This document shows positions 1 through 64,000 of a DNA stretch of 64,000 bases, piece by piece. Numbering within the stretch: the stretch's first letter is position 1; every line of letters begins with the position of its first letter. Position numbers and translations under genes: made by a program. The notes under the pieces are model-generated. The model ran no database searches. It saw only the letters and a program-made list of their open reading frames with translations, and had not been told where the DNA came from. The DNA comes from an uncultured Gammaproteobacteria bacterium (GTDB lineage: Bacteria > Pseudomonadota > Gammaproteobacteria > Pseudomonadales > Litorivicinaceae): NCBI GenBank assembly GCA_913057215.1, contig CAJXNQ010000004.1, forward strand, positions 1 through 64,000, given 5' to 3'.

Positions 1-500
1 AGTTGGTGAATTGATGTCGCGACAAGTTCCTTTCCAGTTCCAGACTCGCCGCCGATCAATACTGTGGTATCAAGCGGTGCCACTTTATTGATTTGTTGTT
101 TGAGCCGCTCAAGCGCGGGTGATTCACCCAGCATGGTGTGGGCAGCACTTGATGGGTGAACTTGGATGGCGCGACGCACGGACTTGATGAGTTCGTCGTG
201 ATCAATGGGTTTGGTCAGACAGTCAAAGGCACCATGGCGCATCGCCTGAATCCCAAGACTGAGCGATGCTTGGCTGACCATAAAAAGACACGGAATCTGT
301 TTGGCTTCTTGAATCAGATCAACCGCCTGGCCGTCTGGCAGACGGATCTCAGAGATCAGGCAATCACAGGCATCAATCTGATTGCGTGCGGCTTGCACAT
401 TCTCACCGACGAGGACACGAAATCCTGCGTGTTCGAGACTGATGCGAATCGACTTTAAGGCAATGGATTCATCTGTTACCAGAAGGAGCGTTTTTTGCAT
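1..500 (-). CDS. NtrC-class (CbrB-like) response regulator, cut by the left window edge
   Basis: The visible 166 N-terminal residues hold a receiver domain (about 4-115) and the start of an AAA+ sigma-54 activator domain ending just past Walker A (GGESGTGKE, 149-157). Such proteins activate RNA polymerase with sigma-54. The receiver keeps Asp10, Ser76 and Lys97 (T96-K97-P98), but the phosphorylation site reads LISEIRLPDG: Glu51 stands where family members have Asp. The start ATG at 500 has an AAGGTGA ribosome site and lies 30 bases after gluQ, with no sign of a promoter between, so it probably belongs to the dksA-gluQ unit. In Pseudomonas, dksA-gluQ is followed by cbrA (sensor kinase) and cbrB; this receiver resembles CbrB as I remember it, yet no kinase gene lies between. 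The name CbrB is inference; the family is secure. Confidence 0.85.
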   Translation of the reverse strand, partial: MQKTLLLVTDESIALKSIRISLEHAGFRVLVGENVQAARNQIDACDCLISEIRLPDGQAVDLIQEAKQIPCLFMVSQASLSLGIQAMRHGAFDCLTKPIDHDELIKSVRRAIQVHPSSAAHTMLGESPALERLKQQINKVAPLDTTVLIGGESGTGKELVATSIHQ

Positions 501-530
501 GAGTCACCTTTTGACACAGTCTACCTGAGT

Positions 531-1403
531 TCATTCAGCCTGCGCATCCGCCAAAAGGTGTGGAGTCTTTGGTAAAAACTGGACCGGATCACCGAGTGAT
601 TGAAAATAGTGGATCCACTCGCTCGCGGATGCCTCGGGTGACAGGTCGTGTGTGCAACCCAATAACTGTGCGATGTTCGAGTAGGTGACTCCGGGGCGAT
701 GCGGGTCAACAGCCTCGGCAAATGTCTGTTTTGACAGCTTACTGCCATCGGCGCCATGTATGGTTGGGAAATGGCCGTACATAATCGTCGGTTGATTGAG
801 ACAGGTTCGCACCCACTGCTGCATTGCAGTTGAGTTGAGTAGGTCCAATCCTCGAATCACATGTGTGATTTGATCCAGAGATTCATCAACCGCACACGCG
901 AGTTGGTATGCGATCAGTCCATCACGTCGCTTGATCACAAAATCTCCTGGATTTTCGGGCGCAACTGGACCCTGGTAGTGATCTGTGTAGTCGGTTACTA
1001 GACCCTGTGTATCGATTCGTAACGCCGTGTCTGGAAGTGGTGCCTGACCAAGGCGGTGTCGACAATATCCGGGATAGGGTCCGCGCGGCAGATCATTTCG
1101 GCGACAGGTGCAGGTGTAGACGCGCTCTTGTGCGATGCATGTATGAAGCGCCTCGTGATAGGCATCGACTCGTGTTGACTGAAAAACAGGCGGCTGATCC
1201 GGGACCAATGCAAAGGCACTCAGGGTTTCGAGAATTACATCGGAATATTCGGGCTTACACCGAAAGGTATCCAGGTCGTCGATCCGAACCAACCATGTCC
1301 CCTGATGAAACCGCGCATCGAGGAAACTGATCAATGCGGCAAAGATCGATCCTAAATGCAGCGGGCCGGTGGCCGATGGCGCAAATCGACCGCGATAGGA
1401 CAT
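531..1403 (-). CDS. gluQ: Glutamyl-Q tRNA(Asp) synthetase
   Basis: This 290-residue protein is a shortened GluRS-like enzyme that attaches glutamate to the queuosine at the wobble position of tRNA-Asp, not to a tRNA 3' end. It has the class I signature in the form HLGS (residues 16-19), a KLSKQ version of the KMSKS loop, and a zinc site with C98, C100 and C114 (CTCRRN...GYC). It lacks the anticodon-binding C-terminal region of true GluRS, as expected at this length. It starts 6 bases after the dksA stop, so the two are very likely co-transcribed, as in many gammaproteobacteria. It implies that queuosine is made or taken up by the organism. Confidence 0.95.
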   Translation of the reverse strand: MSYRGRFAPSATGPLHLGSIFAALISFLDARFHQGTWLVRIDDLDTFRCKPEYSDVILETLSAFALVPDQPPVFQSTRVDAYHEALHTCIAQERVYTCTCRRNDLPRGPYPGYCRHRLGQAPLPDTALRIDTQGLVTDYTDHYQGPVAPENPGDFVIKRRDGLIAYQLACAVDESLDQITHVIRGLDLLNSTAMQQWVRTCLNQPTIMYGHFPTIHGADGSKLSKQTFAEAVDPHRPGVTYSNIAQLLGCTHDLSPEASASEWIHYFQSLGDPVQFLPKTPHLLADAQAE

Positions 1404-1409
1404 GGATTT

Positions 1410-1844
1410 TTAGGCGCCTGTTTGCTTTTCGCGCAACTCATCGAGTGTTTTGCAATCAACGCATTGAGTTGCCGTTGGCCGTGCCTCGAGCCGTCTCAAA
1501 CCGATTTCGATGCCACAGGTTTCGCAGTAGCCGTAATCGTCGCCATCGATGGCTTCCAGCGTTTTATCAATTTTCTTAATCAGTTTGCGTTCGCGATCAC
1601 GTGTTCTGAGTTCTAAGCTGAATTCTTCTTCTTGAGTAGCTCGGTCCGCGGGGTCTGCAAAATTCGCAGCCTCTTCTTTCATGTGACTCACTGTGCGATC
1701 AACTTCTTCCATCAGATTCGTTTTCCACTGGTTCAGAATCTTGACGAAATGTTCACGCATCGCCTCACTCATGTACTCTTCATTTTTTGCGGCCTGATAG
1801 GGCTCAACATACCCAAGTAAGGATTCAGTTTTGTTAGTTGCCAT
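1410..1844 (-). CDS. dksA: RNA polymerase-binding transcription factor DksA
   Basis: DksA enters the secondary channel of RNA polymerase and, with ppGpp, represses rRNA/tRNA promoters and activates amino acid genes. The 144-residue protein has a long coiled coil whose tip carries DPADRA (D64, D67, A69; the DxxDxA motif), then a four-cysteine zinc finger (C107, C110, C128, C131) and a C-terminal helix. All key residues are present, so it should be fully functional. It is the first gene of a minus-strand unit dksA-gluQ-response regulator and is divergent from the aminotransferase gene across an 89-base gap, in which I could not fix a convincing promoter. The tRNA-Met promoter further right has the GC-rich discriminator expected of a DksA target. 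Confidence 0.96.
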   Translation of the reverse strand: MATNKTESLLGYVEPYQAAKNEEYMSEAMREHFVKILNQWKTNLMEEVDRTVSHMKEEAANFADPADRATQEEEFSLELRTRDRERKLIKKIDKTLEAIDGDDYGYCETCGIEIGLRRLEARPTATQCVDCKTLDELREKQTGA

Positions 1845-1933
1845 CGTTGGCGGAACTCCACAACATCAATAAGACGCGAAAAAGTAGCAGAACCCTTTCA
1901 ACTCTACCACCTCTTTCAGTTAGGAGCTTGATC

Positions 1934-3103
1934 ATGCCGAGTCAGACCCCGCCACTTGCTCTCCGTGTTGCTGAGATTCCACCCTTTCACGTGATGGAGG
2001 TCGTGGCTGAAGCGGCGGTACTTGAGGCCAAAGGCATCGATGTGATTCACCTGGAGGTGGGTGAGCCTGACTTCTCGACGCCTTCCGATGTGTTGACAGC
2101 CGCACAAGACGCCATGGCGAGCGGTCATACGCGCTACACAGACGCGCGTGGGCTACCTGCATTACGTGATGCGATCTCGGCATGGTACGCCTCGCAAGGG
2201 CTCGCGATCTCGGCTGAGCGTATACAGGTTACTCAGGGAGCATCTGGCGCGCTGTTGCTGGCTGCAGCTGCCACTGTCAATCCGGGCGAGCAAGTGCTGA
2301 TGGCGGACCCTGCGTATCCATGTAATCCCCGCTTCGTCGAAGCCGTAGGCGGTCGCGTCCATTGGTTGCGCACTGAAGCGACCGATGCATTTCAGCCCAA
2401 TGCCGCAATGCTTCGCAGATCGGCATGCGCTGAGGACCGTGTACTGATGTTGGCACATCCTGCAAACCCCACCGGAATGGCTGTACCAGCTGCAGAGCTT
2501 CGCGCCATGGTCTCATGGTGCCAGGACACAGGACGCCATCTCATTGTCGATGAGATTTATCAACCTTTGAGCTTTGAAGGCGAGTTGCAGTCGAGCCTGC
2601 ATCTTGGACAGGACCATTTTGTTGTTGGCAGTTTTTCGAAATACTTCAACATGACAGGGTGGCGGTTGGGCTGGCTTGTGATGCCTGAGTACGCGGTATC
2701 GGCCTGTCAAAAGCTCGCGCAGCACCTCTTTATTTGTGCACCAACGACTGCACAACATGCGGCCCTGGCTTGCTTCCGTCCTAACGTCCTGGCTGAGGCT
2801 GAAGTACGTAGAGAGATTCTGAAGTCGCGGCGTGATTTTCTGATCCCGCGCCTTCGCGCGCTCGGCTTCGACATTCCACTGATGCCAGACGGTGCGTTCT
2901 ACGTGTTTGCGGATGCGTCGGCGCTGACCGAAAACAGCCAAGCATTCTGCATGGATCTCATCCGAAAGACAGGTGTGGCGCTGACGCCGGGCAACGATTT
3001 TTCTCAAGCGCTGCCACCGACATGGATCCGGGTTGCGTTCACAGAAACCGAAGCTCGGTTGGATGAGGCGTTGCGTCGGATTGAGAGCTACCTGGCATGC
3101 TGA
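1934..3103 (+). CDS. PLP-dependent class I/II aminotransferase
   Basis: A 389-residue fold-type I aminotransferase. The Schiff-base lysine is K236 in SFSKYFNMTGWR; N178 (HPANPTG), D206 and Y209 line the cofactor pocket, R244 binds phosphate, and an Arg in PTWIRVAF near the C-terminus would bind the substrate carboxylate. The best start is the ATG at 1934, preceded by TAGGAG; an in-frame ATG at 1838 would overlap dksA and has no ribosome site. A homologue sits beside dksA in Pseudomonas. The exact substrate (aspartate, alanine or aromatic amino acids) cannot be read from the sequence. The gene overlaps sfsA by 7 bases, so the two are probably translated together. Confidence 0.9.
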   Translation: MPSQTPPLALRVAEIPPFHVMEVVAEAAVLEAKGIDVIHLEVGEPDFSTPSDVLTAAQDAMASGHTRYTDARGLPALRDAISAWYASQGLAISAERIQVTQGASGALLLAAAATVNPGEQVLMADPAYPCNPRFVEAVGGRVHWLRTEATDAFQPNAAMLRRSACAEDRVLMLAHPANPTGMAVPAAELRAMVSWCQDTGRHLIVDEIYQPLSFEGELQSSLHLGQDHFVVGSFSKYFNMTGWRLGWLVMPEYAVSACQKLAQHLFICAPTTAQHAALACFRPNVLAEAEVRREILKSRRDFLIPRLRALGFDIPLMPDGAFYVFADASALTENSQAFCMDLIRKTGVALTPGNDFSQALPPTWIRVAFTETEARLDEALRRIESYLAC

Positions 3104-3777
3104 GTTTCGATCCTCCGTTGATCGAAGGACGATTTGTGAGCCGCTACAAGCGTTTTTTTGCAGAGATACGTTGTGGGTCTGAGGTCGTGGTCGCGCACTG
3201 TGCGAACACAGGACGCATGACTGGTCTGCTCGTTCCAGATGCCCGTGTCTGGATGCGTCCTCAGCCAGCAGATCGTAAACTGAAATTTGCCTGGGAGGTG
3301 GTCGAAATCAATGGTGAGCGGGCGTGTGTCAATACAGCCCGTGCCAACCAGATATTAGCCAATGCATCGGTGGGTGAGTGGATGCCGGGCGCTCGCTGGG
3401 TGCAACGTGAACCACGTGTCGGATCGCATCGTTTTGATGCCTTGCTCGACCGCGAAGGCAACCAAGTGTTTGTCGAGGTGAAGTCTGTCACGCTCTGTGA
3501 GGACGGCGTCGGTTATTTCCCAGATGCGCCATCAGTCCGCGCGATTGAGCATCTCAATCTGCTGATTGAGCTGGCGACACAAGGCATCGAGACACATCTG
3601 ATCTTCATGGCCATGCATACCGGCGTCCAGCAGATTGAGCCGGCTCGTGGCATCAGTCCTGAATTTGCTGAACGCTGTGCAGTCGCTGCAGACGCCGGAG
3701 TCTCGATCCGCGGATTGAGTGTGGCAATTTCTCCCGAGCGACTGCAACTCGGTTCCACCTGTCCGGTGGTGCTTTAA
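3097..3777 (+). CDS. sfsA: SfsA family protein (sugar fermentation stimulation protein A)
   Basis: The 226 residues match SfsA throughout: N-terminal LIEGRFVSRYKRFFAEI, then CANTGRM near residue 35, the ANRIL-like segment NQILANASVGEW, and a C-terminal nuclease-like core with FVEVKSVTLCEDG. In E. coli SfsA was described as a DNA-binding protein affecting maltose metabolism. The core resembles PD-(D/E)XK nucleases, so a nuclease role is possible but not shown. Its ATG lies inside the end of the aminotransferase gene, and its 3' end overlaps the convergent purD gene by 4 bases, leaving no room for a separate terminator. Confidence 0.93.
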   Translation: MLSFDPPLIEGRFVSRYKRFFAEIRCGSEVVVAHCANTGRMTGLLVPDARVWMRPQPADRKLKFAWEVVEINGERACVNTARANQILANASVGEWMPGARWVQREPRVGSHRFDALLDREGNQVFVEVKSVTLCEDGVGYFPDAPSVRAIEHLNLLIELATQGIETHLIFMAMHTGVQQIEPARGISPEFAERCAVAADAGVSIRGLSVAISPERLQLGSTCPVVL

Positions 3778-5060
3778 TCTGACTGCTGTTCCCGTTGAAT
3801 GGCGCGGTAGCCGATATCCGTTCGAAATTGTGCATTCTCGAAATCAATGGCTTGAACTTGCGCGTACGCTTGCTGTTGCGCCGCCTCAACAGAGGCTCCA
3901 AGTGCCGTGACACACACCACTCGGCCACCAGAGGAAACGGCCTCCTCCCCAATACAGGTCGTTCCCGCATGAAACACCTTACAGTCTGGGAGATGCGTAT
4001 TGATCCGAATGGGCGTTCCCTTGGTGTAGTCGCCTGGATATCCGGGTGCTGCCATCACAACACCCAAGGCGGCCCGTGAGTCCCACAATGCGATTTGGGA
4101 GTTCAGGCGCCCGTGGCAGGCTGCTTCAATCAAATCAATCAGGTCGGTTTTCAGTCGAAATAAGATTGGCTGTGTTTCAGGATCGCCAAATCGGCAATTG
4201 TATTCCAGGACTTTCGGCGTTCCGTCGGCTGTCACCATGATGCCGGCATACAGAAAACCGCGGTAGCGGAGACCGTCTTCTTGTAATCCTCGAATCGTGG
4301 GTTGGATCACCTCAGCCATGATGCGGTTGTGACACACTTGATCGACAACCGGTGCAGGTGAATAAGCGCCCATACCACCAGTATTTGGGCCCGTGTCGCC
4401 ATCGTAGGCTGCTTTGTGATCTTGAGAGGAGGCGAGTGGGAGTACGTCATCGCCATCGACCATGACGATGAAACTTGCTTCCTCACCGATCAAAAATTCC
4501 TCAATGACCACGCGATGACCTGCATCGCCAAATTGATTCCCTTCGAGCATGTCAGTGACGGCGTGTTTTGCCTCGTCAAGAGTTTGAGCGAGGATGACGC
4601 CCTTGCCTGCTGCAAGTCCATCGGCCTTTACAACAATGGGTGCGCCAACTTGATCGAGGTAGGAGTGCGCTTCAGTGACGTCAGTAAAGGTTGCATAGGC
4701 AGCGGTTGGAATCGCGTGGCGGGCGAGGAAATCTTTGGTAAATGCCTTTGATCCCTCAAGTTGCGCGCAGTCCTTACGAGGGCCGAAGCATTGCAAGCCA
4801 TGGGATTCAAATTGATCCACCAAGCCCTCCACCAGGGGGGCTTCAGGTCCGACGACGGTGTAATCGATCGATTCCCGTTGAGCGAACGCCAGTAAGCCAT
4901 CAAGATCGGTGGCTTCAATTGCGATGTTTTGAACCCCGGGTTCTTGAGCGGTTCCTGCATTTCCCGGGGCCACATAGACCTGGGTCACACGTGACGATTG
5001 GTTGAGTTTCCATGCCAATGCATGTTCGCGGCCGCCGCCGCCAATGACTAAAATACGCAT
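3774..5060 (-). CDS. purD: Phosphoribosylamine--glycine ligase
   Basis: PurD joins phosphoribosylamine and glycine using ATP (step 2 of de novo purine synthesis). The 428-residue protein has the N-terminal GGGGREHALAWK motif (residues 7-18), an ATP-grasp domain with KADGLAAGKGV (about 147-157) and the NCRFGDPETQ metal-binding segment near 290. Full length for the family. It is the last gene of a long minus-strand run, 9 bases after purH, an arrangement shared with many gammaproteobacteria. It is convergent with, and overlaps, sfsA. Confidence 0.97.
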   Translation of the reverse strand: MRILVIGGGGREHALAWKLNQSSRVTQVYVAPGNAGTAQEPGVQNIAIEATDLDGLLAFAQRESIDYTVVGPEAPLVEGLVDQFESHGLQCFGPRKDCAQLEGSKAFTKDFLARHAIPTAAYATFTDVTEAHSYLDQVGAPIVVKADGLAAGKGVILAQTLDEAKHAVTDMLEGNQFGDAGHRVVIEEFLIGEEASFIVMVDGDDVLPLASSQDHKAAYDGDTGPNTGGMGAYSPAPVVDQVCHNRIMAEVIQPTIRGLQEDGLRYRGFLYAGIMVTADGTPKVLEYNCRFGDPETQPILFRLKTDLIDLIEAACHGRLNSQIALWDSRAALGVVMAAPGYPGDYTKGTPIRINTHLPDCKVFHAGTTCIGEEAVSSGGRVVCVTALGASVEAAQQQAYAQVQAIDFENAQFRTDIGYRAIQREQQSD

Positions 5061-5069
5061 TTTGAATCC

Positions 5070-6629
5070 TTAATGCCGGAAGTGCCGCATGCCAGTGAAG
5101 ACCATGCTGATTCCATGTTCATTGGCCGCTGCGATGACCTCCTCGTCACGCATTGAGCCACCTGGCTGGATGACGGCCTCAACGCCGGCTTCAGCGGCTG
5201 CATCAATGCCATCCCGAAACGGAAAAAAAGCATCGGAGGCCATCACTGAGCCCTTAACTGTGAGGGATGCATCGGCGGCTTTGATGCCGGCAATGCGAGC
5301 GGAATACACTCGGCTCATCTGGCCTGCGCCCACGCCAATGGTCTGCTGGTTTTTGGCATAGATGATGGCATTGGATTTGACGAACTTCGCCACACGCCAC
5401 GCGAAGAGCAGATCTTCGAGTTGGCTGTCAGTGGGCGTGGCCTCGGTGACGCACTGAAAATCTTCAACTGTACATGCTCCGAGATCTGTATCTTGCACCA
5501 GAAGTCCACCCTGTACCCGGCGATAGTCCAGTTGAGCAGGTTGAGCCTGAAGTGAGTCGACGGTGAGAACGCGGACTGAGGGTTTGTTTTCAAAGAGAGC
5601 CAACGCCTCATCGGTGACACCGGGTGCGATGATGACTTCAACAAATTGTTGGTCAAGGATTGCGGCTGCGGTCTCAAGCTCGAGCACTCGATTGAACGCA
5701 ATGATGCCGCCAAAGGCACTGGTTGGGTCTGTCGCAAACGCCCGTTTGTATGCGTTCACACTCGATGTGTCGACGGCCACTCCACAGGGATTGGCATGTT
5801 TTACAATCACACATGCGGGTGCCTCGAACTGTCGAACGCACTCCAGTGCTGCGTCAGTGTCGGCAATATTATTGAATGACAACGCCTTGCCAGCTCGCTG
5901 GACTGCTGTGCCGATGCATGCATCTTGAACTCGTGGATCGCGGTAGAAGGCTGCCTGTTGATGTGGATTTTCGCCGTAGCGAAGAACGGAATCTCGCACC
6001 ATGCCAAGAAATAATTGCTCGGGGAAATTGGGTGCATTGGGATCATTCCCGAGATAATTTGCAATGGCACCATCATAGGCGGCTGTGTGTTGGAACGCGG
6101 CCTTTGCCAATTCCTCGCGTTGCCCGCGCGACAGGCCACCGTCCTGAATCGCCTCGATGACTTCCGCGTATTGCGATGGATGCGTCACGACACCCACAAA
6201 AGCATGATTTTTGGCAGCTGAACGCACCATGGCAGGACCGCCAATATCAATGTTTTCGATGGCATCGGCGCGTGTGGCCTCGGGGTTGGCGACGGTCTGC
6301 TCGAATGGGTATAGGTTTACACACACCAAATCAATTGGGTCGATCTCATGGGTCTGCATGACGTCTTGATCTTGATCCCTCCGGCCGAGAATCCCGCCGT
6401 GGATTTTTGGATGCAAGGTTTTGACGCGCCCATCCATCATTTCTGGGAACTGAGTGAGCTCAGAGACCTCGCGCGCTGGAAGGCCGGCGGCCGTGAGTGC
6501 TTTGAATGTCCCGCCGGTCGAAATCAATTGCACGCCCGCATGATGCAGGCTGGTTGCAAACTCAACGAGTCCTGACTTATCCGACACACTCAGCAATGCA
6601 CTGCGCACCGCGATCACATCCGCTGCCAT
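5070..6629 (-). CDS. purH: Bifunctional AICAR formyltransferase / IMP cyclohydrolase
   Basis: PurH catalyses the last two steps to IMP: formylation of AICAR and ring closure. The N-terminal cyclohydrolase (MGS-like) domain has [15 protein letters not shown] and STGGT; the formyltransferase domain follows, with [10 protein letters not shown], and the C-terminal [11 protein letters not shown] place the start at 6629 because AGGAGGT lies 9 bases upstream; a longer reading from 6650 would put this ribosome site inside the gene. Length is then 519 residues, normal for the family. It follows fis after a 53-base gap and precedes purD. Confidence 0.96.
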
Positions 6630-6682
6630 GTTCTGCAGACCTCCTGTCAAAAGCGGGAGAGTATATCAGTGTCGGCCGGTCT

Positions 6683-6910
6683 CTAGGAGAGCATCCCGAA
6701 TCGTTTCATGCGAGTGCGCAACGTACCCCGACTGATGCCAAGAATTTCCGCGGCCTTGGATTGATTGTTTGCCGTTTGCTCGAGCGCAGACTCTAAAAGT
6801 GCGTGCTCAACCTGGCCAATGACCAGATCGTAGAGTTCGCTCGGCACCTCGCCGTCGAGTTCATTGAAATACCGGTCAAGCTGCTGTTTGACCAGTTCCT
6901 TGAGTCCCAT
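6683..6910 (-). CDS. fis: Fis-family DNA-binding protein, short form
   Basis: Fis is a nucleoid protein that bends DNA and activates growth-linked promoters. These 75 residues align with E. coli Fis from about its residue 25: the dimer helices (LVKQQLDRYFNELDG) and the C-terminal helix-turn-helix (NQSKAAEILGISRGTLRTRM) are intact. What is missing is the N-terminal beta-hairpin arm that E. coli Fis uses to stimulate site-specific invertases. The short start is firm: GGAGGAGG precedes the ATG and an in-frame TAG lies a few codons upstream with no other start between. The first 35 bases overlap the end of dusB, the classic dusB-fis pairing. Confidence 0.93.
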   Translation of the reverse strand: MGLKELVKQQLDRYFNELDGEVPSELYDLVIGQVEHALLESALEQTANNQSKAAEILGISRGTLRTRMKRFGMLS

Positions 6911-7877
6911 CGCGGAGTCCTCCTCCGTCTATTAATTCTTTAAATCGCTGAAACTGCAGCTCAGCGTCTGTTATTGAATGTAATTTTGACCATGCATCGG
7001 CGCCATTTGCAAATCGTTTCAAAAACCATTGCAGATGCTTGCGCGCAATCTTGACACCCAATTGCGGACCGTAGAAATGATGCAATTCGGAAAGGAGGTT
7101 GGCCATCACCTCAATTTGTGTCTCGATCGGTGGTCGATCACGTGCGATCCCGGCTAATTCGGCGGCGATGAGTCCCGGTAACCAGGGATCGCCCTGCGTT
7201 CCACGTCCAATCATGACTGCATCCGCACCGGTGTACTGCATGACATTGCGCGCCGTTTCGGTGGTCGTGATGTCACCATTGGCAATCAGAGGAATCTGAA
7301 TCTGATCGCGCGTGCGTTTGAGTGTGTCGTATTCCGCCTGACCTTTGTACATACAGCATCGCGTGCGTCCATGCATGGTCACAGCTTGAAGGCCAAGAGA
7401 CTCAGCCATTGCAGCGATCTGCGGGCCATTGCGGGAGGCTGGATCCCAGCCGGTTCGCATTTTGACGGTGACCGGGATGTCAACTGCGCCCACCACAGCC
7501 CGAAAAATATCTGCAACCAAGGTCTCGTCGCGCATCAGTGCAGAGCCAGCTGCCTTTTTAAGCACTTTTTTTGCTGGGCAGCCCAGATTGATGTCGATGA
7601 TGTCTGCCCCGCGCTCGGCCTGTATCCGTGCGGCTTCCGCCATCATACGAGGCGCATAGCCTGCAATTTGGATACTGATGGGTCCAGGTTCATTGCGATG
7701 GTCTAGGCGACGGTCACTTTTTGTGGTGTGCCACAATCCAACGTCCGAGTGCACCATCTCTGAGATCGCCATTCCAGCGCCAAGAGATCGGCACAGCACC
7801 CGAACTGGGCGATCGGTGACGCCGGCCATTGGCGCAAGCCAGACGGGGTTTGAGAACTGAAGATCGCCGATCTGCAT
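6876..7877 (-). CDS. dusB: tRNA-dihydrouridine synthase B
   Basis: DusB is an FMN enzyme reducing uridine to dihydrouridine in the D-loop of tRNA (position 17 in E. coli). The 333-residue protein has the TIM-barrel start WLAPMAGVTDRPVR, the catalytic-cysteine motif LGCPAKKV near residue 100, and the GRGTQGDPWL phosphate-binding segment, followed by the helical RNA-binding domain. Gene order prmA-dusB-fis is typical of gammaproteobacteria. Its end overlaps the start of fis by 35 bases, so fis translation may be coupled to it. Confidence 0.95.
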   Translation of the reverse strand: MQIGDLQFSNPVWLAPMAGVTDRPVRVLCRSLGAGMAISEMVHSDVGLWHTTKSDRRLDHRNEPGPISIQIAGYAPRMMAEAARIQAERGADIIDINLGCPAKKVLKKAAGSALMRDETLVADIFRAVVGAVDIPVTVKMRTGWDPASRNGPQIAAMAESLGLQAVTMHGRTRCCMYKGQAEYDTLKRTRDQIQIPLIANGDITTTETARNVMQYTGADAVMIGRGTQGDPWLPGLIAAELAGIARDRPPIETQIEVMANLLSELHHFYGPQLGVKIARKHLQWFLKRFANGADAWSKLHSITDAELQFQRFKELIDGGGLRDGTQGTGQTAA

Positions 7878-7885
7878 CGCAACGA

Positions 7886-8767
7886 TTACCGACGATGACC
7901 AACCAAGCGAGTCCAGCCAGATTTGGACAGATCACTTGCAAATTGAATCTCGGGGTAGGCTGCTTTGACGTCTTGTGCCTGCGCGTCTAAAAGCCCCGCC
8001 ATCACCAGAGTACCGCCGGGTTTGACCAAGTCTGTCAGCGTATCTGCCAAGTCAATCAGCGGATTTGCCAAAATATTCGCCAAAACGACGTCGAAGTGTT
8101 CGCCTTGGATGTCGCCCGGCAGCGACGTGTTCACCGTTAAGTGATTCAGAGCGGCATTACTCGCCGTGGCCTGGAGTGCTTGAGGATCAATGTCAATTGC
8201 ATGCACTGAGGCCGCCCCCTGACAGCCCGCAGCCACACCTAAAATGCCTGATCCGGCGCCAAAATCAAGAACGGACAGGTGTTTTGCTGGGCAGTCACTC
8301 AGCCACTCAAGACACAGTTGTGTCGTGGGATGCATCCCGGTCCCAAAGGCAAGTCCTGGATCAAGAGATACCAGTGTACAACCGTCTGGGGTGGGTGCGT
8401 CGCTCCACGAGGGTTTGATCCAGAATCGGCCAATATGGAGTGGTTGGAATTGGTCCAGCGAGATTCGGATCCAGTCTTGATCTTCGAGGATGCTGAGTTC
8501 CGTCGGTAATTCAATGAGACAGCCCGCGCGCTGAAAGGCGTCAGCCAACGTATCGAGAATCTCTGAGTCGGTGCGAGTGTCACAGAAGAGCGCTAAAACA
8601 CGCGTTTGAGGCCACACAGGATGTGTGCCGACCGGCGGCTCTAAGATTGGAGTGTCACCATCATCTGACAGCGATACCGCTTGTGCATCACATACAAATA
8701 AGAGCTCTTCAGCCAGTGCGACGTCTGCCTCCGTACACAACAGCGCAACCTGGCGAAAGGTCGTCAC
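7886..8767 (-). CDS. prmA: Ribosomal protein L11 methyltransferase
   Basis: PrmA trimethylates several residues of ribosomal protein L11. The 293-residue sequence has an N-terminal substrate-recognition domain (1-about 100) and a Rossmann methyltransferase domain with the SAM site [13 protein letters not shown], the acidic strand IDIDPQAL and the catalytic-site motif [11 protein letters not shown]. The start is GTG at 8767, overlapping the accC stop as GTGA, so translation is probably coupled to accC. It sits 8 bases before dusB. In many relatives a DUF3426 gene lies between prmA and dusB; none is present here. Confidence 0.95.
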
Positions 8768-10107
8768 GACATCCCCAGCTTTTTCTCAAGATAGTGGATG
8801 CTGACCGGGCCATTTAAAAATGTGGAATCTGTAACGATCTCTTGTTGCAAGGCAATATTCGTCTGGATGCCATCGATCAACGATTCAGACAGCGCGATTT
8901 CCATGCGCTTTAGCGCCTCGGTCCGAGACGCACCGTGCGTAATGAACTTGGCGATCATGGAGTCATAGTGCGGCGGCACTTGATACCCCGAATAAATGTG
9001 ACTGTCGACACGAACTCCGGGCCCACCCGGTGGATGATAACGATCAATCGTGCCGGGGCTTGGCAGGAAGGTGGTCGGATTTTCGGCATTGATCCGGCAC
9101 TCAATGGCATGACCATTCACCTGAATATCGCTCTGTTGAAAGGATAGTGGGTGTCCTGCGGCGACGGTGATTTGCTCACGGATGATGTCGACCCCAGTCA
9201 CCATTTCAGAGACGGGGTGTTCCACCTGAACGCGGGTGTTCATTTCGATAAAGTAAAACCCACCATCTTCATACAGAAACTCAAAGGTCCCAGCGCCGAC
9301 GTATCCCATGTTTTGACAGGCTGCAATACAGGCTTCGAACACCTGAGCGCGGGCTTTTGGGTCGATATCAGGCGCGGGTGCCTCTTCAAGCACCTTTTGA
9401 TGGCGACGTTGCAACGAACAGTCACGATCAAATAGGTGGATCGCATTGCCGTGCATGTCACTGAGAACTTGGATCTCAACATGTCGAGGGCGCTGTAAAA
9501 ATTTCTCCAAATACACAGTGTCATCCCCAAAGGCTGTCTTGGCCTCGGTTTGTGTAATTTGGATCGCATTCAGTAGCTGTGCCTCGTCATGCACAACCCG
9601 CATGCCACGACCGCCGCCGCCAGAAGCAGCTTTCACAATGACCGGGTAGCCGATGCGTCGCGCAATCTCCAGAGTGGTCGCATCATCGCCACCAAGGGGG
9701 CCATTTGAGCCGGGCACCGTCGGAACACCGGCTTGCTGCATGGCCTCGATGGCCGCCACTTTATTCCCCATGAGGCGGATCGTTTCGGCGCGCGGTCCAA
9801 TGAACGTGAAGCCAGACTCTTCAACGCGTTCTGCAAAATCGGCGTTCTCGGCTAGAAATCCGTAGCCTGGATGAATCGCTTGTGCGTCTGTAATTTCAGC
9901 CGCGGAGATGATCGCAGGCACGTTGAGATAGCTTTGTGTCGAGGCATTGGGCCCAATGCAGACGGACTCATCGGCCAGCTTCACATGCTTTAAATCCCGA
10001 TCACAGAGCGAATGGACAGCCACTGTTTTGATGCCGAGTTGTCTGCAGGCGCGTAAGATCCGAAGTGCGATTTCGCCTCGATTCGCAATGACAATTTTTT
10101 CAAACAT
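8764..10107 (-). CDS. accC: Biotin carboxylase subunit of acetyl-CoA carboxylase
   Basis: AccC carboxylates the biotin carried on AccB using ATP and bicarbonate, the first half of malonyl-CoA synthesis. The 447 residues begin with [19 protein letters not shown]; the ATP-grasp loop [11 protein letters not shown] (about 159-169), [19 protein letters not shown] with catalytic Glu and Arg, and the C-terminal domain are all present. Full length. It follows accB after 3 bases, forming the standard accBC operon, and its stop overlaps the start of prmA. Confidence 0.98.
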
Positions 10108-10110
10108 GGG

Positions 10111-10560
10111 TCAGCCGATCACCACCAAGGGTTGGTCAAATTCCACCGGATCCCCGTCCTCAACCAAGATCGCCAGGACCTTGCCGGCCACATCGGCCTC
10201 GATCTGGTTCATCATTTTCATGGCTTCGACAATACACAGCGTGTCACCGACTTTGACTTCGCTGCCAACCTCCACAAATGCTGCCGAGTCTGGTGATGGT
10301 GACCGATAAAATGTACCGACCATTGGTGATTTGAGTTGATGACCGCTCGGTGTGCTGTCGGCTGGGGTTGTCGCAACCGGCGCCGATGCGGGCGTCGGCG
10401 CACTGATGACCTGTGCGGATTGCACCGGTGATTGCACCATCACCTGATTCGGCCCGTTTCGTGTGATGCGGACGCTTTCTTCGCCCTCGGAGATTTCAAT
10501 TTCAGCCACATCTGTGTCGTGTAACAGTTCGATCAACTTTTTGATCTTCCGAATATCCAT
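10111..10560 (-). CDS. accB: Biotin carboxyl carrier protein of acetyl-CoA carboxylase
   Basis: AccB carries the biotin that shuttles CO2 between AccC and the carboxyltransferase AccAD. The 149 residues show an N-terminal oligomerisation segment ([13 protein letters not shown]), a Pro/Ala-rich flexible linker (about 48-70) and a C-terminal biotinyl domain with the biotin-attachment motif [11 protein letters not shown], the lysine being near residue 115. Normal size and layout. It starts 5 bases after the aroQ stop and is followed by accC. Confidence 0.97.
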
Positions 10561-10565
10561 GGTGT

Positions 10566-11006
10566 TTAGTGATCCTTTGAGTGGTTCAGGATGGTTTGTA
10601 AGGCAAAGTGATAGCCATTGAGGCCACAGCCTGCAATTACGGCGATGGCTAAGTCTGAAAAGTAGGATGTCTGACGAAAGGGTTCTCGCTGATGCACATT
10701 TGAAATGTGTACTTCAACGAGGACTGGTTTGACAGATGACACGGCGTCACGAATCGCAACACTGGTGTGGGTCCAGGCTCCGGGATTAAAGATGATGCCA
10801 GTCACTGGCTGATGAAGCAGCGCTTGAATGCGTTCGATCATCTCGCCTTCGTGATTGCTTTGAAAAAATGTCAGCGTGGTGTCTGAAGGTGCCTTGTTAG
10901 TCAGATCGTTTGCCAGATCATCCAGCGTCGTGTGCCCATATATCTCAGGCTCGCGGTGACCGAGTAGATTGAGGTTCGGGCCATTTAAGACCAAGATCTC
11001 AGGCAT
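10566..11006 (-). CDS. aroQ: 3-dehydroquinate dehydratase, type II
   Basis: AroQ removes water from 3-dehydroquinate in the shikimate pathway. The 146-residue protein begins [22 protein letters not shown], containing the active-site Tyr, followed by [26 protein letters not shown], and [15 protein letters not shown] with the catalytic His and Arg. The start at 11006 gives the usual family length; a longer reading from 11111 would add 35 unrelated residues that overlap the gene upstream. The order aroQ-accB-accC is widespread in gammaproteobacteria. Confidence 0.96.
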
Positions 11007-11050
11007 GCAATCACCGCTTTTAACCAATAACGTGCGCGATTTTACGCGAA

Positions 11051-11467
11051 TTAGCGCGAAATGGACAGTTCTTGTTGTTGCGGTGGGTAGCAAAACCCGA
11101 CATCTGCGCACCCCTGATAATGCAAGGTCACGGACTGTGTTGCTGCGTCCACCGACAAGGTCACATCTTGGCGGTGGATGGGCGTCATCCCGAAAATGGG
11201 ATCATCATACATATGTGCGTCAGGGCGCGTTGTGTTGAGTCGTTGGCCTGACACATCCTCAACGAAGGTTTTATCGTCGTAGAGGTAGGTTCCAGGCGCC
11301 ACTGAGATCTGAATTGTGGAACCTGTTGGTTGTGTAACCTGAAAGGCTTGGTCGACCGGCAAAATAGCGGGCGCCTCAAAACTCGAACCGAAGGTGCCGG
11401 CTGCATGGCTTTGCAAGGTGGCAAAGAGCATGCTTGTCACAGTTAAAAAGCGCAAAGTCCGTTGCAC
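11051..11467 (-). CDS. Stand-alone DsbD alpha (N-terminal) domain protein, periplasmic
   Basis: In DsbD the alpha domain passes electrons from the membrane domain to periplasmic partners such as DsbC. This 138-residue protein has a signal peptide (about 1-23, ending SHAA) and then only that domain: the redox pair C120 and C126 in YQGCADVGFCYPP and the cap loop with F92 (DDPIFGM) match E. coli DsbD closely. The stop comes where E. coli DsbD would enter the linker to its membrane domain. Only 44 bases separate it from aroQ, so no membrane or gamma domain remains. I prefer the GTG start at 11467, which has GGAGG 6 bases upstream and gives a proper signal peptide. In relatives a full dsbD occupies this place. 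Confidence 0.88.
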   Translation of the reverse strand: MQRTLRFLTVTSMLFATLQSHAAGTFGSSFEAPAILPVDQAFQVTQPTGSTIQISVAPGTYLYDDKTFVEDVSGQRLNTTRPDAHMYDDPIFGMTPIHRQDVTLSVDAATQSVTLHYQGCADVGFCYPPQQQELSISR

Positions 11468-11533
11468 AGATTGCCTCCGATTGTCATATTGACCAAGGAT
11501 ACTCTGTCCTGACGAAAATGAAATGGATTCCAC

Positions 11534-12553
11534 ATGCTCAAGCCGTTCTTCTCAAAGCTCTCTGAAATCACTCAGCAATCACGATGGGTCGCGCTTGGCT
11601 TGGGTGCAGTGACGCTGTATCTCATTGGCGCGGTGTTGCTTGGAATTCATTGGAGTCAGCCGCCTCGGCAAGCGACCACTGAAGAGATCCTGGCATCTTA
11701 TGCTCCGAAAGATGTACCGAGCGCAGTCGGCAATGCCACTGTCGGTGCACTTCTATTCGTCACCGAAACCTTACTTGAGAAACCCGGCGGATATCTGTCA
11801 AACGACATCACACCACCTGGGCTTTGGTTGGACAACATGCCCAATTGGGAATTTGGTGTATTGGTGCAGAGCAGAGATCTTGCGCGCGCACTTCGCAAAG
11901 ATTTGTCGCGAAGCCAGTCTCAGTCAACCGAAGATGCAGATCTGGTGATTGCCGAGCCCGCACTCAATTACGACAGCACTAAATGGTTCCCCTCGGCTGA
12001 GTCGAGCTATCGAAAAGCCATTGAGGCAGCCTCGAGTTACCAACGGCGACTGGCAACGCCCGATGAGCGGGCTCAATTTTATGCGCGTGCTGATAACCTT
12101 CGAAATTACCTCGCAGATGTTGAAACCCGGCTCGGCTCACTGAGCCAGCGACTGTCTGCCAGTGTTGGACAGATGCGGATTAACACGGATTTGGCTGGTG
12201 ATTCGTCAGCAGAGCAGTCCACGGAAGGCGCGTCCGAGCAGCGCATCCAGACACCCTGGCTGCAGATTGATGACGTGTTCTTTGAGGCGCGCGGAACCGC
12301 GTGGGCGTTGCTGCACTATCTGCGCGCCATTGAGCAAGATTTTCAATCGGTGCTCGATAACAAAAATGCACGCGTGTCTCTCCGTCAGGTGATTCGGGAA
12401 CTTGAGGCCACGCAACAGACGGTTTGGTCGCCCATGATTCTAAATGGATCTGGGTTCGGGATTTTCGCCAACCACTCGTTGGTGATGGCCAGTTACATCT
12501 CAAGAGCGCACACAGCCATTTCAGATCTGCGTGCGCTTCTTGAACAAGGATGA
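11534..12553 (+). CDS. DUF2333 family inner-membrane protein
   Basis: I recognise the 339-residue sequence as the DUF2333 family, found mainly in gammaproteobacteria; its function is unknown. One N-terminal membrane helix (about residues 18-40, WVALGLGAVTLYLIGAVLL) anchors a large, mostly helical domain with conserved segments PGGYLSNDITPPG and DNMPNWEFG and a coiled-coil-like stretch around 165-215. The helix makes the bulk of the protein likely periplasmic. It is transcribed away from the DsbD-domain gene (66-base gap) and ends directly against the convergent ppa gene, with no space for a terminator. Confidence 0.85.
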   Translation: MLKPFFSKLSEITQQSRWVALGLGAVTLYLIGAVLLGIHWSQPPRQATTEEILASYAPKDVPSAVGNATVGALLFVTETLLEKPGGYLSNDITPPGLWLDNMPNWEFGVLVQSRDLARALRKDLSRSQSQSTEDADLVIAEPALNYDSTKWFPSAESSYRKAIEAASSYQRRLATPDERAQFYARADNLRNYLADVETRLGSLSQRLSASVGQMRINTDLAGDSSAEQSTEGASEQRIQTPWLQIDDVFFEARGTAWALLHYLRAIEQDFQSVLDNKNARVSLRQVIRELEATQQTVWSPMILNGSGFGIFANHSLVMASYISRAHTAISDLRALLEQG

Positions 12554-13081
12554 TTATTTCTTCGCTGCTTCAACGGCCGCGATGACTGCATCGCGTGCGG
12601 CGTCAGAGCCGCGCCATCCATCGACTTTGACCCACTTTCCAGCCTCGAGATCTTTGTAATTTTCAAAGAAGTGTCCGATTTGATCCAGTAGGAGTTGACC
12701 GAGGTCTTCGGGTTCTTTGACATGGTGGTACAGAGTGGTCAGCTTGTCATGCGGGACTGCAAGGACCTTCGCATCTTTACCAGCTTCATCACTCATATCC
12801 AGAATCCCAATGGGGCGGCTGCGGATAATAGACCCGGGTTGGACAGAGTATGGAGTTACCACCAGAACATCTAAGGGGTCACCGTCATCGGCCAATGTAT
12901 TTGGCACATATCCGTAGTTGGCAGGATAAAACATTGGCGTTGCCATGAAGCGGTCAACAAACACCGCGTCGTATTCTTTTTCGATCTCATACTTGATCGG
13001 CGTTGAATTCGACGGGATTTCAATGGCGACATAGATGTCGTTTGGGATGTCCTTTCCCGCAGGAATGTCATTAAAGCTCAT
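12554..13081 (-). CDS. ppa: Soluble inorganic pyrophosphatase, family I
   Basis: Ppa hydrolyses pyrophosphate to phosphate and pulls biosynthetic reactions forward. The 175 residues are typical in length and contain the family I signature [10 protein letters not shown] (about residues 65-74), the metal-binding [11 protein letters not shown] segment and the substrate-binding FFENYKDLE near 140. The ATG at 13081 has GAGGG upstream. It lies 24 bases after the phosphofructokinase gene on the same strand, so both may share one transcript; that is notable because the kinase appears to use the same pyrophosphate. Confidence 0.97.
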
Positions 13082-13105
13082 AAGGCCCTCGGTTACAGTT
13101 ACACA

Positions 13106-14368
13106 TCATTCCACCGCAAACGGTGGTAATTTTTTTTCAGCGAAGCGGTATTGCAACCGAACGTAGTCCGGTAATCCATTGTGAAATGGTGGAAACGCCT
13201 CGCCTTCAATCAGTGGTGCAAAGTATGTGCGAGCGGCTTCTGTGATGCCATACCCGTCTTCAGAAATAAATGCCTCCGGCATCGGCTTTTCTACATTGGC
13301 AACCTCGCTCAATGGCACATGGTCCAGCGTCCATTCATAGGGCGTGTCACTCAGTCGCCGGATGATCGGCATCACGGCATTATGACCGCCTGCAGCCAGT
13401 TCGACTGCGTGGAGGCCCAATTGATAGGCTTGCTCGACATCGGTTTTTGAGGCGATATGACGAGCGGCTCGCTGTAAATAATCTGCGATCGCGTAGTGGT
13501 ATTTGTAGCCCAGATCTTCTTTGACCATCGCGGCCAGACGACTGGCAACCCCACCCAGCTGGCGATGCCCAAAGGCATCTTGAGTCCCTGATTCAGCAAC
13601 AAATTGCCCGGTGTCGTCGCGGATGCCCTCACTCACCACGAGTGCGCAAAATCCATCGCGATTGACGATCTTTTGAATGGTTTGCATGGTGGTCGCCCGA
13701 TCAAATACGCGCTCGGGGAACAAAATCATTTGCGGTGCAGGATGCGTGCTGGTTTGTGCAAGGCCACTGGCGCCGGCAATCCATCCGGCATGCCGTCCCA
13801 TCACTTCGAGAATGAATACCTTGGTGGATGAATCCGCCATCGACTCAACGTCGAGCGCTGCCTCTCGAATCGAGGTAGCGACATATTTCGCCACTGAACC
13901 AAATCCCGGGCAACAATCGGTGATCGGCAGGTCGTTATCGATGGTCTTTGGCACGCCAATACAGGTGATGGGGTAGTCCAGTTTTTCAGAGAGCTGACTG
14001 ACTTTGTTGGCCGTATCCTGACTATCGCCACCGCCGTTGTAGAAGAAATAGCCGATATCGTGGGCTTTAAAGACTTCGATTAAACGCGCGTACTGGGCGC
14101 GCTGCTCATCTAAATCTTTCAGTTTGAACCGGCAGCTGCCAAAAGCGCCGGCTGGGGTGTGCATGAGGCCAGCACGTTCGCGGGGGCTGAGTTGTGAGAC
14201 ATCAATTAATTCCTCTCTCAGTGCTCCCAAAATGCCATTTTTTCCAGCGAACACTTGGCCAAAGGTCTCTGGATGTGCGGAAATACCGTCCAAGACACCT
14301 GCGGCTGAGGCATTGATGACAGATGTCACACCGCCTGATTGAGCATAGAAAACATTGCGGCCGGTCAT
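13106..14368 (-). CDS. Phosphofructokinase, probably pyrophosphate-dependent
   Basis: This enzyme interconverts fructose 6-phosphate and fructose 1,6-bisphosphate. The 420-residue protein has the N-terminal AQSGGVTSVINAS loop, NGGGDSQDT (111-119) and PKTIDNDLPIT (140-150), then MGRHAGWIA and the substrate-binding SEGIRDD region. ATP-dependent enzymes have GGDGS and PGTIDND; an Asp in the second position of the first motif and Lys141 in the second are the accepted marks of PPi use, which makes the reaction reversible. The ATG at 14368 has AAGGA 6 bases upstream; a TTG two codons earlier is less well placed. It is divergent from mpl and precedes ppa. Confidence 0.9.
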   Translation of the reverse strand: MTGRNVFYAQSGGVTSVINASAAGVLDGISAHPETFGQVFAGKNGILGALREELIDVSQLSPRERAGLMHTPAGAFGSCRFKLKDLDEQRAQYARLIEVFKAHDIGYFFYNGGGDSQDTANKVSQLSEKLDYPITCIGVPKTIDNDLPITDCCPGFGSVAKYVATSIREAALDVESMADSSTKVFILEVMGRHAGWIAGASGLAQTSTHPAPQMILFPERVFDRATTMQTIQKIVNRDGFCALVVSEGIRDDTGQFVAESGTQDAFGHRQLGGVASRLAAMVKEDLGYKYHYAIADYLQRAARHIASKTDVEQAYQLGLHAVELAAGGHNAVMPIIRRLSDTPYEWTLDHVPLSEVANVEKPMPEAFISEDGYGITEAARTYFAPLIEGEAFPPFHNGLPDYVRLQYRFAEKKLPPFAVE

Positions 14369-14420
14369 AGTCAATCCTTAAAGTCGAACGAGTCCGTAGT
14401 GTGCAGAAGCAAAAGAAGAG

Positions 14421-15749
14421 TTGCCATTGAAGATACATATTTTAGGCATTTGTGGCACCTTTATGGGTGGTTTGGCGCAATTGTGCATCGCACGCGGGTG
14501 GCAGGTTGAAGGATCGGATCAGCATGTGTATCCGCCGATGTCTGACCAATTGGTTGAGGCCGGTATTCGTCTGCATGAGGGGTTTGATCCCCAAGTCCTG
14601 ACAGCGGATGTCGATCTTGTCGTGATTGGCAACGCCCTGTCTCGAGGTAATCCCTGTGTCGAGGCGGTGCTTGATCAGAGGATCCCCTTTATTTCAGGGC
14701 CTGAGTTGCTGGGTCGATTAACGCAAGATATGCAGGTGTTAGCGGTCGCTGGAACCCACGGTAAAACTACGACCACCAGTATGTTGGCCTGGATTTTAGA
14801 CCGGGCCGGTTATGAGCCGGGATTTCTCGTGGGCGGTGTGCCCACTGATTTTGGAGTCTCCGCCCGTCTCGGTGGTGGTCAGTATTTCGTGGTCGAGGCG
14901 GATGAGTACGATACGGCATTTTTCGATAAGCGTTCAAAATTTGTGCACTACCACCCCGATGTGTTCGGCATCAACAATCTTGAATTTGACCACGCCGATA
15001 TTTTCGCCAATCTTGAGGCCATCGAGACACAGTTTCATCACGCGATCCGGCGCGTCCCTTCGACAGGCTTTGTGGTCGTGAGAAATCAGGTGGAGTCGAT
15101 TGCCCGCGTGATTGATCGAGGGCTGTGGTCGGGTTTGATCTCTGTCGGCTCAGAGACCGACGTCTCAATGTCTGCTGATGGCGAGTCCTTGTACTATCCG
15201 ACAATGGGTCAGCGTGTCAGGTGGGCGATGCGAGGTTCGCATAATGCAGCCAACGCCGAGATGGCGGTCGCGATGGCGCACGCGGTCAATATTCCGCTCG
15301 ACCAGGCCTTTCAGGCGCTTGATGGATTTTCTGGTGTCGCACGGCGCTTGAATTGCTTGTATGAGAGCGTGAGGCTTACGATCTGGGATGATTTTGCGCA
15401 TCACCCGACCGCCATTGAGGCGACGCTCGATACACTGTCCGCTGAGAACTCAGAAGCCCCTTTGATTGCGGTGATTGAACTGCGCTCGAACACGATGCGC
15501 GCCGGAGTGCATGTGGATACGTTGCGTGATGCCGTCCGTGCTGCGTCTGAGGTGGTTTGGGTGATTCCTGATTCGATGACCTGGGATGCCACCCGGTTGC
15601 TTCGACCCGAGACCGATGATCGGCTGTCGACCGATATTGATGCGCTTGCGAATACCCTTACCGAGTGCACGGGCACACTTGTTTTTATGTCGAACGGTGG
15701 ATTTGGTGGGTTGCAGTCCCGTGTCGTTTCGACTCTCAAAACCAGTTGA
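14421..15749 (+). CDS. mpl: UDP-MurNAc : L-Ala-gamma-D-Glu-meso-DAP ligase (murein tripeptide recycling)
   Basis: Mpl joins recycled murein tripeptide to UDP-N-acetylmuramate, feeding peptidoglycan synthesis. The 442-residue Mur-ligase-family protein has the N-terminal Rossmann segment ILGICGTFMGGLAQL, the ATP loop GTHGKTTTT (111-119), EADEYDTAFFDKRSKF with the acidic metal site, the NNLEFDHADIF segment and the C-terminal DDFAHHPTAI motif specific to Mpl/MurC. It starts with TTG at 14421; no better start is visible. It is the first gene of a plus-strand envelope block and is divergent from the phosphofructokinase gene. Confidence 0.95.
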   Translation: MPLKIHILGICGTFMGGLAQLCIARGWQVEGSDQHVYPPMSDQLVEAGIRLHEGFDPQVLTADVDLVVIGNALSRGNPCVEAVLDQRIPFISGPELLGRLTQDMQVLAVAGTHGKTTTTSMLAWILDRAGYEPGFLVGGVPTDFGVSARLGGGQYFVVEADEYDTAFFDKRSKFVHYHPDVFGINNLEFDHADIFANLEAIETQFHHAIRRVPSTGFVVVRNQVESIARVIDRGLWSGLISVGSETDVSMSADGESLYYPTMGQRVRWAMRGSHNAANAEMAVAMAHAVNIPLDQAFQALDGFSGVARRLNCLYESVRLTIWDDFAHHPTAIEATLDTLSAENSEAPLIAVIELRSNTMRAGVHVDTLRDAVRAASEVVWVIPDSMTWDATRLLRPETDDRLSTDIDALANTLTECTGTLVFMSNGGFGGLQSRVVSTLKTS

Positions 15750-15813
15750 AAATTCGGCAATTGTCCACACATTCCCTTGCATGATATTCGAATCCAAAAT
15801 CACAGAGGCGGTT

Positions 15814-16389
15814 GTGACTAAGCCATTATTCCCGCTTCCCTTGGTTGTTTTCCCAGGGGGGCGTTTGCCGCTTCAAATTTTCGAGGCACGGTACCTCGAC
15901 ATGATCAAATCCTGCATGCGTGATGGGAGTTCGTTTGTTGTCACCATGTCCCGCACTGAGGGCTTTGCCGATGTTGGTTGTGAGGTCTCGATTCGCGACT
16001 TTGATCAATTGAGTAATGGTTTACTTGGGATCTTGGCCGTGGGTGAACGCAAGATGCAATTGTTCAACCCAAGACAACAAGCCGATGGACTGTGGCTGGC
16101 TGATGCAGCTGAACGCACACCTGAGCCTGTTGCCGAGGTTCCGGATGAGTTTCTTGGATTGGTTGAGTTACTGAAAAGTTTGCAACTACACCCGGCTGTG
16201 CGCGGGCTTTACAGTGATATTGATTACACCGATGCAGGTGAACTTGGCGGGCGATTGACAGAACTATTGCCATTTGAGAACGAACGAAAACAAGAGCTAT
16301 TTGAATACACGGATCCGCTCAGCCGTTTGGACGAAATCGAACGCGAGGTGGCCAACCTCCAGATGCGCGGTCGAGACGGCTCAGCGTAG
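15814..16389 (+). CDS. LON-substrate-binding-domain protein
   Basis: The 191-residue protein consists of the Lon N-terminal (LAN/LON) domain only, without ATPase or protease: LFPLPLVVFPGGRLPLQIFEARYLD near the start, MIKSCMRDGSSF, and an internal QLSNGLLGILAVGERK strand pattern. Its role is unknown; related proteins may bind protein substrates. I choose GTG at 15814 because AGAGG lies a few bases upstream; an ATG at 15781 in the same frame is possible. It sits between mpl and proA, as in several gammaproteobacteria. Confidence 0.85.
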   Translation: MTKPLFPLPLVVFPGGRLPLQIFEARYLDMIKSCMRDGSSFVVTMSRTEGFADVGCEVSIRDFDQLSNGLLGILAVGERKMQLFNPRQQADGLWLADAAERTPEPVAEVPDEFLGLVELLKSLQLHPAVRGLYSDIDYTDAGELGGRLTELLPFENERKQELFEYTDPLSRLDEIEREVANLQMRGRDGSA

Positions 16390-16404
16390 ATCCTCCGGTC
16401 GCTG

Positions 16405-16410
16405 TATACT
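16405..16410 (+). promoter_or_regulatory. Possible -10 element for proA
   Basis: TATACT stands 24 bases ahead of the proA ATG, between the stop of the LON-domain gene and the ribosome site GAAGAGGG. No good -35 hexamer is found 16-18 bases upstream, so this is a weak call and proA may instead be read from upstream. Confidence 0.35.
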
Positions 16411-16434
16411 CAGGTCTCGAGAAGAGGGATTGGC

Positions 16435-17682
16435 ATGGATTATCAGCGTATCGCATCGGATGCCCGGCAGGGTTTGGCATCGGTCTCAATTGCAACCACA
16501 GCGATCAAGAACCGAGCGCTTCAAGCGATTGCGGATGCCTTGGGTGCGCGTCGCACTGAACTCTTGAAGGCCAATGCTGAAGATCTGCGTCTGGCGCACG
16601 AAAATCATCTGGATGCCGCGCTTCTCGACCGCCTCGAGCTCAATGATTCGCGGGTTGAGGCTATGATTGAGGGTGTATTGCAAATCGAGGCCCTGCCGGA
16701 CCCAGTCGGTGAGATGACTCGCATGACCAAGCGTCCCTCGGGGATCGAGGTGGGATTGATGCGCCAGCCCCTGGGTGTGATCGGTATCATTTACGAGTCG
16801 AGACCCAATGTGACCGTTGACGCTGCCGCGCTCTGTTTGAAGTCTGGAAATGCGTGTGTGTTAAGGGGTGGGAGTGAAGCTTTCCATTCAAATCAGGCAA
16901 TCTCCGACTGTATTCAGGTGGGGCTCTCTGAGGCTGGTTTGCCGTCGTCTGTGGTTCAGGTTGCACCGACAGCCGACCGTGAATTTGTTGGGGCGATGAT
17001 TGGTGGCGATCATCCGCTGTGCGATGTGATCATCCCGCGTGGTGGAAAAGGACTGATTGAGCGGATTTCAACTGATGCACGGGTTCCGGTTATCAAACAC
17101 CTCGACGGCAACTGTCACGTCTATGTCGATCGTGAGGCGCATGTTGAGCGGGCGTTGGCAATTCTTGAAAATGCGAAAACCCACCGATACGGCGTTTGCA
17201 ATGCGGCTGAATCCTTTTTGATTCACGCCGACTGTGCGGCGGACATTTTGCCGGCACTGGCTTCAGTGTTGGCATCGCATGGGGTCGAAGTGCGCGGGTG
17301 TGACCGAACATGCGCGCTCATGCCGGATGCGCATCAAGCGACTGAGGAGGATTGGGTCACTGAATATCTTGGCCCGATTGTCGCGATCAAAGTTGTGGAC
17401 TCACTGGATGATGCAATCACGCACATCAATCGCTACGGGTCTCACCATACGGATGCGATCGTGTCGGAAAACTACACGACGGTGAGACGCTTTTTGCAGG
17501 CCGTCGATTCCGCATCTGTGATTGCCAACGCGTCCACACGCTTTGCCGATGGATTTGAATACGGATTAGGTGCCGAGATCGGGATTTCAACCGATCGGAT
17601 TCATGCGCGCGGTCCGGTTGGTCTCGAGGGCCTGACTAACCAGAAGTGGATCGTGTTTGGTGACGGTCAGGTGCGGAGTTAG
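16435..17682 (+). CDS. proA: Gamma-glutamyl phosphate reductase
   Basis: ProA reduces gamma-glutamyl phosphate with NADPH to glutamate semialdehyde, the second step of proline synthesis. The 415-residue aldehyde-dehydrogenase-fold protein has [39 protein letters not shown], and the catalytic cysteine in [13 protein letters not shown] near residue 254. Full length. The ATG at 16435 has GAGGGA upstream. Its stop shares one base with the nadD start, and a proA-nadD-rsfS-rlmH order is conserved in relatives. No proB is in this window. Confidence 0.97.
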
Positions 17683-18305
17683 TGCAAGTCCTGTTTGGCG
17701 GCACCTTCGATCCCTTTCACAATGGCCACGCAGCGATGATTCGCACGCTGTGTGCCACATTTCCGGATGCGCAGGTCTCTGTGATCCCAAACCGGTTGCC
17801 GCCGCATCGCCAAGCCAGTGCCAGTGCGCAGCATCGGCTGCATATGTTGTCTCTTGGGTTGCCAGAGCGACAACAGATTGAGATCAGTCGGATCGAGATT
17901 GATCGCGCGGGGCCGAGTTATTCGGTGCGTACGCTTGAGGACTATCGACACACCTTCGGTGATCGCGAGCCTTTGGTACTGTGTATGGGCGCGGATGCGG
18001 CTGGGAAGTTAGATCAGTGGCATGCTGCAGCCCGTATTCCAACATTGGCCCATGTGTGTATATTGGATCGCGATGGCGAATCCGCGGTCATTCCTGAGTT
18101 TTCAGGGCAGCTGACTGAGACTGAAACTGCCGGTGCGTTGAATGAGAAACCTTGCGGTTTGGTCTTTCGCTTACAGACCCCAGAGGTGCCGGTGTCCTCA
18201 ACTCAGGTTCGTGAAATGATCCGAGCCGGCGTGGATCGACTTCCAGTTCCCGAACCAATCCAGCACTATATTCAAACTCATGCACTTTATCAGGATGCTG
18301 AATGA
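17682..18305 (+). CDS. nadD: Nicotinate-nucleotide adenylyltransferase
   Basis: NadD joins nicotinate mononucleotide and ATP to form deamido-NAD, an essential NAD step. The 207-residue protein has the nucleotidyltransferase motif GGTFDPFHNGH (residues 6-16), NRLPPHR for substrate binding and the ISSTxxR-like C-terminal motif VSSTQVREMI. The start is GTG at 17682, overlapping the last base of the proA stop. It overlaps rsfS by 4 bases (ATGA). Confidence 0.95.
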   Translation: MQVLFGGTFDPFHNGHAAMIRTLCATFPDAQVSVIPNRLPPHRQASASAQHRLHMLSLGLPERQQIEISRIEIDRAGPSYSVRTLEDYRHTFGDREPLVLCMGADAAGKLDQWHAAARIPTLAHVCILDRDGESAVIPEFSGQLTETETAGALNEKPCGLVFRLQTPEVPVSSTQVREMIRAGVDRLPVPEPIQHYIQTHALYQDAE

Positions 18306-18655
18306 CAGAAGATACCGAACTGACCCGTTGGATTATTGATGCACTCGAGGATTTGAAAGCGCTCGATATTCGCATTGTCGACGTACGAGGCCAAACCTCA
18401 GTGACGGATTGGTTGGTGATTGCCAGTGGTACCTCAACACGCCACGTCAAATCCTTGGCGGACCATGTGACATTGGAGCTGAAAACAAAGCACGATGTCA
18501 GATCGCTTGGCAGTGAGGGCGAAGACGCAGCAGAGTGGGTCTTGGTCGATTTCGATACGGTTGTATTGCATGTGATGCAACCACCCATCCGCGAATTTTA
18601 TGACTTGGAACGTCTCTGGGAGCGTCGCGGTCAGGAGCGGGATGCCGAGCACTGA
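18302..18655 (+). CDS. rsfS: Ribosome silencing factor RsfS
   Basis: RsfS binds ribosomal protein uL14 and blocks joining of the ribosomal subunits when nutrients are short. The 117 residues show the family core: ALEDLKALDIRIVDVRGQTSVTDW with the conserved D and the later WVLVDFDTVVLHVM and REFYDLERLW segments. Normal length. Starts within the nadD stop (ATGA) and its own stop shares a base with rlmH. Confidence 0.96.
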   Translation: MTEDTELTRWIIDALEDLKALDIRIVDVRGQTSVTDWLVIASGTSTRHVKSLADHVTLELKTKHDVRSLGSEGEDAAEWVLVDFDTVVLHVMQPPIREFYDLERLWERRGQERDAEH

Positions 18656-19116
18656 TGACAGCGGTTCGCCTCATTGCCGTCGGTCAGAAGATGCCAGCGT
18701 GGGTTGAGGCGGGATGCCAGGAATACCTCCCTCGGTTTCGGCATCAGTTCCGTCTGACTCTTGAGACATTGCCTGCATCAAAACGGACTGGGGAAGCCGC
18801 GCAACTTGAGCATGCGCGTTCCTTGCAGGGACGCTTAAAATCCTCCGACTTTCTGATACTGTTAGACGAACGGGGTGAGTCATATTCGACGGAATCCTTG
18901 GCTCAGCAGTTAACCCAGTGGGAATTCATAGGTCGCCCATTGGTTTTTGCGATCGGTGGTGCCGATGGCTGGGCTGAATCAACGCGTCAACGTGCAGAAG
19001 GTCTTTGGAGTTTGTCGCAATTAGTATTTCCACATCCACTGGTGCGCATTTTGGTGATTGAGCAGTTGTATCGAGCCGATGCGTTGCGCCAAGGGCATCC
19101 ATATCACAGGGGTTGA
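18655..19116 (+). CDS. rlmH: 23S rRNA pseudouridine(1915)-N3 methyltransferase
   Basis: RlmH is a small knotted SPOUT methyltransferase acting on pseudouridine 1915 of assembled 70S ribosomes. The 153-residue protein has AVGQKMPAWVEAGCQEYLPR at the N-terminus, LDERGESYSTESLAQ, the SAM-binding FAIGGADGW and the C-terminal YRADALRQGHPYHRG tail that is nearly invariant in the family. Length is normal. It follows rsfS and its stop overlaps the start of mrdA as TTGA. Confidence 0.97.
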   Translation: MTAVRLIAVGQKMPAWVEAGCQEYLPRFRHQFRLTLETLPASKRTGEAAQLEHARSLQGRLKSSDFLILLDERGESYSTESLAQQLTQWEFIGRPLVFAIGGADGWAESTRQRAEGLWSLSQLVFPHPLVRILVIEQLYRADALRQGHPYHRG

Positions 19117-21005
19117 CTGTGGAGATTCAAACAGGCGTTAAAGAACGACGACTGATTGGTAGCCGGGTGATTATTGCTGCATTCGGCGGCGCCGTCTTGC
19201 TCGCCTTGTTGGTCGCACGTCTACTCTGGCTGCAACTCGGTCAACATGAACGATTTGTCACCGCATCGGAAAATAATCGGTTGACCACCTTGCCTGTTGG
19301 GCCGGCTCGCGGGCTCATTCTTGATCGCTCAGGGGTCGTGCTCGCCGATAACGCGCCGCGGCTTCAATTGATGGTGGTTCCGGAAGAAGTCGAGGATATG
19401 GATGCACTGCTGCGGCGCATCCAAGTGCGTATTCCGCTGTCTGAAGATGAGATTGAGCAGTTTCAAAAGGATCTGGATGGACGTCGTCGTCCTCGAGAGC
19501 CGGTGGTGCTGAAATCAACGGTGTCAGATGTTGAGGCTGCACAATTCGCTGTCGATGCGCATTTGTTTCCAGCGATGCGGCTTGAGGCAAGACCGACCCG
19601 TTATTATCCCTACGGCGGGCTGACGGCGCACAATCTTGGCTATGTCGGCCGCTTGTCACTGGATGACGTCCAGGAAGTTGATGCGACTCGTTACGCCGGG
19701 ACCGAAATGATCGGTAAGACCGGTGTTGAGTTGGCCTACGAAGAGGTGCTCTTGGGTCAGGTTGGTGTGGAACGTGTTGAGACCAGCGCGCGTGGTCAAA
19801 TCATGCGGACGGTGGAGCGCGAAGATCCAACGCCGGGTGAAAATATTGATTTACATCTCGATATTGGGCTGCAAGCCAAGATTTATGACATTTTAGGTGA
19901 TCGTCGTGGCGCTGTTGTTGCACTCGATCCCCAGACTGGCGGCATTAAAGCGTTGGTCAGCGCTCCTTCCTTCGATGCCAATGTATTCAGCTCCGGGATT
20001 TCTGCGAGAGCATTTCAACGCTTGCAGTCAGATCCAGATACGCCGCTTTTTAATCGAGCGCTTCGTGGACAATATCCGCCCGGATCGACCATTAAACCCA
20101 TGATTGGTCTGGTCGGGATTGATTCCCAAGCGGTGGATTGGGAGCGTGAGATCCGTGATCGTGGTTTCTTTACACTCGCGGGTGTAGATCACCGATATCG
20201 CGATTGGAAGCGTGAGGGCCATGGATATGTGGATTTGGATAAAGCGGTGATCGAATCCTGTGACACCTATTTTTATGACATGGCCGTACGTATGGGAATC
20301 GATACCATGGCTGAAGGCATGGCACCCTTTGGTTTTGGCCGGTCTCAGGGCACCGATATCCCTGGCGATGTTGGCGGTATCTTGCCCAGTCGTGAGTGGA
20401 AGCGTCGCGCTCGGAATGAAGCCTGGTATTTGGGAGAAACTGTGATTGCCGGAATTGGCCAAGGCTACTGGGTCACAACGCCGCTCCAATTGGCAACCGC
20501 GACCAATGTCATGGCAATGCGTGGCGAATTTTTTGAGCCTCACTATGCAACCCGACAAGATGTTGAGCAAGGTGAGCCGGTCCGGTTGGCGGAGCCCAGT
20601 GACTGGGAGCGGATGATCAATGCCATGGAGGATGTTTTGCATGGGGAGCGGGGCACAGCGCGGCAGTCCGGTGCCAACCTGACCTACCGAATTGCAGGCA
20701 AAACTGGCACCGCGCAGGTCATCAGTATTGCGCAAGATGCAGAATACAATGCCGATGAGCTGGAGGAGCGCCTGCATGATCATGCTCTGTTCGTGGGATT
20801 TGCGCCGGCTGATGCACCAAGGCTTGTGGTGGCGTTGATTGTCGAAAATGGTGGCTCCGGTGGCTCGACGGCGGCACCTGTAGCGCGTGATATTTTTAAT
20901 TATTGGTTGGTTGAGCGTGAGGCTGGACGCCGTGGTCCAGACTTGGAGTTCGTCGCTCGTGTCAACGAGGCAGTGATTCGGAGAACACATGTTTACGATC
21001 GCTGA
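19113..21005 (+). CDS. mrdA: Penicillin-binding protein 2 (elongasome transpeptidase)
   Basis: PBP2 crosslinks peptidoglycan during rod elongation together with RodA and MreB. The 630 residues comprise a membrane helix (about 20-42), the pedestal domain, and the transpeptidase with S325-x-x-K328 (GSTIKP), SCDTYFYD and KTGTAQ near 530. Two starts are possible: TTG at 19113, overlapping the rlmH stop, or GTG at 19119; the difference is two residues. It overlaps rodA by 17 bases, giving the standard mrdA-rodA pair. The mreBCD genes in this window encode its partners. Confidence 0.97.
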   Translation: MTVEIQTGVKERRLIGSRVIIAAFGGAVLLALLVARLLWLQLGQHERFVTASENNRLTTLPVGPARGLILDRSGVVLADNAPRLQLMVVPEEVEDMDALLRRIQVRIPLSEDEIEQFQKDLDGRRRPREPVVLKSTVSDVEAAQFAVDAHLFPAMRLEARPTRYYPYGGLTAHNLGYVGRLSLDDVQEVDATRYAGTEMIGKTGVELAYEEVLLGQVGVERVETSARGQIMRTVEREDPTPGENIDLHLDIGLQAKIYDILGDRRGAVVALDPQTGGIKALVSAPSFDANVFSSGISARAFQRLQSDPDTPLFNRALRGQYPPGSTIKPMIGLVGIDSQAVDWEREIRDRGFFTLAGVDHRYRDWKREGHGYVDLDKAVIESCDTYFYDMAVRMGIDTMAEGMAPFGFGRSQGTDIPGDVGGILPSREWKRRARNEAWYLGETVIAGIGQGYWVTTPLQLATATNVMAMRGEFFEPHYATRQDVEQGEPVRLAEPSDWERMINAMEDVLHGERGTARQSGANLTYRIAGKTGTAQVISIAQDAEYNADELEERLHDHALFVGFAPADAPRLVVALIVENGGSGGSTAAPVARDIFNYWLVEREAGRRGPDLEFVARVNEAVIRRTHVYDR

Positions 21006-22125
21006 TGCTGGGCAATTCGAGTCTTTTAAACCAAAGCGCTACGCACAGCGTTACGGGCTTGATCCTTTTCTTACTGTTCTCTTGTGCGTCACAGGTCTGT
21101 ATGGATTGGTGATTTTGTATTCGGCCTCGGGCCAAAGTGACTCAATGGTCATTCGGCAAGGGCTCCATTTTGCGGTTGGTCTGGTTGCGATGGGCGTGAT
21201 TTCGCAAGTGCGACGCGATGTGATTAAGCAACTGACACCTTTAATCTTTGTCTTAGCTTCTCTATTGCTTTTGGCGGTGCTGTTCTTCGGTGTTGGTGCC
21301 AAGGGTGCGCAGCGATGGCTTGACCTGCCTGGGCTGCCTCGATTTCAGCCTTCGGAATTGATGAAGCTGGCTTTGCCTGCAATGGTCGCGTGGTGGTTGA
21401 ATCGACATCGTTTGCCGCCGAAATTACCGGATCTTGCGATTGCTGCTGTTTTGATTGTCATTCCCGTGCTGATGATCGCAAAACAGCCAGATCTCGGCAC
21501 CAGCATCATCATTGCAGGATCGGGTTTTTTCGTGGTGTTTCTTGCGGGGATCTCGTGGCGTTTGCTAGGAGTTTTGATCGGTGCCGGCCTCGCATCGCTG
21601 CCTGTGTTGTGGAGTATCATGCATGATTACCAGCGGGCGCGGGTGCTCACGCTCTTTGATCCAGCGAGTGACCCCTTAGGTGCCGGCTGGAATACGATCC
21701 AGGCAATGACAGCGCTCGGTTCAGGTGGGGTGTTCGGTAAGGGGTATGCAGCAGGGACACAGGCACAACTGAAGTTTCTTCCAGAATCGCATACTGACTT
21801 TATCATCGCAGTGTTGGGCGAGGAGCTTGGCTTTTTTGGTATTGCCACGTTGTTGGTTTTGTATGTACTGATTCTCGGCCGCTGTTTATTGCTGACCATC
21901 CGTGCAGAAAGTCAGTTTGGTCGGCTATTATCAGGGTCGATTACGCTGACATTTTTTGTGTATCTGTTTGTGAATTTAGGCATGGTGAGTGGTGTCTTGC
22001 CCGTTGTAGGTGTGCCCTTACCCTTGATCAGTTATGGTGGAACATCTGTGGTGTCGCTGTTGGTCGGCTTTGGCCTCATCATGGCGATGCAGCGGACCAA
22101 TCGTGTGCTTTCGGGAGAAACATAA
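20989..22125 (+). CDS. rodA: RodA peptidoglycan glycosyltransferase
   Basis: RodA is a SEDS-family polymerase making glycan strands for cell elongation with PBP2. The 378-residue protein has about ten membrane helices; recognisable motifs are AKGAQRWLDLPGLPRFQPSELMK, KQPDLGTS, the loop FLPESHTDFIIAVLGEELGF and the C-terminal VVGVPLPLISYGG. Full length. It overlaps the end of mrdA and its stop shares a base with mltB. Confidence 0.97.
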   Translation: MFTIADAGQFESFKPKRYAQRYGLDPFLTVLLCVTGLYGLVILYSASGQSDSMVIRQGLHFAVGLVAMGVISQVRRDVIKQLTPLIFVLASLLLLAVLFFGVGAKGAQRWLDLPGLPRFQPSELMKLALPAMVAWWLNRHRLPPKLPDLAIAAVLIVIPVLMIAKQPDLGTSIIIAGSGFFVVFLAGISWRLLGVLIGAGLASLPVLWSIMHDYQRARVLTLFDPASDPLGAGWNTIQAMTALGSGGVFGKGYAAGTQAQLKFLPESHTDFIIAVLGEELGFFGIATLLVLYVLILGRCLLLTIRAESQFGRLLSGSITLTFFVYLFVNLGMVSGVLPVVGVPLPLISYGGTSVVSLLVGFGLIMAMQRTNRVLSGET

Positions 22126-23096
22126 TGCAGTCTTGGATCAAATCCCTCGTCGTTGCGGCCTGTGTGTTTGCAGGACCTGTCAGTGCTAATTATGCAGAGC
22201 GTCCTGAAGTATTGGCGATGGCCGATCGTTTGGCTGAGCAAGGCGTTGATCGCGATCGAGTACTCGCAGTGATGGGCGAGGCCAAACGACTTGATTCTGT
22301 GATCAATGCCATGAACCGCCCTGCAGAGCGTAAGCAATGGAAAGACTACCGGCAGATTTTCTTGCAGCCTGCGCGCGTCGCGGCAGCTGTTGAGTTTCAT
22401 CAGACACATCAACAGACGCTTGAGCGCGCTGAAGCAGAGCTCGGTGTCCCTGTCGAAGTGATCTTAGCCATTATCGGTGTTGAAACCTATTACGGTCGCA
22501 ACAAGGGCAGCTTCCGGGCGTTGGACGCCTTGGCAACCTTGGGCCTTGATTATCCGCGGCGTGCTGAGTTTTTCTTAGGCGAGCTTGAGTCGTTATTTTT
22601 GTTAGGTGAGGCAGAGGGCCTAGATCCGACTGCGCTCAAAGGGTCGTATGCCGGTGCGATGGGTTATGGCCAATTTATTCCTTCCAGTTATCTTGCCTAT
22701 TCAATTGATTTTGATGCCGACGGACAACGTGATCTGTTGAACAACCCGGTCGATGCAATTGGCTCTGTTGCCAACTATTTGGCGGTCCATGGCTGGAGCC
22801 TGGACTATGGCATCGCTGCACCAGTGCAGGCAGCGCAGCAATTTGTGCCTGAAATGGAGTCACGCATTACCGTTGAACACACGGGCAAAGCGCTCACTGA
22901 TGCGGGAGTGACGGGTGTCCCTGCGTCTTGGCAGGCGCTTGAGCTCGATGTGCTGGGCTTGCATGGTGCTTCGGGAGACGAGTTTTGGGCAGTGACCCAG
23001 AATTTTTACGTCATCACACGCTATAATCGATCACCACTGTACGCCATGGCTGTGACCCAGTTGGCCGGCGAGATTGCTGAGGAACTGAATCTTTGA
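22125..23096 (+). CDS. mltB: Lytic murein transglycosylase B, soluble periplasmic form
   Basis: MltB cleaves glycan strands to 1,6-anhydro products, opening space in the wall. The 323-residue protein has a signal peptide (about 1-24, ending PVSA), the catalytic Glu in IIGVETYYGRNKG, the GAMGYGQFIPSSY segment and a calcium-loop-like DFDADGQRDL. Unlike E. coli MltB it has no lipobox Cys, so it should be soluble in the periplasm. It lies between rodA and rlpA as in Pseudomonas, and its stop overlaps the rlpA start (TTGA). Confidence 0.93.
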   Translation: MQSWIKSLVVAACVFAGPVSANYAERPEVLAMADRLAEQGVDRDRVLAVMGEAKRLDSVINAMNRPAERKQWKDYRQIFLQPARVAAAVEFHQTHQQTLERAEAELGVPVEVILAIIGVETYYGRNKGSFRALDALATLGLDYPRRAEFFLGELESLFLLGEAEGLDPTALKGSYAGAMGYGQFIPSSYLAYSIDFDADGQRDLLNNPVDAIGSVANYLAVHGWSLDYGIAAPVQAAQQFVPEMESRITVEHTGKALTDAGVTGVPASWQALELDVLGLHGASGDEFWAVTQNFYVITRYNRSPLYAMAVTQLAGEIAEELNL

Positions 23097-23926
23097 AATG
23101 GATTGTTTGGATTGGTGTGTCGCTGAGTCTCGGAGGCTGTGCCTCGGTGAATCAATGGATGGGTACAGAGACCGCGCCTGAAGCGGTGGTCACCGATGAT
23201 ATTGAAGCGCCAGATGGTCCACCACTTGTCGCAACGGTCGATGTCAGTGCGCTCCCTGAACCCAGTCCGGCTCCAGAGCCTTTGGCTCGATACGGAAACC
23301 CAGAGTCATACGTGGTGGACGGTATCACCTATCAACTCGCACCTGTTGAGGTTGGATTTGTCGAGACAGGTATCGCCAGTTGGTACGGACGCAAGTTTCA
23401 CGGCCGCTTGACCTCCTCAGGTGAGCCCTTTGATATGTTTCAGTTCACCGCTGCACATAAAACCATGCCAATTCCGGCGTGGGTGCGCGTGACCAATCTG
23501 GAAAATGATCAAGCCTTGGTGGTTCGCGTCAATGATCGCGGCCCTTTTAAGCCCGATCGAGTCCTGGACTTATCGTGGGCTGCGGCAAAGCGACTGGGTT
23601 TTTCAGAGCAGGGGACTGCGCGCGTTCGTTATGAGGTGCTCGAAGTGCCAACCACAGACCCTGACGTCGTAGCCAACCCGCTGGTGCAACCTGCACAGGC
23701 AATTTTGCAAGTCACCGCCGTCTCCAGTGAGCTGCAGGCGCAAAAATTGGCGAATGAATTAAGCGCTGAATTTGCAGAAACCGATGCGTCGGTGCGGATT
23801 GAGCCGACCGGACAGGGCATGTTTCGGGTGCAGGTGTGGCCAGTGACAGACGAGGCCATTGTCAGTGACGTGTACCGCCGTCTGGTCGACATGGGTTGGT
23901 CGCCACAACGCATGATTGCGCGTTAA
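23093..23926 (+). CDS. rlpA: RlpA septal-ring lytic transglycosylase lipoprotein
   Basis: RlpA binds glycan strands lacking stem peptides and, in Pseudomonas, cuts them. The 277-residue protein has a lipoprotein signal with lipobox LGGC (Cys near 16), an acidic/Pro-rich linker (about 30-70), a double-psi beta-barrel domain with GIASWYGRKFHGRLTSSGE and VRVNDRGPF, and a C-terminal SPOR domain (about 200-277) for targeting to septal peptidoglycan. It starts with TTG at 23093 inside the mltB stop. All key parts are present. Confidence 0.94.
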   Translation: MKWIVWIGVSLSLGGCASVNQWMGTETAPEAVVTDDIEAPDGPPLVATVDVSALPEPSPAPEPLARYGNPESYVVDGITYQLAPVEVGFVETGIASWYGRKFHGRLTSSGEPFDMFQFTAAHKTMPIPAWVRVTNLENDQALVVRVNDRGPFKPDRVLDLSWAAAKRLGFSEQGTARVRYEVLEVPTTDPDVVANPLVQPAQAILQVTAVSSELQAQKLANELSAEFAETDASVRIEPTGQGMFRVQVWPVTDEAIVSDVYRRLVDMGWSPQRMIAR

Positions 23927-23949
23927 ATCATTCATTAAGAGAGGAGAGT

Positions 23950-25116
23950 ATGGTGCGTTTCAGTTGGATTGCATTGGTTTGTATGTTGAGTGTTGGGGCA
24001 AATGCCAATGTGCCATTGACTGAAGCCATGGGGAATGGCCCGCCAATTCCGGCAGCGCCGAGCCTGCAGTCGACTGGATACCTATTGATTGATGCACGAA
24101 ACGGCGAGGTATTAGTCGAGCACAACGCCGATGAGCGCCTACCGCCTGCGTCCCTCACAAAGATGATGACCTCCTACATCGCCGAGCGGGAGATTATGGC
24201 CGGTCGAGTCTCTTTTGATGACATGGTGCCTGTGTCTGTCAAAGCTTGGAAAACTGGCGGGTCTCGGATGTTTATTCGTGAAGGCACCGAGGTGCGTTTA
24301 GAGGATCTGCTCCGCGGCATCATTATCCAATCAGGGAACGATGCGAGTGTGGCCGTTGCAGAGTATCTGGCAGGCTCCGAAGACGTCTTTGCCGATGTGA
24401 TGAATCAGACGGCAGCCGCGCTTGGCATGACGAATACGCAGTACAAAAATTCAACCGGACTGCCAGACGAAGGTCATTACACCTCAGCCCGCGATTTGGC
24501 GATTCTGGCACAACGGACGATTCAGGATTTTCCGGAAACCTATCCTATCTATGCGGAAAAGAGTTTTACCTACAACGACATCAAACAAGCCAATCGCAAT
24601 ACATTGTTATTTCGTGATCCGTCGGTGGATGGGTTGAAAACCGGCCACACTGAGGAGGCTGGGTATTGTTTGGTCGCGAGTGCCGAGCGCGATGGATTCC
24701 GGTTGATTTCAGTGGTGATGGGAACAGCCAGTGAAAAAGCACGCGAGCAGGAAACGACCAAGCTCATGCAATATGGCTTCCGGTATTTCAGTGGGCAGAC
24801 GGTCTTCGATGCCGGTGCTGTATTGCCTGAGAGTGAGCGACAAGTCTGGTACGGCGAGGCTGAGTCAGTCGCACTCAAAACGGTCGATCCTCTGTATGTG
24901 ACCCTCCCACTGGGTCGTGAATCGGCCATTGAAGCCACATTGGATGCACCGGATACGCTCGATGCTCCGTTGGCTGAAGGGGACGTCGTCGGCTCGGTCA
25001 AAATCATGCTTGGCGATCGAGTCTTGGCGGAGTCTCCTGTGGCGGTGGCGAGCACGATTGCAGAAGGTGGCTTTTTCAAACGCTGGATGGATTATGTCTT
25101 AAGGCTGTTTGCGTGA
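23950..25116 (+). CDS. dacA: D-alanyl-D-alanine carboxypeptidase (PBP5/6 type)
   Basis: DacA trims the terminal D-Ala from peptidoglycan stem peptides. The 388-residue protein has a signal peptide (about 1-20), the S11 peptidase motifs S68-L-T-K71, S128-G-N130 and KTG near residue 230 (GLKTGHTEEAG), a C-terminal beta-rich domain and an amphipathic end (GGFFKRWMDYVLRLF) that anchors to the inner membrane. The ATG at 23950 has GAGAGGAGAG just upstream, better than an upstream reading from 23896. Its stop overlaps the next gene's GTG. Confidence 0.96.
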   Translation: MVRFSWIALVCMLSVGANANVPLTEAMGNGPPIPAAPSLQSTGYLLIDARNGEVLVEHNADERLPPASLTKMMTSYIAEREIMAGRVSFDDMVPVSVKAWKTGGSRMFIREGTEVRLEDLLRGIIIQSGNDASVAVAEYLAGSEDVFADVMNQTAAALGMTNTQYKNSTGLPDEGHYTSARDLAILAQRTIQDFPETYPIYAEKSFTYNDIKQANRNTLLFRDPSVDGLKTGHTEEAGYCLVASAERDGFRLISVVMGTASEKAREQETTKLMQYGFRYFSGQTVFDAGAVLPESERQVWYGEAESVALKTVDPLYVTLPLGRESAIEATLDAPDTLDAPLAEGDVVGSVKIMLGDRVLAESPVAVASTIAEGGFFKRWMDYVLRLFA

Positions 25117-25943
25117 CCTGGTGTGCCCTGAATGGCACCCTCATGCGGCTTGAGGAGGCTGCGATCTCGCCGATGGATCGCGGTTTCTTATTCGGCGATG
25201 GGGTCTATGAGGTCCTGGCACTTGTTGACGGTGTCCTTAGAGCGCGCGATCTGCATGCAGCGCGATTGACGCAAAGCCTCCGAGGAATTCAGCTCGACGT
25301 GTCCGTCGATGCTATTTTTGACAGCATGGATGCGTTGATTGAACGCAGTGGATTGTCGGATGCCAAGCTGTACATTCAGGTGACGCGCGGTGCTGCACCA
25401 ACCCGTGAACATGTATTCCCAACAACGATTGAGCCAACCGTATTTCTGACAGCCAGTCCGTTTACCGCGGGGGCATTGACTCCAAGTCGAGCGATTGTCA
25501 GGCCAGATATTCGGTGGCATCGGAATTCCATCAAGTCAGTGTCGCTGTTGGGTAATGTGTTGCTGGCTGAAGAGGCACGACAGCATGGTGCCGCCGAAGC
25601 GATACTGCATCGAGACGGTGAGGTGACCGAGGCATCAACGAGTAACGTATTTTTGTTGGCGGCAGGAGTGTTGCGAACACCACCACTGTCCGATGCGATC
25701 TTGCCGGGGATTACGCGACATTTGGTGTTGGAACTGGCTGAAGCGCACGGTCTTGCCATTGATGAATCACCGGTGATGATTGACGAACTGACGGCGGCAG
25801 AGACGGTATTTGTGACCAGCTCAACCCGTGGTTTGTTGCCAATCGTCGCGATTGAGCCAGGTGGTGTGATTGGCGATGGAATCCCCAGCCCTCAATTTGA
25901 GAACCTGCAAAATGCCTATCAGGCGCTGCTTCATCATCAATAG
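25113..25943 (+). CDS. Class IV aminotransferase, probably D-amino acid aminotransferase
   Basis: A 276-residue fold-type IV PLP enzyme. K141 (RNSIKSVSLLGN) is the cofactor lysine; MDRGFLFGDGVYEV near the start and EVTEASTSNVFL are family motifs. The GDGVYE form and the short length favour D-alanine/D-amino acid aminotransferase over branched-chain aminotransferase or aminodeoxychorismate lyase. Position directly after dacA (GTGA overlap) fits: DacA releases D-alanine, which this enzyme could interconvert with pyruvate/D-glutamate. Substrate is inferred. The order dacA-dat-ybeD-lipB occurs in other gammaproteobacteria. Confidence 0.85.
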   Translation: MTWCALNGTLMRLEEAAISPMDRGFLFGDGVYEVLALVDGVLRARDLHAARLTQSLRGIQLDVSVDAIFDSMDALIERSGLSDAKLYIQVTRGAAPTREHVFPTTIEPTVFLTASPFTAGALTPSRAIVRPDIRWHRNSIKSVSLLGNVLLAEEARQHGAAEAILHRDGEVTEASTSNVFLLAAGVLRTPPLSDAILPGITRHLVLELAEAHGLAIDESPVMIDELTAAETVFVTSSTRGLLPIVAIEPGGVIGDGIPSPQFENLQNAYQALLHHQ

Positions 25944-25946
25944 CGC

Positions 25947-26219
25947 ATGAGTGAATCTGATCCCCCAAAAATACAATTTCCTGCACCGGATTATCCGATA
26001 TCGGTCGTCGCTGATACGCGCGATGGGTTCGTCTCCGAACTTGAGGCCATCGTTCGGAGTCACTGTGATGACTATGACCCGGAGACACTGAAAGTCACTG
26101 CCAGTAAAAGCGGTCGTTATCAAAGTTTTCGGTTTGCGATTACCGCTCAAAGTGAGGCGCAATTGAAAGCGTTGCATGAGGCCCTGAAGGCTACGGGTTC
26201 AGTGCATATGGTGCTCTGA
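25947..26219 (+). CDS. ybeD: YbeD/DUF493 family protein
   Basis: The 90-residue protein is a small ACT-like alpha/beta protein of the DUF493 family: [17 protein letters not shown] at the N-terminus and [15 protein letters not shown] in the middle. Its molecular function is unknown; it is thought of as a small regulatory or binding protein and is almost always next to lipB. Here it begins 4 bases after the aminotransferase gene and its stop shares a base with lipB, so it could influence lipoate metabolism, though this is only context. Confidence 0.92.
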
Positions 26220-26836
26220 TGCCAGAGGTTGAGATCCATGTGCTTGGCGAGTGTGCATACTTGGAGACACATGCATCTATGCAAAGCGCGGTTAAAGCAC
26301 TGAAGGGTGGTCATCGGGCTGAGCTTTGGTCGCTACAACATCCATCGGTCTTCACCCAAGGACAAGCCGGTCGGGCTGAACACGTATTGGCGCCGGGTGA
26401 CATTGAGGTGGTGCAGTCCGATCGAGGTGGCCAGGTCACCTATCACGGTCCTGGCCAGGCAGTGGTCTACACGCTCATTCCATTGAAAGCATTTGGGCTG
26501 AATGTCCGACAACTGGTGAGTCTACTCGAGGCGTCGGTGATCGCCGTGCTTGCCAAGCGCGGTGTGGACGCACGAGCACGATCTGACGCACCGGGTGTGT
26601 ATGTCGGTGATGCAAAGATCTCGAGTTTAGGACTCCGAATTCGTCATGGCGTGTCCTACCACGGTGTGGCACTGAATATCGACATGGATCTGACGCCGTT
26701 TCAACGCATCCACCCTTGCGGGTATGAAGGCCTTGAGGTGACTGATCTGAGCGCCTGCACCGGCATTCAAGAACAGGCCAATGATGTCGGGTATGAGCTC
26801 GCTTGTGCTGTGAAAGATCGATTGCTTAGCGATTGA
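26219..26836 (+). CDS. lipB: Lipoyl(octanoyl) transferase
   Basis: LipB moves octanoate from acyl carrier protein to lipoyl domains of 2-oxoacid dehydrogenases and GcvH. The 205-residue protein has [38 protein letters not shown] with the conserved Lys, and the acyl-thioester cysteine in [13 protein letters not shown] near residue 167. Normal length. It ends a plus-strand run and overlaps the convergent holA gene by 11 bases. lipA is not in this window. Confidence 0.97.
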
Positions 26837-27857
26837 CCGGCTGGCCTGCTAAACCAAACAGAATGTCTTTGATAATGAACCACGCGGGTTCTTGGCTGCC
26901 GCCTTTAATGGCGCGATCGGTTTCGTTACAGAGGGTGAGTAGTTTGCGAAGCGTTGTCAGACTCAATCGATTGACTACACCCCGAATGAGACCCTCTCGG
27001 GATCGCCAGACTCGAAGGGCACCTATGGCCTGATTGGCCGCTTCGCCTTGGTCCATGCGATAGCGGATCTGCAACAGAATATCGAGCTCTCGATGGATGG
27101 CGAACAGGGTCGACATGGCATCGACACCTTCAGCGCGAAGCAGGTCGGCAATTCGGTTTAAACCTTTGAGGTCCGCTTTGAGCGCACAATCAATCAGATC
27201 ATAGACCGTGTATCGAGCGCTTTGAGTGAGTATTTCAATCACCTGTTCAAGCGCGATGACGTCGCCAGCCAAGAGATCTGGCTGAACTAACTTCAGCCGT
27301 TCAATCACTTGTCCAGCAGCCAGCATATTGCCCTCAGTGTGTTGAAGTACAGCCTGGGAGGCATCCTCATCGAGTTTGAGCTTGTGTTGTTGCAGTTCGC
27401 TGTTGAGCCAGGCGGCAAACTGGTAGCTGGGGACTGTTGTGGCTTCAATGAGATGATTGTGTTTGGACAGCGTCTGATACCAATCGGATTTCAGTTCGCC
27501 TTTGCCCGGTTTTGGGCCAGTCACCAGAAGCCGCTTGTCACTGACAGGTGAGCTGACCCATCTGAGCAGTGACTCTCGGAGCGCTGAATCCAGTGTAGGC
27601 CGTGCGAGTCTCAATTCAACCAGTGTCTGGTCGGAAAAAAGCGACAATGCATCGAGTTCAGAACTCAGACGAGCCGCGACGTCGCTGTCGGTCTGATCGA
27701 GTACCAGGCGCTCACCAAATCCGTGTTGGCGTCCATGGCGTCTCCAGGTGTCACTGAGACGGGTCAGGTAAAAGGCTTCATCACCAAATAATCCGGTGAC
27801 AGGCCAGAGCGAAGGCTCCCAGGCGCTGACGTTGAATTCACTGGCTTTTAAAGCCAT
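26826..27857 (-). CDS. holA: DNA polymerase III subunit delta
   Basis: HolA is the clamp-loader subunit that opens the sliding clamp. The 343 residues show the pattern of the family: an AAA+-like N-terminal domain without nucleotide-binding loops, containing [12 protein letters not shown] and [15 protein letters not shown], then the helical lid and collar domain with [19 protein letters not shown]. Overall similarity to delta subunits is modest, as usual for this family, but its position after leuS-lptE is diagnostic. It ends convergently into lipB. Confidence 0.92.
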
Positions 27858-27860
27858 GGA

Positions 27861-30871
<3,011 letters not shown>

Positions 30872-30883
30872 TCAAAAGGTGAG

Positions 30884-30913
30884 AGCATAGCGTTTCAGGC
30901 ATGGAACTGTAAG
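30884..30913 (-). promoter_or_regulatory. Possible promoter for leuS-lptE-holA
   Basis: On the minus strand CTTACA (30913-30908) and TATGCT (30889-30884) are separated by 18 bases, in the 86-base gap between lnt and leuS. The -35 element has 4 of 6 consensus bases and the spacer is one longer than ideal, so this is a tentative call. Confidence 0.35.
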
Positions 30914-30917
30914 GCAT

Positions 30918-30933
30918 GGTCTTGAAAAAGACC
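30918..30933. other. Small perfect hairpin after lnt
   Basis: GGTCTT-GAAA-AAGACC forms a 6-bp stem with a 4-base loop, 3 bases past the lnt stop and just before the leuS promoter candidate. No T-run follows on either strand, so it is not a standard terminator; it may mark an RNA 3' end or be chance. Confidence 0.35.
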
Positions 30934-30936
30934 GAT

Positions 30937-32403
30937 TCAGAGCGTGGGCATGGTGGCTTCATTGCGACGACTGAGTGTCAGCAATATCACCAGCAACAGG
31001 ATGACCGGTGCCTCGCCTGCGCGGCTATAGGGTGTGACCGTTTCAGAGGGTGTGACCGTACCCATGAGTACGCCTCGCTCAAAGCGTGGCAACTGATGTG
31101 TGATATCACCCCTGGCATTGATCAGGGTGGTCAGACCATCGTTGGTTGCCCGAATAACCGGCTTGGCAAGCTCACGCGCTCGGATTTGCGCGATTTCCTG
31201 ATGCTGATTCGGTCCGATCGAGTGACCGAACCAGGTGTCGTTGGATACGGTGAGAATGGCATTGGCGTTGCGGCTCTGTTGGCGTGCAATACCGGCATAG
31301 GCAATTTCATAGCAAATCAGTGGTGCCATCTTTAATGAGCCATGTATCAGCGTATCTTGCACGACACCCGGAACAATCGCTGACATGGGTAAATCAAAAA
31401 ATGCAATGAGACCGCGGAGAACTGATTCCAGTGGCACATATTCGCCAAAAGGCACAAGGCGTGTTTTGTCATAGGTGCCCGCGCCTGTTCCCAGCGTCAT
31501 TAATCGGTTGGTGTAGCGTCCACGATGTTGTCCAAGTACGCCAGAGACCAGAGTGGCATTACGTGCACGCAGATCATCATCAAGTGGCCCCAATGCATCA
31601 CGCGCGGTGTCTTCAGTCATCGGAAGCGCTGTCTCTGGCCACACAATCAGTGATGCCTCCTGTGGTAATCCCTCGTTAAGGTGTAAGGCGATCCAGGATG
31701 CCCGGTGTTCGGGTTTCCATTTCTTGGATTGTTCGATGACCGGTTGCCAGAGTGCGACATTGACTGCCGCGCCCTCTGTGTCAGGGCCGAACCGGGTATT
31801 GAGAAATAGCCCACAACTGATGATGAAAGCCGGGACGACAAGCCAACTCAGACGCCGGGTCAACGCGCTGACGCATAGAAATCCAGCAGTCAGTGTCAGT
31901 AATGCAGACACGCCATAGGTGCCGACCCATGACAGGTATCCCTCAAAGGGCGAATCCAGCGCAACATATCCCATCAACAACCACGGAAATCCCGTGAGAA
32001 ACCACGATCGAAACGCTTCGAGTGTGACCCAAAGCGCGGTAAGTAGTATCACCTCGCGCGCCGGCGTCGGCCAGCGGCGACGCCACATCGCAAAACCGAG
32101 CGAGGCCAGCCCGGGGAAAATGGCAAGTCCTGCCGCAAAGATCCCGGTCATGAGTGTTGCCAACACAAGGGAAGCGCCACCATGATCAATCATCGAGACT
32201 GAAACCCAAGAAACCCCAGTTGAGAATAATCCAAGCCCATACCAGAACCCGATGGAGAAACCAGGTGTTCGTTGGGTGCACCACATCCACCCAGCGAGAC
32301 TGATGAGTGCGCACCACCAGAGTTCAAAGGGTGCAAAACCCAGAGTGCCAATGGCCCCTGCTGCCAGCGCGATGACTGAGTTACGCAGTCGTGCCAGATC
32401 CAT
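30937..32403 (-). CDS. lnt: Apolipoprotein N-acyltransferase
   Basis: Lnt adds the third acyl chain to lipoproteins in the inner membrane. From the ATG at 32403 the protein is 488 residues: about seven membrane helices, then a nitrilase-fold periplasmic domain carrying the Glu-Lys-Cys triad (VWPETALP, YDKTRLVPFGEY, APLICYEIAYAG), and a last helix. A TTG five codons upstream (32418) is less likely. It overlaps the end of corC by 23 bases, as part of miaB-ybeZ-ybeY-corC-lnt. Its lipoprotein substrates in this window would include LptE, RlpA, LolB and the TPR and DUF3833 lipoproteins. Confidence 0.95.
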   Translation of the reverse strand: MDLARLRNSVIALAAGAIGTLGFAPFELWWCALISLAGWMWCTQRTPGFSIGFWYGLGLFSTGVSWVSVSMIDHGGASLVLATLMTGIFAAGLAIFPGLASLGFAMWRRRWPTPAREVILLTALWVTLEAFRSWFLTGFPWLLMGYVALDSPFEGYLSWVGTYGVSALLTLTAGFLCVSALTRRLSWLVVPAFIISCGLFLNTRFGPDTEGAAVNVALWQPVIEQSKKWKPEHRASWIALHLNEGLPQEASLIVWPETALPMTEDTARDALGPLDDDLRARNATLVSGVLGQHRGRYTNRLMTLGTGAGTYDKTRLVPFGEYVPLESVLRGLIAFFDLPMSAIVPGVVQDTLIHGSLKMAPLICYEIAYAGIARQQSRNANAILTVSNDTWFGHSIGPNQHQEIAQIRARELAKPVIRATNDGLTTLINARGDITHQLPRFERGVLMGTVTPSETVTPYSRAGEAPVILLLVILLTLSRRNEATMPTL

Positions 32404-33238
32404 GCGGGCGCACTTCAATGAGACGGATGCGTCGGTTGTCAGCGTTTAAGACAACAAAATCCAAGTGGCCGATTGTAGTGCGCTCTCCACGTGAGGGGAG
32501 GTGGCCAAAGTTGTGTGTGACAAGGCCACCGATGGTATCGAACTCGTCGTCTGCAAACTCGGTTCCGAAGGCTTCATTGAAATCGTCGATTTCGGTCATG
32601 GCCTTGACGAGACTGGCGCCATTGGCTTGATGCCGAATACTCAGATCTTCTTCTTGATCATGTTCATCTTCGATCTCGCCGACGATTTGTTCGAGTACGT
32701 CCTCGATGGTCACAAGACCTGCGACATCCCCGTATTCATCGATTACCACCGCCATGTGTGCGCGATTGTCGCGGAATTCCTTCAGCAGTTGGTCAAGACG
32801 TTTGCTTTCTGGAACTCGACGGACGGGCCGCGCAACCTCCTTGATGTCGAAGCGCTCAAGATCGGCGCTGAGGAGAAAGGGAAGCAGGTCTTTGGCCAGT
32901 AAGATCCCAACCACTTCGTTGGCTTGTTCGCCAAGGATCGGAAACCGTGAGTGGGCTGATTCAATCACACGTGGCAAGAACGTATCCGGTTTTTCATCCG
33001 CTCGGATAGCAATCATCTGGGTCCGCGGGATCATCACTTCACGCACTTGCATGTCGGAAACAACCAGTGCGCCCTCCATGATGGCGAGCGTCTCCTGATT
33101 GAAAAGACCACGAGCCTTCGCATCACGGAGCTCACTGACTAATTCCGATTTATTTTCTGCCTCGCCGGAGAGTACGCTGGCTAAACGATCGAACCAGGAT
33201 CGAGATTCCTGGTTCTCGGGACTTCGTCCTTCGTTCAT
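32381..33238 (-). CDS. corC: CorC/YbeX family CBS-domain protein
   Basis: The 285-residue protein has a short N-terminal region, paired CBS domains (about 70-190; VMIPRTQMIAIRADEKPD and AVVIDEYGDVAGLVTIEDVLE) and the C-terminal CorC_HlyC domain. It lacks the membrane DUF21 domain of some relatives. CorC is linked to magnesium and cobalt efflux in enterics, but the mechanism is uncertain; CBS pairs usually bind adenine nucleotides. Starts in the ybeY stop (ATGA) and runs into lnt. Confidence 0.93.
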   Translation of the reverse strand: MNEGRSPENQESRSWFDRLASVLSGEAENKSELVSELRDAKARGLFNQETLAIMEGALVVSDMQVREVMIPRTQMIAIRADEKPDTFLPRVIESAHSRFPILGEQANEVVGILLAKDLLPFLLSADLERFDIKEVARPVRRVPESKRLDQLLKEFRDNRAHMAVVIDEYGDVAGLVTIEDVLEQIVGEIEDEHDQEEDLSIRHQANGASLVKAMTEIDDFNEAFGTEFADDEFDTIGGLVTHNFGHLPSRGERTTIGHLDFVVLNADNRRIRLIEVRPHGSGTTA

Positions 33239-33702
33239 GTGCGGTGTTCGTCCTCGCTTAAGTAGGGGTTAGCATAGCCCAGTTCATTCAAGATGCCGAT
33301 TTCTTCTGCCTCCATCTTGGAGGCATCGATCTCACAGACGTGATCTCGCCCAAGCAGATGCAGAATGCCATGGACAATCAGATGTGCAAGATGCGCGTCG
33401 ATGGCTTTATTTTGCATATGCGCTTCCTGCTCAATCACTGGATAGCACAGGGCAATGTCCCCGAGTAGTTGGGGGCCTTCTGGAATGGCCACATCGGCGG
33501 GAAAGGAGAGTACATTGGTTGGGGTGTCTTTACCCCGAAAACGATGATTAAGAGCGAGCCCTTCTTCAGCATCGACCACCCGGATCGCCACGGTGCATTC
33601 CGAATGACCCAAGGCAGCGGCAAGTGCAGAGTGAACCCAATGAGACACCTGTTGGTCGGTGACAGGGCAGCGACCTGTGGCGTCCTCGAAGTCAATGGTC
33701 AT
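33235..33702 (-). CDS. ybeY: Endoribonuclease YbeY
   Basis: YbeY is a zinc RNase required for 16S rRNA 3' processing and ribosome quality control. The 155-residue protein carries the three-histidine zinc site in HLIVHGILHLLGRDH and the RGKDTPTNVLSFP segment. The ATG at 33702 gives normal family length but lacks an obvious ribosome site; translation may be coupled to ybeZ, whose end it overlaps by 11 bases. A longer reading from 33759 adds residues without family similarity. It overlaps corC by 4 bases. Confidence 0.95.
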   Translation of the reverse strand: MTIDFEDATGRCPVTDQQVSHWVHSALAAALGHSECTVAIRVVDAEEGLALNHRFRGKDTPTNVLSFPADVAIPEGPQLLGDIALCYPVIEQEAHMQNKAIDAHLAHLIVHGILHLLGRDHVCEIDASKMEAEEIGILNELGYANPYLSEDEHRT

Positions 33703-34636
33703 CGGAGGCTTGATCGTAGGCGTCAACAATACGTCCAACCAAGGGGTGTCGCACCACATCCTTGTAATTGAAATGTGTCATTGAGATGCCCTCGACGGAC
33801 TCAAGGACACGCACTGCGTGGGTTAACCCTGAATCCGATTTGCGGGGTAAATCGATCTGGCTTGGATCACCTGTAATCACTGCAGTCGAGCCAAAGCCGA
33901 GTCGAGTCAAAAACATCTTCATCTGTTCCCGAGTGGTGTTTTGGCTCTCGTCCAAAATAATGAAACTGTGGTTCAAGGTCCGCCCACGCATGTAGGCCAG
34001 TGGTGCGATTTCAATGACTTGACGCTCAAGAAGCTTTGTCACTTTGTCAAAACCAAGCATCTCATAGAGTGCGTCGTACAGTGGGCGCAAATAAGGATCA
34101 ATTTTCTGGGCTAAATCACCCGGCAAAAAACCAAGCCGCTCGCCAGCTTCAACCGCTGGGCGAACCAAGACAATGCGTTCAACCTGGTCGCGACGTAAAG
34201 CGTCGACCGCGCAGGCCACTGCAAGCCACGTTTTTCCGGTGCCCGCTGGACCAATGCCAAAATTCACATCATGGCTCTGCACTGCATGGATGTACCCGAG
34301 TTGGTTTTTACCGCGGGCTTTGATCTTTAACTTCGGTGTTTGGATCACAAGGGCACTTGAGTCTGTGGTCTCAAATGCAGAGGCCTGCTGCAGGTGCAAA
34401 TGGACCGCATCGTCTGAGAGCTCATTGTCACGGGTTTCTCGATATAATTGATCGAGAAGCCGTACACACGCTCGAGTCGCCTCAGCTTGGCCTTCGATTT
34501 CAAACTGATTGCCACGATTTCGGATGGTGACTGGCAGGCGTTGTTCGATCAGCTTGAGGTGCGCATCTTGGTGACCACAGAGAGCGGCTAAGCGACGCGC
34601 ATCATTGGGCTCCAGAGTGCACTGGCGGACGTCCAC
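33692..34636 (-). CDS. ybeZ: PhoH-like ATPase YbeZ
   Basis: The 314-residue protein is a PhoH-family P-loop ATPase: N-terminal KH-like region (TLEPNDARRLAALCGHQDAHLK), Walker A GPAGTGKTWLAV near residue 134, Walker B LDESQNTT and the TGDPSQIDLP sensor motif. It is thought to help YbeY in RNA processing, and the two genes are adjacent here and in most proteobacteria. The start is GTG at 34636, sharing a base with the miaB stop; N-terminal similarity supports it. Confidence 0.95.
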   Translation of the reverse strand: MDVRQCTLEPNDARRLAALCGHQDAHLKLIEQRLPVTIRNRGNQFEIEGQAEATRACVRLLDQLYRETRDNELSDDAVHLHLQQASAFETTDSSALVIQTPKLKIKARGKNQLGYIHAVQSHDVNFGIGPAGTGKTWLAVACAVDALRRDQVERIVLVRPAVEAGERLGFLPGDLAQKIDPYLRPLYDALYEMLGFDKVTKLLERQVIEIAPLAYMRGRTLNHSFIILDESQNTTREQMKMFLTRLGFGSTAVITGDPSQIDLPRKSDSGLTHAVRVLESVEGISMTHFNYKDVVRHPLVGRIVDAYDQASDDH

Positions 34637-35976
34637 TACCAGGGAGCCTTGTCGGTCAGTTGACCGCGTAGAGAATTTGGATAGGCTTCGATGATCTCAC
34701 ACTCCACAAATCGACCTTCCAGATCACTACGGTCAGATCTGAAATTTACAACCCGGTTGTTTTCAGTGCGTCCTGACAGCTCCCCTGGATCCTTCTTAGA
34801 GGGGCCGGTGACCAGTACTGACTGCCGTGTGCCAACCATCGCTGCACTGATTTCACTGGCCCGTTGGCCAATGCGCGCTTGAAGCGCTGCCAACCGTGCT
34901 TTTTTAGTCTCCATTGCAACACCGTCTGGCAGATCAGTGGCAGGCGTCCCCGGCCGTGCTGAATAGATAAATGAAAAACTCACGTCAAAGCCGATGGATT
35001 CGATGAGATCCATGGTTTTTTCGAAGTCCTGATCGGTCTCACCCGGGAAGCCAACAATGAAATCCGATGACAGACTGATATCTGGGCGTAGTGCCTGGAT
35101 CTTGCGGATCTTCGCTTTGTATTCAAGTGCTGTATGGCCACGTTTCATGGCGGCCAAAATACGGTCGGAGCCTGATTGAACGGGGAGATGCAGATGGCTG
35201 ACGAGCTTTGGCACATCGCCATAGCATTCAATCAGCGCATCTGAGAATTCCACGGGATGACTGGTCGTGAAACGGATGCGTTCAACTTCGTCGATTTCGG
35301 CAATGACCCGAATCAGGTCGGCCAAGTCTGCGGTATCACCATCATCAGTCTCGCCCTGATAGGCGTTGACGTTCTGCCCAAGCAGATGGATCTCCCGCGC
35401 ACCTTGCTCGACATTGGCGAGGACTTCGTTCAACACATCCGTCAGTGGTCGACTGATCTCTTCACCGCGGGTGTAAGGGACAACACAGAAGGTGCAGTAC
35501 TTACTGCATCCCTCCATGATGCTGACATATGCACTCGGCCCCTCAAGCCTTGGCTCTGGGAGTCGGTCGAATTTTTCGATTTCAGGAAAACTGATGTCAA
35601 CCTGTGCTTTTCCATCGCGACGCCGCGCTTCAAGCATTTCAGGCAGTCGGTGCAGCGTTTGCGGCCCAAATACCAAGTCGACAAAGGGTGCGCGCGTGCG
35701 AATGGCTTCGCCCTCTTGCGAGGCAACACAGCCGCCAACACCAATGATGAGGTTCGGGTTTTGTGCCTTCAGTGCGCGGTAGCGGCCAAGTTCTGAGAAG
35801 ACTTTTTCCTGTGCTTTTTCGCGGATCGAACAGGTATTCACTAAGATGACGTCTGCGTCTTCAGGTGACGTGGTTGTGTCCAATTGATGGCTGTTGCGCA
35901 ATACATCGGCCATGCGATCAGAGTCATATTCATTCATCTGACAACCATGCGTCTTGATGAAGAGTTTTTCAGTCAT
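34636..35976 (-). CDS. miaB: tRNA-2-methylthio-N6-dimethylallyladenosine synthase
   Basis: MiaB is a radical-SAM enzyme that adds a methylthio group to i6A37 in tRNA. The 446-residue protein has the N-terminal UPF0004 domain with its own cluster cysteines ([20 protein letters not shown]), the radical-SAM motif CSKYCTFC, and a C-terminal TRAM domain. The ATG at 35976 has AAGGAGAT upstream; an upstream in-frame reading from 36141 runs through the promoter region and is rejected. It heads the operon miaB-ybeZ-ybeY-corC-lnt. Confidence 0.97.
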
Positions 35977-36002
35977 CCCATCTCCTTTGTCGTGGGCGCG
36001 CG

Positions 36003-36031
36003 AGTATAGTCCGAAGTGCTTGAAATTGCAC
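36003..36031 (-). promoter_or_regulatory. Promoter for miaB operon
   Basis: On the minus strand GTGCAA (36031-36026), a 17-base spacer and TATACT (36008-36003) precede a GC-rich stretch (CGCGCGCC) and the miaB ribosome site. The -10 matches 5 of 6 consensus bases; the -35 is weak. The predicted RNA start is about 20 bases ahead of the ATG. Confidence 0.5.
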
Positions 36032-36039
36032 GGGTGTTC

Positions 36040-36068
36040 TTGACGCACTCTCGAAACATCGCCAGACT
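36040..36068 (+). promoter_or_regulatory. Promoter for the DUF1820 gene
   Basis: TTGACG (36040-36045) and CAGACT (36063-36068) are separated by 17 bases. The -35 matches 5 of 6 consensus bases, the -10 three of 6. The start codon lies 25 bases downstream of the -10, behind AGAGGAAC. It is divergent from the miaB promoter a few bases away. Confidence 0.5.
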
Positions 36069-36093
36069 GTCGCGCCTGTCTTAGAGGAACACC

Positions 36094-36432
36094 ATGACCA
36101 AGTCTGCAGATCCCGTTTTCCGTGTCCAGTTTGTGAGCCAAGACAAAGTCTATGAGCTCTTCGCCAAACAGATTTATTCAAGTGATCTGTACGGTTTTAT
36201 TGAAGTCGAAGAGTTTGTGTTTGGTGAACGCAGCGGTTTATTGGTCGACCCCGCCGAAGAAAAGCTCAAAAACGAGTTCCAAGGGGTCAAGCGAAGTTAT
36301 GTGCCCATGCATGCCGTGATTCGCATTGATGAGGTCGAAGACTCTGGCACAGCGCGCATTCGGGATGCCAAGGGCAGCAATGTGACACCCCTGTCGATGG
36401 TGCCGCCTATCGGACCGCGAGACCCGGGTTAA
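36094..36432 (+). CDS. DUF1820 family protein
   Basis: This 112-residue cytoplasmic protein matches the DUF1820 family of gammaproteobacteria, whose function is unknown. Conserved segments are [19 protein letters not shown], the acidic [13 protein letters not shown] and [15 protein letters not shown]; the fold looks mostly beta. No signal peptide or membrane helix. The ATG has AGAGGAAC upstream and its own promoter. It is a single-gene unit whose last 26 bases overlap the convergent protease gene. Relatives are often found near miaB or in the same neighbourhood, which does not reveal its job. Confidence 0.85.
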
Positions 36433-38437
36433 GCAAAATCTCGTCTGCAAGAATGCGGGCTGACTCCATCAAGCTTGCGTCCTCTGTGATCGGTTGGTCA
36501 TCCTCGGCCTGTTCGGTTTCGAGGTCGGCGAAGGACTCAAGAGGCTCAAGACCCAACGCTGCGCGTCGTGTGTTTTCAATCTCAAGTGCAGCTTGATTAT
36601 TCGAAGCGCGTTCATTGCGTCGCGTTTCTAAATTGAGTGAAATTTCATCTGACGATGACAGTCGCCGCGCCTGCTGTGTCCGCTCGAGGAGTGCCTTAAA
36701 TCCTGGGTCAGTTGCAATGCGTGTTTGATGCCGATCAATCAACGTTGCCAACCGTGCCTGGGGCGTGTCCATGGGTAGATATCTCAGGGAGCGAATCTGA
36801 TCCCAGGGCAGTGCCGTATCGAGTGCGCTCTCTCCGATTTCATCTGGATCAAAGGCAGATGGGAAGGTGATGTCAGGAATCACGCCCTGATGCTGTGTTG
36901 ATTGTCCTGAGATCCGATAAAACTTCGCAATAGTCAGCTTCAGTTGACCGTCATTGACAGGGAGCAGCGCCTGCACAGTCCCCTTACCGAAGGTCTGAGA
37001 GCCAATCACAAGTCCCCGGCCATAGTCTTGAACGGCGCCTGCAAAGATTTCACTGGCAGATGCGCTCAGGCGGTTAACAAGCACGGCCATTGGTCCATTC
37101 CATGCAATGTCTGGATCTCGATCCCCACGCACATCGGTGCGCCCGCCTGCACTTTTAATCTGCACAACAGGGCCTCGGCGGATGAAAAGTCCAAATAACT
37201 CATAGGCCTCTTGAAGCGAGCCGCCGCCATTATTTCTCAAATCAACAACGACACCGTCGACGCCTTCGGCGCGCAATTCACCCAAAATACGGCGCACATC
37301 ACGAGTGGTGCTTCGATAATTCGGGTCACCCGCCTGTTTGGCTTGGAAATCCGAATAAAAAGTGGGGATGGTGATCACGCCAATCTGGCGATTATCCGGC
37401 CCCACGTTGATGACATCTTTTTTCGCTGATTGCTCTTCAAGCTGAACGCGATCACGAATGAGGACGATCTCGCGGTGCGGGCCATCGTCGCCGGATTGCA
37501 CCTCGAGTCGGACCTGTGATCCTTTGGGCCCTCGAATCAGTTGAACCACTTCATCCAACCGCCAACCGACAACATCTTGAATCGGCTCATTGTCTTGGCC
37601 GACACCAAGAATTCGGTCAGCCGGTTTCAAACGACCGTCAAGCTCAGCCGGCCCACCGGCAATCAAGCTCACAATTTTCGTAAACTCATCTTCGCTCTGC
37701 AGAACTGCGCCGATACCTTGCAAGGACAGCGACATATTAATGTTGAAGGTTTCGCTGTCTGCAGGCGGGAGATATGAAGTATGGGGGTCGTAGGCACGCG
37801 CATAGGCATTGATCACCGCTGTAAACACATCATCGCCACGCGTTTGCTCCAGTCGATTCAACTGACTGGAGAATCGCCTCTCAAGAGCTGCAACCATGTC
37901 ATCCGGGGTTCGGTCTGCCAACAATAAATTGATTGCTTGGTTCTCAAGTTGTTGCCGCCAGAGGGTTTGCAGTGCATTGCGATCCGAAAGCCACGCTGAG
38001 TCCGTGTCACGAAGAGCCAATGATTCATCATCTGTCAGGTCGATCGCCTCAGCACCTCCCTTTAAAATCTCAAGCCACAACTGAAGACGTTCTTCGGTCC
38101 GATCCAATACAAGCCCGTATAAATCGTACACAGTATCCAGATTGCCGGTCTCAATCTGTGTCGGTAATGCATCGACCTGAATGGAGGCGATGTCTTGTTC
38201 GGTCAGGAAGGCGCGACCTGGATCGATGGCATCCAGTATCAGTTGGCCGACAAGCGGGCGTCGTGCGCTGAACAAGGTGTCGCTGGCGAGATGCCGTCGG
38301 TCAAGTTCTTTTGTGATGGCTTGTGCCAGCCGCCGATCGGTTGCCGACGGATCGATCTCGATGGCAAATGCGGACACCGAGAGCACCAGACAACTGACTG
38401 CCCAGACGGTCATGTGTCGAATGTGTCGTGCGAACAA
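36407..38437 (-). CDS. prc: C-terminal processing (tail-specific) protease, Prc/CtpA type
   Basis: Prc cuts periplasmic proteins from the C-terminal side; in E. coli it processes PBP3 and degrades the endopeptidase MepS. The 676-residue protein has a signal peptide (about 1-26, ending SAFA), an N-terminal helical domain, a PDZ domain (near 230-310), and the S41 protease domain with the Ser-Lys dyad (RLSASASEIFAGA; GSQTFGKGTVQ), then the C-terminal DUF3340-type domain. I prefer TTG at 38437, with GGGAG 6 bases upstream and a good signal peptide; ATG at 38413 is the alternative. Convergent with the DUF1820 gene. Confidence 0.92.
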   Translation of the reverse strand: MFARHIRHMTVWAVSCLVLSVSAFAIEIDPSATDRRLAQAITKELDRRHLASDTLFSARRPLVGQLILDAIDPGRAFLTEQDIASIQVDALPTQIETGNLDTVYDLYGLVLDRTEERLQLWLEILKGGAEAIDLTDDESLALRDTDSAWLSDRNALQTLWRQQLENQAINLLLADRTPDDMVAALERRFSSQLNRLEQTRGDDVFTAVINAYARAYDPHTSYLPPADSETFNINMSLSLQGIGAVLQSEDEFTKIVSLIAGGPAELDGRLKPADRILGVGQDNEPIQDVVGWRLDEVVQLIRGPKGSQVRLEVQSGDDGPHREIVLIRDRVQLEEQSAKKDVINVGPDNRQIGVITIPTFYSDFQAKQAGDPNYRSTTRDVRRILGELRAEGVDGVVVDLRNNGGGSLQEAYELFGLFIRRGPVVQIKSAGGRTDVRGDRDPDIAWNGPMAVLVNRLSASASEIFAGAVQDYGRGLVIGSQTFGKGTVQALLPVNDGQLKLTIAKFYRISGQSTQHQGVIPDITFPSAFDPDEIGESALDTALPWDQIRSLRYLPMDTPQARLATLIDRHQTRIATDPGFKALLERTQQARRLSSSDEISLNLETRRNERASNNQAALEIENTRRAALGLEPLESFADLETEQAEDDQPITEDASLMESARILADEILLNPGLAVR

Positions 38438-38453
38438 AGCGAACTCCCATCCC

Positions 38454-38473
38454 TTGCCAGAACATACTGGCAA
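38454..38473. repeat. Perfect inverted repeat in the prc/apeB promoter region
   Basis: TTGCCAG-AACATA-CTGGCAA has 7-base arms and a 6-base spacer. It covers the -35 region of the apeB promoter and lies in the prc leader, just before the GGGAG ribosome site. It could be a dimeric-repressor operator or an RNA hairpin in the prc leader. No regulator for it is known. Confidence 0.6.
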
Positions 38474-38494
38474 CCTTATTTAAGCTGTTATGCT
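38467..38494 (+). promoter_or_regulatory. Promoter for apeB (extended -10)
   Basis: TGTTATGCT is an extended -10 (TGn plus TATGCT at 38489-38494); CTGGCA 16 bases upstream is a partial -35 (4 of 6). The predicted RNA start is some 30 bases before the TTG start. The -35 lies within the inverted repeat at 38454-38473. Confidence 0.5.
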
Positions 38495-38515
38495 GTCTGA
38501 CACCATAGAACGCAA
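38487..38515 (-). promoter_or_regulatory. Promoter for prc, overlapping the apeB promoter
   Basis: On the minus strand TTGCGT (38515-38510), a 17-base spacer and CATAAC (38492-38487) form a plausible promoter (3 and 4 of 6). Its -10 shares bases with the opposite-facing apeB -10, so the two promoters should compete for polymerase. Confidence 0.4.
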
Positions 38516-38531
38516 GCCTCGGAGACACAAC

Positions 38532-39803
38532 TTGAATCCATCTGCACGTCCGTTAATTGATTCAATCATGACATATCTCGACGCGTCCCCGACACCCTGG
38601 CATGCCGTGGCAGAGGCCGGGAGACGTTTGGAGCAGGCCGGCTTTGTGCGGCTGGATGAAAAAGCAGCCTGGTCACTCGAGCCACACACTGCCTATTTTA
38701 CGGTGCGCTCTGACGGTGCATTGATCGCGTGGCGACAGCCCATGGATGTCACCGGCTGGACCATCTTTGGTGCGCATACTGACAGTCCGAACCTGCGGGT
38801 GCGCCCCAACCCGATCATCAAGCGGCATGGCTACTGCCAGCTCGGACTTGAGGTCTACGGCGGTGCTTTATATGCACCCTGGTTTGATCGTGAATTATCG
38901 TTGGCTGGACGCGTTGCCATTGCCAACGAGGGCTCTGTACTTTCAGAACTGGTGGACTTCAAGCGTCCAGTGGGCGTGATCCCAAGCCTGGCTATTCATC
39001 TCGATCGGGACGCGAATTCAGGTCGCAAAATTAATCCACAGACAGAACTTCCCATGATTCTGTGTCGTGCAGATGCCGATGATGAATTTGATTTTAAAAC
39101 CATCTTGGCGGCTGAGATGAATTGCAGTGCCGGCGAGATCAGTGCGTTTGAGATCTGTGCCTATCCGATGGATGCGGCAGCACTGACTGGATTGCATCAA
39201 GAATTTTTAATGAGTGCTCGGCTTGATAACTTGTTGAGCTGTGCGATGACGATTGAGGCCTTGATCGATGCCGAAGATGCCACAGGCAGTGTGGTTGTTT
39301 TAAATGACCACGAGGAAGTTGGGTCGGTCTCAACCACGGGAGCTGACGGCCCATTTTTGGAGTCGGTACTGAGACGAATCTCGGTTGACAGTGATTTCGA
39401 GGCAGTGCGGGCTCGAAGCCTTGTGATCTCCATTGATAATGCACACGGTGTGCATCCCAACTTTGCATCCAAGCACGATGAAGGGCACCGTCCGTTATTG
39501 AACGAGGGTCCGGTGGTGAAACTCAATGCCAATCACCGCTATGCGACGACTGCGCTCACACAGGGGTTAATTGAACAGGCGGCCGAGCGTGCCGATGTAC
39601 CCTTGCAATATTTCACAAGCCGCGCAGATCTTGGATGTGGCAGCACCATTGGCCCGATCACTGCAGGACGGTTGGGCATCGAAACAATCGATCTTGGCTG
39701 TGCTCAATTTGCGATGCATTCTGCGCGAGAGACTTGTGGTGCCAATGACGCCGAATTGATGTGTAAGCTACTTCACGAACTCACCCAAAGAGACATTGTT
39801 TAA
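38532..39803 (+). CDS. apeB: M18 family aminopeptidase
   Basis: A 423-residue cytoplasmic metallo-aminopeptidase of the M18 family (aspartyl aminopeptidase type), acting on peptides with acidic or broad N-termini in a dodecamer. The two-metal site is visible: GAHTDSPNLRV, the catalytic pair in NDHEEVGS, SIDNAHGVHP and a late His in QFAMHSARE. The family-typical N-terminus (PSARPLIDSIMTYLDASPTPWHAV) begins at TTG 38532, with GGAG 7 bases upstream. A longer reading from 38490 includes promoter DNA. Its stop shares a base with hemH. Confidence 0.93.
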   Translation: MNPSARPLIDSIMTYLDASPTPWHAVAEAGRRLEQAGFVRLDEKAAWSLEPHTAYFTVRSDGALIAWRQPMDVTGWTIFGAHTDSPNLRVRPNPIIKRHGYCQLGLEVYGGALYAPWFDRELSLAGRVAIANEGSVLSELVDFKRPVGVIPSLAIHLDRDANSGRKINPQTELPMILCRADADDEFDFKTILAAEMNCSAGEISAFEICAYPMDAAALTGLHQEFLMSARLDNLLSCAMTIEALIDAEDATGSVVVLNDHEEVGSVSTTGADGPFLESVLRRISVDSDFEAVRARSLVISIDNAHGVHPNFASKHDEGHRPLLNEGPVVKLNANHRYATTALTQGLIEQAAERADVPLQYFTSRADLGCGSTIGPITAGRLGIETIDLGCAQFAMHSARETCGANDAELMCKLLHELTQRDIV

Positions 39804-40822
39804 TGAATCCATTGCCGACAGACCACCCCCAAGTTCCAACGCCCAAAGTTGGCGTGTGTTTAATCAACCTCGGGACGCCCGATGCGCTCGATTACTGGTC
39901 GATGCGCCGCTATCTCGGCGAGTTTTTGAGTGATCAGCGTGTTGTGGAGTTACCCAAAATTCTCTGGCAGATCATTTTGCAAGGACCGATTTTGACCTTT
40001 CGGCCCAAAAAATCTGCGGCTGCCTATCGGCAGATTTGGAACACAGAACTGGATGAATCGCCGCTTCGAACTTTCACGCGCGAGCAGACTGAGCAACTGC
40101 GAACGCGGCTGGGTGAGGAGGTACGGGTCGAGTTTGCAATGCGATATGGCAATCCATCCATTCCCTCAGTACTGGAAGAAATGTTTGCCGATGGGTGCTG
40201 GAAGATTTTGTGTGTACCGCTGTATCCACAATATGCCTCAAGTACGACTGGATCTGTGGTCGATAAGATCGGCGACACACTCAAAGCCATGCGTTGGCAG
40301 CCGACGATTCGGGTGTCACCCCCGTTTTATGACGACCCTGTCTACATCGCGCAATTGGCCTCGTCAGTCCGGCGACAACTTGCTGAGCTTGAGAATGAGC
40401 CAGAGATTCTCGTGGCGAGCTTCCATGGGGTTCCAAAAGAGTATCTGTTAAAGGGTGACCCCTATCACTGTCAGTGCCAAAAAGCCGCTCGATTGCTGCG
40501 TGAGGCGCTGGGATGGCCGGAAGAGCGGTTTCGTGTTGCCTTTCAATCGCGTTTTGGGCCCAAGGAGTGGTTAAAGCCCTATGCCGATGAACTCATTGAG
40601 GAACTCGGACAGTCTGGTGTCAAACACGTTGCCGTCGTCAGTCCTGCGTTTTTCTCTGATTGTGTGGAAACACTTGAGGAAATTGCCATCGGATTGGAGG
40701 AGACCTTCCAAGAGGCCGGTGGCGAGTCCTTGGTATCCTTGAAGTGTTTGAACGCATCCGATGAAGGGATGGCCGTCATTGAACACATCGTGCATCAAGA
40801 GCTCGCCGGCTGGGTGGAGTGA
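39803..40822 (+). CDS. hemH: Ferrochelatase
   Basis: HemH inserts iron into protoporphyrin IX, the last step of classical heme synthesis. The 339-residue protein has VCLINLGTPDAL near the N-terminus, the catalytic His in ASFHGVPKEYLLKGDPYHCQC, FQSRFGPKEWLKPY and SPAFFSDCVETLEEI with the active-site Glu. Its presence indicates the protoporphyrin-dependent heme route; hemA is elsewhere in the window. The stop overlaps the azlC GTG by 4 bases. Confidence 0.97.
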   Translation: MNPLPTDHPQVPTPKVGVCLINLGTPDALDYWSMRRYLGEFLSDQRVVELPKILWQIILQGPILTFRPKKSAAAYRQIWNTELDESPLRTFTREQTEQLRTRLGEEVRVEFAMRYGNPSIPSVLEEMFADGCWKILCVPLYPQYASSTTGSVVDKIGDTLKAMRWQPTIRVSPPFYDDPVYIAQLASSVRRQLAELENEPEILVASFHGVPKEYLLKGDPYHCQCQKAARLLREALGWPEERFRVAFQSRFGPKEWLKPYADELIEELGQSGVKHVAVVSPAFFSDCVETLEEIAIGLEETFQEAGGESLVSLKCLNASDEGMAVIEHIVHQELAGWVE

Positions 40823-41505
40823 TTAGGAATCGAGCGCCTGTTACACGTGCGCTGATCGATTCAGTCCCGGTCGCGTTTGGTTACATTCCGCTGGGCGCAG
40901 CCTTCGGCCTGCTGTTTGCCGATCTCGGCTATACATGGATACTCGCTCCGTTCGCGGCATTGATTATCTTTGCCGGTTCTGCACAGTTCTTGGCAGTTGG
41001 ATTGCTGGCTGCCGGTGCTGGATATCTTGAGGCCTTTGTCGCCACTCTTGTGCTGAATGCCAGGCACCTGTTTTACGGCCTGTCTGTGCTAGACCGCTAT
41101 CCGGTACGAGGGCTTGCGCGTTGGTATTTGATGTTTGGCTTAACCGACGAGACCTACTCGCTGGTCACGACGAAGCCGGTGCCTGAGCCGGCAGACCGCG
41201 TGCCCTACTATGTCGCACTGACAGCTCTCAATCAAAGCTATTGGATTCTCGGCTGCACCCTCGGTGCGTCAATGCAGTCGTTGTTTCAGCTGAATGCCGA
41301 AGGATTTGAGTTTGCGTTGGTTGCGTTGTTTGTCGTACTACTTCTTGAACAGATGAAAACCATGGACGTGCAATGGCCGCTGCTGGTGGCGCTCGTTGCA
41401 TCCATGGGGACTTATGCGCTCTTGGAATCTCAGTTTTTGGTCATGGCCATTACACTGTGTGTGGCGACCCTTGGCCTTTGGTATGCGCGTACTGCCGATG
41501 GATAA
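40819..41505 (+). CDS. azlC: AzlC family branched-chain amino acid exporter, large subunit
   Basis: AzlC with AzlD forms a two-component exporter for branched-chain amino acids and analogues (in E. coli, YgaZH for valine). The 228-residue protein has about six membrane helices; FGYIPLGAAFGLLFADLGYTW, FAGSAQFLAVGLL and LVLNARHLFYGLS are the family hallmarks. The start is GTG overlapping the hemH stop. The azlD gene follows with an 8-base overlap. Substrate is inferred from the family. Confidence 0.93.
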   Translation: MIRNRAPVTRALIDSVPVAFGYIPLGAAFGLLFADLGYTWILAPFAALIIFAGSAQFLAVGLLAAGAGYLEAFVATLVLNARHLFYGLSVLDRYPVRGLARWYLMFGLTDETYSLVTTKPVPEPADRVPYYVALTALNQSYWILGCTLGASMQSLFQLNAEGFEFALVALFVVLLLEQMKTMDVQWPLLVALVASMGTYALLESQFLVMAITLCVATLGLWYARTADG

Positions 41506-41827
41506 CCAGTACGTTATAACGCTGTTCGTAGTCATGGCTATGGCAACCTTTATCACTCGAGCCGCCCCCTTTGTGCTACTCGGACGTTTTGCATCGCATC
41601 CGTTTTTGGCAGCAATCAGCCAGTTATTTCCAGCCATGATCATGATGGTCTTGGTGTTTTTTTCATTGGTGACACTCGAATACGCAGGTCATATTGAGCG
41701 GTATGTGCTCGCAATCGGAGCGCTCTGTTGGACCGTCTTGATTCACCGGATGATGGGGCAGGCTTTGATCAGCATCCTGACAGGAACAGCTGTCTATGTT
41801 GTGGGCATTCAATGGTTCGGGTTGTAA
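41498..41827 (+). CDS. azlD: AzlD family branched-chain amino acid exporter, small subunit
   Basis: The 109-residue protein has three to four membrane helices and the family segment ATFITRAAPFVLLGRF, followed by FPAMIMMVLVFFSL and the C-terminal helices. The ATG at 41498 overlaps the end of azlC; an upstream in-frame reading from 41396 would lie within azlC. It would form the exporter with AzlC. A 28-base gap separates it from the chalcone-isomerase-like gene. Confidence 0.92.
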   Translation: MDNQYVITLFVVMAMATFITRAAPFVLLGRFASHPFLAAISQLFPAMIMMVLVFFSLVTLEYAGHIERYVLAIGALCWTVLIHRMMGQALISILTGTAVYVVGIQWFGL

Positions 41828-41855
41828 ATTGACAGGGCATAGCCATGTTTGAGGC

Positions 41856-42398
41856 ATGTATTGGAATCATGTGTTCTCGCCGCGCGCACTTCTTGTCGGT
41901 CTCGCCCTCGTCCTGAGTAGCGTGCCCATGGCTCGCGCGCTGCCACCAGTGCCTTTATCGTTTGCGCACCCGGAGTTGGTCGGCGAGGGGCGACTTCAGG
42001 TTCTATTTTGGGATGTCTATGATGCGCGTCTCTACGCAGAGGCCGGTCAATATCGCATGAATCAGCCCTTTGCGCTTTCAATGACCTATCTGCGAGACGT
42101 CAGTGCATCACGGATTGTCGAGAGCTCGCTGGATGCGCTTCGCAGCCAAGGTGCTGATGAAACCACCTTGACCGGTTGGCGTGAAACCCTTGGATCAATT
42201 TTTGAGGACGTGTCCTCTGGCGACACCCTGACTGGTGTGTATCAAGCCGACGGCACGGCGGTGCTCTATCAAAATGCCCGGGTTCTTGGACGCCTGTCCG
42301 ATGCACGATTAAGTCGTGGTTTTTTTGATATTTGGCTGGGTGAGGAGACACCTGAACCCACGCTTCGCAGACAACTATTGGGAGTGTATGCGCAATGA
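41856..42398 (+). CDS. Chalcone isomerase-like periplasmic protein
   Basis: The 180 residues have a signal peptide (about 1-29, ending ARA) and one chalcone-isomerase-like domain (Chalcone_3 type): LVGEGRLQVLFWDVYDARLYAE, FALSMTYLRDVSASRIV, and a C-terminal DIWLGEETPEPTLRRQLLG. Bacterial members are not known to isomerise flavonoids; plant relatives include fatty-acid-binding forms, so a lipid ligand is plausible. Together with a DUF3833 lipoprotein (4-base overlap) it resembles part of a larger cluster in Vibrio, Shewanella and Pseudomonas that also carries a cyclopropane-synthase-like methyltransferase, FAD oxidoreductase and DUF1365 genes, none seen here. Confidence 0.85.
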   Translation: MYWNHVFSPRALLVGLALVLSSVPMARALPPVPLSFAHPELVGEGRLQVLFWDVYDARLYAEAGQYRMNQPFALSMTYLRDVSASRIVESSLDALRSQGADETTLTGWRETLGSIFEDVSSGDTLTGVYQADGTAVLYQNARVLGRLSDARLSRGFFDIWLGEETPEPTLRRQLLGVYAQ

Positions 42399-42928
42399 TT
42401 CGGCAAGGATTAATACTGGGATTGATGCTGTGGCTTGCGGGCTGTGCAACAGCGATTGATGGTGCGCGTTATCAGGCGACGGAGCCGGCCTTTGATTTGT
42501 TTGAATTTTTCGATGGATCTGTCAAAGCTTGGGGCCTTGTTCAGGGCCGAGATGGCGAGCTGATCCAACGTTTCGAAGTGGCGATCGAGGGATCCATCGA
42601 GGGGGATCAACTGACACTGGATGAAACCTTCACCTATGGGTTCGGCGAAGGCGTTGAGTCACGTGTTTGGACCATCACGCGGCGCGCAGATGGCAGCTAC
42701 AGTGGGCGTGCTGGCGATGTGTCAGGAGAGGCGCGAGGTCGCTCCTATGGCAACGCATTTCACTGGCAATACGCCATGGATATCCCGGTGCGTGGGCAAA
42801 TGCTTGAAGTGAAGTTCTCAGACTGGTTTTGGGCGCTGGATGAACAACGACTGATGAATCGCTCATATTTGCAAAAATTCGGGTTTGATGTGGCCGAAGT
42901 GACGATCTTTATGGAGCGTCAAGAATAG
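42395..42928 (+). CDS. DUF3833 family lipoprotein
   Basis: The 177-residue protein has a lipoprotein signal with lipobox LAGC (Cys near 17), then a domain I recognise as DUF3833: FDLFEFFDGSVKAWGLVQGRDG, DETFTYGFGEGVESRVW, RSYGNAFHWQYAMDIPV and DWFWALDEQRLMNRSY. The beta-rich pattern suggests a small barrel or lipocalin-like fold, which is inference. Function unknown. It starts within the stop of the chalcone-isomerase-like gene, so they are probably partners, and it faces btaB across a hairpin. Confidence 0.87.
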   Translation: MIRQGLILGLMLWLAGCATAIDGARYQATEPAFDLFEFFDGSVKAWGLVQGRDGELIQRFEVAIEGSIEGDQLTLDETFTYGFGEGVESRVWTITRRADGSYSGRAGDVSGEARGRSYGNAFHWQYAMDIPVRGQMLEVKFSDWFWALDEQRLMNRSYLQKFGFDVAEVTIFMERQE

Positions 42929-42948
42929 GCAACGCATGCGGTGTTATT

Positions 42949-42965
42949 GGTGCGCAGTGCGCACC
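42949..42965. terminator. Hairpin between DUF3833 and btaB, possible bidirectional terminator
   Basis: GGTGCGC-AGT-GCGCACC is a perfect 7-bp, GC-rich stem with a 3-base loop, filling the 37-base gap between two convergent genes and abutting the btaB stop. No T-run follows immediately on either strand, so termination would be weak or factor-assisted; it may instead protect the RNA 3' ends. Confidence 0.45.
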
Positions 42966-43625
42966 CTATGCATCCTGTTTTGCACTGATCTCAATCAACC
43001 AGGTGTAATCACGATACAGGGACTGAACCTGAACGGGCCGATGATCGAGCGAAGCTTCTGATTCGATGATGTCAATCAGGCGTGGATCTGGATGGACGTG
43101 AAACCACCTAAGCCACACCCCAAGACAGGTTTTTGCCCACTTGGGTAGCCGCTCTTGCTGCCCGAAATCGACGACATGCAGACTGCCCGTATCCTGTGTC
43201 AATCGCAGACCGTGTTGAAGCGCGCGCTGCCATTCTGGAATCATCGAGAGGGAAAACGAGAAGAACACCCGATCAAATCGACTCTGACCGAACAGTGACC
43301 CGGGGTCGAAATCACGCGCGTCAGCCTGTGCCAACTGAACGTGGGCTTTTAAGCCTGCACGCGTGATCTGTTGGTTCGCGGTGTCTAGCATGGCATGTGA
43401 GATGTCAACACCGTACAGATGAACGTTTGGATATGCGGCCGCCGTTTGGATGAGGTTACGTCCAGTCCCGCATCCGATCTCGAGAATATGCATATCATCG
43501 GATGGGTTGAGCGCATCAATGAGCCGATCACGGCCAAGCAGATAGAATTTGCGCGATGCATCATAGATGTGTCGTTGGTATCGATACACATCATCCATCA
43601 ATGCTCCGTGATCTGAGGCGGTCAT
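42966..43625 (-). CDS. btaB: Betaine-lipid N-methyltransferase (BtaB-like)
   Basis: BtaB adds three methyl groups to diacylglyceryl-homoserine to give the phosphorus-free lipid DGTS. The 219-residue protein is a class I SAM methyltransferase with LEIGCGTGRNLIQ (about 48-60), VDISHAML, and a later FFSFSLSMIPEW. The N-terminal MDDVYRYQRHIYDASRKFYL is typical of bacterial BtaB. It starts in the btaA stop (ATGA), so the products should be made together. Family assignment is from sequence; the product is inferred from pairing with btaA. Confidence 0.88.
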   Translation of the reverse strand: MTASDHGALMDDVYRYQRHIYDASRKFYLLGRDRLIDALNPSDDMHILEIGCGTGRNLIQTAAAYPNVHLYGVDISHAMLDTANQQITRAGLKAHVQLAQADARDFDPGSLFGQSRFDRVFFSFSLSMIPEWQRALQHGLRLTQDTGSLHVVDFGQQERLPKWAKTCLGVWLRWFHVHPDPRLIDIIESEASLDHRPVQVQSLYRDYTWLIEISAKQDA

Positions 43626-44872
43626 GCGGTCTTTGTAAACTCATACACATGTACGCCGCCATAGATCGCCGAGCGGTCCGTGGCGGTGGCATGTTTCGAT
43701 GTCTCTTCCAAGTAAGTCCATTGGTCAAGCAAGCCTTGATCGAGACGTCCGGGTAATAGGGAGTCCAGGTCTGCTGTTCGAAAAACAACACGGGCACCAG
43801 GCTTTGCTGTGCGCGTCACTTCCGTCCAAAGGGCATTGAGTTGTTCGTCCTTCATCCAGTCCTGTGCGTCTAAAAAAGCAAACGCATCGAAAGATGCATC
43901 TGGGTTCTCTGCCAGCACTGACGTCAGCGAACCGTTGATCGCAGTGATCCGCTCTGCGCGAGCTTTCAGTTGTTCGAAATGTTGTTTCTGCAGGTATGGA
44001 GGCAGAGAGCCGGCATCTCCATCCGATAAGTAGCGCCGGCCGATTGCTTGCTGCGCAAAGTAATTGTCTTGCATTGGGAAATCGCACAATAGTTTTCGCA
44101 GCCGTTCGCGCAACACGATCAACATCTGGCCATCTGCAGAGGAGGCAAGCGAGTCATACTGTTGCGGTGGAATACCGAGACCAAACAAAGACGCCTTTTG
44201 TTTCGTGATCCAGCGCACCAAAGGTCGCTCGAACATGGGTGCAACCTGCGTGTCAAAATATGCGGTTTGTTCTTCAATCGTGCGCATTGCCAGGAGTGGC
44301 TTTAAATCCACTTTTAATCGTTTGGCCAGAAAGTGCGCAATGCCAATAAATCGGCCGAGGAGCCCATAGCGGTAGACATTTTTTTCGAAAAGTCGGATGC
44401 GTTTCCGCTTCAAAAGCCCTTTGTGATTCCAATACGCCTGCGACTCCGGTGGCAGGTGCGGATGGATGTAACGTTGATAGAGAATCCGATTCTCTTTTGA
44501 ATCGGCTTTTCCAAAAAATTGAAAATAACTGTGGTGGTCAGGACAACCGATCAGTCCGGCGATCTTCAGTTTGAGTAGATGAATGTGATGTCGATTCAGA
44601 TCCACCGCAACCACTTCAGATGGATCGGCTGTGAGATATGACAATGCGTTACAGCCGCCTGAACTGATGGTGAGCATGCGAGCGCCCGGAGCTCGTGCAA
44701 AGGCTACGAGATCTGCTTCAGGATCTTCCCAGATTTGGGGGTACACCAAGCCACTGAACAAAGTGGTAAATAATCTCTCGGATACCCATGAAGCACTGAG
44801 TTTTTGGTTCTGGTGTGCAGCCTGGCTCAGCCCTTGACGAGTCTTCTTAGTCTCGATGCGTTCTCTAATCAT
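43622..44872 (-). CDS. btaA: S-adenosylmethionine:diacylglycerol 3-amino-3-carboxypropyltransferase (BtaA)
   Basis: BtaA transfers the aminocarboxypropyl part of SAM to diacylglycerol, the first step to betaine lipids. The 416 residues match the DUF3419/BtaA family: LFSGLVYPQIWEDPEADL, MLTISSGGCNALSYL (SAM site), VVAVDLNRHHIHLLKLK, and the C-terminal ARVVFRTADLDSLLPGRL. Such genes allow bacteria to replace phospholipids when phosphate is scarce. I see no Pho box upstream and no strong promoter; the gene may be read from the tRNA-Met side. btaB follows with a 4-base overlap. Confidence 0.9.
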   Translation of the reverse strand: MIRERIETKKTRQGLSQAAHQNQKLSASWVSERLFTTLFSGLVYPQIWEDPEADLVAFARAPGARMLTISSGGCNALSYLTADPSEVVAVDLNRHHIHLLKLKIAGLIGCPDHHSYFQFFGKADSKENRILYQRYIHPHLPPESQAYWNHKGLLKRKRIRLFEKNVYRYGLLGRFIGIAHFLAKRLKVDLKPLLAMRTIEEQTAYFDTQVAPMFERPLVRWITKQKASLFGLGIPPQQYDSLASSADGQMLIVLRERLRKLLCDFPMQDNYFAQQAIGRRYLSDGDAGSLPPYLQKQHFEQLKARAERITAINGSLTSVLAENPDASFDAFAFLDAQDWMKDEQLNALWTEVTRTAKPGARVVFRTADLDSLLPGRLDQGLLDQWTYLEETSKHATATDRSAIYGGVHVYEFTKTA

Positions 44873-44900
44873 TCAGGCTTTTTATCATCGAATGGGCGTC

Positions 44901-44941
44901 AAAAGCGAGCGAAAAGTCGACTGCATTCAGATGCGCGCTCG
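44901..44941 (-). terminator. Terminator-like structure between tRNA-Met and btaA
   Basis: On the minus strand CGAGCG and CGCTCG (44941-44936 and 44911-44906) enclose a 24-base loop that itself contains GCAT...ATGC, and are followed by CTTTT. The stem is short and the T-run has only four bases, so it would be a leaky terminator at best. Confidence 0.3.
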
Positions 44942-44954
44942 ATCGATGGGAAAA

Positions 44955-45031
44955 TGGTGGCTATGGCGGGACTTGAACCTGCGACCCCAGCATTATGAGT
45001 GCTGTGCTCTAACCAGCTGAGCTACATAGCC
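44955..45031 (-). tRNA. tRNA-Met (CAT anticodon, elongator type)
   Basis: A 77-base cloverleaf with encoded CCA end: acceptor GGCTATG/CATAGCC with discriminator A, D-arm AGCTCAGCTGGTTAGAGC, anticodon loop CTCATAA (anticodon at 44997-44995) and T-arm GCAGGTTCAAGTCCCGC. The GGCTAnG acceptor and general sequence match elongator tRNA-Met; the first base pair G-C rules out the initiator. A tRNA-Ile2 with lysidine at the wobble shares the CAT anticodon but has a different body. Confidence 0.93.
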
Positions 45032-45047
45032 TCCGAGAGAGGCGCGA

Positions 45048-45076
45048 AAGATACTGAAGTTTCGCACCCAAGTCAA
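45048..45076 (-). promoter_or_regulatory. Sigma-70 promoter for tRNA-Met
   Basis: On the minus strand TTGACT (45076-45071) and TATCTT (45053-45048) are exactly 17 bases apart, overlapping the ychF-tRNA gap. After the -10 comes a GC-rich discriminator (CGCGCC), typical of stable-RNA promoters repressed by ppGpp and DksA. The tRNA begins 17 bases after the -10. Confidence 0.75.
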
Positions 45077-45079
45077 AGC

Positions 45080-46171
45080 TTAGACATTGAAGCGGAAGTG
45101 CACGACATCGCCATCTTTGCAGACATACTCTTTGCCCTCAAGGCGCCATTTTCCGGCATCTTTTGCACCCTGCTCGCCACCAAGAGCAATGTAATCGTCA
45201 AAGCCGATGACTTCGGCGCGAATGAACCCTTTTTCAAAGTCTGTATGGATCTTGCCGGCCGCTTGCGGGGCTGTTGCACCAACGGGGATGGTCCAAGCTC
45301 GCACCTCTTTAGGGCCCGCGGTGAAGTAGGTGTGTAAGCCAAGAAGCTGATAACCGGCTCGAATGACTCGATCAAGGCCGGCTTCTTGAAGTCCAAGTTC
45401 TTCAAGGAATTCGGCTTTCTCATCATCTTCAAGTTCTGCAATTTCGGATTCGATTTTATTACAGATTGGAACCACTTCAGCACCTTCGTCGGCTGCAATT
45501 TCTTCGACTGTCTTCAACCATGGATTGTTCTCGAAACCGTCTTCTGCGACGTTGGCGATGTAGAGCGTCGGCTTTGCAGTCAGCAGATGGAGGCTTTGGA
45601 TCACCTGTTGCTCTTCAGGGGACAGGTCAATCGAGCGGACTGGCTTCCCTTCATTCAGGACAGGTAATAGTTTTTCCGCAACTGAAAGGATTGCTTTTGC
45701 ATCCCGATCCCCACCTTTCGCCTGTTTCTGCGCTTTTTGTACCTGCTTCTCAACTGACTCAAGATCCGCCAAAGCAAGCTCTGTGTTGATCACTTCAATA
45801 TCCGATGCAGGATCCACCTTCCCCTCAACATGCACGATGTTTTCATCATCAAAACAACGGACGACATGCGCAATCGCATCGGTTTCTCGGATGTTGGCCA
45901 GGAATTGATTGCCAAGCCCTTCACCTTTCGAGGCACCTGCAACCAGGCCGGCGATGTCAACGAATTCCATGGTTGTCGGAATCACACGCTCTGGATTGAC
46001 GATTGCGGCCAATTGGTCGACGCGTGGATCGGGGATCGGCACTACCCCTGCATTCGGCTCGATCGTGCAAAACGGGAAATTTTGCGCCTCAATGCCCGCC
46101 TTCGTAAGCGCGTTGAATAATGTTGATTTGCCCACGTTTGGCAGGCCAACAATGCCACATTGAAACCCCAT
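45080..46171 (-). CDS. ychF: Redox-regulated ATPase YchF (Obg-like)
   Basis: YchF is a ribosome-associated P-loop protein of the Obg family that prefers ATP. The 363 residues have the G1 loop [15 protein letters not shown] (8-22), G2/G3 with [17 protein letters not shown], the NVAEDGF form in place of NKxD, a coiled-coil insertion (about 130-155) and the C-terminal TGS domain ([23 protein letters not shown]). It follows pth by 12 bases, the usual pairing, and ends 48 bases before the tRNA-Met gene. Confidence 0.97.
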
Positions 46172-46183
46172 GGCAGAAACTCC

Positions 46184-46756
46184 TTACCGTTGATGCAATG
46201 CGTTCATGGGAGCATCCCATGCGCCTGCCAAAATATCTGGAAAATACGACAAGGTGGCATCAATCCCGTCATCGATATGCTGCCGAGCATCTGTCGGTGG
46301 CTTACTCAGTACATAATTGTGTACTTGAGATTTATGGCCGGGATGTCCGATACCCACCCGGATACGGGCATAGTCAGGCCCAAATACACGATGTAGGTCG
46401 CGAAGACCATTGTGTCCACCGTGTCCGCCGCCGCGTTTCAGTCGGATTTGGCCTGCCTCAATGTCGAGCTCGTCGTGGACAATCAAAATCTGCTCGACAT
46501 CCACTTTGTAGAATTGGGCCAGGGCGAGTGCACTTTGCCCGGACCGATTCATATAGGTCATGGGCTTCAACAAGAACAGGTGATGCACGCCAAGTGCCCC
46601 TTTGGCCAGTTGCCCAAAGAATTTAGATTCTGCTTTGAATTCGAGATTTAACTGGTCGGCAAGTCGATCTAACAGCCAAAACCCGGCATTGTGCCGGGTT
46701 TCTGCGTATTCTGATCCGGGGTTCCCCAGACCAATCAACAAGCGAAAAGCGCTCAC
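46184..46756 (-). CDS. pth: Peptidyl-tRNA hydrolase
   Basis: Pth frees tRNA from stalled peptidyl-tRNA. The 190-residue protein contains LLIGLGNPGSEYAETRHNAGF with the catalytic His (near 21) and Asn, LLKPMTYMNRSGQ, IVHDELDIEAGQIRLKRGGGHGGHNGLRD and the VRVGIGHPG motif (here IRVGIGHPGHK). Full length. It begins with GTG overlapping the bL25 stop (GTGA) and precedes ychF. Confidence 0.97.
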   Translation of the reverse strand: MSAFRLLIGLGNPGSEYAETRHNAGFWLLDRLADQLNLEFKAESKFFGQLAKGALGVHHLFLLKPMTYMNRSGQSALALAQFYKVDVEQILIVHDELDIEAGQIRLKRGGGHGGHNGLRDLHRVFGPDYARIRVGIGHPGHKSQVHNYVLSKPPTDARQHIDDGIDATLSYFPDILAGAWDAPMNALHQR

Positions 46757-47382
46757 GCGTCGTCGCTGGCCTCACCTTCTTCAGACGCGTCCGAATCCGT
46801 GCTGGCTCCCTTCGCTTTGTGGATGCTGGCCAATGGCAAATCAGATCCATGTGAAAGCGCAAGGAAGGTCACACCCTTCGGTGCCTTAATGTCGGATAGG
46901 TGAATCACCTGATCGATTTCTGCATCGGCCAAATCGACCTCAATGTATTCCGGGAGATCGCCTGGTGAGCAACTGACTTCCACTTCAACCGCATCATGGT
47001 GAATTACGCCGCCTTGCAATTTCACACCCTTACAGGTGGCTTCATTGACGAAGTGTAGCGGAACATGAACTTTCAGCGTCGTGTCTTTCGAGGCGCGCTG
47101 GAAGTCAGCGTGCAAGACAATCGGCTTGGCCGGATGACGCTGTAGAGCCTTCAAGATGACAGGTTCGTCCTTGCCATCAATTTCAAGCGTAATCACGGAC
47201 GAGTAAAACGCTTCTTCTTCAAGCGCGCGCTTTAAGTCCTTATGAGCAACTTGAATCGACTTCGGTTCAGTTTTGCCACCGTATACGATTGCAGGAACTA
47301 AACCCTCTAGTCGACGCAGGCGGCGGCTCGAACCTTTCCCTGCTTCTTCGCGCACTGAGGCGCTTAAGCGAAAGTCAGACAT
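46753..47382 (-). CDS. rplY: Large ribosomal subunit protein bL25 (CTC form)
   Basis: bL25 binds 5S rRNA. The 209-residue protein is the long, two-domain CTC type: an N-terminal 5S-binding domain (about 1-95; GKGSSRRLRRLEGLVPAIVYGGK) and a C-terminal beta-domain (VPLHFVNEATCKGVKLQGG), with an acidic tail rich in Ser, Asp and Glu. The start has AAGGAG 6 bases upstream. It follows prs and overlaps pth. A small hairpin lies in the 71-base gap upstream. Confidence 0.96.
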   Translation of the reverse strand: MSDFRLSASVREEAGKGSSRRLRRLEGLVPAIVYGGKTEPKSIQVAHKDLKRALEEEAFYSSVITLEIDGKDEPVILKALQRHPAKPIVLHADFQRASKDTTLKVHVPLHFVNEATCKGVKLQGGVIHHDAVEVEVSCSPGDLPEYIEVDLADAEIDQVIHLSDIKAPKGVTFLALSHGSDLPLASIHKAKGASTDSDASEEGEASDDA

Positions 47383-47431
47383 TGTCTTCTCCTTACATGT
47401 CTGAGCCCAGCCTCGACCAACTGGACTCGAA

Positions 47432-47445
47432 GGTGCAAATGCACC
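47432..47445. other. Small hairpin in the prs-rplY gap
   Basis: GGTGC-AAAT-GCACC lies 8 bases after the prs stop on the minus strand, without a following T-run. It is the only structure I see in the 71-base gap and could tune expression of rplY relative to prs; it could also be chance. Confidence 0.3.
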
Positions 47446-47453
47446 GATATCAG

Positions 47454-48395
47454 CTAGCGAAACATCGCGCTGATGGATTCTTCATTACTGACGCGGCGTA
47501 CGGCCTCGCCCAGTAGCTCAGCGATCGTAATCACGCGGACGCGGCCGGTGTTCATGATTTCTGAAGGGACGGGGATACTATCAGTCACCACCAATTCGTC
47601 AAGCGCGCTGTCCGTTAAGTTATCCAGCGCACGGCCAGACAGAACCGGGTGTGTACAGTAGGCCACCACTGCTTTTGCACCCTGTGCCTTTAAAGCTTTC
47701 GCGGCATTACATAGAGTCCCAGCGGTATCCACGATGTCGTCGACGATCAAACAGGTGCGCCCATCGACTTCACCGATGATGTTCATCACCTCCGCTTGGT
47801 TTGCCTGCGGCCGACGTTTGTCGATGATGGCAAGGTCACTATCGAGTTGTTTCGCCATGGCGCGGGCACGTACGACACCCCCAATGTCGGGAGATACGAC
47901 GACAAGATCCTTGGGTTGATTGCGCTGGATGTCATCCAGCATGACAGGTGTTGAATAAATATTATCAACCGCGACGTCGAAGAATCCCTGGATCTGATCT
48001 GCATGCAAGTCAACTGTGAGTACGCGGTCAATCCCAACACCCACCATGATATCAGCGACAACCTTGGCGGTGATGGGCACGCGTGCTGATCGTGGACGAC
48101 GGTCTTGGCGGGCATAGCCAAAATAGGGCACAACGGCTGTGATCCGAGATGCTGACGCGCGCCTGAGGGCGTCACACACAACGACAAGCTCCATTAAATT
48201 GTCATTGGTCGGAGCACAGGTTGATTGCAGTACAAAGACGTCTTCACCGCGGACATTTTCAACGATTTCAACGGCGATTTCGCCGTCTGAGAAACGTCCA
48301 ACACTGGCGTTTCCGAGCGGGACAGCGAGGTAGTCAGAGACCCTTTGGGATAATTCCGGCGTGGCATTCCCGGAAAACAGCATCAGTTGGGCCAC
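47454..48395 (-). CDS. prs: Ribose-phosphate pyrophosphokinase
   Basis: Prs makes PRPP from ribose 5-phosphate and ATP, feeding purine, pyrimidine, NAD, His and Trp synthesis. The 313-residue protein has [17 protein letters not shown], the ATP-binding [21 protein letters not shown] with catalytic residues, and the PRPP-binding [15 protein letters not shown] choose GTG at 48395: AAGGAG lies 6 bases upstream and the length fits. A longer in-frame reading from 48500 would run through tRNA-Gln. It starts 35 bases after the tRNA 3' end. Confidence 0.96.
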
Positions 48396-48430
48396 ATGAA
48401 ACTCCTTGTCAGCACCAAGCCATGAGGAAT

Positions 48431-48506
48431 TGGCTGGGGTGGTAGGATTCGAACCTACGAATGGCGGGATCAAAACCCGCTGCCTTAACCACTTGGCCAC
48501 ACCCCA
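48431..48506 (-). tRNA. tRNA-Gln (TTG anticodon)
   Basis: A 76-base cloverleaf with encoded CCA: acceptor TGGGGTG/CACCCCA with discriminator G, D-arm GCCAAGTGGTTAAGGC, anticodon arm GCGGG-TTTTGAT-CCCGC with anticodon TTG, and T-arm GTAGGTTCGAATCCTAC. The weak first pair (T-A) is characteristic of tRNA-Gln. It begins one base after the ispE stop codon and lies inside the ispE-prs transcript, as in relatives. Confidence 0.95.
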
Positions 48507-48507
48507 G

Positions 48508-49380
48508 TTACGCGAACGCGTGCGAAGTATACAACATTGAGTGCGATCTCAGGAGCGCCAGTTTGACCTTCGCAAGGCGGTGCACTGTCTCCAGTGCTTG
48601 CGATGCTGTGTGATCTGGATCAATCACAAAGACGCTCGCGCCTGTCCCGGTCAATCTGGGCTGTCCGATGTCGGTCATTGCCTCCATCAATATTCGAATC
48701 TCAGGATGCAACGTTTGAACCAACGCTTCGCAATCATTGCTGGTTGTATCCAACTGCGAGGCGCGGATTCTGCAAGAGGGGGTGTTTCTTGTCAACTTTG
48801 GATGGGCAAAGATTGCTGCAGTGGACACATGAACGGGCGGGGTTGCAATGAGCACCTCTGTCCCACCCCAATCTGTATCCTGAAATTGCTCGCCAACACC
48901 GGTTGCAAAACAACTTCGCCCATGGACAAACAATGGAACATCGGCGCCCAGAGTCAGACCCATGGCACACAGTGTGCGAAGTGGGAGTTGCAAATCAAGC
49001 AACTCATTGAGCGCGACCAATGTGCTGGCTGCATTCGATGATCCGCCGCCGAGACCGGCTCCCTGCGGCAGTTCCTTCTCGATCAAAATCTCAATCCCGA
49101 CGGAGGCTGGGATTGGGAGCGCATGCGCTGCCTTGGCGACTAAGTTGTCTTGGCCAAGACCAAGCGGATCTTCCAGCACATGAATCCCGGGTTTCGAAGT
49201 CCGTCGCACGTGAATGCGATCAGCCCAGTCTACAAACTGAAAACCCGTTTCAAGATTGTGATAACCATCGGTACGACGGCCAATGATGTGTAGGAAACGA
49301 TTTAATTTAGCTGGCGCATGCACACACCAGCCGCCATCGAGTTGGCTGGATGGTTGGATCAGGGGTTTGGGATCTGCCAC
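48508..49380 (-). CDS. ispE: 4-diphosphocytidyl-2-C-methyl-D-erythritol kinase
   Basis: IspE phosphorylates CDP-methylerythritol in the non-mevalonate isoprenoid route. The 290-residue GHMP kinase has [23 protein letters not shown] with catalytic Lys, the ATP loop [16 protein letters not shown] and the C-terminal [11 protein letters not shown]. The start is GTG at 49380, overlapping lolB by 22 bases; family similarity begins about residue 18, so a slightly later start cannot be excluded. The stop lies one base before tRNA-Gln. Confidence 0.95.
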
Positions 49381-49961
49381 TCGGTACTTGCCCAGCGTAT
49401 TTCCAGATCACCTCGGGCTGCTGTGAGTCGACGTGGCACTTCAAAGCGGTCTGATCCGCTTGTGACCGAGACGGTTCCGCTGTACGCCAACTGCCACCGA
49501 TCCTGAGTCAGCTCGATGATCCGACCCTCATTGTCTTTTGAGACCGAGTCAATCGGGAGGTCTGGTGCGTCGAGCCCGCGTACCCAGAAGCGAAGTGCAT
49601 CGACCGGAAGCGAGACCTGCATCACCTCAGTCAGTAACGTCTCAGCGTCGGACGCGACGCGCTCCCCATCGTCAGTGACGAGTCGTGCTTCGGTCGCATC
49701 AATTGTCAACCGCGCAACCACGGATCCTGTTGGCGACAAAATGTCGATCCGCTCAGTGGTGGGTTCGTTGATCCACCGAACAGTTCCGGATTCTGTTCCC
49801 TCCGAGGACGTCACCGAAAATTTCGCAGTCATATCCCACTGCTCGAGTTGGCTGGCCGGTAAGAACGTCAAAACCTCGCTGTCATCGTCAGATGACCAGG
49901 GCATCATCGAGCAGCCAGACAGGAGGGCGAAACCAAGAATAAAAGCAGTGCGAAGAATCAC
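49359..49961 (-). CDS. lolB: Outer-membrane lipoprotein receptor LolB
   Basis: LolB takes lipoproteins from LolA and inserts them into the outer membrane. The 200-residue protein has a signal with lipobox LSGC (Cys near 17) and the family core WDMTAKFSVTSSEGTESGTVRW, SPTGSVVARLTID and LRFWVRGLDAPD. It starts with GTG overlapping the TPR gene stop (GTGA) and overlaps ispE, giving TPR-lolB-ispE. Normal size. Confidence 0.93.
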   Translation of the reverse strand: MILRTAFILGFALLSGCSMMPWSSDDDSEVLTFLPASQLEQWDMTAKFSVTSSEGTESGTVRWINEPTTERIDILSPTGSVVARLTIDATEARLVTDDGERVASDAETLLTEVMQVSLPVDALRFWVRGLDAPDLPIDSVSKDNEGRIIELTQDRWQLAYSGTVSVTSGSDRFEVPRRLTAARGDLEIRWASTEWQIPNP

Positions 49962-51691
49962 GAATTTGTTAACCGTTCTATTGTAGATCGAATTTTCTCA
50001 CTTTCGGGGTTTGATTGATAGCCCAGATCCCAGATTCCTTGCGCCTCAATGGTACGACCGAGGTTCCAAAGCACCTCGCCGTAGTGTGCGGCAATCTCAT
50101 GATCTTGGACGATGGCCCATGCACGCTCGAAGTAGGGAAGTGCCTCTTCAAGGCGACCGAGCTTGAATAACACCCATCCCATAGAGTCGAGGATGGCTGG
50201 AGATTCCGGTTTTTTCTCCAGTGCTTTCTCAATTAGGATCAATGCCTCGTCATATCGGTCTGTGCGGTCTGCCAAGGTGTATCCAAGCGCATTGAGCGCA
50301 TCGGCATCCTCGGGATCCGATTTCAGAATTCGCCGTAGGTCTGCCTCGGCATTCGGGATATCGCCCATCTGCTCATACGCCAGTGCGCGGGTGTACAACA
50401 CATCGCGTCGATCTGGATCGTCGATCAGTGCTTGGCTCAGTACAGGGATTGCATCGGCTGCCATACCATTGGTGGTCTGAAACTGTGCCTCAGCCAATGT
50501 CAGTTGCGGTCTGAGCCCCGGAAACAGAAGGCGGGCTTCGTCAAACCATCGAACCGCTTGTTCGGGTTGCTCTTTGCTCAGTGCAAGCGAGGCCAATTGC
50601 TTGCGTGCTTCAACAATCAACTCACCGCGATCGACGCGTAAAAAACGATCAATCGCCAAATCAGTCTGCTGGTTCGTTTTCGCAAGCTCGCCCAAGTGAT
50701 AGTAGGCGTTGGCGCGGAAGCGCTCAGTCGCAAGCAGTGACTTGAGATGCATCTCGGCATCGACATAATGCTCTGCCTGCATCTCGAGTAGCGCCAGGGT
50801 TAAACGATCTTGATGGCGGTCGGGGTCAGTCTCGAGCGCTGCTCTCAGAAGCGCACGTGCTTGCTCCGCATCCCCTACCAACCCAGACCAACGTGCTTTT
50901 TGAGATTGCACATTGGCATCATTCAATACCTCAGGGAAGCGATTGAGACGGGCAATTGCTTGCGTTCTGTCAGGTAGATCGAGACGCGCTCGGAAGAGCA
51001 CCACTTCAGGAATCGCAGGATGGGTTTTCATCCACTGATCGAGCCATGCGGTCCCCGACTCTGATTGATTGCGATTTTTGATTTCTGTGACCACCAAAGC
51101 CAGCGATCCGTTCCCAGTGAGCTCAGCCAGATTTTGAAATCGAGGAGTGAGAGCAGCTTGTTTGTCTGAATCGACAGTCGCCCAAAAGCTCGCAATCCAG
51201 TGAACTTGGTAGTCTGGATCCTGCGTCAGTAAGCGGCCAAGTGACTGCTGTGCTTCAAGTGCAGTTCCATGCTCGACGGCGTAAATGAGCGACGCCTCCA
51301 GTGCACTTTGATTATTTGGATCCAGCTGGCGCCACCGTGCCAGTGCCTCAGCCGATTGGGCTGGCGTACCCACTTGACGCGCCAAGAAGGCGGCACGCTC
51401 TGCGACTTCACTTTGTTCGGACTGCTGAGCAGCTTGCAGATACAAGGTGACTGCCTGCGCGGTCTGATTTTCAGCCAGTGCGCGCTCCGCCATCAACACC
51501 AACCCAGCAGGTGTGCGAGGTTGATATGTGGACATCGGCGTGTGCGTCGGTTCGACAGTCGCTGTGGAATGGAGTGGCTCGGTCTCACCCGACGGTACTG
51601 TTTGGCATGCCGTAAGCAGGAGGCAAACGCAGAGCACAGAAGCTCTGTTACAATTCGGCCACTGTATCTTCATGGGTTGCATCACGTTCAT
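49958..51691 (-). CDS. Tetratricopeptide-repeat lipoprotein
   Basis: The 577-residue protein has a lipoprotein signal with lipobox LTAC (Cys near 29 from the 51691 start, or 23 from the ATG at 51673) and many helix-turn-helix repeats of the TPR type, clearest in the C-terminal third (VLYTRALAYEQMGDIPNAEADL, LNALGYTLADRTDRYDEAL, ILDSMGWVLFKLGRLEEAL). Homologues occupy this spot, divergent from hemA, in Pseudomonas and others; their job is unknown, though partner genes lolB and envelope targeting suggest an outer-membrane scaffold. The hemA promoter lies within its signal-peptide codons. Confidence 0.88.
   Translation of the reverse strand: MNVMQPMKIQWPNCNRASVLCVCLLLTACQTVPSGETEPLHSTATVEPTHTPMSTYQPRTPAGLVLMAERALAENQTAQAVTLYLQAAQQSEQSEVAERAAFLARQVGTPAQSAEALARWRQLDPNNQSALEASLIYAVEHGTALEAQQSLGRLLTQDPDYQVHWIASFWATVDSDKQAALTPRFQNLAELTGNGSLALVVTEIKNRNQSESGTAWLDQWMKTHPAIPEVVLFRARLDLPDRTQAIARLNRFPEVLNDANVQSQKARWSGLVGDAEQARALLRAALETDPDRHQDRLTLALLEMQAEHYVDAEMHLKSLLATERFRANAYYHLGELAKTNQQTDLAIDRFLRVDRGELIVEARKQLASLALSKEQPEQAVRWFDEARLLFPGLRPQLTLAEAQFQTTNGMAADAIPVLSQALIDDPDRRDVLYTRALAYEQMGDIPNAEADLRRILKSDPEDADALNALGYTLADRTDRYDEALILIEKALEKKPESPAILDSMGWVLFKLGRLEEALPYFERAWAIVQDHEIAAHYGEVLWNLGRTIEAQGIWDLGYQSNPESEKIRSTIERLTNS
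51646..51654 (+). promoter_or_regulatory. Extended -10 promoter element for hemA
   Basis: TGTTACAAT is a close match to the extended -10 (TGn then TACAAT, 5 of 6). No good -35 is found, which extended -10 promoters tolerate. The RNA would start about 33 bases before the hemA ATG. The element lies within the first codons of the divergent TPR gene. Confidence 0.5.
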
Positions 51692-51693
51692 TC

Positions 51694-52965
51694 ATGGCTC
51701 TTTTATCACTCGGGCTCAACCATACCACGGCACCGGTCGATCTGCGCGAGCAGGTTGCCTTCGATGCAGATCGTCTGCCGAGCGCGCTTGAGGAACTGAA
51801 AGCGACATTTCCAGCGGTGCGCGAGGGTGCCATCTTGTCCACCTGCAATCGGACAGAGTTGTTTTTGGCGATTGATGGCGACGAATCACCTGACATTGCC
51901 GGTTGGCTCGCAGGCTTTCATGGGGTGTCACGCGAAGCGCTCGAGTCGCATATTTATGCATTTCACGAATTAAGAGCGGCACAGCACATGATGCGCGTGG
52001 CCAGCGGTTTAGATTCGTTGGTATTGGGTGAGCCTCAGATTCTCGGCCAGTTTAAGGATGCAATTCGGTATGCCCGTGACGCGCGTGCAACAGGCTCGGA
52101 ACTGGAACAAGCCTTTGCCAAGGTCATGAGTGTTGCAAAGCGCATTCGGACTGAGACTGCGATCGGTCGCAATCCGGTCTCGGTGGCCTACGCATCTGTC
52201 ACGCTCGCAGGTCGAATTTTCTCAAACTTGGCGTCTTGCCATGTGGTGTTGATTGGGGCGGGTGAAACCATGCAGTTGGTTGCTGAACACATGGCGGGCC
52301 AGGGGGTACGTGGGATCGACGTGGTGAATCGAACGCTTGCCAATGCCGAAACGCTCGCAGCCACGATTGATGGATATGCCTGGCCGTTAGATGCACTGAG
52401 TGAACGCATTGCACACGCGGATATTGTGATCTCATCCACGGCATCGCCTGTCCCAGTTCTGGGTAAAGGCATGGCCGAACGCGCTCAAAAGACTCGACGG
52501 CATAAGCCCATGTTTATGGTGGATTTAGCTGTACCACGCGACATCGAGCCTGAGGTTGGTGATATCGATTCGGTCTATCTTTACACCGTGGACGATTTAA
52601 ATGCGGTCGTCGAAGAGGGGCTCGAGCAGCGTCAAGAGGCGGCCAGACAGGCCGAGCGACTGATCGCCGAGGCCTTGGATGATTGGCAACGTGAGATTCG
52701 TGGATACCGTGCTGTCGACTCTATTCGGGCTTTACGCGCAAGCTGCCAAGATGTCTCTGAGCGCGAGCTTGAGCGTGCGCGAAAGGCCATCAAATCCGGC
52801 AAAAGCCCCGATGAAGCGCTTGAGCTGTTGACCAGGAATCTCACCAACAAATTTCTGCATACCCCAACGGTTGCACTTCGCAGTGCGGCCGAGCAGGGTG
52901 ATTTGTCATTGATCGAATCAGCCAATCGTCTATTTGGCATCGACGACGTTGAGGATTCAGAGTGA
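51694..52965 (+). CDS. hemA: Glutamyl-tRNA reductase
   Basis: HemA reduces glutamyl-tRNA to glutamate semialdehyde, the first committed step of tetrapyrrole synthesis by the C5 route. The 423-residue protein has [16 protein letters not shown], the catalytic C51 in [27 protein letters not shown], the NADPH-binding [11 protein letters not shown] and the dimerisation helices at the C-terminus. No clear ribosome site precedes the ATG, unlike its neighbours. The stop overlaps the prfA GTG, giving hemA-prfA-prmC. Confidence 0.97.
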
Positions 52966-54047
52966 CGACTTCCTTACAAACCCGGCTCGAATCTCTGGTA
53001 GATCGCCATGAGGAGCTTTCGGCACTCCTCTCCGACCCTGACGTCATTGCCGATCAGAAACAGTTTGTCAGCTATTCACAGGAGTACAGCGAGCTCGATC
53101 CGATCGTCTCTTTAGTGCAACGGGCGCGTGAGGTCGATGCTGATCTCGAAGAGCTTGAATCCTATTGTAAAGGCAGTGACCCAGATCTGCGTGATCTCGC
53201 GGAGGCTGAGATTCCTGAGCTTCGACAGACCCAAGCGCAGTTACAAGCGGACTTGAAACTCGCTCTGATTCCCAAAGATCCAGCCGATGCACGCAATGCC
53301 TTCGTCGAAATACGTGCGGGAACGGGTGGCGATGAAGCCGGACTGTTTGTCGGTGATCTGCTCAAAATGTATCTGAAATATGCGGAGACGAAAGGGTGGA
53401 AAACGGAACTGATCAGCGAGTCAAAAGCTGAAGTGGGGGGCTTTAAAGAGGTGGTCCTCAAGGTGTCCGGGGAGCGTGTATATGGGCAGTTGAAATTTGA
53501 ATCCGGTGCGCATCGTGTACAACGGGTTCCTGCGACTGAGTCTCAGGGTCGGATTCATACCTCAGCTTGTACCGTGGCCGTCCTTGCCGAACCCGATCCC
53601 ATGCAAGAAACCACAATCGATTCGAAGGACTTGCGAATCGATACCTTCCGAGCCAGTGGTGCAGGCGGACAGCATGTGAATAAAACCGACTCAGCCATTC
53701 GCATCACGCATTTGCCCACAGGGGTTGTCGTCGAGTGTCAGGACGAGCGCTCCCAGCACAAAAATAAAGCGCGTGCACTGAGTTTGTTGGAGGCACGACT
53801 CGATGACATGGTGCGTCAAGAGCATCAGGCGAAAGAAGCCAGTGAGCGGAAATCGTTGGTGGGCAGCGGTGATCGATCCGAGCGGATTCGGACCTATAAC
53901 TTCCCACAGGGGCGGGTGACGGATCACAGAATTAATCTCACGCTCTATCGTCTTGACGAGATGATGGAGGGTGCCTGTGATCTTGTGATCGAGCCACTGG
54001 TGCAACAACATCAAACAGAATTACTCGCTGGTATTGAGAGCGCATGA
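52962..54047 (+). CDS. prfA: Peptide chain release factor 1
   Basis: RF1 reads stop codons UAA and UAG and triggers peptide release. The 361-residue protein contains the PxT codon-recognition motif as PAT ([14 protein letters not shown], about 187), the catalytic GGQ in [13 protein letters not shown] (about 231), and [16 protein letters not shown] rather than SPF identifies RF1. Starts with GTG in the hemA stop and overlaps prmC (ATGA), the gene for the enzyme that methylates its GGQ glutamine. Confidence 0.98.
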
Positions 54048-54865
54048 CCCTGTCGGGTGTCCTGAATTCCCCCGTCGTCCAGTCGGCTGAGTGGACGTCG
54101 TCTGAGCTTGATTTGGTGTGTGAGCAGGTCTTGGACTGTGCACGGATTGACCGGGTGCTGGAACCGCATCGAGTGATTGATGATGCGTTGGTGGATCGCG
54201 TACTTCAAATTGCCGGGCGCTGCGCTGCAGGAGAGCCTTTGGCCTATGTCCTCGGGTGGTGTGATTTTGATGGATTGCGTCTGCAAGTGTCTCCAGATGT
54301 ATTGATTCCAAGACCGGATACTGAAACCTTGGTGCAGTCGGCACTTGAGGTGATCGGATCACGTCCGGTGCGTCTTTTAGATGTCTGCACAGGAACAGGG
54401 GCGGTGGCACTCAGTTTGAAAGCACGCCGACCTGAGATCGATGTGTCTGCGTCAGATCTTTCACCTGAAGCCATCGAGGTGGCACAAGCCAATGCGGTCA
54501 GGTTGCATCTCGCTGTGAGGTTTTTTATCGCCGATGGGTTCGAGCACGCCGGGATCTATGATGTGATTTGTGCCAATCCACCCTACATCGCAGAGCACGA
54601 CAGTCGAGTCGATCCGGCTGTGATCCAGCATGAACCGAGACTTGCACTCTTTGCTGGCTTGGATGGATTGGCCGTGATTCGTAGACTGATTCAGGATGGT
54701 CAATCCCACTTAACTGCTGGTGGTTGGCTGCTGATCGAGCATGGACTGGATCAGCGGGAGGCCGTCGTGGAGCTTGCACAGGCACACAGATGGAGTCACA
54801 TTCAGACGCTTCAGGATCTTGCAGGACGAGATCGAGTGACCCGAATGAGGAAACCCTATGCATGA
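54044..54865 (+). CDS. prmC: Release factor glutamine methyltransferase
   Basis: PrmC methylates the glutamine of the GGQ motif in RF1 and RF2. The 273-residue protein has an N-terminal helical recognition domain, [29 protein letters not shown], the SAM site [14 protein letters not shown] and the catalytic NPPY ([10 protein letters not shown]). Full length. It overlaps prfA by 4 and moeB by 8 bases. Confidence 0.96.
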
Positions 54866-55619
54866 TCAAGAGCTGTTGCACTATGCGCGACAAATCTTAC
54901 TCAGTGATGTGGATCTCGACGGTCAGAATCGGCTTCGTGCTTCACATGTGGTGGTGCTCGGTCTTGGTGGTCTTGGCAGTCCTTTGGCGTTGTACTTAGG
55001 CGCAGCCGGCGTTGGTCGCTTGACCCTGGTCGATGGCGATTCCGTTGATCCCACCAATCTGCATCGTCAAGTGATCCATGCACAAGAGACGATTGGTGTG
55101 CACAAGGTGGATTCGGCCAAGGCGCGTATTCTCGGGCTCAATCCGTTTATCAATGTTGAGACAGTCAGCGAACATGCGGATGCCTCGAACCTTGAGACCC
55201 TCCTTGCGTCAGCAGATCTCCTGGCTGATTGCACAGATCGCTTCGCGACTCGATTTCTAGCCAATGATCTTGCGCGTCGAGCACAGATTCCATTGGTGTC
55301 TGCGGCTGCACTTGGCACGGAGGGGCAGTTGACGACCATTGATCCACGTACGTCTCACAATCCCTGTTATGCCTGCTTGGTCCCAGATGTACCAGACCAC
55401 GAGCCAACGTGTGCGGAAACGGGGGTATTAGGCCCAGTGGTCGGTGTTTTAGGCACACTTGCAGCCGTCGAGGTGATTGGAGTCCTGCTTGACTGGCCAG
55501 ACCGATTGGTCGGTCGATTACTTCGCTTCCAGGCCAAGCAGATGGACTGGCGGTCATTCCGCTATGGCAAGGACGCGCACTGTCCAGTCTGTGGCTCAGG
55601 CGTTGAGCTTGGATCGTAG
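54858..55619 (+). CDS. moeB: MoeB/ThiF-family adenylyltransferase
   Basis: The 253-residue E1-like enzyme activates the C-terminus of a ubiquitin-like sulphur carrier (MoaD for molybdopterin, or ThiS). It has the start [18 protein letters not shown], the nucleotide loop [35 protein letters not shown], and the zinc site CYAC...CPVC. A cysteine-containing loop ([15 protein letters not shown]) fits MoeB. No rhodanese domain is attached. Whether it serves MoaD or ThiS cannot be told; the hemA-prfA-prmC-moeB order is common in gammaproteobacteria. Convergent with gatB, overlapping by 24 bases. Confidence 0.9.
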
Positions 55620-57038
55620 AATTTCATTGACCGCTTGCGGGTTGGCTTTGCCTCCAGACTTTTTCATGACCTGCCCGACAAAAAAGCCCAGCATCTTCCC
55701 CTGCTTGTCACCGGGTGCCTGCCGGTAGTTCTCAACCTGCTCGGGGTTCTCAGTCATCACTGAATCCACAATGGCCTCGATGGCGCCCGTATCAGTCACC
55801 TGTACCAGACCGCGTGCTTCAATAATGTCATCGACACTGCCTTCATTGGCTAATAAGGCATCAAACACAATCTTGGCTGTTTTCGAATTCAGTGTTTGAT
55901 CCTTGATGCGGCCGATGAGATCGCTCAGATGCTCCGTTGTCACTGGGCAGTCGTGGATACTTTGGCTGCGCTGATTCAATTCAGCCATGACGCTTCCCAT
56001 CACCCAGTTCGCGGCCAATTTTCCCTCACCTGACTGTTCAGCAACTGCCGAAAAGTAGTCGGCGATGTCACGGTCGGCAACGAGGACGCCGGCATCGTAC
56101 TCCGTGATGCCATAACGCTCGATGTAGCGGGCCTTGCGGGCCGCCGGCAGTTCAGGCAGTGTGTCACGACAAGCCTGAATAAAGTCTTCATCGATGACCA
56201 CTGGCAAGAGGTCGGGGTCGGGGAAGTAGCGATAATCATTGGCCTCTTCTTTGGAGCGCATTGAACGCGTTTCATCGCGATCCGGGTCATACAGACGGGT
56301 TTCTTGGATGATCCGCCCACCATCCTCAAGAATTTCGATTTGCCGGTTGATTTCTGTGTTGATAGCTTTCTCGACAAACCGGAACGAGTTGACGTTTTTG
56401 ATTTCGGTGCGAGTCCCAAGTGCTGTCGATCCCTCAGGGCGAATCGAGACATTGCAGTCGCAACGCATTGAGCCCTCAGCCATATTGCCATCACTGATAT
56501 CCAGATACCGAATAATGGAGTGAATGACGCGCAGATAGGCCACCGCCTCTTTTGCCGAGCGCAGCTCAGGCTCGGACACGATTTCAAGCAATGGTGTGCC
56601 TGCGCGATTGAGATCAATTCCCGTCATTCCATCGTAGGCATCGTGGATACTTTTACCGGCATCCTCTTCGAGGTGGGCGCGTGTCACTCCGATCCGCTTG
56701 GTGTCTCCGTTCTCAAGCGTAATGTCAACCTCGCCGCGACCCACAATTGGCAAATCGAACTGGCTGATTTGGTAGCCTTTCGGTAGATCGGGATAAAAAT
56801 AGTTTTTGCGATCGAACACAGATGTTGTTCCGATTTCGGCATGGATCGCGAGGCCAAACTTGACGGCCATCTCAAAGGCGCGCGCGTTTGGAACAGGCAG
56901 CACGCCTGGCATCCCTAAATCGACAAGGCTCGCTTGTGTATTCGGCTCTGAACCAAAGGTTGTCGACGATCCTGAAAATATTTTTGAGGCGGTGTTGAGC
57001 TGTACGTGCACCTCAAGACCAATCACAGCTTCATACAT
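55596..57038 (-). CDS. gatB: Aspartyl/glutamyl-tRNA amidotransferase subunit B
   Basis: GatB is the kinase/tRNA-binding subunit of GatCAB, which turns Glu-tRNA-Gln or Asp-tRNA-Asn into the amide form. The 480 residues have [57 protein letters not shown] and the C-terminal tRNA-binding helical tail ([21 protein letters not shown]). Full length. Order gatC-gatA-gatB with short overlaps indicates one operon. Confidence 0.97.
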
Positions 57039-58500
57039 GTGTAAGACCCTCTGGACGCGCCTGATGCCAATCGGTGGCTTGCTGTAATTGATGCGCAGCG
57101 TTCAGGATGCGGCCTTCTGAAAACGCAGGCCCAGTGAGCTGATAACCAGCCGGTAATCCATCGATGAGTCCGGCTTGAAAAGATCCGCCCGGAAGCCCCG
57201 CTAAATTTGTCGCTACTGTGTAGATGTCTTCAAGGTACATCGCGACAGGATCGGTTGATTTTTCACCAATTGGAAAGGCTGTTGACGGAGTGGTTGGGCT
57301 CAACAACAGATCGCATTCGGTGAAGGCCTGTGTGTAATCGTCTCGAATCAAACGCCGAATCTGCTGTGCTTTTTTGTAATAGGCATCGAAGTAGCCCTCA
57401 CTCAATGCATAGGTTCCGATGAGGATGCGCCGCTTCACTTCGCTGCCAAATCCTTCGCTCCTTGAGCGTTCATACAGATCCATTAAATCGGTTGGGTTGT
57501 CTGCCCGATGCCCAAAACGCACCCCGTCGTAGCGGGATAGGTTCGAACTCGCCTCTGCTGGCGCAATCACATAATACGCGGGGATTGCTTCGGCCACATG
57601 CGGTAATTGAACGGTCTTAAATTGAACCCCGAGCGCCTGAAACGCCTCGATCACCGCATCCACGCGTTGCCCCATACTGGCATTCAAGCGTTCATCAAAG
57701 AAGGCTTCAGGGAGGCCGATGGTCATGCCTGTGAGCGGCTTCTCGAGCTCTTGTGCATAATCATCCACGGGTACGTTGGCCGAGGTTGAGTCACGGACAT
57801 CGTGGCCTGCAATCACGCCAAGACCGAGTGCGATATCTTCAGCTGTTTGCGCGATCAAGCCGCCCTGATCCAAACTCGACGCAAAGGCAACCATCCCGTA
57901 GCGACTGACGCGCCCGTAGGTCGGTTTAAGACCTGAGGTGCCGGTTAAGGCCGCCGGCTGTCGAATCGAGCCTCCAGTATCTGTGGCGGTGGCCAGTGGG
58001 GTCATCGATGCGGCAACAGCGGCTGCTGAGCCTCCGGAGCTTCCGCCAGGTACGCGCGATAAGTCCCAGGGGTTGTGAACCGGTCCGAATACTGAGTTCT
58101 CATTGGATGAACCCATGGCGAACTCGTCCATATTGAGTTTGCCCAGTGTGACCAAGCCCGCTGTTTTACACTGTGTCACGACGTGTGCGTCGTAGGGTGC
58201 GATAAAGTTTGCCAGCATCTTTGAGCCACAACTGGTGAGCACACCCTCTGTGCAAAATAGGTCTTTGTGTGCGATTGGCACGCCGGTCAGTGGGCCGGCT
58301 TGGCCCTTGGCATGACGCGCGTCGGCATCCACTGCATGAGCGCGCGCGGCCTCTTCGGTCACTGTGATAAATGCATTGGTTTTGGCATTGAGTGCGCCAA
58401 TCCGCTTCAGAAATGCATCAGTGATCTCAACACTTGAAAATGTTTTAGCCTGAAGGCCTTCAGAGAGTGCTTTGAGCGAGAGGTCTGTAATCTCGTTCAT
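57031..58500 (-). CDS. gatA: Aspartyl/glutamyl-tRNA amidotransferase subunit A
   Basis: GatA is the glutaminase that supplies ammonia to GatB. The 489-residue amidase-signature protein has the Ser-cisSer-Lys triad: K79 (AHKDLFC), the Ser in GGSSGGS (about 154) and S178 ([11 protein letters not shown]). Full length with the C-terminal [12 protein letters not shown]. It begins in the gatC stop (ATGA) and overlaps gatB by 8 bases. Confidence 0.97.
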
Positions 58501-58784
58501 TCGACAACCCGGGGCACGAGATAAAGACCGTCCTGAGCATGAGGTGCAACGCGTTGGTAGTGATCGCGTTGATTGTGTTCTGTGACCTCGTCTGCGCGCA
58601 GCACTTGAGTCAGTTCGAGTGGGTGTGCGAGTGGCTCGACTGAGTCTGTATCGACTGCTTGCATGCGATCGATGAGCGCCAGAATCCCATTGAGTTGGGT
58701 GGCAGTGGCCTCTTTCTCCTCAGTAGTCAGCCCCAAGCGTGCCAACTTCGCGACACGGGCCAAATCATCGCCTGACAGCGACAT
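58497..58784 (-). CDS. gatC: Aspartyl/glutamyl-tRNA amidotransferase subunit C
   Basis: GatC is the small belt subunit that stabilises GatA with GatB. The 95 residues have [45 protein letters not shown] and [13 protein letters not shown], then the C-terminal YLVPRVVE. I place the start at ATG 58784, with GGAGAA upstream; a reading from 58805 adds seven residues without family support. It heads gatC-gatA-gatB and is divergent from mreB. Confidence 0.94.
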
Positions 58785-58822
58785 ATACAGTTCTCCGTTG
58801 AACAAAACAGTTGAATAACAGC

Positions 58823-58849
58823 CTCTAATGCTAGCATAAGGCTAGAGCC
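58823..58849. repeat. Nested palindromes between gatC and mreB
   Basis: The 126-base divergent gap holds a 10-base perfect palindrome ATGCTAGCAT (58828-58837) framed by CTCTA and TAGAG (58823-58847), and next to it GGCTAGAGCC (58840-58849). The cluster could be an operator for gatC or mreB. Beyond it I see no strong promoter match in the gap. Confidence 0.4.
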
Positions 58850-58898
58850 TTGCGGTTTGTTCCGATAGACTCTGTCTTTTATTGCGCATGCCTGATAG

Positions 58899-59948
<1,050 letters not shown>

Positions 59949-59961
59949 TTGAGGCTGTTGC

Positions 59962-60795
59962 ATGCGGCCGCTGTTTTCACAAACCAGTGTTGCCGCTGTC
60001 CGTCTCGTGATTGCGGTGACGTTCGCCGTGGCAACCATGCTGATCGACTCCCGTCTCGATGGGCTACAGATCGTCCGGCTTGCAGTCAAAACGGCACTTT
60101 GGCCCGTTGAACAGATTGCCGGATTTCCAGCCAATGCGACACGTGCTGTCGCCGATTGGACGCAAACCAGGACGCAACTCGCCGGACGCCTTGAATCGCT
60201 GGCAATCGAAAACGAACGACTCCTCACTGAGCAACTGAAACTCCATACACTGCGCGCAGAAAACTCTGAATTAAGACGCTTGTTGGGTGTGAGAGAGCGG
60301 GTCAATGAGCGGCTTTTACAAGCGCAAATCGAACGCGTCTCAAACGATCCGTTTGTACATCGAGTGACGATCAATCGTGGGATTGCTGCCGGGGTCCAAA
60401 TCGGACGTCCTGTGCTCGCGGCTGATGGCTTGGTTGGTCAAATTGTCTCTGTGTACCCGCATGCCTCTGAGGTACTTTTGATGACCGATTCCACCCATCA
60501 ATTGCCCGTTCAGGTGACACGCACTCGACTGCGTGCGGTGGCTTTTGGTACCGGCCAGCTCGACCAATTGGAGCTTCGAAATCTGCCGGCGACCGTCGAT
60601 ATTGTCGCGGGTGATGTGATTGAGACGTCCGGACTTGCCGGACGATTCCAACCTGGAATCCCTGTGGCGCGCGTGATTGAGGTGATTCGATCTCCGGGCC
60701 AGCCGTTTGCTCGGGTGCTGTGTGAACCTGCGGCGGAGCTGTCAACGCTGACACTCCTGATGGTTGATGTGTCAGATGAGGAGGTTGGCCAGTGA
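59962..60795 (+). CDS. mreC: Rod-shape-determining protein MreC
   Basis: MreC is a periplasmic scaffold that activates PBP2. The 277-residue protein has a short N-terminus (RPLFSQTSVAAVRL), one membrane helix (about 12-30), a coiled coil (about 65-110, with SLAIENERLLTEQLKLHTL), and two beta domains containing VHRVTINRGIAAGVQIGRPV and DIVAGDVIETSGLAGRFQPG. Normal size. Its stop overlaps the mreD GTG (GTGA). Confidence 0.96.
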   Translation: MRPLFSQTSVAAVRLVIAVTFAVATMLIDSRLDGLQIVRLAVKTALWPVEQIAGFPANATRAVADWTQTRTQLAGRLESLAIENERLLTEQLKLHTLRAENSELRRLLGVRERVNERLLQAQIERVSNDPFVHRVTINRGIAAGVQIGRPVLAADGLVGQIVSVYPHASEVLLMTDSTHQLPVQVTRTRLRAVAFGTGQLDQLELRNLPATVDIVAGDVIETSGLAGRFQPGIPVARVIEVIRSPGQPFARVLCEPAAELSTLTLLMVDVSDEEVGQ

Positions 60796-61268
60796 CCTTT
60801 GTGTTGACTTGGCTTGCAACTTTGCTACTGGTGGCATTGCCGCTGCCACTGGTGATGGCACCGTATCTTCCGCATTGGCCTGTTTTGTTTGTGGCCTGGT
60901 GGGCACTGTTTCAGAACCATCGTTTGTCGATGACTTTATTGTTTATAGCAGCGGTGCCGTTTGATGTGTTGTATGGCACGGTGCTTGGACTCCATTCGTT
61001 ATTGTTTGCGCTTGTTGCATACATGTTAACGCTCCTTGGTGCTCGGATCCGGCAAGTCAATTGGGTGCGCCAGTCGGTGGTGGTGTTCTTGGTCTTGGGC
61101 ATTGCAGCACTGGTGGGGTATTGGGCGCGTACTTTGACAGGATATGATCCGGATTTATTGGTGTTGATGATGCAAGCGGCCATTGGGGCAATTTTGTGGT
61201 CACCCGTGCGCATTGTGTACGGCTGGCTCTCTCAATTTGTCTCAGAACCGGTTGAGGGTACCCATTGA
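60792..61268 (+). CDS. mreD: Rod-shape-determining membrane protein MreD
   Basis: MreD is an integral membrane partner of MreC. The 158 residues form about five hydrophobic helices with the family features PLPLVMAPYLPHWPVLFVAWW and FDVLYGTVLGLHSLLFALVAY. It starts with GTG in the mreC stop and its own stop overlaps the maf TTG. Confidence 0.94.
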   Translation: MTFVLTWLATLLLVALPLPLVMAPYLPHWPVLFVAWWALFQNHRLSMTLLFIAAVPFDVLYGTVLGLHSLLFALVAYMLTLLGARIRQVNWVRQSVVVFLVLGIAALVGYWARTLTGYDPDLLVLMMQAAIGAILWSPVRIVYGWLSQFVSEPVEGTH

Positions 61269-61816
61269 TCCTCGCCAGTCAGTCGCCGAGGCGTCGGGAA
61301 CTCCTCGCGCTGATCACGTCCGATTTTCGAGTAGTGCCGGCGGATATCGATGAAACGCCAGAGGTCGGCGAATCCCCTGAGCAGTATGTTGGGCGATTGA
61401 GTCGGCTCAAAGCCGAGGCAGTCTCGTGTCATGCGGCTCGCGGTGAGCCTGTGATTGGCTCGGACACCACAGTATCCATTGATCACGCGCTCTTACAAAA
61501 ACCGTTGGATCGCGCTGATTTTTTGCAGATGATGAATCAGTTATCGGGTCGGACTCATCAGGTGTATTCTGGGGTCACGGTATGGACTGATCGAGCAGTC
61601 GCGACGCAGGTGGTTCGAACCGATGTCACCTTTCGTGAGATGACGGAGGCAGAGCGCACGGCGTATTGGGATACAGGCGAGCCGTTAGACAAGGCCGGCG
61701 GGTATGCAATTCAAGGGATCGGCGCTCGGTTCATTGTGCGGATTTCAGGCTCTTACACCAACGTGGTGGGGTTGCCTTTGGTAGAACTTGAGGGCTTGCT
61801 CTCCAATGCGACATGA
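61265..61816 (+). CDS. maf: Maf family nucleotide pyrophosphatase
   Basis: Maf proteins hydrolyse nucleoside triphosphates (dTTP/UTP or modified bases) and may act as house-cleaning enzymes. The 183 residues have ILASQSPRRRELLALI at the start, VIGSDTTVSIDHALLQKP and DKAGGYAIQGIGARFI. The neighbouring mreD and rng place it in the YhdE group (dTTP/UTP type). It starts with TTG in the mreD stop (TTGA) and overlaps rng by 11 bases. Confidence 0.93.
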   Translation: MILASQSPRRRELLALITSDFRVVPADIDETPEVGESPEQYVGRLSRLKAEAVSCHAARGEPVIGSDTTVSIDHALLQKPLDRADFLQMMNQLSGRTHQVYSGVTVWTDRAVATQVVRTDVTFREMTEAERTAYWDTGEPLDKAGGYAIQGIGARFIVRISGSYTNVVGLPLVELEGLLSNAT

Positions 61817-63257
61817 AATTCTACTCAACGTCACTCCGCTTGAGACACGCGTTGCTGTGGTCGAACAGGGGATGGTCCAAGAACTGTTGATCGAGCGTGC
61901 AACGCATCAAGGTCTGGTTGGAAATGTGTACGTCGGTCAGGTTGCGCGCGTATTGCCCGGGATGCAGGCATGTTTTGTGGATATCGGTCTCGAGCGCAGT
62001 GCATTCTTGCATGCCAAAGACATCCCGCAATCAGCGACTGGCCGCGATGCGTCAATCAGCTCGCTTGTCACCGAGGGACAACGACTGTTGGTGCAAGTCA
62101 CGAAGGATCCGATCGGAACCAAGGGTGCGAGGCTGACTGCTGAAGTGTCCTTACCTGCGCGGCATTTGGTACTGATGCCTTTTGCAAACCATGTCGGGAT
62201 TAGCCAGCGGATTGAGGACGATGACAATCGAGATCTGTTAAAACGCATGGCGCAAGATGCACTCGATGCACAGGGTCTCGAGCTGGGGGTCATCGTGCGG
62301 ACTGCCGGTAAAGGCCATACGCAGACTGATTTTGAGCATGATCTGGCATATCTCAAGCGGCTCTGGGATGAAATCCAGTCGATGGAGAAGACTGTGAAGC
62401 CACCAACGTGTGTCTACCAGGATCTATCGCTCTCGCATCGCGTCATCCGTGATCAGATTCGCCCAGATACTGAGCGGGTCTTGGTCGACTCTCAAGAAAC
62501 GTTTGACCGCATGGTTGGGTTTTCCGCCAAGTATGTACCCGACGTCGTCAATCGCCTACAGCACTATGCCGGTGAGCGGCCGATTTTTGAGCTCTACCAA
62601 ATTGAGGATGAGCTTGAGCGTGCACTCGGACGTCGTGTTGAGTTGAAATCAGGTGCCTACATGGTGATCGATGAGACCGAAGCCATGACCACAGTCGACG
62701 TGAATACTGGCGGGTTTGTGGGTGCACACACCCTTGAGCAGACTGTGTTCCGGACAAATTTGGAAGCTGCTGTAGCCATTGGCCGACAACTGAGGTTGCG
62801 AAATCTGGGCGGTATCATTGTGATTGATTTCATTGACATGGAAGATGAGGAGCACCGCCGTCAGGTATTTCGGACGCTTGAACGCTCTCTCGAACCAGAT
62901 CCGGTTAAAACGCGCCTGAACGACTTTAATGAGGCAGGCCTCGTCGTGCTGACTCGCAAACGCACACGTGAACGCCTGTCTGATTTGTTGCAAGAAGCCT
63001 GTTCGGAATGTCGGGGCACGGGTAAAACAAAAACGCCTGAGACTCTGTGTTATGAGATTTTTCGGGCCATTTTACGCGAAGCGCGTGCCTTCTCTGCTGA
63101 GACGACAACGGTCATTGCAGCGCCTGTGGTGATTGATCGCTTGATTGATGAAGAGTCGCAAGCGCTGGCTGACTTGGAAGCCTTTATCCACAGACCGATT
63201 CGCTTACAGGTGGACACGACTTTTGCCCGTGATCGGTTTGAGGTGGTGTTGGCATGA
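61806..63257 (+). CDS. rng: Ribonuclease G
   Basis: RNase G trims the 5' end of 16S rRNA and degrades some mRNAs. The 483-residue protein has HEILLNVTPLETRVAVVEQG at the N-terminus, an S1 RNA-binding domain (VGNVYVGQVARVLPGMQACFVD), the 5' sensor and DNase I-like domain with the metal residues in TVDVNTGG and IVIDFIDME, and the zinc-link CSECRGTGK near 400. It lacks the long C-terminal scaffold of RNase E. I start it at ATG 61806; a reading from 61788 adds six residues. Confidence 0.96.
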   Translation: MRHEILLNVTPLETRVAVVEQGMVQELLIERATHQGLVGNVYVGQVARVLPGMQACFVDIGLERSAFLHAKDIPQSATGRDASISSLVTEGQRLLVQVTKDPIGTKGARLTAEVSLPARHLVLMPFANHVGISQRIEDDDNRDLLKRMAQDALDAQGLELGVIVRTAGKGHTQTDFEHDLAYLKRLWDEIQSMEKTVKPPTCVYQDLSLSHRVIRDQIRPDTERVLVDSQETFDRMVGFSAKYVPDVVNRLQHYAGERPIFELYQIEDELERALGRRVELKSGAYMVIDETEAMTTVDVNTGGFVGAHTLEQTVFRTNLEAAVAIGRQLRLRNLGGIIVIDFIDMEDEEHRRQVFRTLERSLEPDPVKTRLNDFNEAGLVVLTRKRTRERLSDLLQEACSECRGTGKTKTPETLCYEIFRAILREARAFSAETTTVIAAPVVIDRLIDEESQALADLEAFIHRPIRLQVDTTFARDRFEVVLA

Positions 63258-64000
63258 TGCGGCCGATTTTGACCACGAAAGCGATCATTGTGGTGGCCTT
63301 GGCGACTCTGCAAACACTTTTGTTTGCGATGTTGCCCATGGTGGATTACTGGCGAGGCGATCTTGAAACCGTTCTGTCAAAGCGATTGGGTGCAGATGTC
63401 ACGGTCTCTCAGGTCGGAGCCAAGGCCTCGCTGACAGGTCCCTATCTTGAGGCTCTAAATTTAATTGTTGAGCGCCCAGACGGCCGCCTTGAAGTCCAGC
63501 GTATTCAACTGTTGTTGGATTTGTTTCGGTCGGTCACTGAAGGACGGTTGGTGGTGTCCGACATGGTGCTCGATGAAGCCGAGTTGATCCTGCATGGGGC
63601 GGGTGGTGGTATGCCTGATCCGCGGCAATGGGGTCAGGTGCTTGATGGATTCGTGAAGGTGCTCGAGCCTCTCGGGGCGGCGCGCATTAACGATCTGGAT
63701 GTGATTGCAGGTGGTCTCTCGCTTCAACGCTTATCCTTTGAGACGATCCCTGAGGTCGGTGTCCTTGGTCGAGGTCGGTTGGTCACCGAGACGGTTTCGA
63801 TGCCAATCACGATGGATTGGCGATTTCCAACTGATGCAAGTGGTGTCCACGATGTGAGAGTGCACTCCCGCATGCGCAACGCCCCAATCCCTGTGACAGG
63901 GCTTGATGAAATCACAGCAGCCATCGATGCGACCGCCTGGCTCACCATTCGAGACAATGCACCGGTTCGCGGTATTTTGAATCTGCGCGGGTTGGCAGAC
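63254..64000 (+). CDS. yhdP: YhdP/TIGR02099-type AsmA-like protein, cut by the right window edge
   Basis: The first 249 codons are seen. A membrane helix (about 9-28; TKAIIVVALATLQTLLFAML) is followed by periplasmic AsmA-like sequence with VDYWRGDLETVLSKRLGADVTVSQV and repeated beta strands. Full proteins of this family exceed 1200 residues and form long grooves thought to carry phospholipid across the periplasm. Place after mreBCD-maf-rng is conserved. The start is ATGATG, the first overlapping the rng stop (ATGA). Identity rests on the N-terminus and context. Confidence 0.88.
   Translation, partial: MMRPILTTKAIIVVALATLQTLLFAMLPMVDYWRGDLETVLSKRLGADVTVSQVGAKASLTGPYLEALNLIVERPDGRLEVQRIQLLLDLFRSVTEGRLVVSDMVLDEAELILHGAGGGMPDPRQWGQVLDGFVKVLEPLGAARINDLDVIAGGLSLQRLSFETIPEVGVLGRGRLVTETVSMPITMDWRFPTDASGVHDVRVHSRMRNAPIPVTGLDEITAAIDATAWLTIRDNAPVRGILNLRGLAD

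Follow-up and report, generated by a model that had tools for sequence, protein, structure and literature searches.

DsbD of E. coli, in which the alpha domain shares its chain with beta and gamma domains, has been cited as a domain fusion that widens the range of substrates (Katzen et al. 2002, as cited in PMC5403849). The oxidised alpha domain (nDsbD) of this protein meets gamma, and the reduced one meets DsbC, DsbG and CcmG (PMC7347389). The related ScsB proteins possess an alpha domain of their own with a C-X3-C motif, and ScsC and TlpA/PprX have been described as their partners, while it is stated that whether ScsB can serve CcmG was not analysed (PMC4491210). Here we describe a locus at which the DsbD alpha domain, the outer part of this protein-repair enzyme that delivers the electrons, is encoded alone, in a window of 64,000 nucleotides from an uncultured gammaproteobacterium of the family Litorivicinaceae (contig CAJXNQ010000004.1, positions 1 to 64,000). 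It represents the natural splitting of a textbook enzyme; the alpha domain most likely draws its power from a ScsB whose gene lies elsewhere in the genome.

A lone alpha domain upstream of aroQ

The small, probably secreted protein encoded at this locus (Table 1) is the DsbD alpha domain alone. DsbD_N (PF11412) is the sole Pfam match of the 138-residue chain (E 1.4e-18, 67 bits against a cut-off of 25) and covers positions 3-114 of the 119 of the profile, and the closest solved structures, searched with phmmer against the PDB, are those of the E. coli DsbD alpha domain (1l6p, 1jpe and 3pfu; E ~1e-11). Beta and gamma are absent from the chain and from the sequence before aroQ, the gene stopping 44 bases short of it. 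The preliminary description had likewise noted a chain of alpha only and the 44 bases before aroQ, and its view that a separate electron donor is needed is supported. The N-terminus resembles a signal peptide (VQRTLRFLTVTSMLFATLQSHA), and because of this probable Sec signal the protein is expected in the periplasm.

Table 1. Features of the locus, in coordinates of the window
Feature	Coordinates	Strand	Details and basis
Stand-alone DsbD alpha-domain protein	11051..11467	(-)	138 aa, GTG start at 11467, TAA stop; Pfam, PDB matches, locus conservation
GGAGG ribosome-binding site	11474..11478	(-)	6 bases 5' of GTG; from sequence reading
Probable Sec signal peptide, residues 1-22	11402..11467	(-)	Sequence reading: positive n-region, hydrophobic stretch, SHA-A
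Active-site Cys120 (E. coli C103)	11108..11110	(-)	1l6p alignment; present in all aligned copies
Active-site Cys126 (E. coli C109)	11090..11092	(-)	Motif CADVGFCYPP; alignments
Cap loop MYDDPIFG, residues 86-93	11189..11212	(-)	1l6p alignment and genus alignment
aroQ	10566..11006	(-)	ATG at 11006, 44 bases downstream of alpha; next gene of conserved cluster
accB	10111..10560	(-)	Synteny
accC	8764..10107	(-)	Synteny
prmA	7886..8767	(-)	Synteny
DUF2333 protein, divergent neighbour	11534..12553	(+)	Pfam PF10095, 483 bits; synteny

Both redox cysteines, which had been reported as kept, lie in the motif CADVGFCYPP, a C-X5-C of the DsbD type followed by YPP, and they are present in all copies examined. 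The accompanying statement that the cap phenylalanine is also kept holds only approximately. In the alignment, the position of the E. coli cap-loop F70 is occupied by Ile91, and Phe92 pairs with E. coli Y71; within the genus, residue 91 is I or L and residue 92 is F, except for L in G001. Across genera, position 70 is reported to be F or Y in 53% and a different bulky residue in 36% (PMC7347389). Given Ile91 at the F70 position, I or L there across the genus, and Phe92 at the Y71 position, the alignments indicate that the cap retains a bulky residue, though not the cap Phe itself. As regards the fold, the 1l6p alignment spans the cap loop, and a single-sequence AlphaFold model reached a pLDDT of 39, too poor for use. 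A scan for promoters and terminators gave no signal above chance.

The gene order, with the DUF2333 gene diverging from alpha-aroQ-accB-accC-prmA, is the same in all same-genus loci examined. A genome of the sister genus (G023) has the matching order through accC, where the piece of sequence examined ends.

Conservation and selection within the genus

The single-domain form occupies the same place in the same-genus loci examined, a check that had been proposed at the outset. A DsbD_N search detects in most same-genus genomes a short DsbD_N frame and a separate ScsB frame of 670-745 aa, and the short and the long frames are both found in all same-genus genomes that are at least 95% complete. 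In two members of the genus, G006 (89% complete) and G012 (91%), alpha is present and ScsB gave no DsbD_N match, perhaps due to the incompleteness of these assemblies.

The lone alpha is under purifying selection and clearly constrained, as had been supposed. Comparisons of pairs from the genus gave a dN/dS of ~0.10-0.31 for the gene wherever dS could be estimated; as dS is near saturation in distant pairs, the most reliable values are those of the close pairs G001-G008 (0.10) and G004-G007 (0.20). These values exceed those of aroQ or accB in comparable pairs. Both cysteines are present in every aligned copy, across at least five families.

Two explanations of the short frame could be discarded. 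Sequencing error or a premature stop is ruled out by the identical architecture in many separately assembled genomes, and decay beside a second complete dsbD is ruled out by the purifying selection on alpha and by the nature of the second protein, which is of the ScsB type with an alpha in a separate clade. The lone alpha is real rather than an artefact of sequencing, and it is not a copy in decay; a lone DsbD_N protein should not necessarily be annotated as a fragment.

Descent and spread in the order

In same-order outgroups, a full-length dsbD is found at the equivalent place upstream of aroQ, often beside DUF2333, which thus also marks the ancestral dsbD locus (L049, L050, L127, L134, L140, L143, L148, L149, L151, L153 and others). 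Because the outgroup locus carries a full-length dsbD, beta and gamma have been lost at the alpha locus, cleanly, as the preliminary description had proposed, and synteny indicates that the lone alpha descends from an ancestral aroQ-linked DsbD.

The same description had implied a peculiarity of one genome, a view that does not hold, the stand-alone alpha being widespread in the order, with occurrences in at least four other families. It is found at the aroQ locus in f44 (G222, G185, G204, G067, G122, G097, G257) and in f13 (G036, G075, G102). In f23, G132 has a stand-alone alpha and G046 has four genes separating alpha from aroQ; in f39, G218 has one as well, and G092 retains DUF2333 without aroQ. 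A search for related loci added one further case, L053 (MAG contig JALEHB010000220.1), with a stand-alone alpha before aroQ.

On a tree built from aroQ, accB, accC and prmA, the lineages with a stand-alone alpha fall in five sets; the best tree requires 5 changes and the bootstrap trees 3-5, of which the well-supported branches force only one. As the deep branches are unresolved and an AU test did not reject a single clade (p 0.069), repeated loss of beta and gamma in the order is graded as no more than likely.

Several loci depart from this arrangement. In G036 and G075 (L114:3291-4052, L115:6398-7126), the stand-alone alpha carries a long N-terminal extension with a lipobox-like LASC, and it is probably a membrane-anchored lipoprotein version. 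G041 (L117:5810-6313) has a DsbD-type stand-alone alpha away from the aroQ locus together with a complete classical DsbD. G072 (L176) has ScsB only, and its aroQ locus lacks dsbD, with ppa directly upstream of aroQ.

A ScsB-type protein on another contig

DsbD_TM (PF02683) has one match in the genome of the window, inside a 666-aa protein on contig C5, and in the near-complete sister genomes G001 and G020 it is likewise matched only in ScsB. The C5 protein begins with a long DsbD_N domain bearing a C-X3-C motif (CKEICIPE); the cysteines of its membrane domain lie in MPCVFP and TPCTAP, and its gamma domain contains WCITC. Its alpha' belongs to a single clade of ScsB alphas (SH-aLRT 100) that includes none of the DsbD alphas. 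By these motifs and this clade, the C5 protein is classified as a complete ScsB-type protein rather than as a duplicate of the ancestral DsbD. A CcdA-like protein, another DsbD or a new partner had been listed as possible donors; the genome search, which found scsB, dsbC and ccmG and detected neither a second ordinary dsbD nor a stand-alone CcdA-like PF02683 protein, narrows this list to ScsB.

In the genus, scsB and the gene of a TlpA-like thioredoxin converge, and the two adjoin each other in all members of the window's family checked, an arrangement that recalls the ScsB-TlpA-PprX route of Caulobacter (PMC5403849). The ScsC-type Thioredoxin_4 (PF13462) has no match in the genome of the window, which is 92.7% complete.

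The potential clients are encoded in the same genome: DsbC is found on contig C2, and contig C1 carries a Ccm operon that includes CcmF, CcmG and CcmH; DsbC is also found in most relatives. This CcmG carries the fingerprint GVAGAPETF, a region that has been associated with those CcmGs whose reductant is DsbD or ScsB (PMC5909903). The genome also has genes for a CCP/MauG peroxidase and an MsrA/MsrB fusion.

Other domain combinations occur in the order. Contig C12 of G097 (L164) encodes a 971-aa ScsB in which the ScsB-type alpha domain occurs twice in tandem, and G120 (L122:2957-3766) encodes a stand-alone ScsB-type alpha of 269 aa with C-X3-C, the ScsB counterpart of the stand-alone DsbD alpha. 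G034 (L109) and G143 (L096) have DsbDs of ~585 aa that combine a classical C-X5-C alpha with a membrane domain scoring like that of ScsB (60-76 bits vs 220-340), a second DsbD type that is common in the order.

Co-occurrence of the lone alpha with ScsB

The stand-alone alpha is present in 13 of 97 genomes of the order that were surveyed (G000, G001, G008, G009, G036, G046, G067, G075, G082, G092, G097, G102, G122), with G046, G082 and G092 counted as having the same gene despite rearranged or cut-off surroundings. A protein was called ScsB when its membrane domain scored below 100 bits and its DsbD_N-to-DsbD_TM distance was ~380-535 bases (~70-240 in DsbD), a rule picked after the data had been seen and checked on proteins that were read. 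ScsB accompanies the stand-alone alpha in 12 of the 13 genomes and is found in 8 of the 84 others (G031, G051, G072, G077, G104, G111, G118, G120; Fisher p 2e-9), whereas a complete non-ScsB DsbD occurs in none of the 13 and in 82 of the 84, two of them cut by contig ends (G074, G078; Fisher p 2e-14), both p-values overstating the case as relatives are not independent. The tree offers at most 5 independent contrasts, with which a pair test cannot reach significance.

The one exception among the 13 is G036 (an assembly of 100 contigs, estimated to be 99% complete), where neither ScsB nor DsbD_TM was detected; its close relative G075 has ScsB, and G036 may represent either an assembly gap or a real loss. 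In G022, of the same family as the window, ScsB is present and no alpha was found, but neither was the aroQ locus with the acc genes, the aroQ match being a divergent gene that is not acc-linked.

A proposed split system and its alternatives

We consider it fairly probable that the two proteins form a split system, in which the gamma domain of ScsB acts as the reductant of the free alpha, and alpha in turn as that of DsbC and CcmG. In the route that we infer from the genomic evidence, electrons would pass from cytoplasmic thioredoxin to the membrane domain of ScsB, from there to its gamma domain, and then in trans to the free alpha, which would hand them to the classical DsbD clients DsbC and CcmG; the C-X3-C alpha' of ScsB itself would have different clients, for example the TlpA-like thioredoxin encoded next to it. 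Transfer between separate chains has a reported precedent, as Katzen and Beckwith (2000) are said to have found that separately made domains of E. coli DsbD still cooperate. ScsB might also reduce DsbC and CcmG directly through its own alpha'. The broader proposal, that the DsbD alpha has been kept more than once in the order as a free adaptor re-routing ScsB electrons to the old DsbD clients, is put forward tentatively, as somewhat short of an even chance.

A first alternative accepts ScsB as the donor and assigns alpha a new client in place of DsbC and CcmG, for instance a periplasmic peroxidase, a methionine sulfoxide reductase or a metal protein. Clients of this kind are known in the DsbD family, as ScsB-TlpA-PprX and PilB illustrate (PMC5403849), and the peroxidase and the MsrA/MsrB fusion mentioned above would be candidates; but the active site of alpha has the ordinary DsbD motif, and the presence of DsbC in most relatives and of CcmG in the genome of the window speaks for the old clients, making this reading unlikely.

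Slightly less probable still is that ScsB does all the work and that alpha is a slow relic with weak residual function, on its way to being lost. In its favour are the complete ScsB in the genome, the dN/dS of alpha above that of aroQ and accB in comparable pairs, and G072, with ScsB and the entire dsbD gone from the aroQ locus. Against it, that dN/dS is far below 1, the two cysteines persist in every aligned copy in at least five families, and no near-complete genome of the genus lacks alpha.

The least probable reading is that alpha takes its electrons from something else than ScsB gamma, be it a CcdA-like protein that escaped detection, the TlpA-like neighbour of scsB or the ScsB alpha'. 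In its favour, alpha occurs in G036 without any DsbD_TM match, the TlpA-like gene adjoins scsB throughout the family members checked, and the search for CcdA-like proteins was confined to PF02683, one family beside the DsbD_2 type. Against it, near-complete genomes have no DsbD_TM match other than ScsB, and oxidised alpha is known to pair with gamma in E. coli (PMC7347389).

If the split system fed by ScsB is real, it would constitute the reverse of domain fusion in nature, namely domain shedding with one domain retained as an adaptor. It would also make the stated gap testable, that is, whether ScsB serves CcmG and whether a DsbD-type alpha is needed for it.

Comparison with known systems

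No earlier description of a stand-alone DsbD alpha was found in the open-licence literature, which is weak evidence of novelty with subscription papers outside the scope of the search. The E. coli DsbD alpha (nDsbD, PF11412) shares with the protein described here the domain, the C-X5-C motif, the cap loop as judged from the alignment, and probable secretion, and in outgroups the aroQ locus carries its ancestral gene; unlike in E. coli DsbD, with beta and gamma in the chain, neither is present here and the transporter is encoded elsewhere. The ScsB proteins of Caulobacter, Proteus and Salmonella resemble the C5 protein in their long alpha', their membrane domain with MPCVFP/TPCTAP and their gamma WCITC. 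In contrast to the described ScsB systems, no ScsC-type match was found, and the genome encodes a DsbD-type alpha apart from ScsB. CcdA is likewise a one-domain member of the DsbD system, but consists of the membrane domain only, whereas here only the soluble output domain is found. The closest described case is that of Legionella LpDsbD2, which also has a reduced set of DsbD domains but is the mirror image of the present one, with beta and gamma retained and alpha missing (PMC4491210).
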